Virus record (IMG/VR): IMGVR_UViG_3300048548_000657 | Span: 1 to 39,313 of that record | Reading direction: 5' to 3' (one strand) | Length of the DNA stretch: 39,313 nucleotides | DNA from: a virus | In this document: positions 1 to 39,313 of the stretch, piece after piece | Position numbering within the stretch: the first letter of the stretch is position 1 | Layout: the number at the start of each line of letters is the position of its first letter | Made by a program: the position numbers and the translations under genes | The notes under the pieces: model-generated | Told to the model about the DNA's origin: nothing | Seen by the model: the letters and a program-made list of their open reading frames with translations, nothing else | Databases searched by the model: none

Positions 1-47
1 CCTTGCACGACTCTGTCGAAACCGACGATTCTTGAAAAATAAAAGAT
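1..47. repeat. Terminal direct repeat, left copy
   Basis: Matches 39267-39313 at 43 of 47 bases; the first 27 bases are identical. The four differences lie at positions 28-37. The copies are alternative versions of one coding stretch, because the same reading frame stays open in both. This fits a circular or circularly permuted molecule assembled from a mixed population. Confidence 0.85.
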
Positions 48-361
48 TGCTTATGAATATTCTTAGCTAATTGATACGCATTACACGCCAATAGATAGAT
101 TACAGACTTTCTTGTGTAGCCTCTATCTAAATGCTTTTGCTCCATTGGTCTGCCTCTACATATCTCTGCGATGTAAAAACTAGTTCTAGCGAGCTTCTCG
201 GTCTCTTCTTCAGCGTTATCTATGAATGTCTCATTATCATTATTTGCATTCAAGTATTCATTGCTGTGTGGCGGACATCTTAAATCTTCCATGTCAAATG
301 CTCTTGCTAATGCTAGACACGCTTCTACTTCCGTTTTAATGTCTCCTTGATTTTGTAACAT
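1..361 (-). CDS. Hypothetical protein, 3' end continues across the circular junction
   Basis: The frame starts at ATG 361, after a good Shine-Dalgarno (GGAGAG, about 7 nt upstream), and is still open at position 1. If positions 1-47 are overlaid on 39267-39313, it continues for six more codons (GSLTIG) and stops at 39247-39249, giving about 126 residues. The protein is acidic in the first half, with a DNETFIDNAEEE stretch, and mostly helical afterwards. It includes RGYTRKSVIYLLACNAYQ. No family was recognised. It begins 4 nt after the HTH-like gene at 366-833 and would end about 55 nt before the small terminase start at 39192, so it appears to link the accessory operon to the packaging operon. 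Confidence 0.75.
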   Translation of the reverse strand, partial: MLQNQGDIKTEVEACLALARAFDMEDLRCPPHSNEYLNANNDNETFIDNAEEETEKLARTSFYIAEICRGRPMEQKHLDRGYTRKSVIYLLACNAYQLAKNIHKQSFIFQESSVSTESCK

Positions 362-365
362 ATGA

Positions 366-833
366 CTACTCTCCCTGCTTGTCTTGTGATTGCTTTCTTC
401 TTTTATGGGATAATTTTGCAGATGCTTTATAATTCTCTTTTGCTTCATCGCTTTTTGTGCCGTTATGAAATCTGCCAAACTTTTCCGTAAAAAATGCCAC
501 ATGCTTTGATAGCGAAGCGGGAGTAAAGGACACCCCACCCATCTTGGATATTTCTCTTAGTGATCTATTTTGTAATAAATCGGGTCTCATGCACCAAACT
601 AGTGCTATGCTTTTTCTTGCTATACATTCTTTGTAGCCTTTGCTTTGCATATTTCCTTCGCTTAGCCATACAAGCATTTCGCCTAGCATCTCGCTTAGTA
701 AAGTCAATGCTTTGTCTGTATCATTACCCCATTCCTTTGTCTCTTCATCAAAGAAAAAATCGTCCTCATACTTAGCGTTACCCCAATCACCTAGGGCATA
801 CTTACGACTAATAAATGGAGCTTTTCGACTCAT
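366..833 (-). CDS. Hypothetical protein with possible helix-turn-helix
   Basis: 155 residues. A central segment around residues 90-118, SLREISKMGGVSFTPASLSK and what follows, has the helix-turn-helix pattern of a DNA-binding protein choosing its site through a second helix (TPASLSKHV). The C-terminal 25 residues are very basic (KLSHKRRKQSQDK), which also suits nucleic-acid binding. The N-terminal third is acidic. The start ATG overlaps the stop of the 25-residue membrane peptide at 830-907 (ATGA), so the two are probably translationally coupled. Its place close upstream of the terminase genes on the circle would suit a DNA-packaging or late-regulatory role, but that is inference and no family was firmly recognised. 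Confidence 0.75.
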   Translation of the reverse strand: MSRKAPFISRKYALGDWGNAKYEDDFFFDEETKEWGNDTDKALTLLSEMLGEMLVWLSEGNMQSKGYKECIARKSIALVWCMRPDLLQNRSLREISKMGGVSFTPASLSKHVAFFTEKFGRFHNGTKSDEAKENYKASAKLSHKRRKQSQDKQGE

Positions 834-907
834 AGCATATCATACATCCATGCAAGCAGTATTAACCCTAACAGCATAAAACAAAATATAGATATTAGAT
901 CATTCAT
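830..907 (-). CDS. 25-residue single-membrane-span microprotein
   Basis: The frame reads MNDLISIFCFMLLGLILLAW followed by MYDML. A short acidic N-terminus precedes about 18 hydrophobic residues, enough for one membrane span. It exactly fills the gap between two genes. Its ATG overlaps the TGA of the acetyltransferase frame (stop 904-906), and its own TGA overlaps the ATG of the gene at 833. Four-base ATGA overlaps on both sides argue that it is translated. Function is unknown; a small regulator of a membrane protein or a pinholin-like peptide is possible. Confidence 0.6.
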   Translation of the reverse strand: MNDLISIFCFMLLGLILLAWMYDML

Positions 908-1440
908 TTCTTAGGGATATATGCGAAGCTTGCCGTATATCTTCCAATGGATGATGTGCTAGTTTTCATTGCGGAGTTTTTTCCGAACTGACCCACTCGC
1001 CCCAATCTAGTTGTTTTCCATTGCGGGTCTTTTCTTCTAGATACAATTAATGCGGGATTTGTTGTCGTAGAAATAAACTTTTTGCCAATTTTGTTTAGAT
1101 ATTCACCGAGCCAACAGGACAAATAATGTCCAAGCCCTACGCCTTGGTAATCAGGCAGAATTACCACTCTGTGCTCACGATAAGCATTTTTCAGCTTCGG
1201 GTGCGGAAATTGTAATGCTGAAATAAACCCACATAAATTATTTTCCGCTGTCATCACAAAAGCTTTACTAGCTTTGTTGTGGGCTGTGTTTAGATAGTGG
1301 TAGCGAGCAAAGAAGTTCCATAGCTCTTGCTTTCTTGTTTGTGCATCGAAGATTTCGACTCTGATTGGCGGTCTGTTGTCGGGAGTTTTTTTTTCAGCCT
1401 CATGCTGTTTGTACAAAAGACCCAATCGGGCTGTAACCAC
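904..1440 (-). CDS. GNAT acetyltransferase half of a split ABC-ATPase/acetyltransferase
   Basis: The frame carries a GNAT acetyltransferase fold. The RVVILPDYQGVGLGHYLSCW segment (about residues 91-110) is the acetyl-CoA-binding motif A, with V-x-x-x-x-QGxGxG/A geometry, and ARYHYL at about 45 is a typical preceding strand. The only start near the 5' end is a GTG at 1440 in a poor context, deep inside the ATPase gene. In the COG2401-type family known from phages and plasmids, an ABC ATPase is fused to this acetyltransferase. Here the two lie in different frames and overlap by 151 bp. A -1 shift on the A9 run (plus-strand T9 at 1386-1394) joins them into one protein of about 359 residues. The substrate is unknown. 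Confidence 0.75.
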   Translation of the reverse strand: MVTARLGLLYKQHEAEKKTPDNRPPIRVEIFDAQTRKQELWNFFARYHYLNTAHNKASKAFVMTAENNLCGFISALQFPHPKLKNAYREHRVVILPDYQGVGLGHYLSCWLGEYLNKIGKKFISTTTNPALIVSRRKDPQWKTTRLGRVGQFGKNSAMKTSTSSIGRYTASFAYIPKK

Positions 1441-1982
1441 TCTTCTACATCATAATGACAAGTACACGCTATAAACTGCTTGTCAGTTCTTCTAATTGCT
1501 TTCTGCATAGCGTAGCTACCGATCTTTGCCACATTTCTATCTACGACAGATGTAAATTCGTCAAAAGCGAACATATTTGGAGCTTCTAACAATGCTCTAG
1601 CAAGCTCTACACGCATTTTTTCGCCATTACTTAATACATGATACGGTTTTAACCATGATGGTGGGCTTGAAAACCCTACCGCATTCAATGTTTTACATAT
1701 TTCTGTCATTGAAACGCTTTCGGGCATGTCATCGACCACAGCGGTGGCCGTAAATTTATGATTTTCCGTTATGTAATCACCAAAAAGCTCTTTTAAAATC
1801 GTTGTTTTACCTGTCCCACTAGCTCCCACGATTAATCCGATTGACCATTTTTCGGGTAATGCAATTGAGCCTGTAAAACGCTCTACAATCTTTTTGCTCT
1901 GTAGATCATACTTACCGATTACAGATTGAACCCGAAAAGAATCCTCGGGCTCGCTTTCTCTTACAATGTCAAAATCTTGCAC
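1290..1982 (-). CDS. ABC-type ATPase, COG2401-like, ATPase half of the split fusion
   Basis: A soluble ABC ATPase with Walker A GASGTGKTT (residues 53-61), signature LSNGEKMRVELARA (117-130), Walker B NMFAFDEF (136-143) and H-loop histidine at about 176 in CHYDVEEW. There are no membrane segments. The conserved EWLQPDWVF end of the domain is followed by MRLKKK, encoded by an A9 run, after which the annotated frame runs on for 30 low-complexity residues (TTDRQSESKSSMHKQESKS). Those residues are probably the unshifted tail, because the -1 frame holds the acetyltransferase expected at this point. The start overlaps the end of the ParB-like gene by 22 bp. ParB-like plus ABC-GNAT is a recurrent phage and plasmid gene pair of unknown job. 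Confidence 0.85.
   Translation of the reverse strand: MQDFDIVRESEPEDSFRVQSVIGKYDLQSKKIVERFTGSIALPEKWSIGLIVGASGTGKTTILKELFGDYITENHKFTATAVVDDMPESVSMTEICKTLNAVGFSSPPSWLKPYHVLSNGEKMRVELARALLEAPNMFAFDEFTSVVDRNVAKIGSYAMQKAIRRTDKQFIACTCHYDVEEWLQPDWVFCTNSMRLKKKLPTTDRQSESKSSMHKQESKSYGTSLLATTI
1386..1394 (-). other. A9 homopolymer, candidate -1 frameshift or transcript-slippage site
   Basis: On the coding strand the sequence is CTG AAA AAA AAA CTC. A -1 slip gives CTG AAA AAA AAA ACT CCC and enters the acetyltransferase frame just after the end of the ATPase domain. One added A, by polymerase slippage or as an assembly error, would have the same effect. Confidence 0.6.
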
Positions 1983-2545
1983 TCATAGCCCTCCGCACAC
2001 AATTCTCTGTATAGCTTTTCCTGTTGCTGTTCGTTTTTGCACTTAATTTCCAACGCAAAGTATTCACCTAGATTGTCCGACAAGTCATCCGACTCTGTGT
2101 CTTGATGAAACTCGCTCATAAGCTTTTCCAAGCTGTTATCGTCAAAGCCTGTTACATCTAGATCAATTTCGCCTGTATCTAGCTGTTCGATCATGTCTTT
2201 TAACGATGCACGATCTATTTCCGCAAGCTCTGCGATTCTATTGTCAGCTATAAGATCAGCCCACTCTTGAGCTTCGTTTTCGTAATCTTGATAACTAACA
2301 GGGACTTGCTGTAGCCCTAAATGCTTTGCAGTTTCTAATCTTCCATGACCACGAACAATAAACCCGCTTAGATTACTTACAACTATCGGCAATCTCCAAC
2401 CTTGAAATCTAATAATTTTACCAAGTAGCTTTATTTGCTTTTCGTCATGTGTGTTTGGATTTCTTGGATTTGGGATAACTTCGTCAATGTTTACGAGTTT
2501 CTCGCTTGTATGATTTATTATTGGTTGTTGCTCGTTGTTATCCAT
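1961..2545 (-). CDS. ParB/Srx-like domain protein
   Basis: 194 residues. The N-terminal part holds a ParB/sulfiredoxin-like fold: VIPNPRNPNTHDEKQI (about 23-38), then VRGHGRLETAKHLG (64-77), which corresponds to the GxHRxxA-type nucleotide-binding motif, and DNRIAELAE (101-109). The C-terminal half is acidic and ends in a small alpha/beta segment. There is no DNA-binding helix-turn-helix of the plasmid ParB type, and no ParA is present, so partition is unlikely. The family occurs in phages next to COG2401-like ABC-acetyltransferase genes or DNA methylases, as here. Its stop overlaps the ATPase start, so they should be cotranslated. A ParB-type CTPase/NTPase or a nuclease activity is possible. 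Confidence 0.85.
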   Translation of the reverse strand: MDNNEQQPIINHTSEKLVNIDEVIPNPRNPNTHDEKQIKLLGKIIRFQGWRLPIVVSNLSGFIVRGHGRLETAKHLGLQQVPVSYQDYENEAQEWADLIADNRIAELAEIDRASLKDMIEQLDTGEIDLDVTGFDDNSLEKLMSEFHQDTESDDLSDNLGEYFALEIKCKNEQQQEKLYRELCAEGYECKILTL

Positions 2546-2557
2546 ATTTAAAAAAAA

Positions 2558-2956
2558 TTACTTACTGTAATCCTGTGCCATAATTGTCTTTAGCATATTA
2601 TTTTCCACCCATAAATCGTGCTCTGTTTCTGATAGCTGTCTTCCGTCTAAATATATTTTATTGCCGTCTTCTGTCTGCTCGTAACGCACTTCACACCCTC
2701 CGCTTTTGTCATGTATTGCTATAAAGTGCATCATACCTAAAGCCACTTCTGCATTTGGCAAATGATTACGCTTTACGATCCATTCGTGACATTGATTCCA
2801 ATTCTTATCTAAGAATCTCGCAAGATCAGCCATTCGTGCGTCACCACGATCTATTACTCGCTGTGTTTTATCTAAAATTGCTTGCAGTCGCATCTCGTAT
2901 AGATTTATGCGAGACATCGCACTTGTCAATCCCTTTAATATTTTGATCCGAGCCAT
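2558..2956 (-). CDS. Lambda-repressor-type HTH protein
   Basis: 132 residues. Residues about 42-75, ARMADLARFLDKNWNQCHEW and the following IVKRNHLPN, look like a phage HTH: a first helix (MADLARFLD), a turn, and a recognition helix ending in W, followed by a helix around EVALGMMHFI. The first 13 residues (MARIKILKGLTSA) overlap the upstream glutamine amidotransferase by 22 bp and may not be translated; a second ATG lies at 2917. It sits in the operon that starts at promoter A and is a candidate local regulator. The target is unknown. Cro-like repression of the dyad promoters is possible but not shown. Confidence 0.7.
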   Translation of the reverse strand: MARIKILKGLTSAMSRINLYEMRLQAILDKTQRVIDRGDARMADLARFLDKNWNQCHEWIVKRNHLPNAEVALGMMHFIAIHDKSGGCEVRYEQTEDGNKIYLDGRQLSETEHDLWVENNMLKTIMAQDYSK

Positions 2957-3615
2957 GATGAAAAATCTCCCTGTGTTGCTTGTGGTTTATATGGTAAGAA
3001 GCTGTGTCTTCTAGCTGTAAATTTTGAGGGCTTCCACCTCATGTTAGAGAACTTGCAACCCTCGTAGCTTTCCCAATCTCCGTAAAATGTAGCGGTCTTT
3101 TTCTTGCACTTGCTCATATACAAAGATCGCACTCTTTTATGATTTGGGTGCTTGTCTGATATATTAGAAAGCCATGCTGTAGATAAAGATGATCCTACTG
3201 TCTGTGCCATTGCTCTAGTATCTGATAAGCTACCCTTGAGTGCAGGCAATTTTAACAGCTTGCGAACCACTTCGTAGCTTTGCTCCCAATTCAACCAAGT
3301 TCCGTTAGTCATTAGAATATCCGAAGCTTCGTAGTCTAGCCATGTTTCTGCTTTTGCTGTGCATGGAAATGGATGACAAAGCTTATCTGATACACCGCCC
3401 GCTGTAGCGTATCGAAAGTGTAAGGCGATGGGTCCGTCTGTATTGCGTAGCGTTTTCTTTACATAGTCTAAAGAAACTCCCTTGCTTACTGAAAACATTT
3501 CTCTTGATCCTTGCGTTACGATTCCGATTCCGTGTGGATTTGCTTTTTCGCAAAGCTCTAAAGTTTTTGAGCTTGGGCGACTTCCCGCACATGGGCTAAA
3601 TATTATTACACACAT
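2935..3615 (-). CDS. Class II glutamine amidotransferase-like Ntn hydrolase
   Basis: 226 residues. The protein begins Met-Cys, and Cys2 would be the N-terminal nucleophile once Met is removed, as in class II glutamine amidotransferases. The usual landmarks follow: NPHGIG (26-31), ALHFRYATAGG (64-74), HPFP (81-84) and LMTNGTW (101-107), which stands where HNGxI is found in the family. Such domains release ammonia from glutamine for a partner ligase. The adjacent upstream gene is an amidoligase, and a gamma-glutamylcyclotransferase lies 1.7 kb away. Genomic surveys by Iyer, Aravind and colleagues described this combination as a peptide-modification set. The start is preceded by AAC-rich leader DNA rather than a Shine-Dalgarno. 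Confidence 0.8.
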   Translation of the reverse strand: MCVIIFSPCAGSRPSSKTLELCEKANPHGIGIVTQGSREMFSVSKGVSLDYVKKTLRNTDGPIALHFRYATAGGVSDKLCHPFPCTAKAETWLDYEASDILMTNGTWLNWEQSYEVVRKLLKLPALKGSLSDTRAMAQTVGSSLSTAWLSNISDKHPNHKRVRSLYMSKCKKKTATFYGDWESYEGCKFSNMRWKPSKFTARRHSFLPYKPQATQGDFSSWLGSKY

Positions 3616-3657
3616 TGTTTTATTTTGTTAGTTGTTATTGTTAGTTGTTAACTGACC

Positions 3658-4641
3658 TTACACGAAGCGTGTAAGATCAAGAGTTCCGTTAGAGCGATTA
3701 ACTGCTCTGCGAATGTTTGTAGCAAACTTCTTAGCCATCTTGCGCCCGATGCTAAACATAGCTCTTTTGTTTTCTACGAAAGTTGGAAACTGATTAACAA
3801 GAGCATGAAACTTATTTTTGTTCGATCCAAGATTTCTTACAAATGTATCGAAAGCAATGTCGCCTTTGTCAGCAGTTTTATGCTTACCATCCCAAGCGGT
3901 TCGCTTGTTGGTCATACCTGCATGAGCACAGATAAAAGCAGTAAGCAAGTGCATTAAAACTTTATTGTAGTTACAAGTTCCTGCGAATGCACGAAACTCA
4001 ATAGTAGCTTTGCTTGATTGTACTCCGTTGCTACGAGTGCGATGAGTATTTAAGAATGTGAACTTATCGTAATCAAACATAGGGACTCTATTGTTTCTTG
4101 CTTCTTGCTCTGCAAGATGCTTGGAAACATTTGGTTTAGCGTAGTTATGTTTCAAGTAGCGATAAGCACTTCCGTTTTGTGCGAAGATTGTTGTTTTGAT
4201 GCTGTTAGCAAATTTCATTGTACGAAGGACGGTCTCGATAGCTTGGTCGATGTTGTCACCTTCGGTCATTGCTTGTAATCCGATGTGAATGTGAAGTCCG
4301 CAAGAGCGATCTACGATAGCTCCTTTAGCATCTAACCATTTGAAGAATCTTACTACATTCTTGAGTCCTTCTTCACCTTTAAGAATGCGGGATGTAAATT
4401 CGATTCCGTGAAAGTCACGCTTGCGGGAAATTGTTGAATCGTATCCTGCTCTCCATTCTGTGATTGCGTTTCCTTCAAGATCATTGATGTGATTCATGTC
4501 GATCATGTTTTCTTCTCTCCAATTGTAGGAACTAACTTCGATTCCGTATTGACGAGCAAGATGCTTTGGGAACATGCATTCGATTTCGATTCCGAAAGTG
4601 AGGTTTTGAAGAAGTTGAAGAGCTTGTGTGTGATTTTTCAT
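3658..4641 (-). CDS. Amidoligase (glutamine synthetase/GCS-like COOH-NH2 ligase, Amidoligase_2 type)
   Basis: 327 residues. It shows the pattern of the GS-fold amidoligases: TFGIEIE (15-21) as the first metal-binding strand, GYDSTIS (66-72), GIEFTSRI (79-86), CGLHIHIG (114-121) supplying the metal-binding histidines, and TIEFRAFAGT (213-222). Members form amide bonds between a carboxylate and an amine, using ATP and a glutamate-like substrate. The natural substrate here is unknown; peptide, cell-wall or protein targets have been proposed for the family. It is the first gene after promoter A (4696-4724), which has a dyad operator. The leader ends CTAACACAAAATG. Together with the glutamine amidotransferase downstream it forms a compact two-enzyme unit. 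Confidence 0.88.
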   Translation of the reverse strand: MKNHTQALQLLQNLTFGIEIECMFPKHLARQYGIEVSSYNWREENMIDMNHINDLEGNAITEWRAGYDSTISRKRDFHGIEFTSRILKGEEGLKNVVRFFKWLDAKGAIVDRSCGLHIHIGLQAMTEGDNIDQAIETVLRTMKFANSIKTTIFAQNGSAYRYLKHNYAKPNVSKHLAEQEARNNRVPMFDYDKFTFLNTHRTRSNGVQSSKATIEFRAFAGTCNYNKVLMHLLTAFICAHAGMTNKRTAWDGKHKTADKGDIAFDTFVRNLGSNKNKFHALVNQFPTFVENKRAMFSIGRKMAKKFATNIRRAVNRSNGTLDLTRFV

Positions 4642-4695
4642 TTTGTGTTAGATTTAGTATTTAAGATTAAAGTTATAATTAAGATTATGTTTAGA

Positions 4696-4724
4696 ATAAT
4701 ATGCGAAGAATCGCATATGAGCAA
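4696..4724 (-). promoter_or_regulatory. Promoter A with dyad operator
   Basis: On the minus strand, -35 TTGCTC (4719-4724) lies 17 bp from -10 TATTAT (4696-4701). The spacer and the edge of the -10 hold a perfect dyad, ATGCGA-N4-TCGCAT (4701-4716). Two very similar elements occur at 6644-6671 and 8465-8492. Downstream, CATAATCTTAATTA and an AAATCTAACACAA leader are shared with the other copies. It drives the amidoligase operon. Confidence 0.75.
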
Positions 4725-4865
4725 GGGTTAACCCAAGAAATCGCCTTTTTGAGCAAAAGCGGGAATGTCGCACCAATGCTAAGACTCCCGACTTTCTAAA
4801 AATTAAATTGGAAAAAAGTTTAAAAAGACCGAAAAAAATCGGGAAAAATTACTCTTATATATAGC
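4725..4865. other. Intergenic DNA upstream of promoter A with a degraded rusA-end-like stretch
   Basis: No open frame is convincing. On the minus strand it contains GAAAGTCGGG, GCATTGG and ATTCCCGCTT in the same order as the 3' end of the RusA gene (8524-8961), which lies directly upstream of promoter C. This suggests the promoter cassette was copied with a little flanking rusA sequence that has since decayed. Confidence 0.4.
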
Positions 4866-4904
4866 TAAAAAAAACCCCCTAGACCTAACACAATCTAGAG
4901 GGTT
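4866..4904 (-). terminator. Intrinsic terminator with leader-complementary loop
   Basis: On the minus strand an 11-bp stem, AACCCTCTAGA with TCTAGGGGGTT and one imperfect pair, is followed by a run of eight T. The 10-nt loop is TTGTGTTAGG. It ends the operon that runs from promoter B through the gene at 5012-5224. The loop is perfectly complementary to the CTAACACAA leader found before many of this phage's start codons. Confidence 0.85.
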
Positions 4905-4970
4905 GCAAGAGCTTTAGATATATCACTTGGATTTGTTGCCCAAGCTAATCGTTATTGCTTATAGCGTTCA
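4866..4970 (-). ncRNA. Candidate small RNA with anti-leader hairpin loop
   Basis: About 107 non-coding bases lie between the stop of the 5012-5224 gene and the terminator, longer than most gaps here. A perfect TATAAT on the minus strand (4977-4982) would start an RNA at about 4970. The upstream -35 is weak (TTTCAG or TCAGAC). Such an RNA would end in the terminator hairpin, whose loop UUGUGUUAG can pair with CUAACACAA in the leaders of at least six genes. It could also be produced as a processed 3' UTR. No known RNA family was recognised. Confidence 0.35.
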
Positions 4971-5011
4971 CCAATAATTATAAAACGCCTGCTTGCTTTG
5001 TCTGAAACAAA

Positions 5012-5224
5012 TTAATCTAGTCGAGCACTTAGCTCCTCAAATTGATCCTTATCAATATTGTGCACTCGCTTAAAATATCTTTGAGACTCAATATAGGAGT
5101 AATTGTTTTCGTAGCGTAACCAATCAAGGGTCTTACTAAATTCTTCCAATGTTATAATTTCGTTTTCGGTAGTTTCTCTAATCTCTCCCGCTGTGGTGGA
5201 TTTTTTAGCTTTTTCTTTTTTCAT
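5012..5224 (-). CDS. Small hypothetical protein
   Basis: 70 residues from ATG 5224, beginning MKKEKAKKS. An upstream ATG at 5272 is in frame but would overlap the cyclotransferase gene and adds a non-conserved-looking stretch. The start at 5224 lies behind an A-rich leader, which is common in this operon. A lysine-rich head precedes an acidic helical region (ENEIITLEEFSKTLDWLRYE) and a likely helical tail. It is the last protein before the terminator at 4866-4904. No family was recognised. Confidence 0.65.
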   Translation of the reverse strand: MKKEKAKKSTTAGEIRETTENEIITLEEFSKTLDWLRYENNYSYIESQRYFKRVHNIDKDQFEELSARLD

Positions 5225-5261
5225 AATTTTACTTTTGCTTGTTACATATAAGATGCTTTGT

Positions 5262-5717
5262 CTACTTATCAAAGCTGTTCACGATGTTAGCTTTTGATGT
5301 GAACCATGGGCATCCATTGTGCGTTTTGCTTGTCATGCTTCTTTCAGTTCTCATAAAATAAATCCATGCTCTGCATGTCATTGGGTAATCGTTTCCAATA
5401 TCTACACGAATATTAATCTGCTTTCTGCGATACCAACTTGGATGCCCTTCTAGCTGATCTATTCTTGCAAGTGCTTCGTCATCTACTTTGTAAAATTCTC
5501 CCTGTATCATTGACCCTTTGACAAGCTCTAATGGATAACCTGCATCTCCACGATAAGCTTTGTCTGATTCATACACATAGGGAATCCCATGTCGTAGCAT
5601 TATGTAGTTATTCCATGTTTCTGCTTTTCCTACATACTCTTGATCTTCTAGTAAGTAGTGATTTGAAAAATCTTTTTTAAGCGTTCCGTATACAAATAAA
5701 TGTTTTGTGTTACTCAT
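5262..5717 (-). CDS. Gamma-glutamylcyclotransferase/AIG2-like protein
   Basis: 151 residues, about the normal length for the AIG2/GGCT family. It shows LFVYGTLKK (7-15), the glycine-rich substrate-binding loop, then GDAGYP (57-62), IQGEFYKV (71-78) and IDQLEGHPSWYRR (86-98). The Glu in QLEG (residue 90) stands at the place of the catalytic acid. These enzymes release 5-oxoproline from gamma-glutamyl amines and peptides. With an amidoligase and a class II amidotransferase in the next operon, it would be the activity that trims or reverses gamma-glutamyl linkage; that is inference. Its ATG lies within the last codons of a 25-residue membrane peptide (8-nt overlap). Confidence 0.88.
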   Translation of the reverse strand: MSNTKHLFVYGTLKKDFSNHYLLEDQEYVGKAETWNNYIMLRHGIPYVYESDKAYRGDAGYPLELVKGSMIQGEFYKVDDEALARIDQLEGHPSWYRRKQINIRVDIGNDYPMTCRAWIYFMRTERSMTSKTHNGCPWFTSKANIVNSFDK

Positions 5718-5787
5718 TGTAAAATATTCCTTTCGTCATAAAAATTAGTAAAATTATCCAAGGTAAAAAAATTATGATTTCGCTCAT
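5710..5787 (-). CDS. 25-residue single-membrane-span microprotein
   Basis: The frame reads MSEIIIFLPWIILLIFMTKG followed by IFYNE. It has one acidic residue, about 14 strongly hydrophobic residues, then a lysine, the form of a small membrane peptide. The ATG overlaps the TGA of the 5784-6032 gene (ATGA), and the stop lies 8 nt inside the cyclotransferase gene. It is the same length and shows the same tight coupling as the peptide at 830-907, but the sequences are not obviously related. Function is unknown. Confidence 0.6.
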   Translation of the reverse strand: MSEIIIFLPWIILLIFMTKGIFYNE

Positions 5788-6032
5788 AGCTCGGACATCT
5801 CCTTTATCGATAGAATCGTTTGCAAATATTTCAGATCAATAACTGCTTGCCCCGATAATATATTAATTGCTTCTAGTTGTTTCAGAGTATCGCCCTTTCT
5901 GCTTACAGCTTTGCTTGCGAGCTTTTGTAGCGTTTTCTTTGTCTCTGCTATTCTTGCTTTGACTTCCCTGTGCTCTGCATCGCCTTTCCAATCCCACAGA
6001 GCTTTTGCATTTTGCTTACTTAAATTCTTCAT
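5784..6032 (-). CDS. Small helical hypothetical protein
   Basis: 82 residues, highly charged and predicted helical throughout by eye (EVKARIAETKKTLQKLASKA, then TLKQLEAINILSG), which suggests a coiled coil or helical bundle. The leader is AAC-rich and ends ACTAACACAATG, without a Shine-Dalgarno. It lies third in the operon driven by promoter B, and its stop overlaps the start of the membrane microprotein. No family was recognised. Confidence 0.7.
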   Translation of the reverse strand: MKNLSKQNAKALWDWKGDAEHREVKARIAETKKTLQKLASKAVSRKGDTLKQLEAINILSGQAVIDLKYLQTILSIKEMSEL

Positions 6033-6059
6033 TGTGTTAGTATTGGTTGTTGTTGGTTG

Positions 6060-6368
6060 TTAAAATATTGTGCAAGTAAACTCGCACTCTAATTGCCTAA
6101 AGCTTTTTACTCCGTTTTTTGTAGAGTAGTTATAATCTTCGATTTGCTGATAATGTGTTACGCTCACTTCTTCTTTATGTTCGTTGCTACCTTGATCGAT
6201 GATCTTGTAAACTTTTAAGTATCCTTTGAGATAGTTAATGTTAATCTGAATTGTAAGTGAGTTGCTTACATAGATGTAGTAAAAATGTCCGTCTGTGTGC
6301 ATGTGTGTATCGGTCATTCTTCCGTATTCTTGTCCGTGTAATGTTTCTTTGTATTCTATAGCTTTCAT
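6060..6368 (-). CDS. Hypothetical protein, paralogue of the 8044-8391 product
   Basis: 102 residues. It is beta-rich, with HFYYIYVSNSLTIQININYL, and ends with the pattern YNYSTKNGVKSFRQLECEF. The C-terminus of the 8044-8391 product has the matching YNTSNHGYVTFRELESLF, with shared DYN-x-S, FR-x-LE and F, so the two look like diverged duplicates. Both lie downstream of a copy of the same promoter cassette. The leader ends ACTAACACAATG. No known family was recognised. Small phage proteins duplicated under shared promoters are often host-takeover or anti-defence factors, but nothing in the sequence shows this directly. Confidence 0.7.
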   Translation of the reverse strand: MKAIEYKETLHGQEYGRMTDTHMHTDGHFYYIYVSNSLTIQININYLKGYLKVYKIIDQGSNEHKEEVSVTHYQQIEDYNYSTKNGVKSFRQLECEFTCTIF

Positions 6369-6412
6369 TGTGTTAGTATTGTATGTTGTTATTGGTTGTT
6401 AATTGTGGTGTG

Positions 6413-6601
6413 TTATTTTTGTAAGAGCTTTTCAAACCCTCTTTCGATTCTTTCGATCAAAAATTCTTGATGTGCGTAAAGTCCAAACTCATCACATACA
6501 AAGCTAAACTTTTCTTGCTCTTGACTCCACTCTTCTGCTTGTTGGCGTGTGATAAGAATTTCGTCGCTTTTGGTTTTGATTAATAATGTGTCGTTTTTCA
6601 T
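6413..6601 (-). CDS. Small acidic hypothetical protein
   Basis: 62 residues: a short beta strand (TLLIKTKSDEILI), then RQQAEEWSQEQEKFSFVCDE, and a helical acidic end (FLIERIERGFEKLL). It is the first gene after promoter B, about 40 nt downstream of the likely transcript start, behind AAATCTAACACAATG. No family was recognised. Confidence 0.65.
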   Translation of the reverse strand: MKNDTLLIKTKSDEILITRQQAEEWSQEQEKFSFVCDEFGLYAHQEFLIERIERGFEKLLQK

Positions 6602-6643
6602 TGTGTTAGATTTTTAAGATTAATAATTAAGATTATGTAAACC

Positions 6644-6671
6644 ATAGTATACGAAGCTTCGCATAACACAA
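6644..6671 (-). promoter_or_regulatory. Promoter B with dyad operator
   Basis: On the minus strand, -35 TTGTGT (6666-6671) and -10 TACTAT (6644-6649) are 16 bp apart. The near-perfect dyad ATGCGAAGCTTCGTAT (6649-6664) fills the spacer. The block from about 6625 to 6664 is identical to that at promoter C. It drives the operon 6601 to 5012, which ends at the terminator 4866-4904. Confidence 0.78.
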
Positions 6672-6706
6672 GGATAAAAACCATTATTTTGGCGATTTTT
6701 ATTTTT

Positions 6707-6955
6707 TTATTCCAATCGTGCTTTTCCCTTTAGAATTAAAGCATTCCCGAGGATCATCTGTCCCGCAATCTCTGATGCTTCGTGATTTTGTGAAAGTTCT
6801 AGCAAAATTCCTTCCTCATTTATAATCAAATGATCTCCATTTTTTAGATAAACTAACTCGATCAATCCGCCCACAAATTCCTGCATCTCTTCTAGTGTGA
6901 GCTTTTTGTCTGTAATCGTTTTTGTCTCTGTTATGTTTTTTCTTTCCGCTATCAT
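6707..6955 (-). CDS. DUF3846-like protein
   Basis: 82 residues. The segment LTLEEMQEFVGGLIELVYL (about 19-37), a NEEG motif (46-49) and the closing ILGNALIL match the layout of the DUF3846 family, small proteins common in phages and plasmids with no assigned function. It ends the operon from promoter C; its stop lies about 36 nt upstream of the -35 of promoter B. Its start overlaps the stop of the 6952 gene by 4 bp. Confidence 0.7.
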   Translation of the reverse strand: MIAERKNITETKTITDKKLTLEEMQEFVGGLIELVYLKNGDHLIINEEGILLELSQNHEASEIAGQMILGNALILKGKARLE

Positions 6956-7380
6956 CTTTGCTTTGCTCCTATCTTCTTTGCTTGCTCTTTAGTTGCTGTG
7001 ATTCTTTGTCCTGTCCATCCGAAGGGTAGCTCTGTTTCATCTGTGAAGACCCACAAGTGATATTGATTAGCTTGATCTATCAAATTCTTTTCTGATGGAT
7101 AGATTTCTACTGCTGTGTAGTTCTTCCCGCATACATCGTTTTTAATCTGCTGTAGATGTCTCCAATTATTTATGGGGGCACGATCTTTTCTTTTTATCGA
7201 AAGCCATGTTATCTCATAATCTGATTTATTAGGAACTTTATCTCCACGATACACAAAGCATTCATAGATGTCATTTGTCCAACATTCGTCGGGTATTTCG
7301 TGCTCGTAAGCTTTCTTCTGTTTAGCTCGCTCTTGAAAGTCTACGAACGATGCTCCTAGCATTGGTGTTAGTTTTTTCAT
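6952..7380 (-). CDS. Conserved phage protein, DUF7694-like
   Basis: 142 residues from ATG 7380, whose ATGA overlap with the upstream stop favours it over an ATG at 7407. The core has YEITWLSIKRKDRAPINNWR, HLQQIKNDVCG, then AVEIYP and NQYHLWVF. This series is typical of a small phage family (DUF7694, as far as can be judged) of unknown function. Its first residues are MKKLTPM, identical to the first seven of the upstream neighbour. Part of that identity comes from the leader-like DNA AACTAACACCAATG, so the second ATG at 7362 might be the real start. Confidence 0.7.
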   Translation of the reverse strand: MKKLTPMLGASFVDFQERAKQKKAYEHEIPDECWTNDIYECFVYRGDKVPNKSDYEITWLSIKRKDRAPINNWRHLQQIKNDVCGKNYTAVEIYPSEKNLIDQANQYHLWVFTDETELPFGWTGQRITATKEQAKKIGAKQR

Positions 7381-7661
7381 ACTGCTTTGCTTTTTTCTTC
7401 TGTACATGTTGTGAGATTGTAATGAGCTTGTGGAGTAGCATGAAAAGAAAGGGCATATCTACCGCCTGTCTCATGTAGCCATTCAGTTTTGCTTTTGTCT
7501 GTTGGGTGATATTTTATGATCTGCAAATCCTCGACTACTCTGTGGCGATTTCTCCCGATCCAATTTTGTGCAGACTGCAATTTAGCAAAAGGCGGTGAAT
7601 AAACAAAAGCCCTTACTCCTATAAAGAATGCTTGGTATTTCATTGGTGTTAGTTTCTTCAT
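7377..7661 (-). CDS. Hypothetical protein
   Basis: 94 residues. It begins MKKLTPM, like its downstream neighbour, and includes GRNRHRVVEDLQIIKYHPTD and a short hydrophobic stretch near the N-terminus. The DNA of the start, ATG-AAGAAACTAACACCA-ATG, contains the operon's usual CTAACAC leader inside the first codons, so translation may begin at the second ATG (7643). The stop overlaps the next gene by 4 bp. No family was recognised. Confidence 0.6.
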   Translation of the reverse strand: MKKLTPMKYQAFFIGVRAFVYSPPFAKLQSAQNWIGRNRHRVVEDLQIIKYHPTDKSKTEWLHETGGRYALSFHATPQAHYNLTTCTEEKSKAV

Positions 7662-7662
7662 C

Positions 7663-8019
7663 TTAGTTATATTCTGATATTGTAATCATTGCATATTCTC
7701 TAGCGTGTTCTATTAGCTCTTTGTTACGCTTACGCTCTTCTTCACCAATCAATCCACAATTGAAGCAAAATTCCTTTATAAACAACCGCACAGCTTCTTG
7801 CATTTGTCTGTTTACAGGATCACTACATAGGTGAAATTTGATAATCTTCCGCAATTTAGTTTTTACAATTTTTTTTGAATAGTTGTTATTTCCATTCCAT
7901 CTCTGCTTGTCTGTTTCGTAACCTTTAGAGTTTAAAACCAAATTAAAGATCATGTTTTTTTGCCTGCTCAAGAAGTTTATTGCACTTCTTGCATCGTGTA
8001 ATGTTTTAATAGTAATCAT
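7663..8019 (-). CDS. Basic hypothetical protein
   Basis: 118 residues, rich in Lys and Arg (NNNYSKKIVKTKLRKIIKFH), with helical N- and C-terminal parts. One Cys pair (FCFNCG, about 82-87) is present but no second pair, so a zinc finger is not supported. The leader is AACTAACACAGGAAACTAACACAATG, combining a weak AGGAAA with the repeated CTAACACAATG. It is second in the operon from promoter C. No family was recognised. Confidence 0.65.
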   Translation of the reverse strand: MITIKTLHDARSAINFLSRQKNMIFNLVLNSKGYETDKQRWNGNNNYSKKIVKTKLRKIIKFHLCSDPVNRQMQEAVRLFIKEFCFNCGLIGEEERKRNKELIEHAREYAMITISEYN

Positions 8020-8043
8020 TGTGTTAGTTTCCTGTGTTAGTTG

Positions 8044-8391
8044 TTAAATTGATGCAAATAAACGAGCAGAGAAAAGGGATTCTAATTCTCTGAATGTTAC
8101 ATATCCGTGGTTAGATGTATTATAATCAAAGCGAGCTAAGTCGTATGCAGTTATTGAGACTTCTGTACCATTAACGAAAACGCTCATGTGATCTATTGAG
8201 TAATCCAAATGTAAGACAATTTGATTACCTTCATGGTTAAAGGTAAAAAGATCATGCATTACTTTATCACCGCTGTGATTAGTAACAGCAATAAAAGGTG
8301 ATCTAATAACAAAAGGCGTTTCTGTTATCTCTTCTGTTGATGCTGAGCGGTTGATAATTTGCATGGCTGAGATTAAAGAGTTTGTGTTCAT
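8044..8391 (-). CDS. Hypothetical protein, paralogue of the 6060-6368 product
   Basis: 115 residues from ATG 8391 (MNTNSLISAM). A longer frame reaches 8466, but its first 25 codons are the low-complexity leader, and AGGAGACTAACACAATG directly precedes 8391. The middle is beta-rich (IVLHLDYSIDHMSVFVNG). The end, YNTSNHGYVTFRELESLF, matches that of the 6060-6368 product, so a duplication is likely. It is first in the operon from promoter C. Its leader carries the CTAACAC motif three times. No known family was recognised. Confidence 0.7.
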   Translation of the reverse strand: MNTNSLISAMQIINRSASTEEITETPFVIRSPFIAVTNHSGDKVMHDLFTFNHEGNQIVLHLDYSIDHMSVFVNGTEVSITAYDLARFDYNTSNHGYVTFRELESLFSARLFASI

Positions 8392-8464
8392 TGTGTTAGT
8401 CTCCTGTGTTGTTTTGGTTATTGTGTTAGATTTTTTGGTGTTAGTAATTAAGATTATGTAAACC

Positions 8465-8492
8465 ATAGTATACGAAGCTTCGCATATTACAA
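8465..8492 (-). promoter_or_regulatory. Promoter C with dyad operator
   Basis: On the minus strand, -35 TTGTAA (8487-8492), a 16-bp spacer and -10 TACTAT (8465-8470). The dyad ATGCGAAGCTTCGTAT (8470-8485) lies between them, the same as in promoter B. The identical block runs from about 8446 to 8485. It heads the operon 8391 to 6707. Confidence 0.78.
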
Positions 8493-8523
8493 GGGTAAAC
8501 TTATCTTTCTTTAAAAAAAATTT

Positions 8524-8961
8524 TTAAGCGGGAATGCTACTATTGGTGCGTATTCCAATGCCAATGCCCGAATTTTCTGAAAAAAACTTTTCAAAATTTA
8601 GGCGAAAAATTATCGAATCGTCCGTAAAAAATCCGACTTTACACATAGCATCTATTAAACCTTTAAGTATATTATCCGAATCGGGTCTAGTGATGCATGG
8701 AATAGGTGCTTTTCTATTCTTCTTGGGTTCGCTTTTTCTGTATGGATAAATCCATCTTACTGATAAATCCACAGCGGTAGAGTAGGGCACTTTCGGCTTA
8801 TAAGGTAGCAACAAGCTTTGTAGCATCTTATCCACCTTTAGCCCTTTGCTATCTCTTCCCACAAATTGCCTGCCCGCTTTAGTTTTAAAGATTCGCAGAG
8901 CGGACTGATGTGTGCTTTTGGGTGGCACACAATCAACCCAAAACTCCACTAGATCACTCAC
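8524..8961 (-). CDS. rusA: RusA-family Holliday junction resolvase
   Basis: 145 residues, in the normal range for RusA. The catalytic signature is clear: RPDSDNILKGLIDAM (92-106), giving the acidic pair D94/D96, N97 and K100, with D104 and the later TDD (113-115). These bind the metals that cut four-way junctions symmetrically. In phages the enzyme resolves recombination and replication branches before packaging. It is the last gene of the replication block and starts 4 bp before the stop of the DnaC-like gene. An AT-rich inverted repeat just after its stop may weakly terminate the transcript. Confidence 0.9.
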   Translation of the reverse strand: MSDLVEFWVDCVPPKSTHQSALRIFKTKAGRQFVGRDSKGLKVDKMLQSLLLPYKPKVPYSTAVDLSVRWIYPYRKSEPKKNRKAPIPCITRPDSDNILKGLIDAMCKVGFFTDDSIIFRLNFEKFFSENSGIGIGIRTNSSIPA

Positions 8962-9713
8962 TTAAATTGAATGACCTTAAACTCTCCGATCCTAGCGATT
9001 AATGGGATAGCTAAATCTTGATCCGTAAACCTTCTAGCTAAACCCTCAGAATCAAAGTTAGTTGTAATAATTGTTGGCTTATTTTGCTCTAGTCTGTGAT
9101 TTATGATTTCAAACAAATCCGCCTGTGTTCTGTGCGTAACGCTTTCTTTTCCTAGATCATCGATGCAAAGCAATTTGTGTCTGCATATCTGCTTGATAGT
9201 TTTCTCATGCAAGCTTGCCGATTGACTCAAGCATGACCCAAGTATTCTAGCTAAACGCTCTGCTGTAACTATGTATGGCTTTGCGTATGCATTTTTCTTT
9301 GCAATCTCATACAACGATCTAGTTTTTCCTCTGCGTGTTTCTCCCTTAAGCACCATGCTCTGCTTATTCCACTTGAGAGCTTTATCTACAGATGCCCAAT
9401 CTAAGTCTGCATTGCGATCTAGATCACTCTGATAGTATGGCGGTATGTTCTCTTTAATCCATATCTTACGGTCTTCTTCTATACGCTTTCGCTTTTCGTT
9501 TTCGATCTGTTCTTTTTCTTCTTTAGCAAATCGCTCTAAGACTGCATCGCAGTATTCGATTTCGGGAAACCATATCTCGCCATATTTTGTTTGATCCAGT
9601 TCAAACTCTACGCCCGACTCCTTGCAAACTCTTGTAACCTTTCTGTGCTGTAAGTCTGCAAGAAGTTTTTTAGGCTCAGAATCCATATTTAATTGTTCTT
9701 CCTCGATTATCAT
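8958..9713 (-). CDS. DnaC-like helicase loader ATPase
   Basis: 251 residues from ATG 9713, which follows AAGGTGAAT. Starting at 9797 would overlap the initiator gene by 122 bp, and a further ATG at 9686 is possible. Walker A GETRRGKTRS is at 124-133, Walker B LLCIDDLG at 181-188 and a sensor-like PTIITTNFD near 208. The family loads the replicative helicase onto single-stranded DNA. No phage helicase is visible in the window, so the host DnaB would be the partner. The N-terminal region is a charged helix (KEEKEQIENEKRKRIEEDRK). The initiator gene lies directly upstream, as in the lambda O-P arrangement. Confidence 0.85.
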   Translation of the reverse strand: MIIEEEQLNMDSEPKKLLADLQHRKVTRVCKESGVEFELDQTKYGEIWFPEIEYCDAVLERFAKEEKEQIENEKRKRIEEDRKIWIKENIPPYYQSDLDRNADLDWASVDKALKWNKQSMVLKGETRRGKTRSLYEIAKKNAYAKPYIVTAERLARILGSCLSQSASLHEKTIKQICRHKLLCIDDLGKESVTHRTQADLFEIINHRLEQNKPTIITTNFDSEGLARRFTDQDLAIPLIARIGEFKVIQFK

Positions 9714-10398
9714 ATTCACCTTCTGTGATTTTTCTCCAATTGGCGGGCTTATGAATCCAATCGAAATTTGCCTGCCATCCGTTCCGATTGTTGCCACTTC
9801 TGTTAGTCAAGAAGTCGCTTCTGCCCGCTTGTTGCCAAACTCGCACTAATTGTAGCAAAGAATAATCTTCTAGATACTTATTGATTGTGTGCATTCTAGC
9901 AGAATCAAAATTGATTCTAGGGCTAATTGCATTACCTACAGCTTTGAGCCATATAGTCTTTATCCTTATCTTATACTTATCCTTATCCTTATCCTTTACC
10001 CTTATCTTGGTAGGCTTAGTCAAGCCTTGCTCAAGGGTTGAAATTTGCAAATCATCTAAGTCAATTTCGTGCTTTTGTATTTCTCTCCAAACAGACTTAT
10101 GCGGATTGTAGTTACGCTTTAAGCCCTTCGGATATTGAAACTTAATAAACGACGGCAGAATGTAATAGCGTTCATCTAATACTTTAAGCTTACCCAAGTC
10201 TATTAGCTCATGAATACTAGGTTCAATTGCGAAATCACCAAGCCCTGTATCGAATGCATAACGATTTGGGTCGATTTCAATAACACCCGCATCGCCACAA
10301 GCATCGTACATATACAACAGCAAGAGCTTGGCTTCGGGGGATAAACCCCGAAACCATAACTTGCCCCACTTGTGAATGTCGGTAAATCTCATTTTCAT
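9676..10398 (-). CDS. Phage replication initiator / replisome organiser
   Basis: 240 residues. The N-terminal KWGKLWFRGLSPEAKLLLLY followed by MYDACGDAG (about 10-38) is the winged-helix start usual in phage replisome organisers. The C-terminal WQANFDWIHKPANWRKITEG (about 209-228) is the short motif that closes O-like and DnaD-like replication proteins. Between them lies a Lys/Asp linker whose DNA is a run of TTATCC-like hexamers. It is followed by the DnaC-like loader, so the pair would act as initiator and loader. The stop lies inside the loader gene. Confidence 0.8.
   Translation of the reverse strand: MKMRFTDIHKWGKLWFRGLSPEAKLLLLYMYDACGDAGVIEIDPNRYAFDTGLGDFAIEPSIHELIDLGKLKVLDERYYILPSFIKFQYPKGLKRNYNPHKSVWREIQKHEIDLDDLQISTLEQGLTKPTKIRVKDKDKDKYKIRIKTIWLKAVGNAISPRINFDSARMHTINKYLEDYSLLQLVRVWQQAGRSDFLTNRSGNNRNGWQANFDWIHKPANWRKITEGEYDNRGRTIKYGF
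9958..10008. repeat. TTATCC hexamer array, possible origin iterons
   Basis: Plus-strand TTATCC occurs at 9960, 9977, 9983 and 9989, with TTATCT at 9966 and 10002 and TTTACC at 9995. The array lies within the replication initiator gene, where lambda keeps its origin. It encodes VKDKDKDKYKIRIK, so simple codon repetition is the alternative explanation. Confidence 0.4.
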
Positions 10399-10688
10399 AT
10401 ACCAAACATCTTTAGCTGTCCTTCGTGCTCAAACTTAGGTAGTCCAATCGTTCTGCACTTTCTTCCGCTCACAGCACATGTTGTTGCACCTGTCTCCACT
10501 ACAAGCCCACGCCTTATTAGTTCAGTTATTCTTGGTCTCACATAATTAGGATCAGATTGACCAAGCTCCGCCAAAATATCTCGATCTGTAGAGTTTGGAT
10601 ATTTCTCAATAACTCGCAGTATTCGTTGACAACGATTATTAAGCTTTGCTCGCTCTTCATCGAAAGCTAGTAGACTATTTATGTGCAT
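10395..10688 (-). CDS. Winged helix-turn-helix protein
   Basis: 97 residues from ATG 10688 (MHINSLLAFDEERAKLNNRC), overlapping the exonuclease stop by 14 bp. Residues about 25-70 form a winged helix: helices around RILRVIEKYPNSTDRDILAE and YVRPRITELIRRGLV, and a wing ending in GRKCRTIGL. It resembles phage proteins that accompany replication initiators. An extra 11 N-terminal residues would be added by the ATG at 10721, but those lie wholly inside the exonuclease gene. DNA binding near the origin or transcriptional control of this operon is plausible. Confidence 0.75.
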   Translation of the reverse strand: MHINSLLAFDEERAKLNNRCQRILRVIEKYPNSTDRDILAELGQSDPNYVRPRITELIRRGLVVETGATTCAVSGRKCRTIGLPKFEHEGQLKMFGI

Positions 10689-11436
10689 CGAACGCATCCT
10701 CCGCTTTAGATAAATGTGCAAGCCCTGCGTTCACTCCGTGCGTTGCTTGTGCTACGCAGTAAGTCATATCTAAATCATTTTCTAGATACTTTTTTGCAAG
10801 CTCTCTATCTTCTCCGCCTCGATCATAGTATTCGTGAAATGTTCCGCCATGCACTTCTAGATCGGGCTGTATATAACCTAATGCTTCGCAAGCTTTTTCT
10901 AGTTTGCAGAATTTTCCATATGCTCCAAATGTCCACACTTTGTGTAAGTCAACAAAGCTTGGATGAAAGTAGCGATAGTTATTAATTAGAGTTGCATCAT
11001 AACCAACGCCTAACAATCGACTGCGACCAAATAAAAACGGCAAATCGAAGCCGTCTGTATTCCATCCAAAAGCTAGACAGCCCTTGCTTCTCGTAGTTGT
11101 AATTGTTGACCAAAAATAATGCAGAGCTTCCTTTTCATCGCTTGCAGTATCTACGCCTACAATTTCTTTTTTACCCGATTCGATGTACATTACACCAATC
11201 GCTGATAATTGCCCAAGATCGGGATCGAGACAGCAAGTCTTTTTTTGCTTTTCTCGCCACTCTATCATTTTCTTTTCGTGTGCGATTCCTGCATCTATGA
11301 TTTTCTTTTTTATTTTTTCCTCATCCTTGAGATTGCCCACAGCAACGCTATCGGGATCAAATTTCGGTTCGCTTGCTAAAAGCTTTTCGTAAAACTTTGG
11401 ATTAGGTTTTGTCTCTATGTCGTAAACAATATTCAT
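10675..11436 (-). CDS. PolB-type 3'-5' exonuclease
   Basis: 253 residues. The three DEDD exonuclease motifs are visible: Exo I YDIETK (5-10), Exo II FGWNTDGFDLPFL (123-135) and Exo III YLENDLDMTYCV (217-228), the last of the YxxxD type. This matches the stand-alone exonucleases related to the proofreading domain of family B polymerases. No polymerase domain follows. In this setting it would supply single-stranded DNA for the recombination protein upstream or trim replication ends. Its ATG overlaps the stop of a 59-residue membrane protein. Confidence 0.88.
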   Translation of the reverse strand: MNIVYDIETKPNPKFYEKLLASEPKFDPDSVAVGNLKDEEKIKKKIIDAGIAHEKKMIEWREKQKKTCCLDPDLGQLSAIGVMYIESGKKEIVGVDTASDEKEALHYFWSTITTTRSKGCLAFGWNTDGFDLPFLFGRSRLLGVGYDATLINNYRYFHPSFVDLHKVWTFGAYGKFCKLEKACEALGYIQPDLEVHGGTFHEYYDRGGEDRELAKKYLENDLDMTYCVAQATHGVNAGLAHLSKAEDAFDAHK

Positions 11437-11612
11437 TTTCTATTATAATAGTTATCAAGTTTTTCTCTGTAATATTTATTCTCCATGTGCAGTTCTCTAT
11501 TTGATTCTATGAGATGTCTGCATCTAGCGGACTCGTAGTATGCTTCTTTTAATGCCCATGCTAACATTCCAAGATAACCTGCGATTAATGTAATTACTGC
11601 TATCTGTTCCAT
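11433..11612 (-). CDS. 59-residue membrane-anchored protein in the recombination operon
   Basis: The frame begins MEQIAVITLIAGYLGMLAWA, one membrane span, and continues with a highly charged helical tail (YYESARCRHLIESNRELHME). It fits exactly between two genes. Its ATG overlaps the stop of the annealing-protein gene (TGATG), and its TGA overlaps the exonuclease start (ATGA). An N-terminal span with a long polar tail suggests tethering or a membrane-bound regulator. The reason for placing it between two recombination genes is unknown. Confidence 0.7.
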   Translation of the reverse strand: MEQIAVITLIAGYLGMLAWALKEAYYESARCRHLIESNRELHMENKYYREKLDNYYNRK

Positions 11613-12376
11613 CAGAAAGGGACCTCTTCTCCTTCATCATCGGGACGCATTTCGTTTGTCTGCTCATCTTCTACAGAAGCACTTGCATCCGTTCCATTAT
11701 CACGCACTTCTACATCTAGTGGCTGTATCTCTTCGCCATCACTGAATACAGCTTTTTTTGCCGAATCTAATGCACTTCTAAATTTTATGTGCTCTTCTTT
11801 CGGCTCAAGATCGCCATCTTTTCCACGCCATGGTTGCCATGTTTCAATATACCACATTAATGATTTTTCGCCTAGCTCGCCTAATGCTTTGCCCGCATTC
11901 TTGCCATTTGGTACGACTGCATTTTTCCAATCTTCATCATACTCTGTTGTGCTTGTGCGACCTGTAGCTTTTGGTCTGCTCTTTTGCTGTGTAATTGCTT
12001 GCACCATTTCGTCAGCACTTGCGTATTCTCCGCCATGTAATCCCAGACTTGCTAAAGCTCTTCCGATTGCAGATGTCTCTGCGTTCTCTAAAGCACTCGT
12101 AGCGTTCACGCCTCTTGTGTCTCGCTCTTCTTCTGCTAGTCCACTTCCGATTCTTACACCATCCTCATTAATTATGGTTGCTTGTACCACAACATTTGTA
12201 GGATTTACTTCCACAACTTTAGTCTCAATTCCCCATGTGTCTCCGTAATGCTTGCGAAAAATTATAACTCGATCTTTGACCATTAAGTATTTTTTCCCGC
12301 CTGTTACTTTTACACCTTGTGATTCTAAGTTGGCATTAGCTTCTGCTATTGCACTTTCTAGTTTGCTTTCGCTCAT
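11612..12376 (-). CDS. Putative phage single-strand annealing / ssDNA-binding protein
   Basis: 254 residues. The conserved middle (about 35-125) holds KVVEVNPTNVVVQATII and NATSALENAETSAIGRALAS, then GGEYASADEMVQAI. That ENAETSAIGRAL...ASADE series is typical of a phage family that accompanies exonucleases and RusA and is usually taken as an ERF- or Rad52-like annealing protein. The C-terminus is acidic and ends DDEGEEVPF, very like the acidic tip that bacterial SSB uses to recruit partners. It is the first gene of the recombination operon, behind CTAACACAATAACACAATAG, an unusual AAC-rich leader. ERF, Sak and SSB-like remain alternatives. Confidence 0.7.
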   Translation of the reverse strand: MSESKLESAIAEANANLESQGVKVTGGKKYLMVKDRVIIFRKHYGDTWGIETKVVEVNPTNVVVQATIINEDGVRIGSGLAEEERDTRGVNATSALENAETSAIGRALASLGLHGGEYASADEMVQAITQQKSRPKATGRTSTTEYDEDWKNAVVPNGKNAGKALGELGEKSLMWYIETWQPWRGKDGDLEPKEEHIKFRSALDSAKKAVFSDGEEIQPLDVEVRDNGTDASASVEDEQTNEMRPDDEGEEVPF

Positions 12377-12410
12377 ATTTATATTTATCTATTGTGTTAT
12401 TGTGTTAGTT

Positions 12411-12448
12411 GCTCTGCACTCTTTCTTGAGTGTGGGGCACTTTTTTTT
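12411..12448 (+). terminator. Possible plus-strand intrinsic terminator
   Basis: GCTCTGCACTC (12411-12421) can pair along 11 positions, with three wobbles, with GAGTGTGGGGC (12428-12438) around a TTTCTT loop, followed by AC and eight T. It faces the plus direction, although no plus-strand gene lies before it. It may stop antisense transcripts from entering the lysogeny region, or it may be fortuitous. Confidence 0.4.
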
Positions 12449-12632
12449 ATCCACCTTGTAGAAACCTTTCTATCTCTATCCGACTAAATCGGTATGGCTT
12501 AGATTTGGATAACGGCTTCAATCTCCCTGCCCGCACCAATCTTAGCACACTTTCGTTTGACTTGTAGCGTAGTATTTCCCGAACCTCTTCGGTAAAAACT
12601 ACTTCGCTGTTTATTGTGTTTGCTAACGGCAT
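12447..12632 (-). CDS. Excisionase/AlpA-like helix-turn-helix protein
   Basis: 61 residues from ATG 12632 (MPLANTINSEVV). The frame extends to 12674, but those 14 residues (MCCFVLSCAVSVCL) are encoded by operator-like repeat DNA. The core FTEEVREILRYKS-NESVLRL (about 13-32), then GRLKPLSKSKPYRFSRIEIE, is the MerR-like winged helix of the HTH_17/excisionase group: a helix-turn-helix, a basic wing, and R-x-S-x-x-E/D. It sits opposite two ribbon-helix-helix genes with a repeat-rich promoter between them and lies near the integrase. Control of excision or of early transcription is the likely role. Confidence 0.75.
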   Translation of the reverse strand: MPLANTINSEVVFTEEVREILRYKSNESVLRLVRAGRLKPLSKSKPYRFSRIEIERFLQGG

Positions 12633-12662
12633 GAGACAAACAGAAACAGCACAAGAAAGCAC

Positions 12663-12734
12663 AAAGCAACACAAAAAGGCTTAATTCTTCAACTTTTGTT
12701 TTTTGTGTTGCTTTATCACACTTTGTGTCGCTTT
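12663..12734. promoter_or_regulatory. Operator cluster: inverted and direct TTTGTGTYGCTTT sites
   Basis: A perfect 15-bp inverted repeat, AAAGCAACACAAAAA (12663-12677) and TTTTTGTGTTGCTTT (12700-12714), is followed by a direct copy, TTTGTGTCGCTTT (12722-12734), starting exactly 20 bp after the previous core. It lies in the divergent region between the excisionase-like gene and the ribbon-helix-helix pair. The same motif occurs twice more beside the integrase start at 14269-14291. Confidence 0.7.
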
Positions 12735-12748
12735 ATGTATTATGAATA

Positions 12749-12777
12749 TTGATACTTTCTTTATTTATACAAATAAT
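12749..12777 (+). promoter_or_regulatory. Plus-strand promoter for the ribbon-helix-helix pair
   Basis: TTGATA (12749-12754), a 17-bp spacer and AATAAT (12772-12777) form a plausible sigma-70-type promoter, 16 nt before ATG 12794. The transcript would be nearly leaderless, and no Shine-Dalgarno is visible. The TTTGTGTYGCTTT sites lie directly upstream. Confidence 0.55.
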
Positions 12778-12793
12778 TTTTTTGCCCTAATTT

Positions 12794-13012
12794 ATGAATA
12801 ACAGAATAAATCTGCTCTTTGATGAGGATACCCTTCAAGGAGTTAAAAAAGTTCAAGCATTCATGCGTGAACGAAAAACTACCACAACAATAAGGTGGCT
12901 CATTGAATCATCACTTATCTACATAGAAGAGGGTGAGGTTTCACCAATACTGAAACTGCTACACGAGAACAAAACACAAGTTAATGCCCAATGGACGGAC
13001 ATTTGTCACTAA
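12794..13012 (+). CDS. Ribbon-helix-helix DNA-binding protein 1
   Basis: 72 residues. The pattern of the Arc/CopG fold is present: an N-terminal strand RINLLFDED (4-12), helix A LQGVKKVQAFMRERK and helix B TTTTIRWLIESSLIYIEEG. The last 20 residues are an acidic or neutral tail. It is the first of two tandem plus-strand genes and the only convincing transcription against the genome's direction, as expected of a lysogenic repressor region. Such proteins bind short palindromes as dimers of dimers, so the dyad promoters or the TTTGTGTYGCTTT sites are candidate targets. Arc/Mnt-type antirepressor control is an alternative. Confidence 0.75.
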   Translation: MNNRINLLFDEDTLQGVKKVQAFMRERKTTTTIRWLIESSLIYIEEGEVSPILKLLHENKTQVNAQWTDICH

Positions 13013-13196
13013 ATCAATAAGCATGTGTCCCGAGCTTGTTGAAAAAGCTAAGATTCGTGCGGATGAATTACAGATGAACTTTAGCGAATATCTATGTCGA
13101 TGCGTAGAAAGTGATGTGCAAAGACGAGGACAGCCGTTTGTAGTTATGCCTGTTGCGGTAGAATCTCGAAATACTCGACAGAAGCACCGAAGCTAG
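12984..13196 (+). CDS. Ribbon-helix-helix DNA-binding protein 2
   Basis: 70 residues. A basic strand RTFVTKSISM (5-14) precedes helix A PELVEKAKIRADELQM and helix B NFSEYLCRCVESDVQRRG, again a ribbon-helix-helix. It overlaps the end of the first one by 29 nt in another frame, so they are probably cotranslated. Its last 53 nt overlap the 3' end of the integrase gene tail to tail, and those codons are its basic, Arg-rich end (SRNTRQKHRS). The two ribbon-helix-helix proteins differ in sequence and could form separate dimers or a heterodimer. The role is probably in the lysogeny switch or excision control. Confidence 0.7.
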   Translation: MPNGRTFVTKSISMCPELVEKAKIRADELQMNFSEYLCRCVESDVQRRGQPFVVMPVAVESRNTRQKHRS

Positions 13197-14226
13197 ACAC
13201 GCCTCTGTAACGATCAAAGAGCATTCTAGTGCTCCCTCTATGCATCATTAAGATGCTAGTAGTATTGATGTTTTTAAATTTTCCTAGATGATATGTAGCA
13301 AAGCCATGTCGTAAGCCATTATGCGGGCAATGTATATTATGCTCTTTCATTACTTGCCCTGTTTCTCTGCTATGCTTTTCTTTAATTGGTAAGTCTTTAT
13401 ATTTCTCTAACCACGCCCACAAGTTGCTAGGATAATCTTCTAAGAATGCTTGCACTCGTTTTCCGCCACCTGTGAATCGTATGCCTTTTTCCTCAAAATT
13501 TATTTGCGACCATTTAAAAGATTCTGCGTGTGCAGTTCTTAATCCCGCAAAAGCTCTAAGTGCATTAATTGGCACTAAATGTGGATATGATTGCTCTAGC
13601 ACAGCAAAAAGTTTTTTTGCTTCTGCAACATCTATTATTTCTATCTCTTTTCCTTCGTCATCTTCATCGAACATCGGGCAGTTTTGTGCCTCATTTGTCA
13701 CCGCATATTTAGCAAAAATACAATAATTAAAAAAAGTTACGAAAGCTCTGCGTAGATTGTTTTTATAAACTAAAGAATAATCTATTTCGTCTAGTATTTT
13801 ATATATGTTTCGTGCCTTGATTTGATTTATATATACATCACCAAAGCCGTGCAGAAACTTGTTTAAATAAATCTTTAGATTTGTCATGTGTTCCTTGCTA
13901 CACTTCTTTTGCCCTAGATACTCTTTTATTGCTTGCTCAAGCTTTATGCTTTCTTGTGCTTGCTCGCTTGCGTTATAGCATCGCACAGCATCTTCTAGCG
14001 TTGCACCTTGTAAGCTTTCTTCTAGCCGTTTATATCGTGCATATTCTTGCAGGTCAAACTCCGTGGTCTGTCCGTATAGTCTAAAGCTTTCTTTTTGCGT
14101 GTTAAAGCAAGCCGTAGCTTCGCTTTTTGTATTAAAGAATTTTCTTCTTCTAGCTCTATTTCCGTCAATGATTACAGAATAATCGGCTACCCACTTATTT
14201 TTTTGCTTATCATAGTTTACTGCCAT
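13144..14226 (-). CDS. int: Tyrosine recombinase integrase
   Basis: 360 residues. The catalytic set can be placed: Arg230 in AGLRTAHAES, His302-x-x-x-Arg306-His307 in PHNGLRHGFATYHL, His329 in MMHRGS, and nucleophile Tyr340 in FDRYRGV. Residues about 95-190 form the core-binding domain. The N-terminal VNYDKQKNKWVADYSVIIDG is an arm-binding-like beta sheet region. It would integrate the circular phage at a tRNA-Gly gene, as the 3' half of that gene lies about 125 bp upstream. TTTGTGTYGCTTT sites lie between the start and attP. Its end overlaps a plus-strand regulator gene, so transcription of one may interfere with the other. Confidence 0.93.
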   Translation of the reverse strand: MAVNYDKQKNKWVADYSVIIDGNRARRRKFFNTKSEATACFNTQKESFRLYGQTTEFDLQEYARYKRLEESLQGATLEDAVRCYNASEQAQESIKLEQAIKEYLGQKKCSKEHMTNLKIYLNKFLHGFGDVYINQIKARNIYKILDEIDYSLVYKNNLRRAFVTFFNYCIFAKYAVTNEAQNCPMFDEDDEGKEIEIIDVAEAKKLFAVLEQSYPHLVPINALRAFAGLRTAHAESFKWSQINFEEKGIRFTGGGKRVQAFLEDYPSNLWAWLEKYKDLPIKEKHSRETGQVMKEHNIHCPHNGLRHGFATYHLGKFKNINTTSILMMHRGSTRMLFDRYRGVSSFGASVEYFEILPQQA

Positions 14227-14250
14227 GGTGTCACTTTAGTGACAACTTTC
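14226..14250. repeat. Direct repeat with dyad, integrase-side copy
   Basis: A 25-bp element TGGTGTCACTTTAGTGACAA plus CTTTC, containing the dyad TGTCAC-TTTA-GTGACA. It recurs at 14434-14458 with two differences in the same orientation. The copies bracket the attP region. This one abuts and includes the first base of the integrase start codon. Confidence 0.7.
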
Positions 14251-14268
14251 ATGTATTCTTGCAATAAT

Positions 14269-14291
14269 TTTGTGTCGCTTTGCGTTGCTTT
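14269..14291. promoter_or_regulatory. Two overlapping TTTGTGTYGCTTT sites, 10 bp apart
   Basis: TTTGTGTCGCTTT at 14269-14281 and TTTGCGTTGCTTT at 14279-14291 start exactly one helical turn apart. They lie between the integrase start and attP. They match the cluster at 12663-12734, so one protein may bind both loci; integrase arm sites are an alternative for this pair. Confidence 0.6.
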
Positions 14292-14350
14292 GTAATTCTT
14301 GTGAATCTAACGCTTGCCTTTATTTTATCATAGTTTCAGCGTTTTATAAA

Positions 14351-14395
14351 TGGTGCGGGCACTCGGGATCGAACCGAGGACACCAGCTTGGAAGA
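14351..14395 (-). other. attP: Phage attachment site attP carrying the 3' half of tRNA-Gly(TCC)
   Basis: On the minus strand the sequence runs from an anticodon loop CTTCCAA through GCTGGTGTC, a T-arm CTCGG-TTCGATC-CCGAG and the acceptor TGCCCGC to ACCA. The matching 5' acceptor, D-arm and proper 5' anticodon stem are absent; the upstream DNA is AT-rich instead. This is the exact remnant expected where a phage keeps the 3' half of a target tRNA gene so that the gene is restored on integration. The crossover core is probably within this 45 bp. Confidence 0.85.
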
Positions 14396-14425
14396 CTAGC
14401 AATTGCCCTTTATTTTAAAAGGTTT

Positions 14426-15505
14426 CTAGCTTTTGGTGTCACTTTGGTGACATCTTTCCCCTGCTTCAAAAGTATATAGCGGTGTGTGTTTTTGTCTTAA
14501 ATGCCCTTGGCAAACTCCTTCGGGTTCGTGATATGCATTAACTACAACGAAATTATCCCATAATTGTTCGTCGCCCTCTCCGCGTTTCCTAATTACATGG
14601 TCACAAATCGCATGAGTTGTAACACACATATTTAGTCCGCTTGGCTTCCATCTATTCCAACCTAAGTACAGGTCTTGAGTTCCTTTGCCTTCGTAGCCAT
14701 CAAAGTGTGCCATCGCTAAAGCTTTTTCACTTAATAGCGTGCAACCCATTCCTACCCAATCTGTGGGCACAATTGCACCCTTACCAATTGCGGGATATGC
14801 ATAGTCCATCCATCCGCGTTGTCGCCACTCTTTACCATTCAATTCATAGACATTACCTTTAGGCGGAAATTGCTTAATTTGTTCATCTAAATCTCGTATT
14901 TCTTCTATTAACTCTTGTGCTTTGTTTTTTTCTGTTTCTTGTGAGATTTTTTTCTGTAAATCTTTGTGCTTTTTTAACACTTCTTTAGGCACTTCTCTTT
15001 CGCTTAGTTTAATATCTTCTTCTATCTGTCGATTATATGTGCCTCGCCCACCCAAAAAGGGACCTCCTCCTTGACTTGGGTATGTACACATTGCGACATC
15101 GTAATAACCATTGTCAAAGTTTAGCACATCCATTGAAACACTTAAGGCATTGTAAGGCACTAGGACATCGCTTTCAATACTCCAAAAGTGGCTAGAGCGT
15201 ATTCTTCTTGCTTCGCTGAGTGCTTCACTTTGCATTTGTGCGATAAGTAGCTGTGCATCTTCTTTGTAGTTACGAAGCTTGTCGTCATGTACGGGTAGCG
15301 GTATCAACTCAAAGTCCCATCCGCTTGGCAACTGCTCGGCTATGTATTTTTGTGAAGCAAGTTTGATCTCCTCCGATTCATCGCCAATGAACAAAACCTT
15401 CCCACCTATTTCAGCGGAGTAAGCGAGTGAAGAAGCTAAACGCCTACCAAAGTTCGGCAGGGCGTATGTGTATCGTTTAGTGGCATAGGTAGATATAGTA
15501 ATCAT
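14426..15505 (-). CDS. GT-A-type glycosyltransferase, possible conversion gene
   Basis: 359 residues. The N-terminal half reads like a GT-A fold: ITISTYATKRYTYALPNF at the start, GGKVLFIGDE, then RIRSSHFWSIESDVLVPYNA (101-120), where ESD stands at the DxD metal and sugar-nucleotide position. A charged helical insert (about 165-215) precedes a second half with DWVGMGCTLLS and THAICDHVIRKRG, a late acceptor and metal-binding region. It follows the tail genes and ends next to attP, the usual place for genes that alter the lysogen surface. Modifying a tail fibre or host glycan are both possible. Its last codons include the second TGGTGTCAC repeat. Confidence 0.65.
   Translation of the reverse strand: MITISTYATKRYTYALPNFGRRLASSLAYSAEIGGKVLFIGDESEEIKLASQKYIAEQLPSGWDFELIPLPVHDDKLRNYKEDAQLLIAQMQSEALSEARRIRSSHFWSIESDVLVPYNALSVSMDVLNFDNGYYDVAMCTYPSQGGGPFLGGRGTYNRQIEEDIKLSEREVPKEVLKKHKDLQKKISQETEKNKAQELIEEIRDLDEQIKQFPPKGNVYELNGKEWRQRGWMDYAYPAIGKGAIVPTDWVGMGCTLLSEKALAMAHFDGYEGKGTQDLYLGWNRWKPSGLNMCVTTHAICDHVIRKRGEGDEQLWDNFVVVNAYHEPEGVCQGHLRQKHTPLYTFEAGERCHQSDTKS
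14434..14458. repeat. Direct repeat with dyad, glycosyltransferase-side copy
   Basis: TGGTGTCACTTTGGTGACAT plus CTTTC, matching 14226-14250 at 23 of 25 bases. It lies in the last codons of the glycosyltransferase gene (HQSDTKS). It retains the TGTCAC...GTGACA dyad. Confidence 0.7.
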
Positions 15506-17877
15506 AGTTTAAAATGTTCATATTCGTCAGGAGTCATAGTCTTTCCTGAGTTTAATTCTTGCTTCAATGCACCGACATTTATCACAGCATCAGTTTGAAT
15601 CATGCTTACCTGTGTGCCTATCAACTCATGTACCCCACCTTTATAAGTTGTTTCATATGTGCCTCCACCGCATTTATTGCTAAATGTCGTTACTTGCCCG
15701 ACAACGGGTAAGCCTCTGTGTTCAACAAGTAAGTAATAACTTCTAGGTTCCCCGTTTTGCAAAACCCCACCAACCTTCATGACTCCGTTTTTATGTATAC
15801 CTTCACTTCTCATAAATGTGTGTGTATGACAATTTCCCTGCTCAGGGTCATAGTTTTCACTTGTGTATGTCTCCATATCTTCGCGAATAATTTTGTAGCC
15901 ACTTTCTATTGTTTCTAAATAAACTGATCCCCAAGATGTAGCTGTATATTCTCTTTGACTAAAATAAGCCAAGGTCATGGCTGTGTGAAAGTGCTTCAGT
16001 TTTTCAACACTAGAATCCTCTAAGACTGTATTTTCGTTTGCAGTCGTAAATGATGGTCTTGTATTGCCAACATCAATTTGCGTTGTTCTGTATGTTTCGT
16101 CATTTGCCCGCGTTATTGTAACAGGAATTGAAAAAGCCTTTACCCGTTGAAGTGCAGAATTAGCTGTAGCACTCATGTTACCTAGAATTGTCGTAGTAAA
16201 TTCTGCGTTTAATTTTGCGAACATCATGCCACCTGTGCCTACTGCGTAAATATCCTGATACGCAGGGTAAGCCATTGTGTAAAATTCATAAAGTTGGCAT
16301 CTTGCCTGTCCTTCTAATAATCTAGCACTATCATAAGGATTAGTGTACAGAGATTGACCAAAGTCTCCGTAACCATTATCAGGCTGACGATCTATCATTG
16401 TCACATTGTAAATATCGACATCTATCGTTTGAGATTTGTATCCGTGATCTGCTCGGCAGTTGTCCCAATTTAAATTAGTTTTCTCTATAACCGCAGTTAT
16501 AGTTTTTTGTATTTTAGATATATAATCTACTTCGCTTACATGTACATTGTCCCATATTGTAGTTAAAACTCTTGTGTTATCTTCAGCATATTCCCAATTC
16601 CCGTAATCGTCTTTGGTAACATTAATAAATTCCTGTGCAAACCCTCTCCAAGCAATTGTATCCGTACTATGAGAGACATGGTAATTCCACCAATCAATGC
16701 CTGAGTAGCTTGCCGTATTCCTTCGTCCGTCTGTATCAGTATTAAACTTTGTAGATTCTAATTGTCCGTCTACAAGTTTAGGAAAGCTTTCTGTCTTTTG
16801 CTCTAAGCCTGAAATTGTAAGAGAGAAAGTCAGCCCATCAGCATAGTAAGCCCGTACAGTCCCGTGTGTTGTAGATACTATTTGCCGTAATACTGTAGTT
16901 TCTGTCTCAGCCCAAAACGGATACTCTTCAGACACGAAAGTTGGATGAATTTTGGTGTAAGCTTGAGTAACAAAACTTTCACTTTCATTCTCAATGCGAG
17001 TCTCAGTCTGTTTAACCTCTCCGCCTAAAAATTCATGTTTATTTAAAAAAGGTGTGGCTGTAGTGGAATCCCAACAATGTTTTATGGGAGGAGAATTAGG
17101 CGGAATAGGTGTGGCGTAAATAGCTTGTTTCAATGGCATCATAGCCCCGTCGTTCAAGCCGTCCTTTACTCTGACCAATACTATTCCTTTTTGATCTGTG
17201 TTGTAATAGTTCATGCAGTACCTAAAGCACTCTGTTATTAGCCCAAAGCTTGTTGCACTAGGTACTTGATTTAAAGTTTCTGTAAGCAAGGTAGTTACGG
17301 GAGGACACCTTGTGTGGGTTATTGGATTACCTTCGTCAATTGTTGTTGTTGTTCCCTCAGTAATTAATCTTTCACAGGTATAAGTAGAATATGTATCCCA
17401 CCCGTCTACGGTAGTTGTTCCAGTTGTTGTTATAAAATCAGGATAGGCTTTATCTACCATTGTAGACTGAAGCAGAGTGTATTTGCGTCCTGCGTTTGGC
17501 GTATATGTCCTTTGTGTTGAGGTAATATCGAAAGTGTCTGTTGTGTAAACCGTCTTCTTGGTCTCATGCGTCTGCACATTCATATAATACACATAGGTTT
17601 CTGTATTTGGATATGTGCCACTAGTTCTCTCTACCGTCTTATTGCATAGCCCTGATTGCCAAGTTACCGCGGTTTGCCTATCAATCTGACTAGTCATTTG
17701 AAAGGTTGTAGCTCCGCACCTATTGTAATTTACTCTATTAGTGCTGTAATATGTATGCTCCACACCCTCGTATTCGTCTGCGTCGCCCAAACGCTTGTTA
17801 ATTTTTGTAATCGCAGAGGACGAGACACTAACATCCCCGCACGGACAACCTTTAGCCTCTACCCATGTTTCACTCAT
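15502..17877 (-). CDS. Large tail-tip or fibre-like structural protein
   Basis: 791 residues, very rich in Thr, Tyr, Ser and Asn, with repeated TTTT-type strands (for example TTTVDGWDTYSTYTCERLIT) and many scattered Cys. The near-absence of long helices, except around GNMSATANSALQRVKAFSIP, suggests a mostly beta protein. It follows the tape measure and two smaller tail genes, in the place of tail-tip, hub or central fibre proteins. It overlaps the glycosyltransferase start by 4 bp, raising the possibility that its Thr/Ser-rich surface is the sugar acceptor. No domain was recognised. Sequence alone cannot say whether it binds the receptor. Confidence 0.65.
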   Translation of the reverse strand: MSETWVEAKGCPCGDVSVSSSAITKINKRLGDADEYEGVEHTYYSTNRVNYNRCGATTFQMTSQIDRQTAVTWQSGLCNKTVERTSGTYPNTETYVYYMNVQTHETKKTVYTTDTFDITSTQRTYTPNAGRKYTLLQSTMVDKAYPDFITTTGTTTVDGWDTYSTYTCERLITEGTTTTIDEGNPITHTRCPPVTTLLTETLNQVPSATSFGLITECFRYCMNYYNTDQKGIVLVRVKDGLNDGAMMPLKQAIYATPIPPNSPPIKHCWDSTTATPFLNKHEFLGGEVKQTETRIENESESFVTQAYTKIHPTFVSEEYPFWAETETTVLRQIVSTTHGTVRAYYADGLTFSLTISGLEQKTESFPKLVDGQLESTKFNTDTDGRRNTASYSGIDWWNYHVSHSTDTIAWRGFAQEFINVTKDDYGNWEYAEDNTRVLTTIWDNVHVSEVDYISKIQKTITAVIEKTNLNWDNCRADHGYKSQTIDVDIYNVTMIDRQPDNGYGDFGQSLYTNPYDSARLLEGQARCQLYEFYTMAYPAYQDIYAVGTGGMMFAKLNAEFTTTILGNMSATANSALQRVKAFSIPVTITRANDETYRTTQIDVGNTRPSFTTANENTVLEDSSVEKLKHFHTAMTLAYFSQREYTATSWGSVYLETIESGYKIIREDMETYTSENYDPEQGNCHTHTFMRSEGIHKNGVMKVGGVLQNGEPRSYYLLVEHRGLPVVGQVTTFSNKCGGGTYETTYKGGVHELIGTQVSMIQTDAVINVGALKQELNSGKTMTPDEYEHFKL

Positions 17878-18495
17878 TCAGCTTACTATCCATGTCCAAC
17901 AATTGTCCCCGATCATTTGTGCATGTAAGCCTACGCTTCCACAAGCAATAGCTCGATGGATATGATGTGCCCCGTATGTGGTCACCCCCTGATCATCTTC
18001 GGATTCATTTATTAATAAAGCACCAATTAAAATAGTAAACTCTGCGGGTGGATTGTTTTGCTCTACTTTTATGCATCCTTCAACTTCATCCGCTAACTCT
18101 AGCTCAACGGTAGAAATATTTTTTTCATCTGCTGTTATTCTCGCTTGTAAAAATTTACTTTCTTCAACACCTATTTCTCCTACATCTTCCCAATTCGCAG
18201 GAGCAAATCCACCAATTGTACCAAGACGAACGCTTATGTCATACGCTTGTATGTCATCCCCTGCGGTAGTTGGCTCCTGTGCAGTTCGTAAAATGTCTAA
18301 AGGGCATTTTTCAGCAGTAACAGCAGGTCCCGAATCGCCCGCAGGGTCTGCGTTAATTATTAGACCACTTCCCATTTTTGTAATCCTTATGTTTTCGCCA
18401 CCCGTAATATTTAACGGCTTTCTCTCCATCGCGACAATACGCTTCTCCAAGCTATTCAAAACACCACTTAATCCCTGTATGTTGCTCCTTATCAT
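17878..18495 (-). CDS. Tail-associated protein
   Basis: 205 residues from ATG 18495, which overlaps the upstream stop as TAATG; a frame extension to 18525 would add ten residues inside the upstream gene. The N-terminus is a coiled coil (IQGLSGVLNSLEKRIVAMER), followed by a glycine-containing beta region (NITGGENIRITKMGSGLII) and further beta strands. A short trimerising helix ahead of a beta domain is usual in small tail-tip or fibre proteins. Its place after the tape measure supports a tail role. No family was recognised. Confidence 0.65.
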   Translation of the reverse strand: MIRSNIQGLSGVLNSLEKRIVAMERKPLNITGGENIRITKMGSGLIINADPAGDSGPAVTAEKCPLDILRTAQEPTTAGDDIQAYDISVRLGTIGGFAPANWEDVGEIGVEESKFLQARITADEKNISTVELELADEVEGCIKVEQNNPPAEFTILIGALLINESEDDQGVTTYGAHHIHRAIACGSVGLHAQMIGDNCWTWIVS

Positions 18496-19220
18496 TAAGC
18501 TGATGTGTAAATCATTGTGTTCCAACCCTTCTCACCCGACAAACGATAAATCGCTGTTGACTTTATTGCTCCGCCTATTACCTCCTGCGTGCTCCCCATC
18601 AGCAACCAATTACGATCCCCAATACTAAGCTGTACATCTGGATCTTTAATGTCTGCAATGTCATAAATGTCGTCCGTTATCCAAGTCGGTTGATCCATTC
18701 TGTCGTTAGTTTCCACCGTAATCTTTTCAAGCTCTAGGCTTGGGCTTAAATACCCTGTGACACCTCCAAGGTCATTTTCAGCATTTGCAGGAAAGTAATC
18801 AAATTCACTATCCTCTTCATCGCCTTTAAATTTTGCACCATTTTTTTTATCTGCTCCGTTACCCGCAATTTTTCCGTTGTATCCATCAGGCTCGTCATCA
18901 AAAGCGGGATGTGTTTGTATTGGCTCCTGTGTACCTTGTGCGGACAATCTGTATGATTCCTGCCTTTCAATTGCTCCCTTAAAAGTTTTCGTAATCGTCT
19001 TAATCGCATCTGAGTCGTCAATTGAAACATCCGTGCAAAGCAATTGATTGTAGTCAGGGCTATTTGCACCAATTACCATAAAATCTTGCGACCTGTATGC
19101 GTTACCGCTCGTAAACTCTCCACTCAAAGTGGTTGTGATTGTTTGAGTTACTATTCCAAATTCATCCACCGTAATGGACTTAGATGTAGTAACTCCGTTA
19201 GTTATCCCCTTTTTTATCAT
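18495..19220 (-). CDS. Tail protein downstream of the tape measure
   Basis: 241 residues, beta-rich at both ends, with an acidic linker (KGDEEDSEFDYFPANAEND) in the middle. The start is coupled to the tape measure stop by an ATGA overlap. The position is that of the distal tail or minor tail protein in siphophages. No family was recognised, so the role rests on gene order. Confidence 0.65.
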   Translation of the reverse strand: MIKKGITNGVTTSKSITVDEFGIVTQTITTTLSGEFTSGNAYRSQDFMVIGANSPDYNQLLCTDVSIDDSDAIKTITKTFKGAIERQESYRLSAQGTQEPIQTHPAFDDEPDGYNGKIAGNGADKKNGAKFKGDEEDSEFDYFPANAENDLGGVTGYLSPSLELEKITVETNDRMDQPTWITDDIYDIADIKDPDVQLSIGDRNWLLMGSTQEVIGGAIKSTAIYRLSGEKGWNTMIYTSA

Positions 19221-22200
19221 CGCATGACCTTACCGTTTTCTGCTAATTGTAAAGCTATTGTCTGCATCTTTGCCTCTTCTAAAGTTTGCTTTGCTATATT
19301 TACTAAATTTTTCGTTTCTGAAGTAAGTGTGCCAAATACACCACCACCACCACCAATTGATGCGAGGCTTGAGGCAATTACGCCTCCACTATCGCTACCT
19401 AGACCATTTTGCCCTTCTGATCCTACCGCCTTTCTTGGCACTCCGTTGGCTTCTAGGGTGGCATCTTTTGCCATTTTAGTCGTAGCTTTCCCTGCTTCGT
19501 TTACTTCAGTTAGTGCACCATTCAGAATAGAGGCTAATCTTTGACTATCTCTAGCTACGCTTGGTGGAAGCTCAAATGCGTTTGATCCTTCCTTAAATCC
19601 CTTTTTTAGGGCATTTACTTGACCATCTATAAACTGACTAACTTCACCGTCCGTCCGTTTAATAATGGCTTCAGCGTTCTTGTATCCTTGGTCAGCAAAT
19701 CCTTGTATATTTTTTGCCAAACTACCACTATTTTGAAGCTCTTGTTTGAGTATTACCTCGAAGCTTCTTGCCTTGCTTGCTTTATCGTCGCCTACAAAAG
19801 GTAATTTGTTAATTGCGTCGGCAGCCTCTTCTACAGCTTTCTTTAATCCCGCAGTCAGGTAAGCAATTGGAGTCTCGAACGCTTTCATAAATTGTGCACC
19901 AAGCTCAATAAAGAAAAACCCTATTTTACCTAATCTTGCCAATACATTTGGTATAATTTGACCAACGACTTTAGGTAAAACTTGCACCCCATAAACAAAT
20001 GAATTTGCAAGTGCCCTTGTAACTCCTTGACCAAAATTCAATACTGCTACAAGTCCCTTGCGTAAGCCGATAGATATTCCCAAGAACAATACTTCACCTA
20101 GCTGACCACTTTGAAAAAGCTGTATTGCCACTTTGATTGCTGTAGAAAATGTTGCTACCCACTCAGACAAAAATTCTCCTAACCTTCCAATTAATGGCTT
20201 CAGCAAATCACCAAGCTGAATTTTTAATGTTTCCGTTCTAGCACTTAGTTTTTTCATGGTTCGACTAAAAGCCGTATCCATCTTGTCAGCTTGCCCTGCA
20301 ACGCCACCCGCAGAGTTTGCAATTTCGTCTAGATTGCCTGCAAGCATTGTTCCGTTTTTCGCTCCAAGCATTAGGGCAGTATTTAGGTTTTCTTGTCCAC
20401 CTAATAGCTCTGCCATTGCCTGTGCATTACCGCCCGTTGCGTTTCGAACCTCTTGCAAGATTGCACCCAACCCACGACCCGCCAAATCTGCTTTTGTAAA
20501 ATTCACGCCTAGCTTACCCATCGCCTCTCTTGCTTGCTCGCTGGGGCTTACTATTGATGCAGTCAGGCTCTTAATTTCACCTATGGCGGTGGCACCTAAT
20601 TTACCTTGCTGTGTTAAGGTCTTCAATGCACCTAAGAAATCATTAAAACCTATACCTGTTGATGACAGGTCGGGACCTAATCTTTTAATTGAATCACTCA
20701 ATGAGCCTACATTTACATCGACTCCCCTAGTAGCACGAAACAATGCGTCGGATGCTTCAGATGCCGTAATTCCCTCACTTGCAAATGCACGCATTGAATT
20801 ACCTAATAAATCCATTGCACCTTCCAAATCTGTAGCTCCTGTCTTAGCTAGTAGCATTGCCTGCTTTACTGCTCCTACCGCATTGTCTGCATCAAAGCCT
20901 TTTCTAAAAGCTTGCTGTAATGCAGGGAGGGCTTGGTCGCTTGTAAATCCCATTTCGTTTTGCAAAGCCATTATTTCTTTGCGTACTTTACCAAAACTAC
21001 CTTGTGCCGAATTTGGCAACTCTGCCATAGCTTTACGGAAGTTTTTGTTAAAACTAGCCACTCCCCCTGTCGCAGAACTTGACAGCAAGCCTGCAAAAGT
21101 CCGAAATACACCAACAACAGCCGTGATTGCTATTCCTGCAACGCTACCCATTTTCGCTAGTCCGCCCAATGCTTTGCCTGCTGACTGAATTGGTCTTGTC
21201 GCAATGCTTTTGATGCCTGTGCCTATGCTTCTAATCGGAGCTAATGCCTTGCTCGCACCCTGAGACAATGCGTTAAATCCAATGCGTGAAGACATTCCGC
21301 CAACTCTTCCCAAAGTGCGGACTAAAACTTTGCTTGTTCCTATTAATGCAGTAAAAGAAGCACCCAAAGCTAGTGAGGATCCCTTTACCGCGATATTGGC
21401 AGGATTTAGCCCCTTGATCATAGATGACAAGCTACGCATAGCACTACCAAGCCTTTTAGAATTTGCTACTGCATTACCAAAAGCCCCGCCTAGCCCTGTT
21501 GTAGTTTTGCCAAGTAAAGTAGCTTGGGCACCTAATCCACGCATTGTTACGCCTAGCTTGCCCATAATCCCGTCTGCCGTCCTAAAGTCTCTGATGGTTC
21601 GCATAACCTTCCCACCCATTGCTGTAGTCTGATCGCCAAGTAACTTAAATATCTGAGGAGCTTTTGCCATCTGACCGCTTGTAATTTCTGTGCCCATCCC
21701 TTTAATTGCGGACGCAGTTGACTTGGATCCTTGAATTACCTTACCAAATGAACTAATTACAGAGCGAAGTGAATTTCTACCAAACTTTGCAAAATTAACA
21801 ATGTCGTTCGACATTCCGACTATGGATGTACTTACTCTTTGAGAGCTTACCGTCATAGTTCTGAATAACCTTACAGGTAAAACTTTACGCAAAACTAAAA
21901 AATTGGATGACAATCTTTCTACCTGAGTCAATAGCTTTACATTAGAATTTATAAATTTCCGTATAGCTCCATCGCCTGCGTTCATGGCAAGAGTAAGTAT
22001 GGGTCCAAACTCTTTAACGATTCGTGCTAACTCTTTAAAGATTTCAGCAAATACTTTTAGCGTTGTACTATCAATTTTTGTGTTTCCAATCTGCTGAAAC
22101 AAGCCTCGCAATGTATTTGCTTCTCGCCCTGACTTTTTACTTTCGCCTGCTAGACGATTCATGCTTTTTGCGGATTGACTGAAATCCATGCGAGAAATTC

Positions 22201-22297
22201 CTCCCGCTACTCGCTGTACGCTATTGCGTACATTTGTCATTCCTGCGTTAAATTTTGACAGGTTTGCTCCTACTTCTACTTCAATTTGCTCGCTCAT
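19217..22297 (-). CDS. Tail tape measure protein
   Basis: 1026 residues. The first 380 residues are repetitive helix with many Gly/Ser/Lys turns. SVAGIAITAVVGVFRTFAGL near 385-405 is a hydrophobic segment, and the following 200 residues are a TP901-type tape measure core (GFTSDQALPALQQAFRKGFD, GATDLEGAMDLLGNSMRAFA, SEASDALFRATRG). At about 1.5 angstrom per residue the tail would be near 150 nm. Together with the G/T chaperones directly upstream this shows a siphovirus with a non-contractile tail. The C-terminal 180 residues are helical and may enter the host. No peptidoglycan hydrolase motif was seen in it. Confidence 0.93.
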   Translation of the reverse strand: MSEQIEVEVGANLSKFNAGMTNVRNSVQRVAGGISRMDFSQSAKSMNRLAGESKKSGREANTLRGLFQQIGNTKIDSTTLKVFAEIFKELARIVKEFGPILTLAMNAGDGAIRKFINSNVKLLTQVERLSSNFLVLRKVLPVRLFRTMTVSSQRVSTSIVGMSNDIVNFAKFGRNSLRSVISSFGKVIQGSKSTASAIKGMGTEITSGQMAKAPQIFKLLGDQTTAMGGKVMRTIRDFRTADGIMGKLGVTMRGLGAQATLLGKTTTGLGGAFGNAVANSKRLGSAMRSLSSMIKGLNPANIAVKGSSLALGASFTALIGTSKVLVRTLGRVGGMSSRIGFNALSQGASKALAPIRSIGTGIKSIATRPIQSAGKALGGLAKMGSVAGIAITAVVGVFRTFAGLLSSSATGGVASFNKNFRKAMAELPNSAQGSFGKVRKEIMALQNEMGFTSDQALPALQQAFRKGFDADNAVGAVKQAMLLAKTGATDLEGAMDLLGNSMRAFASEGITASEASDALFRATRGVDVNVGSLSDSIKRLGPDLSSTGIGFNDFLGALKTLTQQGKLGATAIGEIKSLTASIVSPSEQAREAMGKLGVNFTKADLAGRGLGAILQEVRNATGGNAQAMAELLGGQENLNTALMLGAKNGTMLAGNLDEIANSAGGVAGQADKMDTAFSRTMKKLSARTETLKIQLGDLLKPLIGRLGEFLSEWVATFSTAIKVAIQLFQSGQLGEVLFLGISIGLRKGLVAVLNFGQGVTRALANSFVYGVQVLPKVVGQIIPNVLARLGKIGFFFIELGAQFMKAFETPIAYLTAGLKKAVEEAADAINKLPFVGDDKASKARSFEVILKQELQNSGSLAKNIQGFADQGYKNAEAIIKRTDGEVSQFIDGQVNALKKGFKEGSNAFELPPSVARDSQRLASILNGALTEVNEAGKATTKMAKDATLEANGVPRKAVGSEGQNGLGSDSGGVIASSLASIGGGGGVFGTLTSETKNLVNIAKQTLEEAKMQTIALQLAENGKVMR

Positions 22298-22884
22298 TTA
22301 AAAAACTTTCTGATGTCTTGGGTGATTTTTTTCTTCAAGTAATATCCTGCACTTAAGGCAGTTTCAGATACAGCATTACTCGCAATGCCTATGGTTTTCT
22401 GAAAGTGACTTACGCCACCTTGAGTGCTTTTAAACTTAGCCCTTGGCTTAAGACCTTTACATTGTATTTCTACTAAAGTTTTATCCGTAGTGTCGTTACC
22501 AATAGTTGTGATTCGCCCTTTTGTTGATTCCATCCAATTAGGATAATGCAATGACTTGCCCGTATGACCGATTCTTGCGATCCTGTCGCGAATTATTTTT
22601 TCTTTAATTTTTGGAGTTAATCGTCTGAGATTTTTACTTTTACCTTCCAACACAAAGGCACTCCTGAGTTTTCGTACATCGTTTTCAATCGTTGCCTCCG
22701 TCGGCTTGTTCTGCATTGCAATACCATGCATACCTTCAGTTGATGGCAAGCCTTCCGCTTGTTTTCCTGTAACTACATTGCGTAAAATGTTTTCTACTAA
22801 TTTCCCAGCTTCTGTACTAGCGTATGTATTCGACTTCCCCAAGCTCCTCATCAAACCATTCACCTTCACTTTTACCCTTATCAT
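22294..22884 (-). CDS. Basic tail protein between chaperones and tape measure
   Basis: 196 residues from ATG 22884. A TTG at 22905 would extend it by seven, and the frame overlaps the end of the chaperone T region by 68 bp. It is strongly basic, with 20% or so Lys and Arg by eye, for example KGKSKNLRRLTPKIKEKIIR-like stretches. The end is a helix, GYYLKKKITQDIRKFFK. Its stop overlaps the tape measure start by 4 bp. No family was recognised; a tail assembly or tape-measure-binding factor is inferred from position. Confidence 0.65.
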   Translation of the reverse strand: MIRVKVKVNGLMRSLGKSNTYASTEAGKLVENILRNVVTGKQAEGLPSTEGMHGIAMQNKPTEATIENDVRKLRSAFVLEGKSKNLRRLTPKIKEKIIRDRIARIGHTGKSLHYPNWMESTKGRITTIGNDTTDKTLVEIQCKGLKPRAKFKSTQGGVSHFQKTIGIASNAVSETALSAGYYLKKKITQDIRKFFK

Positions 22885-23511
22885 TAGTGGGTGCTTTTTT
22901 ACCAAGCCCTCCGAAGATTTGACTCAGTAAGTTTTTTGAACTTAGTGGTCGAGTTTTTACGCCATTGTTTTGCATGTAAGCATGTGCAAAAGCGAACAAT
23001 TGCACCAAAGGCATTTCCCAAAAAAGATTTGTAGCTTTCTGTGCGTCGTTGTTTGACAACGCCAAGCACATGGCAAGGTATTGATTTGCGGGTTCCTCTG
23101 CCGATACCCCTATCTCTTTCCCACTTCTGCACCTTCATCGGGAACCATTGCGTTTTCAAAGCTGTCATTTAGCATGTCGCCAATCCCTACAGCAATTTGA
23201 TTAAAATCTTTAAGTTGTATGTCATCCGCCCAATCCATGACGGCAGTAACCAAAGACAGGCTTCGCCCTGTAGAATCAGTTTCAGACGCTTGGAAAATTA
23301 TGTCTCTTGCTGACTTCGCACCAACTGCATGAATCCACATAAAAGTTAATAATTCGAATTGTGGATGTTGTGACTCCTTACCGCTTATTAATCCTAGATT
23401 CAAAAATTCGCACAGGGTAAAACTTGATGCTGTAATTTTGTGCAATTTTATGCCCGCTATTTCTGTGTACTTATCGTCTACTAGTGCCTTAGTTACTTTT
23501 TTATTACTCAT
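22817..23511 (-). CDS. Tail assembly chaperone GT, -1 frameshift product
   Basis: The 132 residues up to the slippery site are joined to 99 residues in the -1 frame, giving a protein of about 231 residues. After the shift the sequence begins EIGVSAEEPANQYLAMCLAL and continues to a charged end GEWFDEELGEVEYIR. In lambda the GT form binds the tape measure through its T domain and is made in small amounts relative to G. The T frame has no good start of its own near the junction, which supports the shift. The following gene begins inside its last codons. Confidence 0.85.
23110..23511 (-). CDS. Tail assembly chaperone G
   Basis: 133 residues, with IAGIKLHKITASSFTLCEFL (about 18-37), then LLTFMWIHAVGAKSARDIIF, a helical small protein of the gpG type. 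It ends GAEVGKR and the stop follows two codons after the slippery heptamer. It would coat the tape measure during tail assembly and be absent from the finished virion. It lies directly upstream of the T frame and the tape measure, the standard arrangement. Confidence 0.85.
   Translation of the reverse strand: MSNKKVTKALVDDKYTEIAGIKLHKITASSFTLCEFLNLGLISGKESQHPQFELLTFMWIHAVGAKSARDIIFQASETDSTGRSLSLVTAVMDWADDIQLKDFNQIAVGIGDMLNDSFENAMVPDEGAEVGKR
23116..23122 (-). promoter_or_regulatory. Programmed -1 ribosomal frameshift site GGGAAAG
   Basis: On the minus strand, codons GTG GGA AAG contain G GGA AAG, the X-XXY-YYZ heptamer and the very sequence used in lambda G-T. A -1 slip leads from V-G-K into E-I-G-V and opens the 99-residue T domain. 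Confidence 0.93.
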
Positions 23512-23519
23512 TTATATTC

Positions 23520-23834
23520 TTATTTTTTATTGATCTGATTTTTTTTCTGTTTAGCCCAACGCTGTCCTGCGTCACCGCCCCAAAGTGCCCAAGCAATCCT
23601 GCCCGCAGACGGAAAGCCCTCTTCTCCTTGATTAAATCCTTTACCTTTTTTGTCTACCTCATGCCTAGAGAAATAGCTGTGCATCCGTTTTATCGTAGAA
23701 TCACTAAGGTTTTTTCTATTCTTGATGTCCCTTGCTCTAGCTACGCCTACGGCTGTTCCCCCCCTGTTATGCTCTTCTCGCCATTTAAGCCCTTTCGTGG
23801 CTTCTGTAGCCATGCTCTGCGTTGGCTTATGCAT
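23520..23834 (-). CDS. Conserved phage protein with GGTAVGVARARDI/HEVDKKG domain
   Basis: 104 residues from ATG 23834 (MHKPTQSMATEATKGLKWRE), overlapping the previous stop by 8 bp. The core GGTAVGVARARDIKNRKNLS, then IKRMHSYFSRHEVDKKGKGF and SAGRIAWALWGGDAGQRWA is a motif series seen in many phages, either as a small protein or attached to head proteins. No biochemical function is assigned as far as known. It is small and basic, so nucleic-acid binding is possible. It lies between the S74-bearing gene and chaperone G. Confidence 0.7.
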   Translation of the reverse strand: MHKPTQSMATEATKGLKWREEHNRGGTAVGVARARDIKNRKNLSDSTIKRMHSYFSRHEVDKKGKGFNQGEEGFPSAGRIAWALWGGDAGQRWAKQKKNQINKK

Positions 23835-24240
23835 CTGCGTCCTGTAGCTGTTTTGCAAATTCCTTGCCACTACTTGGAATGTACCACCACCCCGTCTTGC
23901 CCTTAAAGTTGTAAACGCTGTTCGCCTTATTAACCATGTCGATCATTAGCTCACGATTTTTTAAGGCTGAGACAGCAAACTTAAAGTCCTGTAAATCCTC
24001 GTATCCTTTTTTCAGAAAGAAAGGGTCATCGTATGCATTTTTGAAATCAATGATATATCTTTTGCCGTCATCGCTGTATTCATTGATGCACCATGTTAAA
24101 ATTATTTTTCCCGTTGTCGGATCTTCTACCTTATGAAAAGGAGGATCTTCATTTAGACTAAAACCACAGCTGACAACTGCTGATGTGAATCTAGTGTCTT
24201 TAGTGCGAAAGTATCGGTCGCCTTGTTTGAGGTAGCTCAT
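23827..24240 (-). CDS. Hypothetical protein in the tail cluster
   Basis: 137 residues. It begins MSYLKQGDRYFRTKDTRFTS and has a beta-rich first half (GKIILTWCINEYSDDGKRYI) and a helical second half (ELMIDMVNKANSVYN), ending in KTGWWYIPSSGKEFAKQLQ. Its start overlaps the S74-domain frame by 41 bp. No family was recognised. Its place just before the tail chaperones is compatible with a tail role. Confidence 0.65.
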   Translation of the reverse strand: MSYLKQGDRYFRTKDTRFTSAVVSCGFSLNEDPPFHKVEDPTTGKIILTWCINEYSDDGKRYIIDFKNAYDDPFFLKKGYEDLQDFKFAVSALKNRELMIDMVNKANSVYNFKGKTGWWYIPSSGKEFAKQLQDADA

Positions 24241-24481
24241 TACTTAATATTCGTTTTTTTATATATTCGTCTTGGGCTTGATTTATGTATGACCCAAGTA
24301 ACTCGTTTTTTATTGCTAATCTTCCGTTATGCTCAAATACGCAGTCGGGAAATATTTCCTGCACTTCCTGTGCAATGAATCCTGCTCTTAGCTTGGTAGA
24401 TTCATCAACATCTGAATTGTACCTAAACTGAACAGGTCGGAGCTTTTTTACTCGCTCAAGCAGACTTAAGTTCTTGGACAA
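24200..24481 (-). CDS. S74 (intramolecular chaperone) domain, C-terminal part in a separate frame
   Basis: The frame has a TTG as its only early start and begins at once with the later part of a peptidase S74 domain: LLERVKKLRPVQFRYNSD, then RAGFIAQEVQEIFPD (about 32-46), a hallmark of the family, and a closing helix SYINQAQDEYIKKRIL. The domain's catalytic opening, SDKRLK, is missing here but is encoded by the upstream gene in another frame, shortly before that gene's stop. A +1 shift in the 24456-24500 overlap would rejoin them. Such domains help fibres trimerise and then cut themselves off. Confidence 0.65.
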   Translation of the reverse strand: MSKNLSLLERVKKLRPVQFRYNSDVDESTKLRAGFIAQEVQEIFPDCVFEHNGRLAIKNELLGSYINQAQDEYIKKRILSNELPQTRRPILSH

Positions 24482-24920
24482 GATACGCTAGATCTCCTGT
24501 AAAGCAATCTTCCTCGACTTGTCCGCTCAGATCACTAATTTCGTGCTTCAATCTTTTATCAGATGCCGTCCCTGATACTCCCGAAAAGCCCGTAATAGTT
24601 GTTTCGTATGTAGTAAAGTCTTCGTTTGATTGATTTGTCCTAACCCCCGTAACAATAATGACATCGCCAACGATTGTACCACTTGGATCTGTTCCTGTTG
24701 CACCTAAAGAACTTGAGGGTGCACTTTGTGCGTATCCTGTTATTGTAGCTGTTCCTCTTTCGTCAGCTAGGATCATGCCCTTGGTTTCACCATCGTTATC
24801 TTTTACAAAAAGCTCTGTAGCATAGCTCATTTCTGCCGAAACCGATGTGGTTACGGTCAAACCTGTTGAGTCGCTTGTTCCAAAGTTAAGTGAAGATGCT
24901 AATCCTTTTTTAATTGCCAT
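24456..24920 (-). CDS. Tail-tube-position protein ending in an S74 catalytic start
   Basis: 154 residues. The first 110 are Thr, Ser and Gly-rich beta (SSLNFGTSDSTGLTVTTSVS, VIIVTGVRTNQSNEDF) and stand where lambda has its major tail protein. Residues 119-127 are ASDKRLKHE, the S-D-x-R-L-K opening of peptidase S74, in which the Ser and the Asp are essential. The frame then ends after about 26 residues, EEDCFTGDLAYLVQELKSA. The rest of an S74 domain follows in the +1 frame. It could be a tail tube protein with an optional frameshifted tail, or a disrupted fibre gene. Confidence 0.65.
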   Translation of the reverse strand: MAIKKGLASSLNFGTSDSTGLTVTTSVSAEMSYATELFVKDNDGETKGMILADERGTATITGYAQSAPSSSLGATGTDPSGTIVGDVIIVTGVRTNQSNEDFTTYETTITGFSGVSGTASDKRLKHEISDLSGQVEEDCFTGDLAYLVQELKSA

Positions 24921-24951
24921 GACTTATAAAATTTTTGTGTTAACTTTCTAC

Positions 24952-25344
24952 TTAAGATGCGTTGTCAACTCGTAAAACATCTAGGCTGTATTCTCTCTCC
25001 CAATAGCTGTCCATCACCTGTGCTCTAGTGTCTCTAATGACAGCCTGATAAGCCCCCAAAGTGCTTGCCAAGCTAACTTCTGTAAGTGCGTCATCAATAG
25101 CATTACCCGCTTGATCCATTGCCTGCTTGGTATTGCTTGCGTAATGCATTCTTAGTTTAACATTAATCTTATGCTCAAATAGATTTGTAATGCTAGGAGT
25201 TCGCAACGCCTGCTGTTCTAGGTGAACCGAAACCATTGAGTCTTCGGGTATAGTGTCCTTTTGTTCGCTAGTGCGAACCTCTACTAATCCGTTAAGAGCG
25301 GTAATGAGTATATCTGCAACCTCCTGCTCAATGCTTTTACTCAT
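24952..25344 (-). CDS. Putative tail terminator / tail completion protein
   Basis: 130 residues from ATG 25344 (MSKSIEQEVADIL), which overlaps the holin-like stop as ATGA; a frame extension to 25398 lies inside that gene. The alpha/beta order, with a first helix (EVADILITALNGL), strands (VSVHLEQQ, INVKLRMHY) and a helix KQAMDQAGNAIDDALTE, fits tail terminator (gpU-like) proteins. It directly precedes the tail-tube-position gene. Assignment is from fold pattern and position. Confidence 0.55.
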   Translation of the reverse strand: MSKSIEQEVADILITALNGLVEVRTSEQKDTIPEDSMVSVHLEQQALRTPSITNLFEHKINVKLRMHYASNTKQAMDQAGNAIDDALTEVSLASTLGAYQAVIRDTRAQVMDSYWEREYSLDVLRVDNAS

Positions 25345-25490
25345 TTTTTCTTTAGCTTGTAAACGATCTGAATTGTAACCAAAGCACAAGTAAGACAACC
25401 CGCCACAATGCCAATCAAGTGATTCATTTCACCTAGCCCGTAAGTTGCTATCGTGCCCAAAACGCCAATCCAAGGAGTGCTGTCGTTCAT
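25341..25490 (-). CDS. Holin-like membrane protein, 49 residues
   Basis: The frame begins MNDSTPWIGVLGTIATYGLG and continues through a second hydrophobic span (LIGIVAGCLTCALVTIQIVY), ending in a basic KLKKK. Two spans separated by a short turn (EMNH) and a positively charged end is the plan of small class II holins. ATGA overlaps link it to the 31-residue peptide upstream and the tail terminator gene downstream. A holin in this position, within the tail genes, is odd but the neighbouring lipoprotein and peptide support a lysis cassette. Confidence 0.65.
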   Translation of the reverse strand: MNDSTPWIGVLGTIATYGLGEMNHLIGIVAGCLTCALVTIQIVYKLKKK

Positions 25491-25582
25491 GTCAGAATCT
25501 CCAACGCTATGATTACTAAAATAACTATTGTAAATGCTGTTATCATTTTTTGTTTTGTTGTTAATTGCTCAAAGTTTTTCAT
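25487..25582 (-). CDS. 31-residue single-span membrane peptide
   Basis: The frame begins MKNFEQLTTKQKMITAFTIV and ends ILVIIALEILT: a polar head of about 12 residues and one strong membrane span. The stop overlaps the holin-like start (ATGA). It may be an antiholin, a second holin or a spanin subunit; none is shown. Confidence 0.6.
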   Translation of the reverse strand: MKNFEQLTTKQKMITAFTIVILVIIALEILT

Positions 25583-25615
25583 TGTCGCTTGGTCTTATAG
25601 GGTCTGTAAATGTGT

Positions 25616-26080
25616 TTATTTTTTTTTACCGCCTGGTCTCGCGTATGCCTGTGCTCCACCTGTATACATTGGCGGGCGTGTTAGGCTTTTGTGCACTTCT
25701 GACTTACTGCATTTTCGTGCCACAAACACAGGTATAAAGAGATAAGCTACAAGTATTACGCCAACTATTACCAAAAGCTTTTTTATTCCTTCCGTAAAAG
25801 ATGTAAATAACCCGTTCTGCTTGCTCATTCCTTTAGCTACTAAAGCTTCTACATCTCCGTGCGATAGTGCAGTTATAGTTTCTTTTGCTTCTTCTATCTC
25901 TTCATTACCTCTAGCTACTTCGCCCACTAAGGCTCCGCCTGCTCCGCCAAGCCCCGCCCCAATGGGTCCCGCCAAACTGCCGACACCACCACCCACCAAA
26001 GCTCCCGCTGTCGGATAAAACTGCTTCATACTACAAGAAGTTATGTAAAACAATACAGGCATATATAATATTTTACGCAT
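25616..26080 (-). CDS. Lipoprotein with glycine zipper and membrane span, possible lysis factor
   Basis: 154 residues. The first 16 (MRKILYMPVLFYITSC) form a lipoprotein signal with ITSC as lipobox, so Cys16 would be acylated. Residues about 25-55 are a Gly/Ala zipper (GALVGGGVGSLAGPIGAGLG), then a charged helix (GNEEIEEAKETITA), a second membrane span (LLVIVGVILVAYLFIPVFVA), and a basic end. Glycine zipper lipoproteins insert in membranes. With the holin-like genes that follow, an envelope-disrupting or spanin-like role is reasonable; superinfection exclusion is the alternative. Its ATG overlaps the preceding fibre gene's stop (TGATG). Confidence 0.65.
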   Translation of the reverse strand: MRKILYMPVLFYITSCSMKQFYPTAGALVGGGVGSLAGPIGAGLGGAGGALVGEVARGNEEIEEAKETITALSHGDVEALVAKGMSKQNGLFTSFTEGIKKLLVIVGVILVAYLFIPVFVARKCSKSEVHKSLTRPPMYTGGAQAYARPGGKKK

Positions 26081-28287
26081 CAGAGTAGGGCAGGGATTAG
26101 CTTTGTGTTTTTGTCTATCTCAGAAATGAGCGGAGCGTTAGCGACATATACAGGGCTGAAATCAATTTGCACCGAATTGCTAGTGCTAGAAATAATTGTA
26201 GAGCCGTCTAATCTGTAAAGTCTGCCACCTGTTAGCATGAGTGGTTCGTTTTTCTTGTTGTCAATTTTTAGGTCGACCTTGGATTGATCTATTGAAATCT
26301 GATTTGCGGAAAGCCATACAAAAGCTCCGAACAGGTCTGAGATGCCATTACTAGACATAAGCTCTGCGTAATACCATGAACCAATTCTTTGTATCTGCGT
26401 CAAATTATCCAAGTCAGTTACATCTACTTCTATGTTTCCGTTATCTAAATCTAGGGCAAACTCTGTAATGTTACTTCCATCTACGCCAAAGGCGTTGTAT
26501 TCCAAGGCATCTACTTGATTTGCTGAAACCTCCCAACTTGGAACACGGCAAGTTATAATAAATTCTTGTTCCTGCTTTGCCGTCACTCCATTTTGGTAAG
26601 CTATCCTAACTCTAATGGAATCACCCTCTGCCATTTCAGACACGAATCCTCGAGTAAAAGAAGTGCTTTCTACAATGTCATTAAACACCTCTAAGCTTTG
26701 TGTTAGGTTGTAAACTTGCACTCTTGATCCAACTACCAAATTAGACACAGAATAAGATCCAAAAGAGCGTGATCCCGAACTATCAATTATTGTCCCTGAG
26801 TATGATGTCGAATTGAGCGTAACGCTTCCGCTTGTAATTAGTGTCCCACTAAAACTAGAAGCATTTAAAGTTATTGTGTTGCCACTAATACTAAATGAAT
26901 TTGTTGCAGTAGTATCAAAAACCACATCATAAGATCCTGCATCGATTGTTGACCCATCACGATTGACAATAGGTTGCGTTTGTCCTGCGTAATTATTAAC
27001 AAGATAGGATTTTGCGATGTCGTAAAATTTCTGTGGAGTGTCTATTGAAGTATACGCATCCACAACTGACCTGTTTGTTTCGGACACTACCAAATCTGGT
27101 GTCATTTTAACCGTGCTTTGCAACGCATCGAGTCCAACTAAATCCTCTGCAAACCCAGTGATAGTTTGGTTGTATGCAATAATAGAAAATGGAATTTCTG
27201 AATTTGAATTTGTGCGAGAATCAATAGTGATGGTCTTATTAATGTAATTAATTACCTCGACCAAAACATCTTCATCTAGATTGCTAGTCTGATTGACTCC
27301 ATTGTAAATCTTATCAGGTCTATCATCTTGATTTTTTGACCCCAATGCTCTGTTGCCACTATTAAAATCTTTAGCGTAATAAGAATAGGTCAATGGGTTA
27401 CCATTTAAATCTTCGACTACTAAACTTATAGGTCTGACGCATTTGAGATACATGAAATTATTTCTCCCTGCATCTAGTGCAACTCGTAATCTGTCAGAAA
27501 AGCCTTTGATCGTAATTGTCTCTCCGCTTGACTGAGTTCTAGTAACATTAATTATGTCGAAGTCATGTAAGTTTGGGCTTGTGTCAAAGTTCTCAAAAGT
27601 CAAAGGAGGAAATGGCGAATTGTAACTCTGGAATCCACCTTTTTTAAATTTAAAGATTCCAACATTCCATCCACTCTTTGTAAAAATCCTAGACTCCAAA
27701 GTTTCACCATCGAAGGTTAAATCGTAAATGTTTATTTTCGCATCACTCGTAGAATTAGAAGATTCGATTCTAAACTGAGATGTGTTTGTGTTAGATGACC
27801 CCTGTTTCGCAAGGTTATAAAAGACCCCACTATTGATTGTTACTGTCGCCCCATTTGCAGTTCGCAAAGTTGCAGTAGTACGAATTATTCCGCCATTCCA
27901 TAAGAATGTAGAATTGCTACCAAACGAGATCCCGAAGGTGTTATACATTTGCCCTGTCAGATTCTCATTTGGTAAATCAATTCCTACGCCGACCGAGTAT
28001 TTGTCTTTCCCATTTGCTGTAGTTTTGACACCTAGATTCAATGTGCCTGTTACTGTGAGTGGATGCCCACTACCTGCATTGATCGCTTGCTTCATCATTT
28101 GCAAGGTCTCATAGGCAGGATCAATGCTAAGTGTTCCTTTAATCTCTAAGAAATGAGTTGATGCGATAGTGTAAGTAGTGTGATTTCCACGAATTGTAGC
28201 AGTTACTCCTGTCACTCCGTTCAACCCACTAAGATCATTGTCTGTCCCTGTTTGCGTGATCTTGTTACTTGCTTCAGCGAAACTCAT
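26080..28287 (-). CDS. Tail fibre / receptor-binding-like beta protein
   Basis: 735 residues, almost wholly Ser/Thr/Asn/Gly-rich beta sequence. The first 260 residues contain regular strand-turn units (TVTGTLNLGVKTTANGKDKY, TATLRTANGATVTINSG) like a beta helix, and residues about 440-510 another set (NSFSISGNTITLNASSFSGT). The last 130 residues look like a globular tip. No catalytic site, S74 end or collagen repeat was seen. It overlaps the 28284-28586 gene start by 4 bp. It is likely to be a side fibre or spike. Confidence 0.65.
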   Translation of the reverse strand: MSFAEASNKITQTGTDNDLSGLNGVTGVTATIRGNHTTYTIASTHFLEIKGTLSIDPAYETLQMMKQAINAGSGHPLTVTGTLNLGVKTTANGKDKYSVGVGIDLPNENLTGQMYNTFGISFGSNSTFLWNGGIIRTTATLRTANGATVTINSGVFYNLAKQGSSNTNTSQFRIESSNSTSDAKINIYDLTFDGETLESRIFTKSGWNVGIFKFKKGGFQSYNSPFPPLTFENFDTSPNLHDFDIINVTRTQSSGETITIKGFSDRLRVALDAGRNNFMYLKCVRPISLVVEDLNGNPLTYSYYAKDFNSGNRALGSKNQDDRPDKIYNGVNQTSNLDEDVLVEVINYINKTITIDSRTNSNSEIPFSIIAYNQTITGFAEDLVGLDALQSTVKMTPDLVVSETNRSVVDAYTSIDTPQKFYDIAKSYLVNNYAGQTQPIVNRDGSTIDAGSYDVVFDTTATNSFSISGNTITLNASSFSGTLITSGSVTLNSTSYSGTIIDSSGSRSFGSYSVSNLVVGSRVQVYNLTQSLEVFNDIVESTSFTRGFVSEMAEGDSIRVRIAYQNGVTAKQEQEFIITCRVPSWEVSANQVDALEYNAFGVDGSNITEFALDLDNGNIEVDVTDLDNLTQIQRIGSWYYAELMSSNGISDLFGAFVWLSANQISIDQSKVDLKIDNKKNEPLMLTGGRLYRLDGSTIISSTSNSVQIDFSPVYVANAPLISEIDKNTKLIPALL

Positions 28288-28586
28288 GCGTAATCCTTTA
28301 CTATGTTCACGAGGCTTCCATTAGAATCGTATGTCATACTTTGGGTAAAAACCAATTGACCCAATGCATAGCTTTTGATTTCCGACAAAGCTCCACTTGT
28401 GTAAGTAAATGCTTTGCTAGAAATTAAGTTGCTCAGACCTTGATCTGAATACACTTGTATATACGCAAGTGCTCCATCTGCTCCGTAAACTAGCTTTTTA
28501 TGCTCATCAGTAGGCGGGGTAGGCTCATTTAGAGCTTTTAACTCCTGCCCGACAGCTGTGCCGATCTGTGCAAGGATAGAAGCCAC
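28284..28586 (-). CDS. Short fibre-module protein with shared N-terminal anchor
   Basis: 100 residues. The first 18, ASILAQIGTAVGQELKAL, match the first 22 of the next fibre gene (ATNILGKIGEKVGEEIKAL): a shared IL-x-x-IG-x-x-VG-x-E-x-KAL segment that probably anchors both to the same tail site. The rest holds YGADGALAYIQVYSDQGLSN-type repeats (FTYTSGALSEIKSYALGQLV, TYDSNGSLVNI), a small YD-like beta repeat. It may be an adaptor or an alternative short fibre. Confidence 0.65.
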   Translation of the reverse strand: MASILAQIGTAVGQELKALNEPTPPTDEHKKLVYGADGALAYIQVYSDQGLSNLISSKAFTYTSGALSEIKSYALGQLVFTQSMTYDSNGSLVNIVKDYA

Positions 28587-28590
28587 ATTC

Positions 28591-30408
28591 TTAAATCTTT
28601 GCTGTCGCTAATGCATTGGTAAAATCAGCGTAGGTTCCTATTGGAGCCGTACCAATTACAACACCATTACCATTTGGCACGGTTACCACATTGGAGCTTA
28701 GATCATCGCATGACAGGTCAGCCAACGCATCACCAACAAGTATTTTAAATTTTTGCTGATCCTCGGCATTGTCCCAAATAAACCGAGCTTTGTCATTTGT
28801 GCTTGTTTCCGTGCTCTGTGCCAAAGGTAATTGCTGGGTACGCAAGTTGTAAGCTAATGGGTCATCCCTCAATACCTTTGCTACATTATTTTCTGAATAA
28901 AAATGACCAAATGCAACGCCATTACCTTCAAAAGTAGAAAACAGAGTTGTACTTGTGTATTGACCTTGAGCGGAGTTAACTCCTCCAAAGATATAATTTT
29001 CAAGCTTTTGAAAGATTGGTCTATTAATGCCTTCCGCAATAATCAATCCTAGTATTGCAGGGTCTAATATAGCGACCTCGTCTCTAGCATCTGGGTTAGC
29101 GTAAAAATTCATGGCTCCTGACTCATTCTGCACAGGGTTCATATCTGTTACTTTACTCAAAAAGTAATTTTCGCTACCGATTGCGGTTAATGTATGCGAT
29201 GAACCATTTGTAATAGTAGCTTCAAGAGTAAAAGCATTTGTGTCACTTGTTGAGTGAATATAAATAGTTTCACTTGAAATGTTGTTAATTTTCAAAGTGT
29301 CCCCGTCATACAACCCTCTCATAAATGGATTATGTACAAACACACCTGATAAGTCGTTACTATCCTGATGAAATGTATCATTGTCATCGGTAACTTGAAA
29401 AGCACCATGCAGTTGCTGACCTGTCCCGCCATCTTCCGAGGATACATTGTAATTAGCGTGTGTTACTGTAACTTCATGTGACACAAATTGACCGCTTGTG
29501 TCTGTTATCTCGATAAAATCCTCAAAAACAGAACTTGTATCATTGTACTTTTCAAGAACCCATCCACCAAACTCTTGGTCAGCAGGAAGGTTGTCCCATA
29601 ATGGTTGTCTCTGATCAGCGGGCAAATGAGTTAATGGAATTGAAATGGTATCATCATAAGTAACCACATTTTGTGTATCCGCATGTTTGGTAAGATTATT
29701 ACGAAATACAATTCTGTACGAATTGGCAGGAAGCTTACCATCAGACCCAAAATCTGTCTCCAAGTTAAAGTATGCATGAAATCCGCCTACATACTCTGTC
29801 ATTTGCTCAAAATCGACCCGCACATTTGTTTTATTAACGCCTGTGTCGGTAGTAATGTCCATCTCTAGAGGTGCAATGCCTTCAACTGCTCCACCTGTGG
29901 TTCCTTGAACCTCTCCTCGATTAATTTCTATACCTGAAATAGAAGCTGTTGTGGAGTTATCACTAGATTTATTAAGTTCTAAAATATTGTCTGAAACCTC
30001 AACGCTAGTTGTGTTAATTATCTTAGTCTCGCCCTGTACCTCAAGAGAGCCTGCTGTAAGCTTTCCTGTAACGCTCATGTCGCCACCAATGGATGCGTCT
30101 GTGCCAACTGATAAATCCTGCGTAGTTGTTGCTCTAAGGGCTGAAATTTGACCCAAGGCAGTTATTGAGCTATTTGCAGTTACAGCACCATGAAGAGTTG
30201 ACCCAAGGCTAACCTCCAAAGAGTTAAATACGCCCTTGCCGTCCGTGCTAATGCCAAGACCATTAGCGTCTTTAGTAACATTTAGTCCGCCCGTAATGTC
30301 GTTAAGATTTAGTTGTGATATCTGTGTGCCTAGACTTACGCGAAGTGCTTTAATCTCTTCACCGACTTTTTCACCAATCTTTCCAAGTATGTTTGTAGCT
30401 GTGCTCAT
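28591..30408 (-). CDS. Tail fibre protein
   Basis: 605 residues. After the N-terminal anchor (NILGKIGEKVGEEIKALRVS) come about 120 residues of parallel-strand repeats typical of trimeric fibres (LEVSLGSTLHGAVTANSSIT, DASIGGDMSVTGKLTAGSLE, IINTTSVEVSDNILELNKS). The middle is a large folded domain, and the C-terminal third contains helical and acidic parts (DKARFIWDNAEDQQKFKILV). No S74 self-cleavage domain is present in this protein, although one exists in the window at 24.2-24.6 kb. It probably forms a receptor-binding side fibre. Confidence 0.75.
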   Translation of the reverse strand: MSTATNILGKIGEKVGEEIKALRVSLGTQISQLNLNDITGGLNVTKDANGLGISTDGKGVFNSLEVSLGSTLHGAVTANSSITALGQISALRATTTQDLSVGTDASIGGDMSVTGKLTAGSLEVQGETKIINTTSVEVSDNILELNKSSDNSTTASISGIEINRGEVQGTTGGAVEGIAPLEMDITTDTGVNKTNVRVDFEQMTEYVGGFHAYFNLETDFGSDGKLPANSYRIVFRNNLTKHADTQNVVTYDDTISIPLTHLPADQRQPLWDNLPADQEFGGWVLEKYNDTSSVFEDFIEITDTSGQFVSHEVTVTHANYNVSSEDGGTGQQLHGAFQVTDDNDTFHQDSNDLSGVFVHNPFMRGLYDGDTLKINNISSETIYIHSTSDTNAFTLEATITNGSSHTLTAIGSENYFLSKVTDMNPVQNESGAMNFYANPDARDEVAILDPAILGLIIAEGINRPIFQKLENYIFGGVNSAQGQYTSTTLFSTFEGNGVAFGHFYSENNVAKVLRDDPLAYNLRTQQLPLAQSTETSTNDKARFIWDNAEDQQKFKILVGDALADLSCDDLSSNVVTVPNGNGVVIGTAPIGTYADFTNALATAKI

Positions 30409-30432
30409 TTTTAGTTTTTTCCGTATTCTCCG

Positions 30433-30672
30433 TTATTTGTGCAGTTCCAATTGTAAAATAAAGTCTGTTTCGTCCCCGTACTCAGAACGAAGATCGTCAA
30501 GCCCTGCTTCGTCGATGTAGGGTAGTTTTGTCCATTCGCTAAAGCCATCGCCTGCTTTAATACGCTTGTTTGTAACATCGAGCATAAGCTCCCCGATGAA
30601 GCCGACGGGATCGTGGAGTTCCCACTCACTTTGGGTTCCTTTGCGAATTTGTATGCGGTTTGCCTGTGCCAT
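30433..30672 (-). CDS. Mtd-N-like fibre-associated domain protein
   Basis: 79 residues: NRIQIRKGTQSEWELHDPVG, FIGELMLDVTNKRIKAGDG, then EWTKLPYID. This R-I-Q-x-R-x-G-T...W...N-P-x-L-x-x-G-E-x-G-x-x-x-D-T-x-x-x-K-x-G-D-G-x-x-x-W-x-x-L-P-Y pattern is the small domain that opens many phage fibre proteins, including the major tropism determinant of Bordetella phage. Here it is a gene by itself, directly before the fibre gene. It may be an attachment protein for the fibres. An overlapping frame on the same strand (30411-30677) is not the gene. Confidence 0.75.
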   Translation of the reverse strand: MAQANRIQIRKGTQSEWELHDPVGFIGELMLDVTNKRIKAGDGFSEWTKLPYIDEAGLDDLRSEYGDETDFILQLELHK

Positions 30673-30679
30673 TTCATTA

Positions 30680-31066
30680 CTAGCAGGGATGTACTACCTC
30701 GCCACCATCAATGTGGTAGCATGGAATAGATGGGTCGGCTAATGCGGGTGCAGAAACGGCTTCATCAACCTTTGTGAACCCTAGGGTAAAAGTAGGGTCT
30801 GTTAGGTCTGTAGAAATAGTCGCTACACGCAGAATGTTACCGCCATATACAAATTTTTGATTAATTACGGGCAAGCCTGTATTGAAGCTTGATTTAGTAA
30901 AGACCAATGCACCGTCTAAGTCTTCATCAACTCCACCAATTACAAGCTCTGCTATTTCTTGCGTCTCTGCTTGTATGCAATCATAATCTGATTCACCAAA
31001 CCTTGCTTTGTTTCCTGCAAATTTTAGCATCTCTACAAACCCTGATTGTATTGTCTCTACTAGCAT
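30680..31066 (-). CDS. Head-tail connector candidate
   Basis: 128 residues. It has helical beginning VETIQSGFVEMLKFAG, acidic strand region (AELVIGGVDEDLDGALVFTK) and a beta end with KFVYGGNILRVATIS and DPTFTLGF. Connector proteins of the gpFII type share the closing V-x-x-G-x-x-x-R-V pattern. It is first after the terminator behind the coat gene, the usual place for a connector. The match is weak, so the assignment rests mostly on order. Confidence 0.5.
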   Translation of the reverse strand: MLVETIQSGFVEMLKFAGNKARFGESDYDCIQAETQEIAELVIGGVDEDLDGALVFTKSSFNTGLPVINQKFVYGGNILRVATISTDLTDPTFTLGFTKVDEAVSAPALADPSIPCYHIDGGEVVHPC

Positions 31067-31069
31067 TGT

Positions 31070-31111
31070 TATTTAAATAAAAAACCCCGCCATTCGATGA
31101 CGGCAGGGTTT
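31070..31111 (-). terminator. Intrinsic terminator after the head operon
   Basis: On the minus strand AAACCCTGCC pairs with GGCGGGGTTT (31082-31111, one C-A mismatch) around a loop of ten, followed by a T-rich tract (TTTTTTATTT). It would reduce transcription from the coat gene into the fibre and tail genes. No promoter was identified immediately after it. Confidence 0.85.
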
Positions 31112-31134
31112 AGTATAATGTCTTTTTTTTAAAT

Positions 31135-31269
31135 CTATTTCCCTGTTGGTGCGGGTGCTTTTGCTTTTTGTTCGGATGCAGGTTTAGGTGCGACTTTTAA
31201 AGCCTCTAGCACTTTTTCCCCCTTACGCGGGAATTTTTTTAAGTGTAAGATTATGTCTTTAACACGCAT
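31135..31269 (-). CDS. 44-residue protein downstream of the coat gene
   Basis: The frame begins MRVKDIILHLKKFPRKGEKV and ends in a Lys/Pro/Ala-rich tail (KPASEQKAKAPAPTGK). Its ATG lies 1 nt after the coat protein stop, and it ends just before the terminator. The basic helical head resembles a short HeH-like element found in small phage proteins near coat genes. It may stabilise the head or be an assembly factor; nothing more can be said. Confidence 0.6.
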   Translation of the reverse strand: MRVKDIILHLKKFPRKGEKVLEALKVAPKPASEQKAKAPAPTGK

Positions 31270-31270
31270 C

Positions 31271-32173
31271 TTAGTTAGTAATTTTGTACATCCGATTACC
31301 CGCAGTAAGCTTCGAGCCTAAGTATAAAGTAAGTGCAAAAGCATAAATCCCTTTATTGGCATCATACCATTGTCTTCTTTGAATGGTAAGACCTGTGCTA
31401 GGATCAGTAATGTAATTCAAGCTTGCTCCTGCTGAATCAGGCGGGCTTGATGGTGGAGCGGTAACTAAGGCAAGAGAGTCGCTAAATCCTGCAACAGCTC
31501 CTACTTGTCCTGCTGAAGTATTAAGGATTCCTCCATTGTAGCTGTAGCAGTTAAATCCACGAATGCGATTAACACCACCCTCTACAATTGAATTATTAAC
31601 GCTGAAAGTAGCATTGGTAACGGCTGTAACTTCTTTCTCAAGATTTGCCAATACTTGTGGGTGTGCTACGATCCACCTAGATGATTCTGGTATTCCGTCA
31701 GCGTCAAATTTTGCACCTAGATCAATAAGCTCATCCATTCCTAGACCACCGCTTTGTGCTTTGCTTATGCTTGCACCGCCTGTTCCTAGTGTAGCACTTC
31801 CAAGAAGTTGATCTACAATTCCTTTTGCAAGTCCGTAAGATGCAACCTCTGCAAATCGATTGAAAAGATCAATATTTGAAGCGTCACGCTCTGCATCAGT
31901 TAATGAAAAGGTAACTGCTTTGTGCTTGTTTAATGAAATCTTTACATCGTTTTGAATTAAATCATCAGCACTTGCAAGGTAGCCTTGTGCAAGGTCTACA
32001 TCACTTGCGGTCATTTCATTTACAATATGAGTGATTACATCGCTATTTAGAGCGAGTGCACTTGATGAAAAGTCTTTATGGATTCCTTTTACGAAATCAA
32101 GTTTTTGAATTAAACGAGTTAATGCTTCTTGAGCGATTACATCAACTGCTACGGTATCGAATGAATTAGCCAT
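31271..32173 (-). CDS. Major capsid protein
   Basis: 300 residues. The pattern is that of a HK97-fold coat of the P22/N4-like branch: MANSFDTVAVDVIAQEALTR at the start, KAVTFSLTDAERDAS (about 85-99) as the long-helix region, GMDELIDLGAKFDADGIPES (about 144-163), a central region around SRWIVAHPQVLANLEKE, and FALTLYLGSKLTAGNRMYKI at the end. It lies after the scaffold and head protease, exactly as expected. No decoration protein of the gpD type was found next to it. Confidence 0.88.
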   Translation of the reverse strand: MANSFDTVAVDVIAQEALTRLIQKLDFVKGIHKDFSSSALALNSDVITHIVNEMTASDVDLAQGYLASADDLIQNDVKISLNKHKAVTFSLTDAERDASNIDLFNRFAEVASYGLAKGIVDQLLGSATLGTGGASISKAQSGGLGMDELIDLGAKFDADGIPESSRWIVAHPQVLANLEKEVTAVTNATFSVNNSIVEGGVNRIRGFNCYSYNGGILNTSAGQVGAVAGFSDSLALVTAPPSSPPDSAGASLNYITDPSTGLTIQRRQWYDANKGIYAFALTLYLGSKLTAGNRMYKITN

Positions 32174-32181
32174 TTTCTTTT

Positions 32182-32673
32182 TTAGTTAAAAATTGTGTTT
32201 CTGTGTTGTGCGTAGAATTTTGCTCTTTCAGCGGGATCACTTATTGATGCAAATTTTTCAAGAACTTCCTCCTGTGAAAGTGCTCTAGCTTTTGGTTTTG
32301 TTGCTACAGGTTCTGCCCCCAAATTTCTTAATGCTTTTGCAATCGCTACAGCTTTTTCCTCGCTATCGTCGACTTGCTTTTCTTCCTCGGACTTTTCTTC
32401 TTCGTCTTCTTCAGACTTTTCTTCCTCGTCCATTGCTTCTTCTTTTTCTTCTTCGCTTACTTTTTCTTCCTCTTCAGCTTCTTCTTCGTCATCGTAAGAT
32501 TCTTCGTCTTCTTTTTCTTCAGCTTTGTAAGCTTGAAGCTTTGCTCGTAGGCTGTCGTTTTCGTTTACGATTTCATCGTAATCTTTTTCGTAACCCTTCA
32601 AATTTTCAGAAAGCTCTGCTACTTGTTTTTTGAGAGCTTCGTTCTCGTCTGCTAAATCTTTTACTTGACTCAT
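32182..32673 (-). CDS. Acidic coiled-coil scaffold protein
   Basis: 163 residues. Residues 1-50 are a coiled coil (LADENEALKKQVAELSENLK), and 52-108 are nearly all Glu, Asp, Ser and Lys. The end (GAEPVATKPKARALSQEEVL) carries ERAKFYAQHRNT, a helical basic clasp such as scaffolds use to bind coat protein. It takes the place of Nu3 of lambda, but as an independent gene rather than one nested in the protease. It lies between the S49 protease and the coat gene. Confidence 0.8.
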   Translation of the reverse strand: MSQVKDLADENEALKKQVAELSENLKGYEKDYDEIVNENDSLRAKLQAYKAEEKEDEESYDDEEEAEEEEKVSEEEKEEAMDEEEKSEEDEEEKSEEEKQVDDSEEKAVAIAKALRNLGAEPVATKPKARALSQEEVLEKFASISDPAERAKFYAQHRNTIFN

Positions 32674-32677
32674 GTTA

Positions 32678-33505
32678 TTAAAGATTCGCTGTCAACCCTT
32701 GTGCCTTTTTGACGGCTATATCTAACAAATAAAAAGCATCTTCAAAGCTACCTACTGCTTCAATAAGCCCCATGTTTAAAGCACTTTTAGCCATAAATGC
32801 CTGTCCTTGCATAGCTTCTTCTTTAACGCTTCTTTTCTTTAAAACTGATTCTTTAAAATCTGCGTAAATGTCTTCCACTTCGGATTGCATTTGTGCTTTT
32901 TGTTCGTCTGTAATTTCTGTGCCTTCGACACCTACGCCTTTATGCTTTCCGTCTTTGTTTTTTATCACATCAACCTTTATGCCTTCTTTAGCGTATTGCT
33001 CTGAGTAATCTGCAACAGGCAAGTATACACCAATAGAACCTACTCTAGCACTTGGTGAAGCCACAATGTCGCTTGCTTGACTTGCTACCCAATAACAAGC
33101 AGATGCCATCATGCCGTCTGTGTAAGCGACTACAGGTTTCTTTTTTGCAAGCTTCGCTACAGCATCAGAAGCTTCAATGACTCCTTGAACGCTACCGCCA
33201 CCGCTGTCCATATCTAGGATAACTCCCTGCACCGATTCATTTATTGTTAGCTCTTCGACTTGTGCGGTAAAAGCTTCGGTGCAAGTTGCACCTAAAAACA
33301 CACGCTCTAAGGGCGTTGGATTTTTTAGCATTAATCCTTTTAGCGAAATACACGCTAGACCATTCGCCATTTCGGGAGTTTCTAAGTCCTCTATTTCTGA
33401 CACAAAGTCTTCGCTGGCTTCATGCACCATAAGCTTTGCGTGATTATAGGTTTCTCGACTAGCTAACCATGGTTCTGTCAGTCTTTGTAATGCTTTAAAT
33501 TTCAT
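32678..33505 (-). CDS. S49-family head maturation protease
   Basis: 275 residues, like gpC of lambda or SppA. LDMDSGGGSVQGVIEASDAV (98-117) is the oxyanion and substrate loop, GMMASACYWVASQA (131-144) contains the nucleophile Ser135 in the M-A-S-A-x-Y pattern, and SARVGSIGVYLPV (152-164) is the conserved S-x-x-x-G-S-I-G-V. It would process portal and scaffold proteins in the prohead. It starts inside the last codons of the portal gene, an 11-bp overlap. Confidence 0.9.
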   Translation of the reverse strand: MKFKALQRLTEPWLASRETYNHAKLMVHEASEDFVSEIEDLETPEMANGLACISLKGLMLKNPTPLERVFLGATCTEAFTAQVEELTINESVQGVILDMDSGGGSVQGVIEASDAVAKLAKKKPVVAYTDGMMASACYWVASQASDIVASPSARVGSIGVYLPVADYSEQYAKEGIKVDVIKNKDGKHKGVGVEGTEITDEQKAQMQSEVEDIYADFKESVLKKRSVKEEAMQGQAFMAKSALNMGLIEAVGSFEDAFYLLDIAVKKAQGLTANL

Positions 33506-34973
33506 TTTCTTCTAATGTGTCTATTAATGGCTCTTGTTTTCCTGTAACTTGTCCGCCCAAACGATTAAGGGCTACATCTATTGGCACATTGTATCGTTCG
33601 GAAAGCTCTTTGCTCTTTTCCATAATGTACCCAAATTCTTTTGCTTGCTGATTCACTTCGTTTTGCCAATCCATGCCACGCTGTCCAAAGTGATGTGCTC
33701 TAGACATTAATCCCGCAGATACATCTTCGCGTTCTTGCTGTGATTCTCTGCCTATGTCGATTGTCAATTTTGCGGGGCATTGAATCTTACATTTTTGCCA
33801 ACCATCAATACTTGGTAGTTCTTTGCTTGCTACGCCTTCAGCAATAACCATTGCCCATGTGCGATTAACTAGCTTGTAGAAAAGTCTTTGTCGCTCTTCA
33901 AACTTACGCTGTGCTTTGCCCATTACGAATCTTTGCGAGGGTCCCGTAAGTTGCTGTGTGTTCCAAACAAACTCATACGGCAGACCAATACCTACGGCAA
34001 ACTCTCTAACCAAAAACTCTAAGAAACCTTGAAAGGTCGAGCTTGGTCGATTGCCTTGAAATGCTGTTAAAGTTTCTCCTTTTCGCAGTATTGGAATTTC
34101 TCCACTTTGCATTTGCGAGACGGTTATTTCTGTTGGATTTCCCTGTGCATCTACTCCGTCAATCTCTGCAAGTCCGAAAGCATCCTCATCGGGTTCGTCA
34201 TACTCGCTTTGCAATACCGCACTAAAGCTAGACAAGTTTTTTACGCCTAGTTTTTCATAAGCTAAGATTTCTTTTTTATCTCTAATGTGGGCTACCGCAT
34301 GACTAATTGAACTAATACCACGCTGTTGATCTGCTCGCTCAGGGTCAAAGAGTAGACACATTTGACTAGCGGGAACCGATCTGTAACTTTGTTCGTCTTC
34401 GGGATCATCTAATATTGAATAAGATGCGGGTCTTCCTAGGTTGTCGTATTTAATTCCTTGATCCCAATCGCCTGTATTATTTGGTGCATCTCTTATAATG
34501 TCTGACTCGATCAATTGTAGTTTTAATCCTTCGTCCGTGTTGACATGCAAAATGCCAATGTCTCCGTCCCGATCTAAACAAATGCTTGCCAATCTTTGCA
34601 GATCGTAAAAATGCAATCGCCCTTTTAAGTCGGCATTCTGTGCCCAATTAGAAAAATATAATTCTGCCTGTATGTTCCACCCTGCACTTTCAGAAGTCGC
34701 TTGTGGTATTAATGGAAAACTATACCTAGCTAGATCATCAATTGCACCCTTTACGATTCCATCGTTAGAATATAAATAGCGACCCATGTCGATTAATTCT
34801 ACACGCTCCCATTTTGGAATTGGATCACGCTGTCTGAAAAAGTTTGGTATTGTTACTCTATTTGCGTCACCTCTACCAAGCCCATCGATGTATGTAGATG
34901 ACCTTGCTCTCTGCTCATTTCGTGCAGATAGCTTTTGCTTGCTTTTCTTACGCTTAAATAATCGCTTTATCAT
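33495..34973 (-). CDS. Portal protein, lambda gpB-like
   Basis: 492 residues. The N-terminus is basic (KRLFKRKKSKQKLSARNEQR). Typical segments include LYSNDGIVKGAIDDLARYSF, DRDGDIGILHVNTDEGLKLQ, GISSISHAVAHIRDKKEILA-type helices and GLPYEFVWNTQQLTGPSQRF. The last, with its preceding L-V-R-E-F-A-V-G-I, is characteristic of the Phage_portal_2 family. It forms the dodecameric ring at the head vertex. It lies between the gpW-like connector and the S49 protease, as in lambda. Confidence 0.9.
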   Translation of the reverse strand: MIKRLFKRKKSKQKLSARNEQRARSSTYIDGLGRGDANRVTIPNFFRQRDPIPKWERVELIDMGRYLYSNDGIVKGAIDDLARYSFPLIPQATSESAGWNIQAELYFSNWAQNADLKGRLHFYDLQRLASICLDRDGDIGILHVNTDEGLKLQLIESDIIRDAPNNTGDWDQGIKYDNLGRPASYSILDDPEDEQSYRSVPASQMCLLFDPERADQQRGISSISHAVAHIRDKKEILAYEKLGVKNLSSFSAVLQSEYDEPDEDAFGLAEIDGVDAQGNPTEITVSQMQSGEIPILRKGETLTAFQGNRPSSTFQGFLEFLVREFAVGIGLPYEFVWNTQQLTGPSQRFVMGKAQRKFEERQRLFYKLVNRTWAMVIAEGVASKELPSIDGWQKCKIQCPAKLTIDIGRESQQEREDVSAGLMSRAHHFGQRGMDWQNEVNQQAKEFGYIMEKSKELSERYNVPIDVALNRLGGQVTGKQEPLIDTLEENEI

Positions 34974-35737
34974 ACTCGTCTATGTCTATGATCAAAACCG
35001 AACCGCCTACGCTTTTTGCCGTATGCCTGCGGATCAATTAATTTTAATTGGTTATTTGTTTCTGCTAGTAATTCTCTAAGCTCTGATAATTCGGGTAATT
35101 TTTTTGTTACCTGTTTGCCTGCAATTGTTACGCTAACCACTAGCTCGCCCGACATCACAGCTTTAATTTGCTTCACTACATCGGCTCGCATTTCTAGCAG
35201 TTCTGCTTCAGTTAATGATCCGAATAGACCTGTCTCTGCTCTTAAATTTGCTAATTCTTGCAACGCACCGCCACCGCCACCAATTGACGAACCAACAGAA
35301 ACATTACCACCACCGCTTCCCACGCTTACTTGCGGAGTGCCGATGCTTACTTGCGGAGTTCCGATGCTCACCGATGGTGTACCGATGCTCACTTGCGGAG
35401 TGCTGGCATTAGCAATTAATGCGTATGTAACATTAAAATCTATATTGCTTGTGCTTGGGTCTATCTGCGAAACACCACTAATATCGATTGAAAAAGAAGT
35501 GTTTTGTGCGGTATAAGTTTGCGTAATTGGCTGTGCGTTCTCGGAAGCAGTTACAATAACCTGTGTAGGAAAGTAGCCCGATGGTGAGTTTATGATAGCG
35601 TTTATCACAGGAAAGCTTGATGTATTGCTAGGACTTACATCACTAATAGAGATGTTTTGTAATGTGCCTGATGCTGTCTGCCTAACAATAGCGATAAAAC
35701 CGCCCACTACATTGGCTGTGTAAGTTTGTGCTCCCAT
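34970..35737 (-). CDS. gpW-like head-tail connector with N-terminal extension
   Basis: 255 residues. The C-terminal 85 look like gpW: EAELLEMRADVVKQIKAVMS, GELVVSVTIAGKQV, LPELSELRELLAETNNQLKL, then GKKRRRFGFDHRH, with the basic RRR-x-G-F end. gpW itself is only about 68 residues. The remaining 160 residues are an added domain: a beta-rich part (1-105), four seven-residue units (TPQVSIG-like) encoded by 21-bp repeats, and a Gly-rich hinge (SVGSGGGNVSVGSSIGGGGG). The place between TerL and portal agrees with gpW of lambda. Confidence 0.75.
   Translation of the reverse strand: MGAQTYTANVVGGFIAIVRQTASGTLQNISISDVSPSNTSSFPVINAIINSPSGYFPTQVIVTASENAQPITQTYTAQNTSFSIDISGVSQIDPSTSNIDFNVTYALIANASTPQVSIGTPSVSIGTPQVSIGTPQVSVGSGGGNVSVGSSIGGGGGALQELANLRAETGLFGSLTEAELLEMRADVVKQIKAVMSGELVVSVTIAGKQVTKKLPELSELRELLAETNNQLKLIDPQAYGKKRRRFGFDHRHRRV
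35319..35402. repeat. Four tandem 21-bp repeats
   Basis: Units at 35319-35339, 35340-35360, 35361-35381 and 35382-35402, with a consensus close to CCGATGCTYACTTGCGGAGT. They encode repeated TPQVSIG (one unit TPSVSIG) within the extension of the gpW-like connector. Changes in copy number would keep the frame and alter linker length. Confidence 0.85.
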
Positions 35738-35740
35738 TAA

Positions 35741-37513
35741 CTAAGATGCATTGTCAAGCGGACTGCTATCATAGCCAAGCTGTCTAGTGGCTAAAGAAGC
35801 TACAACGATCATAAGCTCGCAATCTCTAAGATGGTTGTCTCTGCGTATTTGCCTCCAAACATAGGAGATTCTGCCGTTAGCTTCCTTCTTTTCCTCTCGT
35901 ATCTCGGCTGTCAACTGCTGTATATATTCTTGCGTAGTATTTTTTGCTATTGTCCATGTGCCTATTTGCCCGCTCATAAGCTCTGCCAATATGTTTTTAG
36001 TAGCATCATTCGACCACACATAACGCTTTACTCTTTTGCCTAGTCCTTGTCGCTTTGTGCCCATTTCAGCATCTGCCCAAGTTTCTGTCCATATCTGCTT
36101 AATTGGCTTGCCTGTCTTCTTGTCTCTTACGGTGTATTGCTTTGCACCATCACCACGAAAAGGCTTCCATTTGTGTCGTTGGCAAAAGCGAATTACACTA
36201 GCTGTATTCCATCCGCAATCAATTATACAGCGGACATTTGGAACATTGTGATCTTTTGCAATTTCTAAAAGCTCTGTTTCGCTAAATGCTTTTCCGTATG
36301 CAATCAGTCTAGAACTTGCTCCCTCTTTTGCGAATGCACGAATACAATACCAATAATGCAAACCGCCACCGCCTTGTACATCGACAGCCATAAATCGTGT
36401 ATATTCATCTTCCCACTTTTCGTTTAGTGTGTAGCTGTCTCGTCTGTGATCAATTGTGTCATCGTCTACGCTAGTCATAGTCTCCTTCCATGGTTCTCCC
36501 GCTGATTCGTTAATAAAATCTTTAAGCGGTTGTGTGTTGCCATTTTTTATTGCGGTTGTTGCACTTAAAAATTCTTCTACTAAATCACGCCATTTTACCC
36601 ATGGTGGCAGAAGTGCATTCCAATAGTAGCTAATTTTAGTCATTGGTGCTAATGGATTAAGTGCAATAAACTCACCATCATTTGCAATCTTGTCCCGATT
36701 ATGCGGTTCATCGTATAGCTCATTGCCACAGCTTGAACATTTTAAATGTATAGTTTCAGCTAGTTTATCAAAATCGTAAACTCCATCTTTTTTGCAATCG
36801 TCTGCCCATTTCATATCACCCCACATAAGTGGAATCATGTCTTTACACTTAGAACATTCGTAGTGGTATGTAAGTTGATTACCTTCTACAAACGATCTAT
36901 GTATGCCATCGTTTTCCATGTCGGGTGTGCTAACAATAATCTGCTTGCTGTTCCAATACGCCCTAGTTCTCTTCTGTACCATTTCGAGTGCTCCTTCGGG
37001 ATAGTTACGAACCTCATCTAGAAACAGCCACCGCACAGGCTTTGATTGCAGTTTTGATGGACTTACCGCACCTGTAACCATAAGCGATGCGTTTACAAAG
37101 TTTGCCTGCCCTGTGGTTAAAGCATATTGAGTTGGAAGCAATTGCTTTGCTAGTGGTGCACAATTTTGAATGGTTGGTGTCATCCTGGTCTTCATAAAAT
37201 AATCCGCCTCTGATCCGTTAGAAGTTACCCACATAGCGGGTGCGGGTTCTTGACACAAAGCCCAAGTCATTAGACAGATTAGCGTTTGTGTTTTTGCAGA
37301 TTGTGCAGAGCACATAATCGTTAATTGTCTTACATCGGGATCAGCAAAAGTTTCCATGATTGGTCGCACCCATGGCGACACATCACTTTTCCAAAGCCCT
37401 TGAAAGGGCGAAGTCGGATCAACCTTTACATTTTGCTCGCACCATTGCCACGGCTTTTGTCTGTCGGGCGGTTGCAAGCTTTCTGTAAATGCTTTTTGTA
37501 TTTGGATATTCAT
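35741..37513 (-). CDS. Terminase large subunit, GpA family
   Basis: 590 residues from ATG 37513 (MNIQIQKAFTES); an extension to 37558 is possible but is overlapped by the previous gene. The pattern of GpA is clear: WQWCEQNVKVDPTSPFQGLW (22-41), TIMCSAQSAKTQTL (65-78) as Walker A-like, KPVRWLFLDEVRNYPEGALE as Walker B, and a zinc-ribbon-like pair (CSKCKD and CSSCGN). The C-terminal half holds FMAVDVQGGGGLHYWYCIRA and RCIIDCGWNT, acidic residues of the nuclease. It packages DNA with the small subunit at 38596-39192. GpA relatives cut at cos or pac-like sites. Confidence 0.92.
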   Translation of the reverse strand: MNIQIQKAFTESLQPPDRQKPWQWCEQNVKVDPTSPFQGLWKSDVSPWVRPIMETFADPDVRQLTIMCSAQSAKTQTLICLMTWALCQEPAPAMWVTSNGSEADYFMKTRMTPTIQNCAPLAKQLLPTQYALTTGQANFVNASLMVTGAVSPSKLQSKPVRWLFLDEVRNYPEGALEMVQKRTRAYWNSKQIIVSTPDMENDGIHRSFVEGNQLTYHYECSKCKDMIPLMWGDMKWADDCKKDGVYDFDKLAETIHLKCSSCGNELYDEPHNRDKIANDGEFIALNPLAPMTKISYYWNALLPPWVKWRDLVEEFLSATTAIKNGNTQPLKDFINESAGEPWKETMTSVDDDTIDHRRDSYTLNEKWEDEYTRFMAVDVQGGGGLHYWYCIRAFAKEGASSRLIAYGKAFSETELLEIAKDHNVPNVRCIIDCGWNTASVIRFCQRHKWKPFRGDGAKQYTVRDKKTGKPIKQIWTETWADAEMGTKRQGLGKRVKRYVWSNDATKNILAELMSGQIGTWTIAKNTTQEYIQQLTAEIREEKKEANGRISYVWRQIRRDNHLRDCELMIVVASLATRQLGYDSSPLDNAS

Positions 37514-37655
37514 ATATATTCGGAAGCATAAAGCTGTTAACCGCACAGGTCGAAACACGCAAAGAATCGGGATTTACTCCACGCCTGTCCCAAAATTCTC
37601 TCCAACCTTTATCGACTGCTCGCTTTAATGCTATTACTTCACCTTCTTGTACCAT
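37419..37655 (-). CDS. Small hypothetical protein overlapping the terminase start
   Basis: 78 residues from ATG 37655 (MVQEGEVIALKRAVDKGWRE). The frame is open up to 37706, but 37655 lies close to the upstream stop. It includes EFWDRRGVNPDSLRVSTCAV and a basic end. It overlaps TerL by 95 bp, which is long for a phage. The 140 bp between 37513 and 37655 would otherwise be empty, which favours a real gene. No family was recognised. Confidence 0.45.
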   Translation of the reverse strand: MVQEGEVIALKRAVDKGWREFWDRRGVNPDSLRVSTCAVNSFMLPNIYEYPNTKSIYRKLATARQTKAVAMVRAKCKG

Positions 37656-37888
37656 ACTTGTCTTTGTAATCTGCCTGTTGCTCCACGCTCTGTGCCTTCG
37701 TAGCATGTCATCTTGCCCGCTCTAAGCTCTGCTCGTATTTTTCTTCTTAAAGTCACCTCACCTAATGGCGATGCTTCTAGTAACTCAATAAATCTTTTCC
37801 AACCTTTTCCCTTTGGTGGTCTAGGCTCCTTTCTGCGGTCTCTATACTCTACAGATTCGGGCAGTTTTTCGTACCATTGTCTAGTCAT
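37634..37888 (-). CDS. Small basic hypothetical protein
   Basis: 84 residues, strongly basic (YRDRRKEPRPPKGKGWKRFI, TLRRKIRAELRAGKMTCYEG), with one likely helix (FIELLEASPLGEVTLRRKIR). Nucleic-acid binding is possible. It overlaps the phosphoesterase stop by 8 bp and the next start by 22 bp. It lies between the two terminase genes, so a role near packaging is possible. No family was recognised. Confidence 0.65.
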   Translation of the reverse strand: MTRQWYEKLPESVEYRDRRKEPRPPKGKGWKRFIELLEASPLGEVTLRRKIRAELRAGKMTCYEGTERGATGRLQRQVWYKKVK

Positions 37889-38636
37889 GCAGTTCTATGT
37901 TTGTGCCGTATAGCCATTTGTTTCCCATTCTTCTTGCTTGCATAACTTCGTAGCCGTCTTTCCAAGCAACTCCATAAGCCCATCCGTTTTGATGTAAAAA
38001 TCTACCTGTCATGTGCCGATTGTATTCCATTTTAGTCTGTGCCAAGCATCCGACTGCATAACCTCTGCATTCGGGATGACGAACCACGCTTGCAGATTGT
38101 ATTGCATGAGTGTGTCCGTGAAGAACTGCACCGCCCGACTCCGCAAAGACTTCAGCGTGTTTTTTGGTAGCATTAACGCCTGCATGATACCCATGGATAA
38201 AAGCAAGCTTGCCCAAACGATAGATGCCGTCATTAACATCATATGGAAACATTTTGCACTTAATAATTTTGCATTTTGTTTCAATGCTTCTAACGCCTTC
38301 CTCTGCATGATCCTTGGATAATCCATTAAAAGAACATCTAGCTTGATCCCATAACCTTTCGTCGTGGTTGCCACGCAAGAATATGTGCGGGCGATATTGA
38401 TCCAAAAACTTAAGACCAAGCTGAATGTCCAAAGCCATCGAGTCCGCCTTTTCCGCGTTGCTCGCTCCTCTTCTGATTGCACGAAAGTCGAATAAGTCAC
38501 CTCCAAATATTTTAAGGTCGGGCTTGTATTCTTTAACAAACTTGTGAAAAGCTTGCACAGCTTCGCCATCCTGCATGTCGCCATGAAGATCAGAGCTAAA
38601 GACCCACTTGGTCGGACGAGATTTGAGCAAGTGCAT
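37881..38636 (-). CDS. Calcineurin-like metallophosphoesterase
   Basis: 251 residues. All five metal-binding blocks are present: SSDLHGD (14-20), GGDLFDF (45-51), RGNHDER (88-94), IHGYHAG (147-153) and HGHTH (173-177). They identify a binuclear metallophosphoesterase. Substrates in the family range from nucleotides to DNA ends and phosphoproteins, so the reaction cannot be stated. It lies between the small and large terminase, with a 41-bp overlap of its start on TerS. A function in preparing DNA for packaging or in removing a host signalling nucleotide is conjecture. Confidence 0.88.
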   Translation of the reverse strand: MHLLKSRPTKWVFSSDLHGDMQDGEAVQAFHKFVKEYKPDLKIFGGDLFDFRAIRRGASNAEKADSMALDIQLGLKFLDQYRPHIFLRGNHDERLWDQARCSFNGLSKDHAEEGVRSIETKCKIIKCKMFPYDVNDGIYRLGKLAFIHGYHAGVNATKKHAEVFAESGGAVLHGHTHAIQSASVVRHPECRGYAVGCLAQTKMEYNRHMTGRFLHQNGWAYGVAWKDGYEVMQARRMGNKWLYGTNIELHD

Positions 38637-39192
38637 TATCTATTTCCTTTCGGATAAGTTGCTGTGCTTGCGTTGGTGTTTTTCCAATAACAAGAGGAGC
38701 CAATGTATCGGGGATTGCGAGCAGAATTGATCTTGCTCTTGAACACATTTGAGCCACATCTTGTTGAGCCTGTTCGATAGAAATAAATTCACCTTTTCTG
38801 ACTTCGATTTCATGCTCTAGCTTTTCGACTTGCAACCACACTCTGCGGGCTTCGCCTTCAGCTTTTGACAAATCTTCCGCATCCGTTGTAGAACTGCTTC
38901 TAGTCCTTTCACGCCAATCACGAACAGCAATAATATCGTATCTACCATCCGCCATAGCTTTGGGAAAATTTTCCTCCTTACGCCACCGCTGTATAGTTTT
39001 TCTGTCCACGCCCAAAAGCTCCGCAAGCTCTGTCTGATTCTTTGCATATCTTTTTTGGTCTGTGGAATTTCCATATAAAATTAATCTTTCCGCCTGTGTT
39101 AAAGTTCCGCCCGATTGGACTTTTTTTAATATGTTGGCTTTTTCTTTTTTACGAATCGCATGAAGCTGTTCGGCAGTAAATTGTTCACTCAT
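38596..39192 (-). CDS. Terminase small subunit, Nu1-like
   Basis: 198 residues. A helix-turn-helix NQTELAELLGVDRKTIQRWR (52-71) is followed by the wing, and residues 105-135 (LSKAEGEARRVWLQVEKLEH) are a coiled coil, then a helical end. This is the order of the DNA-recognising small terminase subunit of lambda-like phages. It is upstream of TerL by about 1.1 kb, an unusually large separation that holds three other genes. The frame lies just after the gene that closes across the contig ends. Confidence 0.85.
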   Translation of the reverse strand: MSEQFTAEQLHAIRKKEKANILKKVQSGGTLTQAERLILYGNSTDQKRYAKNQTELAELLGVDRKTIQRWRKEENFPKAMADGRYDIIAVRDWRERTRSSSTTDAEDLSKAEGEARRVWLQVEKLEHEIEVRKGEFISIEQAQQDVAQMCSRARSILLAIPDTLAPLVIGKTPTQAQQLIRKEIDNALAQISSDQVGL

Positions 39193-39246
39193 ACTAGATG
39201 CCTTGTCAATTTGGGCTGTTCAGATTTTTATGAGACATCAAAAATT

Positions 39247-39313
39247 TTACCCGATCGTTAGAGAACCCTTGCACGACTCTGTCGAAACCGACGCTTCTTC
39301 GGAAATAAAAGAT
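39247..39313 (-). CDS. 3' end of the protein starting at 361, second-copy version
   Basis: In this copy the frame enters at 39313 and reads SFISEEASVSTESCK before GSLTIG and TAA at 39247-39249. The corresponding stretch at the left end reads SFIFQESSVSTESCK, so three residues differ but the frame is kept. This is the terminal part of a gene whose first 361 nt lie at the left end of the window. Confidence 0.75.
   Translation of the reverse strand, partial: SFISEEASVSTESCKGSLTIG
39267..39313. repeat. Terminal direct repeat, right copy
   Basis: Counterpart of 1-47, with 43 of 47 bases identical. The window starts and stops exactly at the limits of this overlap. It indicates circular or permuted DNA rather than a genuine long terminal repeat. 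Confidence 0.85.

Follow-up and report, generated by a model that had tools for sequence, protein, structure and literature searches.

The window analysed here, the whole 39,313-nucleotide stretch of IMG/VR virus record IMGVR_UViG_3300048548_000657, carries on its minus strand an open reading frame (ORF) for an ABC-type ATPase and, in the -1 frame relative to it, a GNAT acetyltransferase domain, the two meeting at a run of nine adenines (A9) (Table 1). A preliminary description of the sequence had claimed this split, and we found the coordinates, codons and frames to be essentially as claimed. The zero-frame codons at the run are ATG AGG CTG AAA AAA AAA CTC CCG, and the GNAT frame reads GAA AAA AAA ACT CCC GAC and ends at a stop codon at 904-906; it is entered when base 1386 is read twice or one A is added. 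The ATPase through the run (199 aa) and the GNAT portion (160 aa) add up to the 359-residue fusion that had been proposed. Some details required correction: the codons CTG AAA AAA AAA CTC are present but do not directly follow EWLQPDWVF, as six codons (C T N S M R) intervene; the unshifted frame does run out into a tail, which is 31 rather than 30 residues long; and the GTG in the GNAT frame is real but not, as had been stated, the only candidate start, with two TTG codons also lying upstream of the run.

In a PHROG profile search the ATPase matched the N-terminal half of phrog_11143 (3.1e-60, positions 3-194 of 357) and the GNAT frame its C-terminal half (4.1e-28, positions 192-350 of 357). 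As this single model covers both domains, the family is normally one protein; the earlier statement to that effect holds for phrog_11143 but is incomplete, since the -1 arrangement is shared by 46 of 110 non-redundant relatives. The A9 run satisfies the homopolymer criterion for a transcriptional slippage site (at least about nine A or T at a frame change) and, through its in-phase A_AAA_AAA, the motif criterion for canonical -1 ribosomal frameshifting, but no strong downstream stimulatory stem was found at this or the other A-type sites, those formed by long A runs. Runs of this length are not in themselves rare in the window, with two seen against five expected from shuffling. The only one besides the junction, at 25619-25627 (minus strand), immediately precedes the stop codon that ends ORF 25616-26080, whose product finishes in GGKKK.

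Table 1. Features of the ATPase/GNAT locus and its immediate neighbours in the window.
Feature	Position	Strand	Remarks
Downstream ORF of the operon, 155 aa	366..833	minus	Next ORF after the GNAT frame; family not found (Pfam, PHROG)
GNAT portion entered after -1 shift	904..1386	minus	160 aa and stop; Pfam Acetyltransf_1 3.7e-6
Full open GNAT frame	904..1440	minus	GTG at 1440; overlaps ATPase ORF
ABC-type ATPase ORF	1982..1290	minus	GTG start, 230 aa; Pfam ABC_tran 1.2e-11
Short form	1290..1982	minus	ATPase domain (~190 aa), KKK and 31-residue run-out tail
Unshifted tail of short form	1290..1385	minus	LPTTDRQ...ATTI and TAA stop
A9 slippery run (T9 on plus strand)	1386..1394	minus	CTG AAA AAA AAA CTC; A_AAA_AAA in phase
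SD-like GAGG	1398..1401	minus	Directly 5' of the run; seen in the sequence, role not shown
ParB/Srx-like protein	1961..2545	minus	ParB_N 3e-5; overlaps ATPase gene start; conserved partner

Conservation of the split and selection on the acetyltransferase frame

A nucleotide search of known phages with this region of the window gave no match. Independent metagenomic contigs from three other IMG/VR records (L002, L003 and L004) share the -1 relation, with ATPases that are 96, 94 and 71% identical to that of the window, respectively (71-97% over the four contigs). The length of the homopolymer, which the preliminary description had proposed to check in related phages, is A9 in L002 and L003 and A10 in L004, and the split is kept in all three. 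In L004, with a GNAT identity of 57%, the A10 run lies in another codon phase and a -1 shift is again required; GGAG stands where the window has its SD-like GAGG.

Both the arrangement and its conservation are direct observations, as is the selection that acts on it. The GNAT frame gave dN/dS values of 0.11-0.22 among the three closest loci. Within the overlap, comparison of the window with L002 gave 0.05 for the GNAT frame versus about 1.2 for the tail frame, a contrast that rests on small counts and is weaker in pairs with L003. Purifying selection on the GNAT frame starts just after the A9 run, and the unshifted tail shows no protein-level selection.

Frame states across the ATPase-GNAT family

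Scans with several family members, together with cultured phages, yielded 138 distinct ATPase/GNAT pairs, 110 of them non-redundant. These comprise 61 in-frame fusions, 46 loci with GNAT in the -1 frame and 3 in the +1 frame; among the last, only L044/L045, with an A11 run, looks sound. The loci share descent, and such counts are not independent trials. The -1 members among cultured phages include Lactococcus P335, Vinitor-27, MismyG, Enterococcus 9184 and Thomasclavelia TR-TP1. We set aside from the shifted loci two with further frame errors (L061 and L102) and one with a stop codon inside the ATPase (L073). The first of these, from Streptococcus phage Javan420, is an otherwise typical -1 member whose extra frame change lies within the GNAT domain and reflects error or decay. 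In Tenacibaculum phage pT24 (L194), both domains lie in one frame and are annotated as two CDS, with an in-frame stop inside the GNAT domain (approximately 1750-2190), for which stop readthrough, error and decay are the alternatives.

Frame changes are located in one and the same interdomain linker; when a fused relative was modelled with AlphaFold (mean pLDDT 85), this linker came out as a weak spot between two well-predicted domains. At A-type junctions a run of A9-A11 is found in 40/40 relatives (28 fused and 12 shifted), against 9 such runs in 164.5 kb comprising the remainder of the A10 loci; it is therefore the location of the run, and not an A9 itself, that is non-chance. Searching for the junction with a strict DNA pattern recovered L004 alone, as the pattern required ten A, or C before nine A. 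On a quick ATPase tree we counted at least 8 changes of frame state, 7 of them among A-run members, with the long branches L064 and L068 excluded. Going beyond the preliminary description, the whole family recodes at the ATPase/GNAT joint by several mechanisms, the slippage itself being inferred.

Slippery motifs and stems in the -1 group

Junctions of the -1 group are of two kinds. The first consists of A9-A10 runs without a downstream stem, and includes the window, L004, L043, L099, L100, L106, L114, L119, L122, L140 and L186. The second carries G GUU UUU or N GUU UUU (P335, Streptococcus phages and others), U UUU UUU/UUC or A AAU UUU, as well as U_UUU tetramers in the Oenococcus group and A AAA AAG in Enterococcus 9184, with the in-phase slip tetramer nearly always 35 or 38 nt past PDW. 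A heptamer or GGTTTT-type motif was in phase in 36/42 shifted representatives, compared with 22 and 13 in the other phases. These linker-limited tests replaced plain heptamer counts over all overlaps. Enrichment in those counts was only moderate, since a long A run scores whatever the phase and A AAT TTA is dictated by encoded KF codons.

Sites of the second kind usually have a stem that begins 6 nt after the heptamer, examples being GCCCAC/GTGGGC, CCCCCAC/GTGGGGG and CGCCACG/CGTGGCG, with others of up to 14 bp. In 13 sequences sharing one 3'-arm position, RNAalifold found the stem unprompted, and 8 cells change on both sides; the covariation observed was matched by 0/500 shuffles and scored above all slid versions. 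The grouping by 3'-arm position was made after inspection, which favours the stem. A similar stem in a second group (n = 8) is mostly invariant. The downstream-structure criterion of -1 ribosomal frameshifting is satisfied in the T-type group, and A-type sites, having no stem, lack the usual stimulator for ribosomal shifting.

Elsewhere in the window, a lambda-type G GGA AAG (GAA GTG GGA AAG AGA TAG) lies at 23116-23122 (minus strand), at the end of a tail-chaperone-like ORF (23110-23511). The ORF that follows (22817-23071) is in the -1 frame relative to it and precedes the tape measure gene (19217-22297); the site is probably a classical tail-chaperone frameshift.

Sites in the fused genes

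Many of the fused genes also carry a sequence at the joint that resembles a recoding signal. In 28 non-redundant fused genes the run is exactly A10, mostly within GGG CAA AAA AAA AAT AGA, and one added A would lead to an immediate stop in 26/28. The other fused genes carry, in frame, AGG or GGG, any three bases, and CTT or GTT in 24/33 cases, compared with 4 occurrences among the 10,606 codons that make up the rest of these genes; about 0.01 would be expected per scanning window. This motif resembles the release factor 2 (RF2) frameshift site of prfB, and a +1 shift there would yield a tail, usually of 26-31 codons, with the same end as the tail of the -1 group. At the 26 scored sites the slip codon was always NTT (16 CTT, 9 GTT and 1 ATT), and it persists at 60-71% GC, where these codons make up 8-26% of their family. 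As AGG/GGG was a selection criterion for these sites, only the NTT regularity, an observed codon constraint, counts there. Among nine loci outside those used to define the motif, four have it, two have CTT without a clear SD-like element and three distant ones have neither; the distant members pT24, Nonlabens P12024S and PX29 lack the motif. No stop codon follows the slip codon, the next codon being CAA, CAG, CGG, AGG, CGA or TGG, and the efficiency of any shift is therefore doubtful.

These signals might be mere by-products of amino-acid and codon preference, with only the -1 members recoding. The peptides QKKN and RSLQRRP are both conserved, there is little precedent for a +1 shift at NTT when a sense codon comes next, and the motif is missing from some distant fused members. 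Such preference would nonetheless have to produce NTT at all 26 scored sites, high-GC genomes included, the excess of the motif over expectation, and an A10 that is exact in 28/28 cases, and we think it an unlikely account, if a serious one.

A proposed single gene with two products

Our interpretation is that the two ORFs of the window are one gene from which recoding yields two products, a bare ATPase and an ATPase-GNAT fusion; we assign this a probability of roughly 0.78, with the slippage inferred in the absence of expression data. The preliminary description had proposed a -1 frameshift or transcriptional slippage to the same effect, and this remains the best-supported reading given the recurrent split, the selection on GNAT and the missing starts. 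Normal reading would produce an ABC ATPase ending 31 codons past the A9 run. In a fraction of expression the GNAT domain would be reached in the -1 frame, through an A added by RNA polymerase at the run, as we prefer, or through ribosomal slippage on A_AAA_AAA, and the product would be the full-length fusion with a flexible linker at the joint. The same two products are predicted family-wide, from long A runs or from canonical -1 ribosomal sites that are followed by a stem; in the fused genes, the A10 run or the RF2-like +1 motif would instead remove the GNAT domain. We further infer that the two forms likely serve to adjust how many ATPase subunits are bare and how many bear GNAT, as with gamma and tau of dnaX.

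Several other explanations of the split need to be weighed. Homopolymers are error-prone and no raw reads stand behind the run length, so that an assembly or sequencing error, or a decaying pseudogene, has to be considered; but the identical split is found in four contigs and in isolated phages and purifying selection acts on the GNAT domain, from which we conclude that neither applies and regard both as practically ruled out. The GNAT domain could also be a separate protein, whose translation would begin at an internal start or be reinitiated through coupling to the stop of the ATPase. Truncated GNAT ORFs are annotated in databases for P335, Vinitor-27 and MismyG, the GNAT frame of the window has the possible starts noted above, and GeneTack classed many ABC-transporter frame transitions as coupling (PMC3711429). 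This alternative had been anticipated in the preliminary description, for which a conserved split with a strong internal start would have argued for two proteins. The split is indeed conserved, yet in 26/42 shifted loci the GNAT frame contains no ATG, GTG or TTG from the upstream stop as far as the YHYL motif, and GNAT in these loci is therefore unable to begin by normal initiation. A conserved beta-strand before YHYL would be lost, a stop sits just upstream of the A10 run in L004, and the slip signals and stems would be left without purpose; we consider separate proteins quite improbable. Phase variation, in which the run changes length during replication and toggles the fusion between phage genomes, would fit the difference between close kin (L114-L129 with A9 in the -1 state versus L126 with A10, fused) and the 7 changes of state among A-run rows on the tree. 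It too is improbable: run length and frame are identical in 74/80 close pairs, with all six exceptions involving one locus, a constancy that also speaks against random sequencing error, and a long run that could change length is lacking in most ribosomal-type members and in every RF2-like one.

Within the recoding interpretation, which machine slips in the window, and at what rate, is a matter of inference, as is the occurrence of slippage itself. A ribosomal -1 slip rather than polymerase slippage could account for the fusion: A_AAA_AAA is in phase, an SD-like GAGG/GGAG lies just upstream of the run, close relatives clearly use ribosomal-type sites with stems, and V_VV.A_AA.R motifs are among the efficient ones in E. 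coli (PMC4066793). We nevertheless prefer polymerase slippage because A-type runs are always 9-11 A although about seven would suffice for the ribosome, because the stem is absent, and because L044 requires the opposite direction, a +1 or -2 shift at A11 that is easier by polymerase slippage. The SD-like element is also closer to the run than in dnaX, which counts against the ribosome. Transcriptional slippage is thus the likelier mechanism in the window, but it is unproven and rests on run length and analogy; the ribosomal alternative appears doubtful without being dismissed.

Partner genes and possible function

In phage pT24, which belongs to the family surveyed, a GNAT coupled to an ABC ATPase was predicted to acylate a DNA base, according to PMC7824862; the predicted DNA acyl-modification system described there, for which Iyer et al. 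2013 is cited, has the same domain pair as ours. The ParB-like partner in the window has as its best PHROG match the N-terminal part of a 633-aa DNA methyltransferase family (phrog_498, 5.2e-42), and the order of the ParB-like and ATPase-GNAT genes is kept in P335 and Streptococcus phages. Streptococcus phage Javan447 has a ParB-like methylase in this slot near the terminase. Other loci have differing neighbours (L065, L066, L070, L201 and L199), among them formyltransferase-like genes in Porphyromonas and Pseudomonas phages and plasmid pKV29, and an aspartate decarboxylase in Jace; these genes may set the acyl group. We infer a complex in which the putative enzyme and its ParB-like partner would acylate phage DNA bases with a varied acyl supply, and in which ABC dimers might mix bare and GNAT-bearing subunits. 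The substrate of the enzyme is likewise inferred only.

The window also contains an Amidoligase_2 gene at 3658-4641 (minus strand; Pfam 1.1e-13), adjoined by an ORF at 2935-3615 (minus strand) whose product starts MCVIIF and by eye resembles an N-terminal-cysteine amidotransferase. The pair (2935-4641) possibly provides acyl or peptide supply for a modification cassette.

Profile searches gave no match to Mom, and Pfam returned only general GNAT models for the GNAT frame. A PDB search with the fused model retrieved generic ABC ATPases only. We assign no defence system, since PADLOC matched the ATPase only weakly, to mad3/mad8, and the NCBIfam matches were limited to general ABC models.

Relation to known recoding systems

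The phage Mu protein Mom is a GNAT that modifies adenine; the protein here is also a GNAT, with an unknown substrate. Sites of the second -1 kind resemble those of lambda gpG/gpGT, T7 gene 10 and E. coli dnaX in having an in-phase slippery site and a downstream stem; P335-type G GUU UUU is close to the T7 gene 10 site, and Enterococcus 9184 carries the A AAA AAG motif, but the A9 of the window differs in having no stem. To our knowledge, most recoding described in phages concerns structural proteins, for example tail chaperones and capsids, unlike the putative DNA-modifying enzyme considered here. In prfB, the shift precedes a UGA stop and makes the long product. The fused group shares with it the SD-like AGG/GGG, the three-base spacing and CTT (or GTT), but a sense codon comes next, the in-frame product is the long one and a shift, predicted from sequence alone, would yield the short one.

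Polymerase slippage likewise has counterparts elsewhere. In Thermus thermophilus dnaX, tau and gamma arise by transcriptional slippage, with the long form encoded in one ORF and extra bases giving the short form, as an extra base would in the A10 fused group; in Shigella spa13, slippage adds a C-terminal extension, lengthening the product as proposed for the window (both PMC5009743). The tssM genes of Citrobacter (tssM1) and Yersinia (tssM3) contain A11 and A9 runs (PMC4256274), and are similar in that long A runs give two length variants of one protein. These are other genes with other functions, and in the ATPase-GNAT family both directions of use are seen within one family and the A run is also replaced by ribosomal signals.

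The available part of PMC7824862 makes no mention of recoding in the ABC ATPase-GNAT gene, nor was any found at keyword level in the accessible text, supplements excluded, of PMC3711429, PMC5009743, PMC4066793 and PMC10885494; a mention in Iyer et al. 2013 is not excluded. Our literature search also returned no paper pairing COG2401 with an acetyltransferase. The enzyme family and each recoding mechanism are already known, and we found no earlier description of recoding in ATPase-GNAT.

That lineages have swapped recoding mechanism in a putative DNA-base-acylation gene is the best reading of these data. More tentatively, at somewhat less than even odds, we propose that the family depends so heavily on a fixed ratio of two products that the mechanism has been repeatedly exchanged at a single interdomain joint. 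The mechanisms would be slippage of RNA polymerase on A runs, used in both directions, -1 ribosomal frameshifting aided by a stem, and an RF2-like +1 shift at a sense codon that gives the short form. These findings place inferred recoding in a putative DNA-base-modifying enzyme of dozens of phages from unrelated hosts. Database entries now show a bare 'ABC transporter', with the acetyltransferase truncated or absent, and many such annotations would be corrected if our interpretation is true. The family would then offer a natural series for how one recoding mechanism becomes another, and would imply, testably, that a DNA-modification complex needs both the bare and the GNAT-bearing ATPase.

Follow-up and report, generated by a model that had tools for sequence, protein, structure and literature searches.

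Gene sets encoding an amidoligase, a class II glutamine amidotransferase (GAT) and a gamma-glutamylcyclotransferase (GGCT) have been reported in LUZ24-like phages (PMC3890496), in Clostridium and Terrisporobacter prophages (PMC11318856, PMC11253131) and in OM43 phages (PMC10580990). The set has been termed a 'peptidoglycan modification cassette' or 'module' (PMC5498523, PMC11945000, both citing Hardies 2013). The LUZ24-like/RIO-1-like cassette (NV1, UFV-P2, Pseudoalteromonas PSA-HP1) includes the three enzymes of the locus described here but carries in addition a COOH-NH2 ligase and an ATP-grasp enzyme (PMC3890496, PMC5498523). In Phage-ZRK32, an extrachromosomal chronic phage, a GAT, an amidoligase and a gamma-glutamylcyclotransferase are also reported, but together with an extra glutathione synthase, and are read as nitrogen metabolism genes (PMC10945688). 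No demonstrated substrate of the gene set was found in the available text of the published reports. The original prediction for this locus had linked it to the proposal of Iyer, Aravind and others that such enzymes make and trim amide bonds, and this link is right as later papers quote it (PMC10580990, PMC11253131). Its suggestion of a poorly described phage system calls for correction: the gene set has already been reported in many phages, mostly as a suspected cell-wall kit.

The window (the whole stretch of DNA that was analysed) is the 39,313-nt virus record IMGVR_UViG_3300048548_000657, positions 1-39,313. In its ORF listing, the amidoligase, the GAT and a GGCT of the gamma-glutamylamine type (GGACT) are all present and all on the minus strand. 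Their clustering at 2935-5717, as first proposed, is borne out by family, residue and homology/fold evidence. By dN/dS, each of the three genes evolves under purifying selection, and their catalytic residues are intact and conserved rather than lost. An anti-phage defence system was considered and rejected, the three proteins matching no PADLOC model.

The gene at 3658..4641 (minus strand, 327 aa) is predicted to encode a GS-fold Amidoligase_2 enzyme, i.e. an ATP-dependent carboxylate-amine ligase. The protein matches PF12224 Amidoligase_2 (E=1e-13, 52.1 bits, cut-off 22) and the PHROG 2443 amidoligase (2.7e-17). Residues G17, E19, E21, D68, E81, S84, G115, H117, H119, R161, N198, E215 and R217 are invariant in 31 relatives; the E-x-E (E19/E21), H-x-H (H117/H119) and E-x-R (E215/R217) pairs are all kept. 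The motifs originally read as those of a GS-fold amidoligase (TFGIEIE, CGLHIHIG, TIEFRAFAGT) are correct and conserved. For the fit of the AF2 model (pLDDT 92), Z is 13.8 with glutamine synthetase and 13.6 with YbdK, and dN/dS against L002 is 0.25.

GGACT: the gene at 5262..5717 (minus strand, 151 aa) encodes a predicted gamma-glutamyl(amine) cyclotransferase. The protein matches PF06094 (E=1e-21, 78 bits, cut-off 22.8) and PHROG 2520 (6e-22). Y10-G11-T12-L13 and the catalytic E90 are invariant, and dN/dS is 0.28. The YGTLK and QLEG motifs on which the GGCT assignment had been made are correct and conserved. The nearest solved structures are those of mammalian GGACT/A2LD1 (1vkb/3jub), so that 'gamma-glutamylamine cyclotransferase' is the better name.

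The gene at 2935..3615 (minus strand, 226 aa) is predicted, from alignment and a modelled fold, to encode a stand-alone class II (Ntn) GAT. Family matches above the Pfam cut-off, expected for all three proteins, were obtained for the amidoligase (PF12224) and the GGCT (PF06094) but not for the GAT. The window GAT itself gave no Pfam, NCBIfam or strong PHROG match; because these searches failed to identify it, it was examined by alignment, profile and fold. It shares homology with GATs from Marvin-like mycobacteriophages and from MEP402, and 22 of the 28 aligned relatives match GATase_6. Its profile matches GFAT, GlmS and PurF, with E down to 4e-8 (GFAT, profile against PDB), and it aligns with the GFAT motifs H-R-W-A-T, N-G and T-D-T. 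C2, G31, H66, R68, G73, H81, P82, N104, G105 and D132 are invariant in the 28 relatives, and T71 nearly so; these include the nucleophile Cys, directly after Met, and the glutamine-pocket residues R68, N104-G105 and D132. The AF2 model (pLDDT 85) fits the E. coli GlmS glutaminase with Z 14.3 over 186 residues, GFAT with Z 13.9 and EgtC with Z 13.0. The dN/dS is 0.11. The Ntn-type glutamine amidotransferase with Cys2 of the original prediction is thereby recovered, and the lack of a Pfam match is read as divergence since the catalytic residues and the Ntn fold are present. As a stand-alone protein, the GAT may be a hydrolase rather than an ammonia supplier.

The genes belong to two operons. The GGACT operon (ORFs 6601 to 5012) is separate from the amidoligase-GAT operon, and a terminator-like hairpin (4873..4904, minus strand, 13 pairs and a T-run) lies between them; it is the best site of a consensus scan that gave 8 sites in the region vs 4.6 expected. 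An ORF of 86 aa (5012..5272, minus strand; about 69 aa if translation begins at an internal ATG) lies between GGACT and the amidoligase and is conserved in L002; it has no Pfam match and a weak PHROG match (0.15). A 132-aa ORF (2558..2956, minus strand) shares 22 bp with the 3' end of the GAT gene and is probably the next gene of the amidoligase-GAT operon. The location of GGACT in another operon than the amidoligase and the GAT counts against a single module.

An 18-bp palindrome, TATGCGAAG-NN-TCGCATA, and variants of it are found at 4700, 6648 and 8469. Copy 1 (4700..4717) precedes the amidoligase start by about 60 bp, copy 2 (6648..6665) lies upstream of the GGACT operon and copy 3 (8469..8486) upstream of a further operon of small genes. 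The whole search gave 10 matches (both strands, weaker sites included) vs a mean of 0.32 in shuffles. Copies 1 and 2 each occupy the spacer of a promoter-like element; at copy 1 this element is formed, on the minus strand, by TTGCTC (4719-4724), a 17-bp spacer and TATTAT (4696-4701). Conservation of the amidoligase-side palindrome between phages holds at about 50% protein identity; it is kept in L002, and its equivalent in L013 is GCGAAGTTTCGC, which likewise precedes the amidoligase start by about 60 bp. Two operons under one operator class had been claimed, and both points agree with these data. Because the promoters look operator-controlled, early lytic expression of the module is suggested. 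The phage is probably temperate, as was first stated: an integrase (phrog_1, 2e-18) is the sole support for this in the window, and no repressor was identified there.

Within 6 kb of 80 viral amidoligase loci, a GAT was found at 35, a GGCT at 39 and either at 66. The partners are downstream of the amidoligase on the same strand in 74 of 77 hits; the median gap is 113 bp where the partner is a GAT and 266 bp where it is a GGCT. Both phage C75C1 and MW202828 (whose amidoligase match is weak, 6e-4) have a GAT::GGCT fusion beside the amidoligase, and the amidoligase, GAT and GGCT triad is also present in Arthrobacter phage Waltz and Pseudomonas phage NV1. That three unrelated accessory genes became neighbours by chance, as the separate GGACT operon could indicate, is extremely improbable; this explanation was rejected on the recurrence of the co-occurrence in independent phage lineages, the strong strand and order bias and the gene fusions. 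The amidoligase tree is a quick tree; the nearest cellular amidoligases are from MAGs of Verrucomicrobiota, Lentisphaerota, Planctomycetota and Armatimonadota. No terminase match, that to Verrucomicrobia phage P8625 included, reaches 60% identity (about 25% among the matches listed).

GAT and GGCT tend to substitute for each other as the amidoligase partner, a fresh but modest observation. Near the amidoligase, both were found in 5 cases, GAT only in 29, GGCT only in 30 and neither in 17 (Fisher p=8e-6); over whole records, the counts were GAT 16, GGCT 19 and both 7, of 37. Allowing for relatedness, the exclusion is non-significant: in about 6 independent pairs, GGCT changes in the opposite direction in 3.4 and in the same direction in 0.1, median p 0.25. 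Since the majority of related phages have just one of the two, GAT and GGCT need not be steps of one obligate pathway.

This exclusion, seen near the amidoligase and likewise over whole records, would fit a transient gamma-glutamylation (protecting-group) cycle, in which an amine receives gamma-glutamate through the amidoligase and is freed of it by either GAT or GGACT, the two being interchangeable. Precedents are EgtA/EgtC in ergothioneine synthesis and BtrJ/BtrG in butirosin synthesis. The GAT model fits EgtC, an Ntn gamma-glutamyl hydrolase, nearly as well as GlmS; however, sequence relatives of the GAT score higher with GlmS than with EgtC, the exclusion is lost on the independent pairs, and the fusions and triads show that GAT and GGCT can act together. 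Such a cycle is a minor possibility. A related proposal, given slightly less credence, is that phage amidoligases drive a reversible gamma-glutamylation switch, the GAT being an EgtC-like gamma-glutamyl hydrolase interchangeable with GGACT instead of an ammonia supplier. Phages would have either of these two enzymes, the pair or a fusion, and would use the switch in early infection for the transient modification of a molecule of their own or of the host.

The locus is best explained, with good probability, as a reduced phage module for amide ligation and trimming. Directly supported are three intact, conserved enzymes of named families, clustered and under like regulation. From family knowledge, the amidoligase would use ATP to convert a carboxylate into an acyl phosphate and link it with ammonia or an amine; the carboxylate is most likely a gamma-carboxyl, on glutamate or a glutamyl peptide. 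With its N-terminal Cys, the GAT would cut an amide bond, either in glutamine or in a gamma-glutamyl compound, leaving glutamate and supplying the ligase with ammonia or an amine. GGACT would strip gamma-glutamyl groups from an amine, releasing them as 5-oxoproline, and so trim the product or undo its formation. The candidate operator-controlled promoters would place these steps in early lytic growth. By analogy with larger published cassettes, a peptidoglycan stem peptide is tentatively the leading candidate substrate; a small-molecule amine and a protein are the other candidates.

That these are auxiliary metabolic genes, feeding host or phage through nitrogen, glutathione or amine metabolism as has been proposed for Phage-ZRK32, is unlikely. 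That phage is reported to have the four-enzyme set and to stimulate growth in nitrate or ammonium, but no single-gene test was found in the available text (PMC10945688). For amidoligases of this family, moreover, the predicted substrates are peptides or secondary metabolites, and the window triad sits among small early phage genes.

Peptidoglycan modification blocking superinfection is possible, though short of an even chance. Unusual stem-peptide amide links would be built and trimmed, altering the surface for other phages, as has been published for the LUZ24/RIO-1/phiEco32 cassettes. This reading is published for the same gene set (PMC5498523, PMC11945000, PMC11253131, PMC10580990), in the available text of these papers by inference only, and the three enzymes are the part shared with the published cassettes. 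However, the candidate operator in the promoter spacer suggests that the module is off in the lysogen, when exclusion would be most useful. The COOH-NH2 ligase (PF14395) is also absent from the 39-kb record, which is possibly incomplete, whereas the NV1 control matched; a full LUZ24/RIO-1 cassette is accordingly not supported. RimK-type ATP-grasp (PF08443) gave no match in the record, but the control is weak, NV1 itself scoring below the cut-off.

The amidoligase-GAT-GGCT association spans phages of very different hosts. The compact three-gene version, with its own promoter-like sequences, is simpler to express and test than seven-gene cassettes and could therefore help to choose between cell-wall, metabolite and protein modification.

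The window holds a reduced version of the cassette, without the COOH-NH2 ligase, within an already described gene set. In mycobacteriophage Marvin (gp105-106), Methylophilales phage MEP402 and Christensenellales phage IMGVR 15666929, the amidoligase also adjoins a GAT of the same kind, but no GGCT was found within the stretch examined. Phage C75C1 (OQ984151) has, like the window, an amidoligase followed by GAT and GGCT; these are however a single fused protein of 298 aa, annotated only as GGCT. In Waltz, a phage of Arthrobacter cluster AL (described in PMC5513430), gp94-96 encode GGACT, amidoligase and GAT in the identical order, on one strand and within 4.2 kb. Unlike in the window, the Waltz triad genes are adjacent and the GAT has a longer C-terminus (314 aa); the amidoligases share 24-26% identity.

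The amidoligase, class II glutamine amidotransferase (GAT) and gamma-glutamyl cyclotransferase (GGCT) are encoded on the minus strand of the window (3658-4641, 2935-3615 and 5262-5717, respectively) by three ORFs as described in the original prediction. The amidoligase matches PF12224 (52.1 bits, cut-off 22) and its model (pLDDT 92) has a glutamine synthetase-like fold (Z 13.8 to glutamine synthetase, 13.6 to carboxylate-amine ligase YbdK). E19, E21, D68, E81, H117, H119, R161, N198, E215 and R217 do not vary among 31 relatives; of these, the residues of E-x-E, H-x-H and E-x-R correspond to metal and phosphate ligands in glutamine synthetase. The GGCT matches PF06094 GGACT (78 bits, cut-off 22.8). 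Among solved structures it is closest to mammalian gamma-glutamylamine cyclotransferases (1vkb and 3jub), so GGACT-like is a better name.

The GAT was harder to place, since Pfam and NCBIfam give no match and PHROG no strong one. By tblastn, its relatives include the GATs of Marvin-like mycobacteriophages and of Methylophilales phage MEP402, as well as the N-terminal half of C75C1 and MW202828 proteins annotated as GGCT. Its 28 relatives, 22 of which match GATase_6, all retain C2, G31, H66, R68, G73, H81, P82, N104, G105 and D132, and nearly all T71. A seven-sequence profile that includes the window protein matches human GFAT, GlmS and PurF in the PDB (E down to 4e-8), with H-x-R-x-A-T, N-G and D-T aligned on the known glutamine pocket. 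The AlphaFold model (pLDDT 85) is GlmS-like (Z 14.3 to GlmS, 13.9 to GFAT, 13.0 to EgtC). The protein is a stand-alone class II GAT, devoid of a second catalytic domain. Compared with the near relative L002, dN/dS is 0.11 for the GAT, 0.25 for the amidoligase and 0.28 for the GGACT; all three are therefore maintained.

The palindrome TATGCGAAGNNTCGCATA (at most one mismatch) is found at 4700, 6648 and 8469, upstream of the amidoligase-GAT operon, the operon ending with the GGACT gene and a further operon, each time between a TTG-type -35-like hexamer and a TATTAT/TACTAT -10-like hexamer. The search gave 10 matches (both strands, weaker sites included) versus a mean of 0.32 in shuffles. A strong terminator-like hairpin (4873-4904) separates the first two operons, which share one operator class, as had been proposed. 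The sites are conserved in L002, and L013 (~50% amidoligase identity) carries TTGACA-TATATGCGAAGTTTCG-CATAAT at the equivalent place. Judged from sequence, the palindrome looks like a putative repressor operator over early promoters, whose timing would be lytic. The phage is likely temperate, as predicted, since the window encodes an integrase. Beyond the palindrome, the three promoters (4639-4740, 6599-6690, 8400-8520) have a common leader, CATAATCTTAATTA ... AAATCTAACACA; several gene starts near them lack an obvious Shine-Dalgarno.

An IMG/VR scan with an amidoligase alignment yielded 80 loci. Within 6 kb, profiles built in this analysis detect a GAT in 35, a GGCT in 39, both in 8 and either in 66; 74 of 77 partner hits follow the amidoligase on the same strand, with median gaps of 113 bp (GAT) and 266 bp (GGCT). 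GAT and GGCT are adjacent in L029 and fused in L006 (C75C1) and L007 (MW202828). These fusions (L006 6001-6897, L007 6001-7218) are publicly annotated as gamma-glutamyl cyclotransferase only, the N-terminal class II GAT domain being overlooked. In bacterial genome contigs, many of them perhaps prophages, amidoligase-GAT pairs occur in Verrucomicrobiota, Planctomycetota and Prevotellaceae, amidoligase-GGCT pairs in Bacillota. A GAT and a GGCT are seldom found together near the amidoligase (both 5, GAT only 29, GGCT only 30, neither 17; Fisher p=8e-6). The tree leaves only some six independent comparisons, most of which point the same way (median p 0.25), so this exclusion, apparently new as far as this search shows, is a lead and not a result. 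The window clade (window, L002, L013, L015) belongs to the minority having both.

Other minus-strand genes of the window include an ABC ATPase ORF (1290-1982) and a GNAT ORF (904-1440) that overlap in different frames at a run of nine A (A9; ~1384-1393). PHROG 11143 (357 aa) spans both as a single protein, and the two halves share one reading frame in L026, L033, L038, L055 and L096. L002 and L004 have the split too, and the window and L002 both show the A9 run, which suggests that an ABC-acetyltransferase fusion is made by programmed frameshifting or transcriptional slippage. Recurrence of ABC-GNAT homologs in these five amidoligase-selected loci indicates that the two may travel together. 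A ParB-like domain protein (PHROG 498/620; 1961-2545) is encoded directly upstream of the window's ABC-GNAT gene. A 359-aa protein (14426-15505) that closes the run of structural genes matches no PHROG family, and none in Pfam above the cut-off.

This gene set was reportedly first predicted by Iyer in 2009. For the three-enzyme module, the data show the enzyme families, the catalytic residues and the shared regulation; we infer its reactions, step order and substrate, and the chemistry originally predicted is reasonable. Most likely, the amidoligase would make an amide or gamma-glutamyl bond at the expense of ATP, the GAT would free glutamate and ammonia from glutamine or cleave a gamma-glutamyl amide, and the GGACT would take off gamma-glutamyl groups as 5-oxoproline. 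The substrate is the question worth pursuing.

The system, proposed as perhaps poorly described, is already known in kind. In RIO-1-like podoviruses, it is called a peptidoglycan modification cassette, in which amidoligases and an ATP-grasp are assigned to synthesis, GGCT and GAT to degradation; the cassette is conserved in phages such as phiEco32, LUZ24 and PaP3 (PMC5498523). It is also described in UFV-P2 (PMC3890496), Arthrobacter cluster AL (PMC5513430), Clostridium and Terrisporobacter prophages (PMC11318856, PMC11253131) and OM43 phages (PMC10580990), and given as nitrogen metabolism genes in Phage-ZRK32 (PMC10945688); the available portions of these accounts contain no biochemical test of it. 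Among annotated isolates, Waltz has the same association (gp94-96, GGACT-amidoligase-GAT), and NV1 encodes COOH-NH2 ligase, amidoligase, GAT, ATP-grasp and GGCT. The window record lacks a COOH-NH2 ligase, its cyclotransferase is of the GGACT subtype and its GAT resembles EgtC. With these features, the module could run a simple gamma-glutamylation-deglutamylation cycle rather than the multi-linkage wall modification that has been put forward for the larger cassettes.
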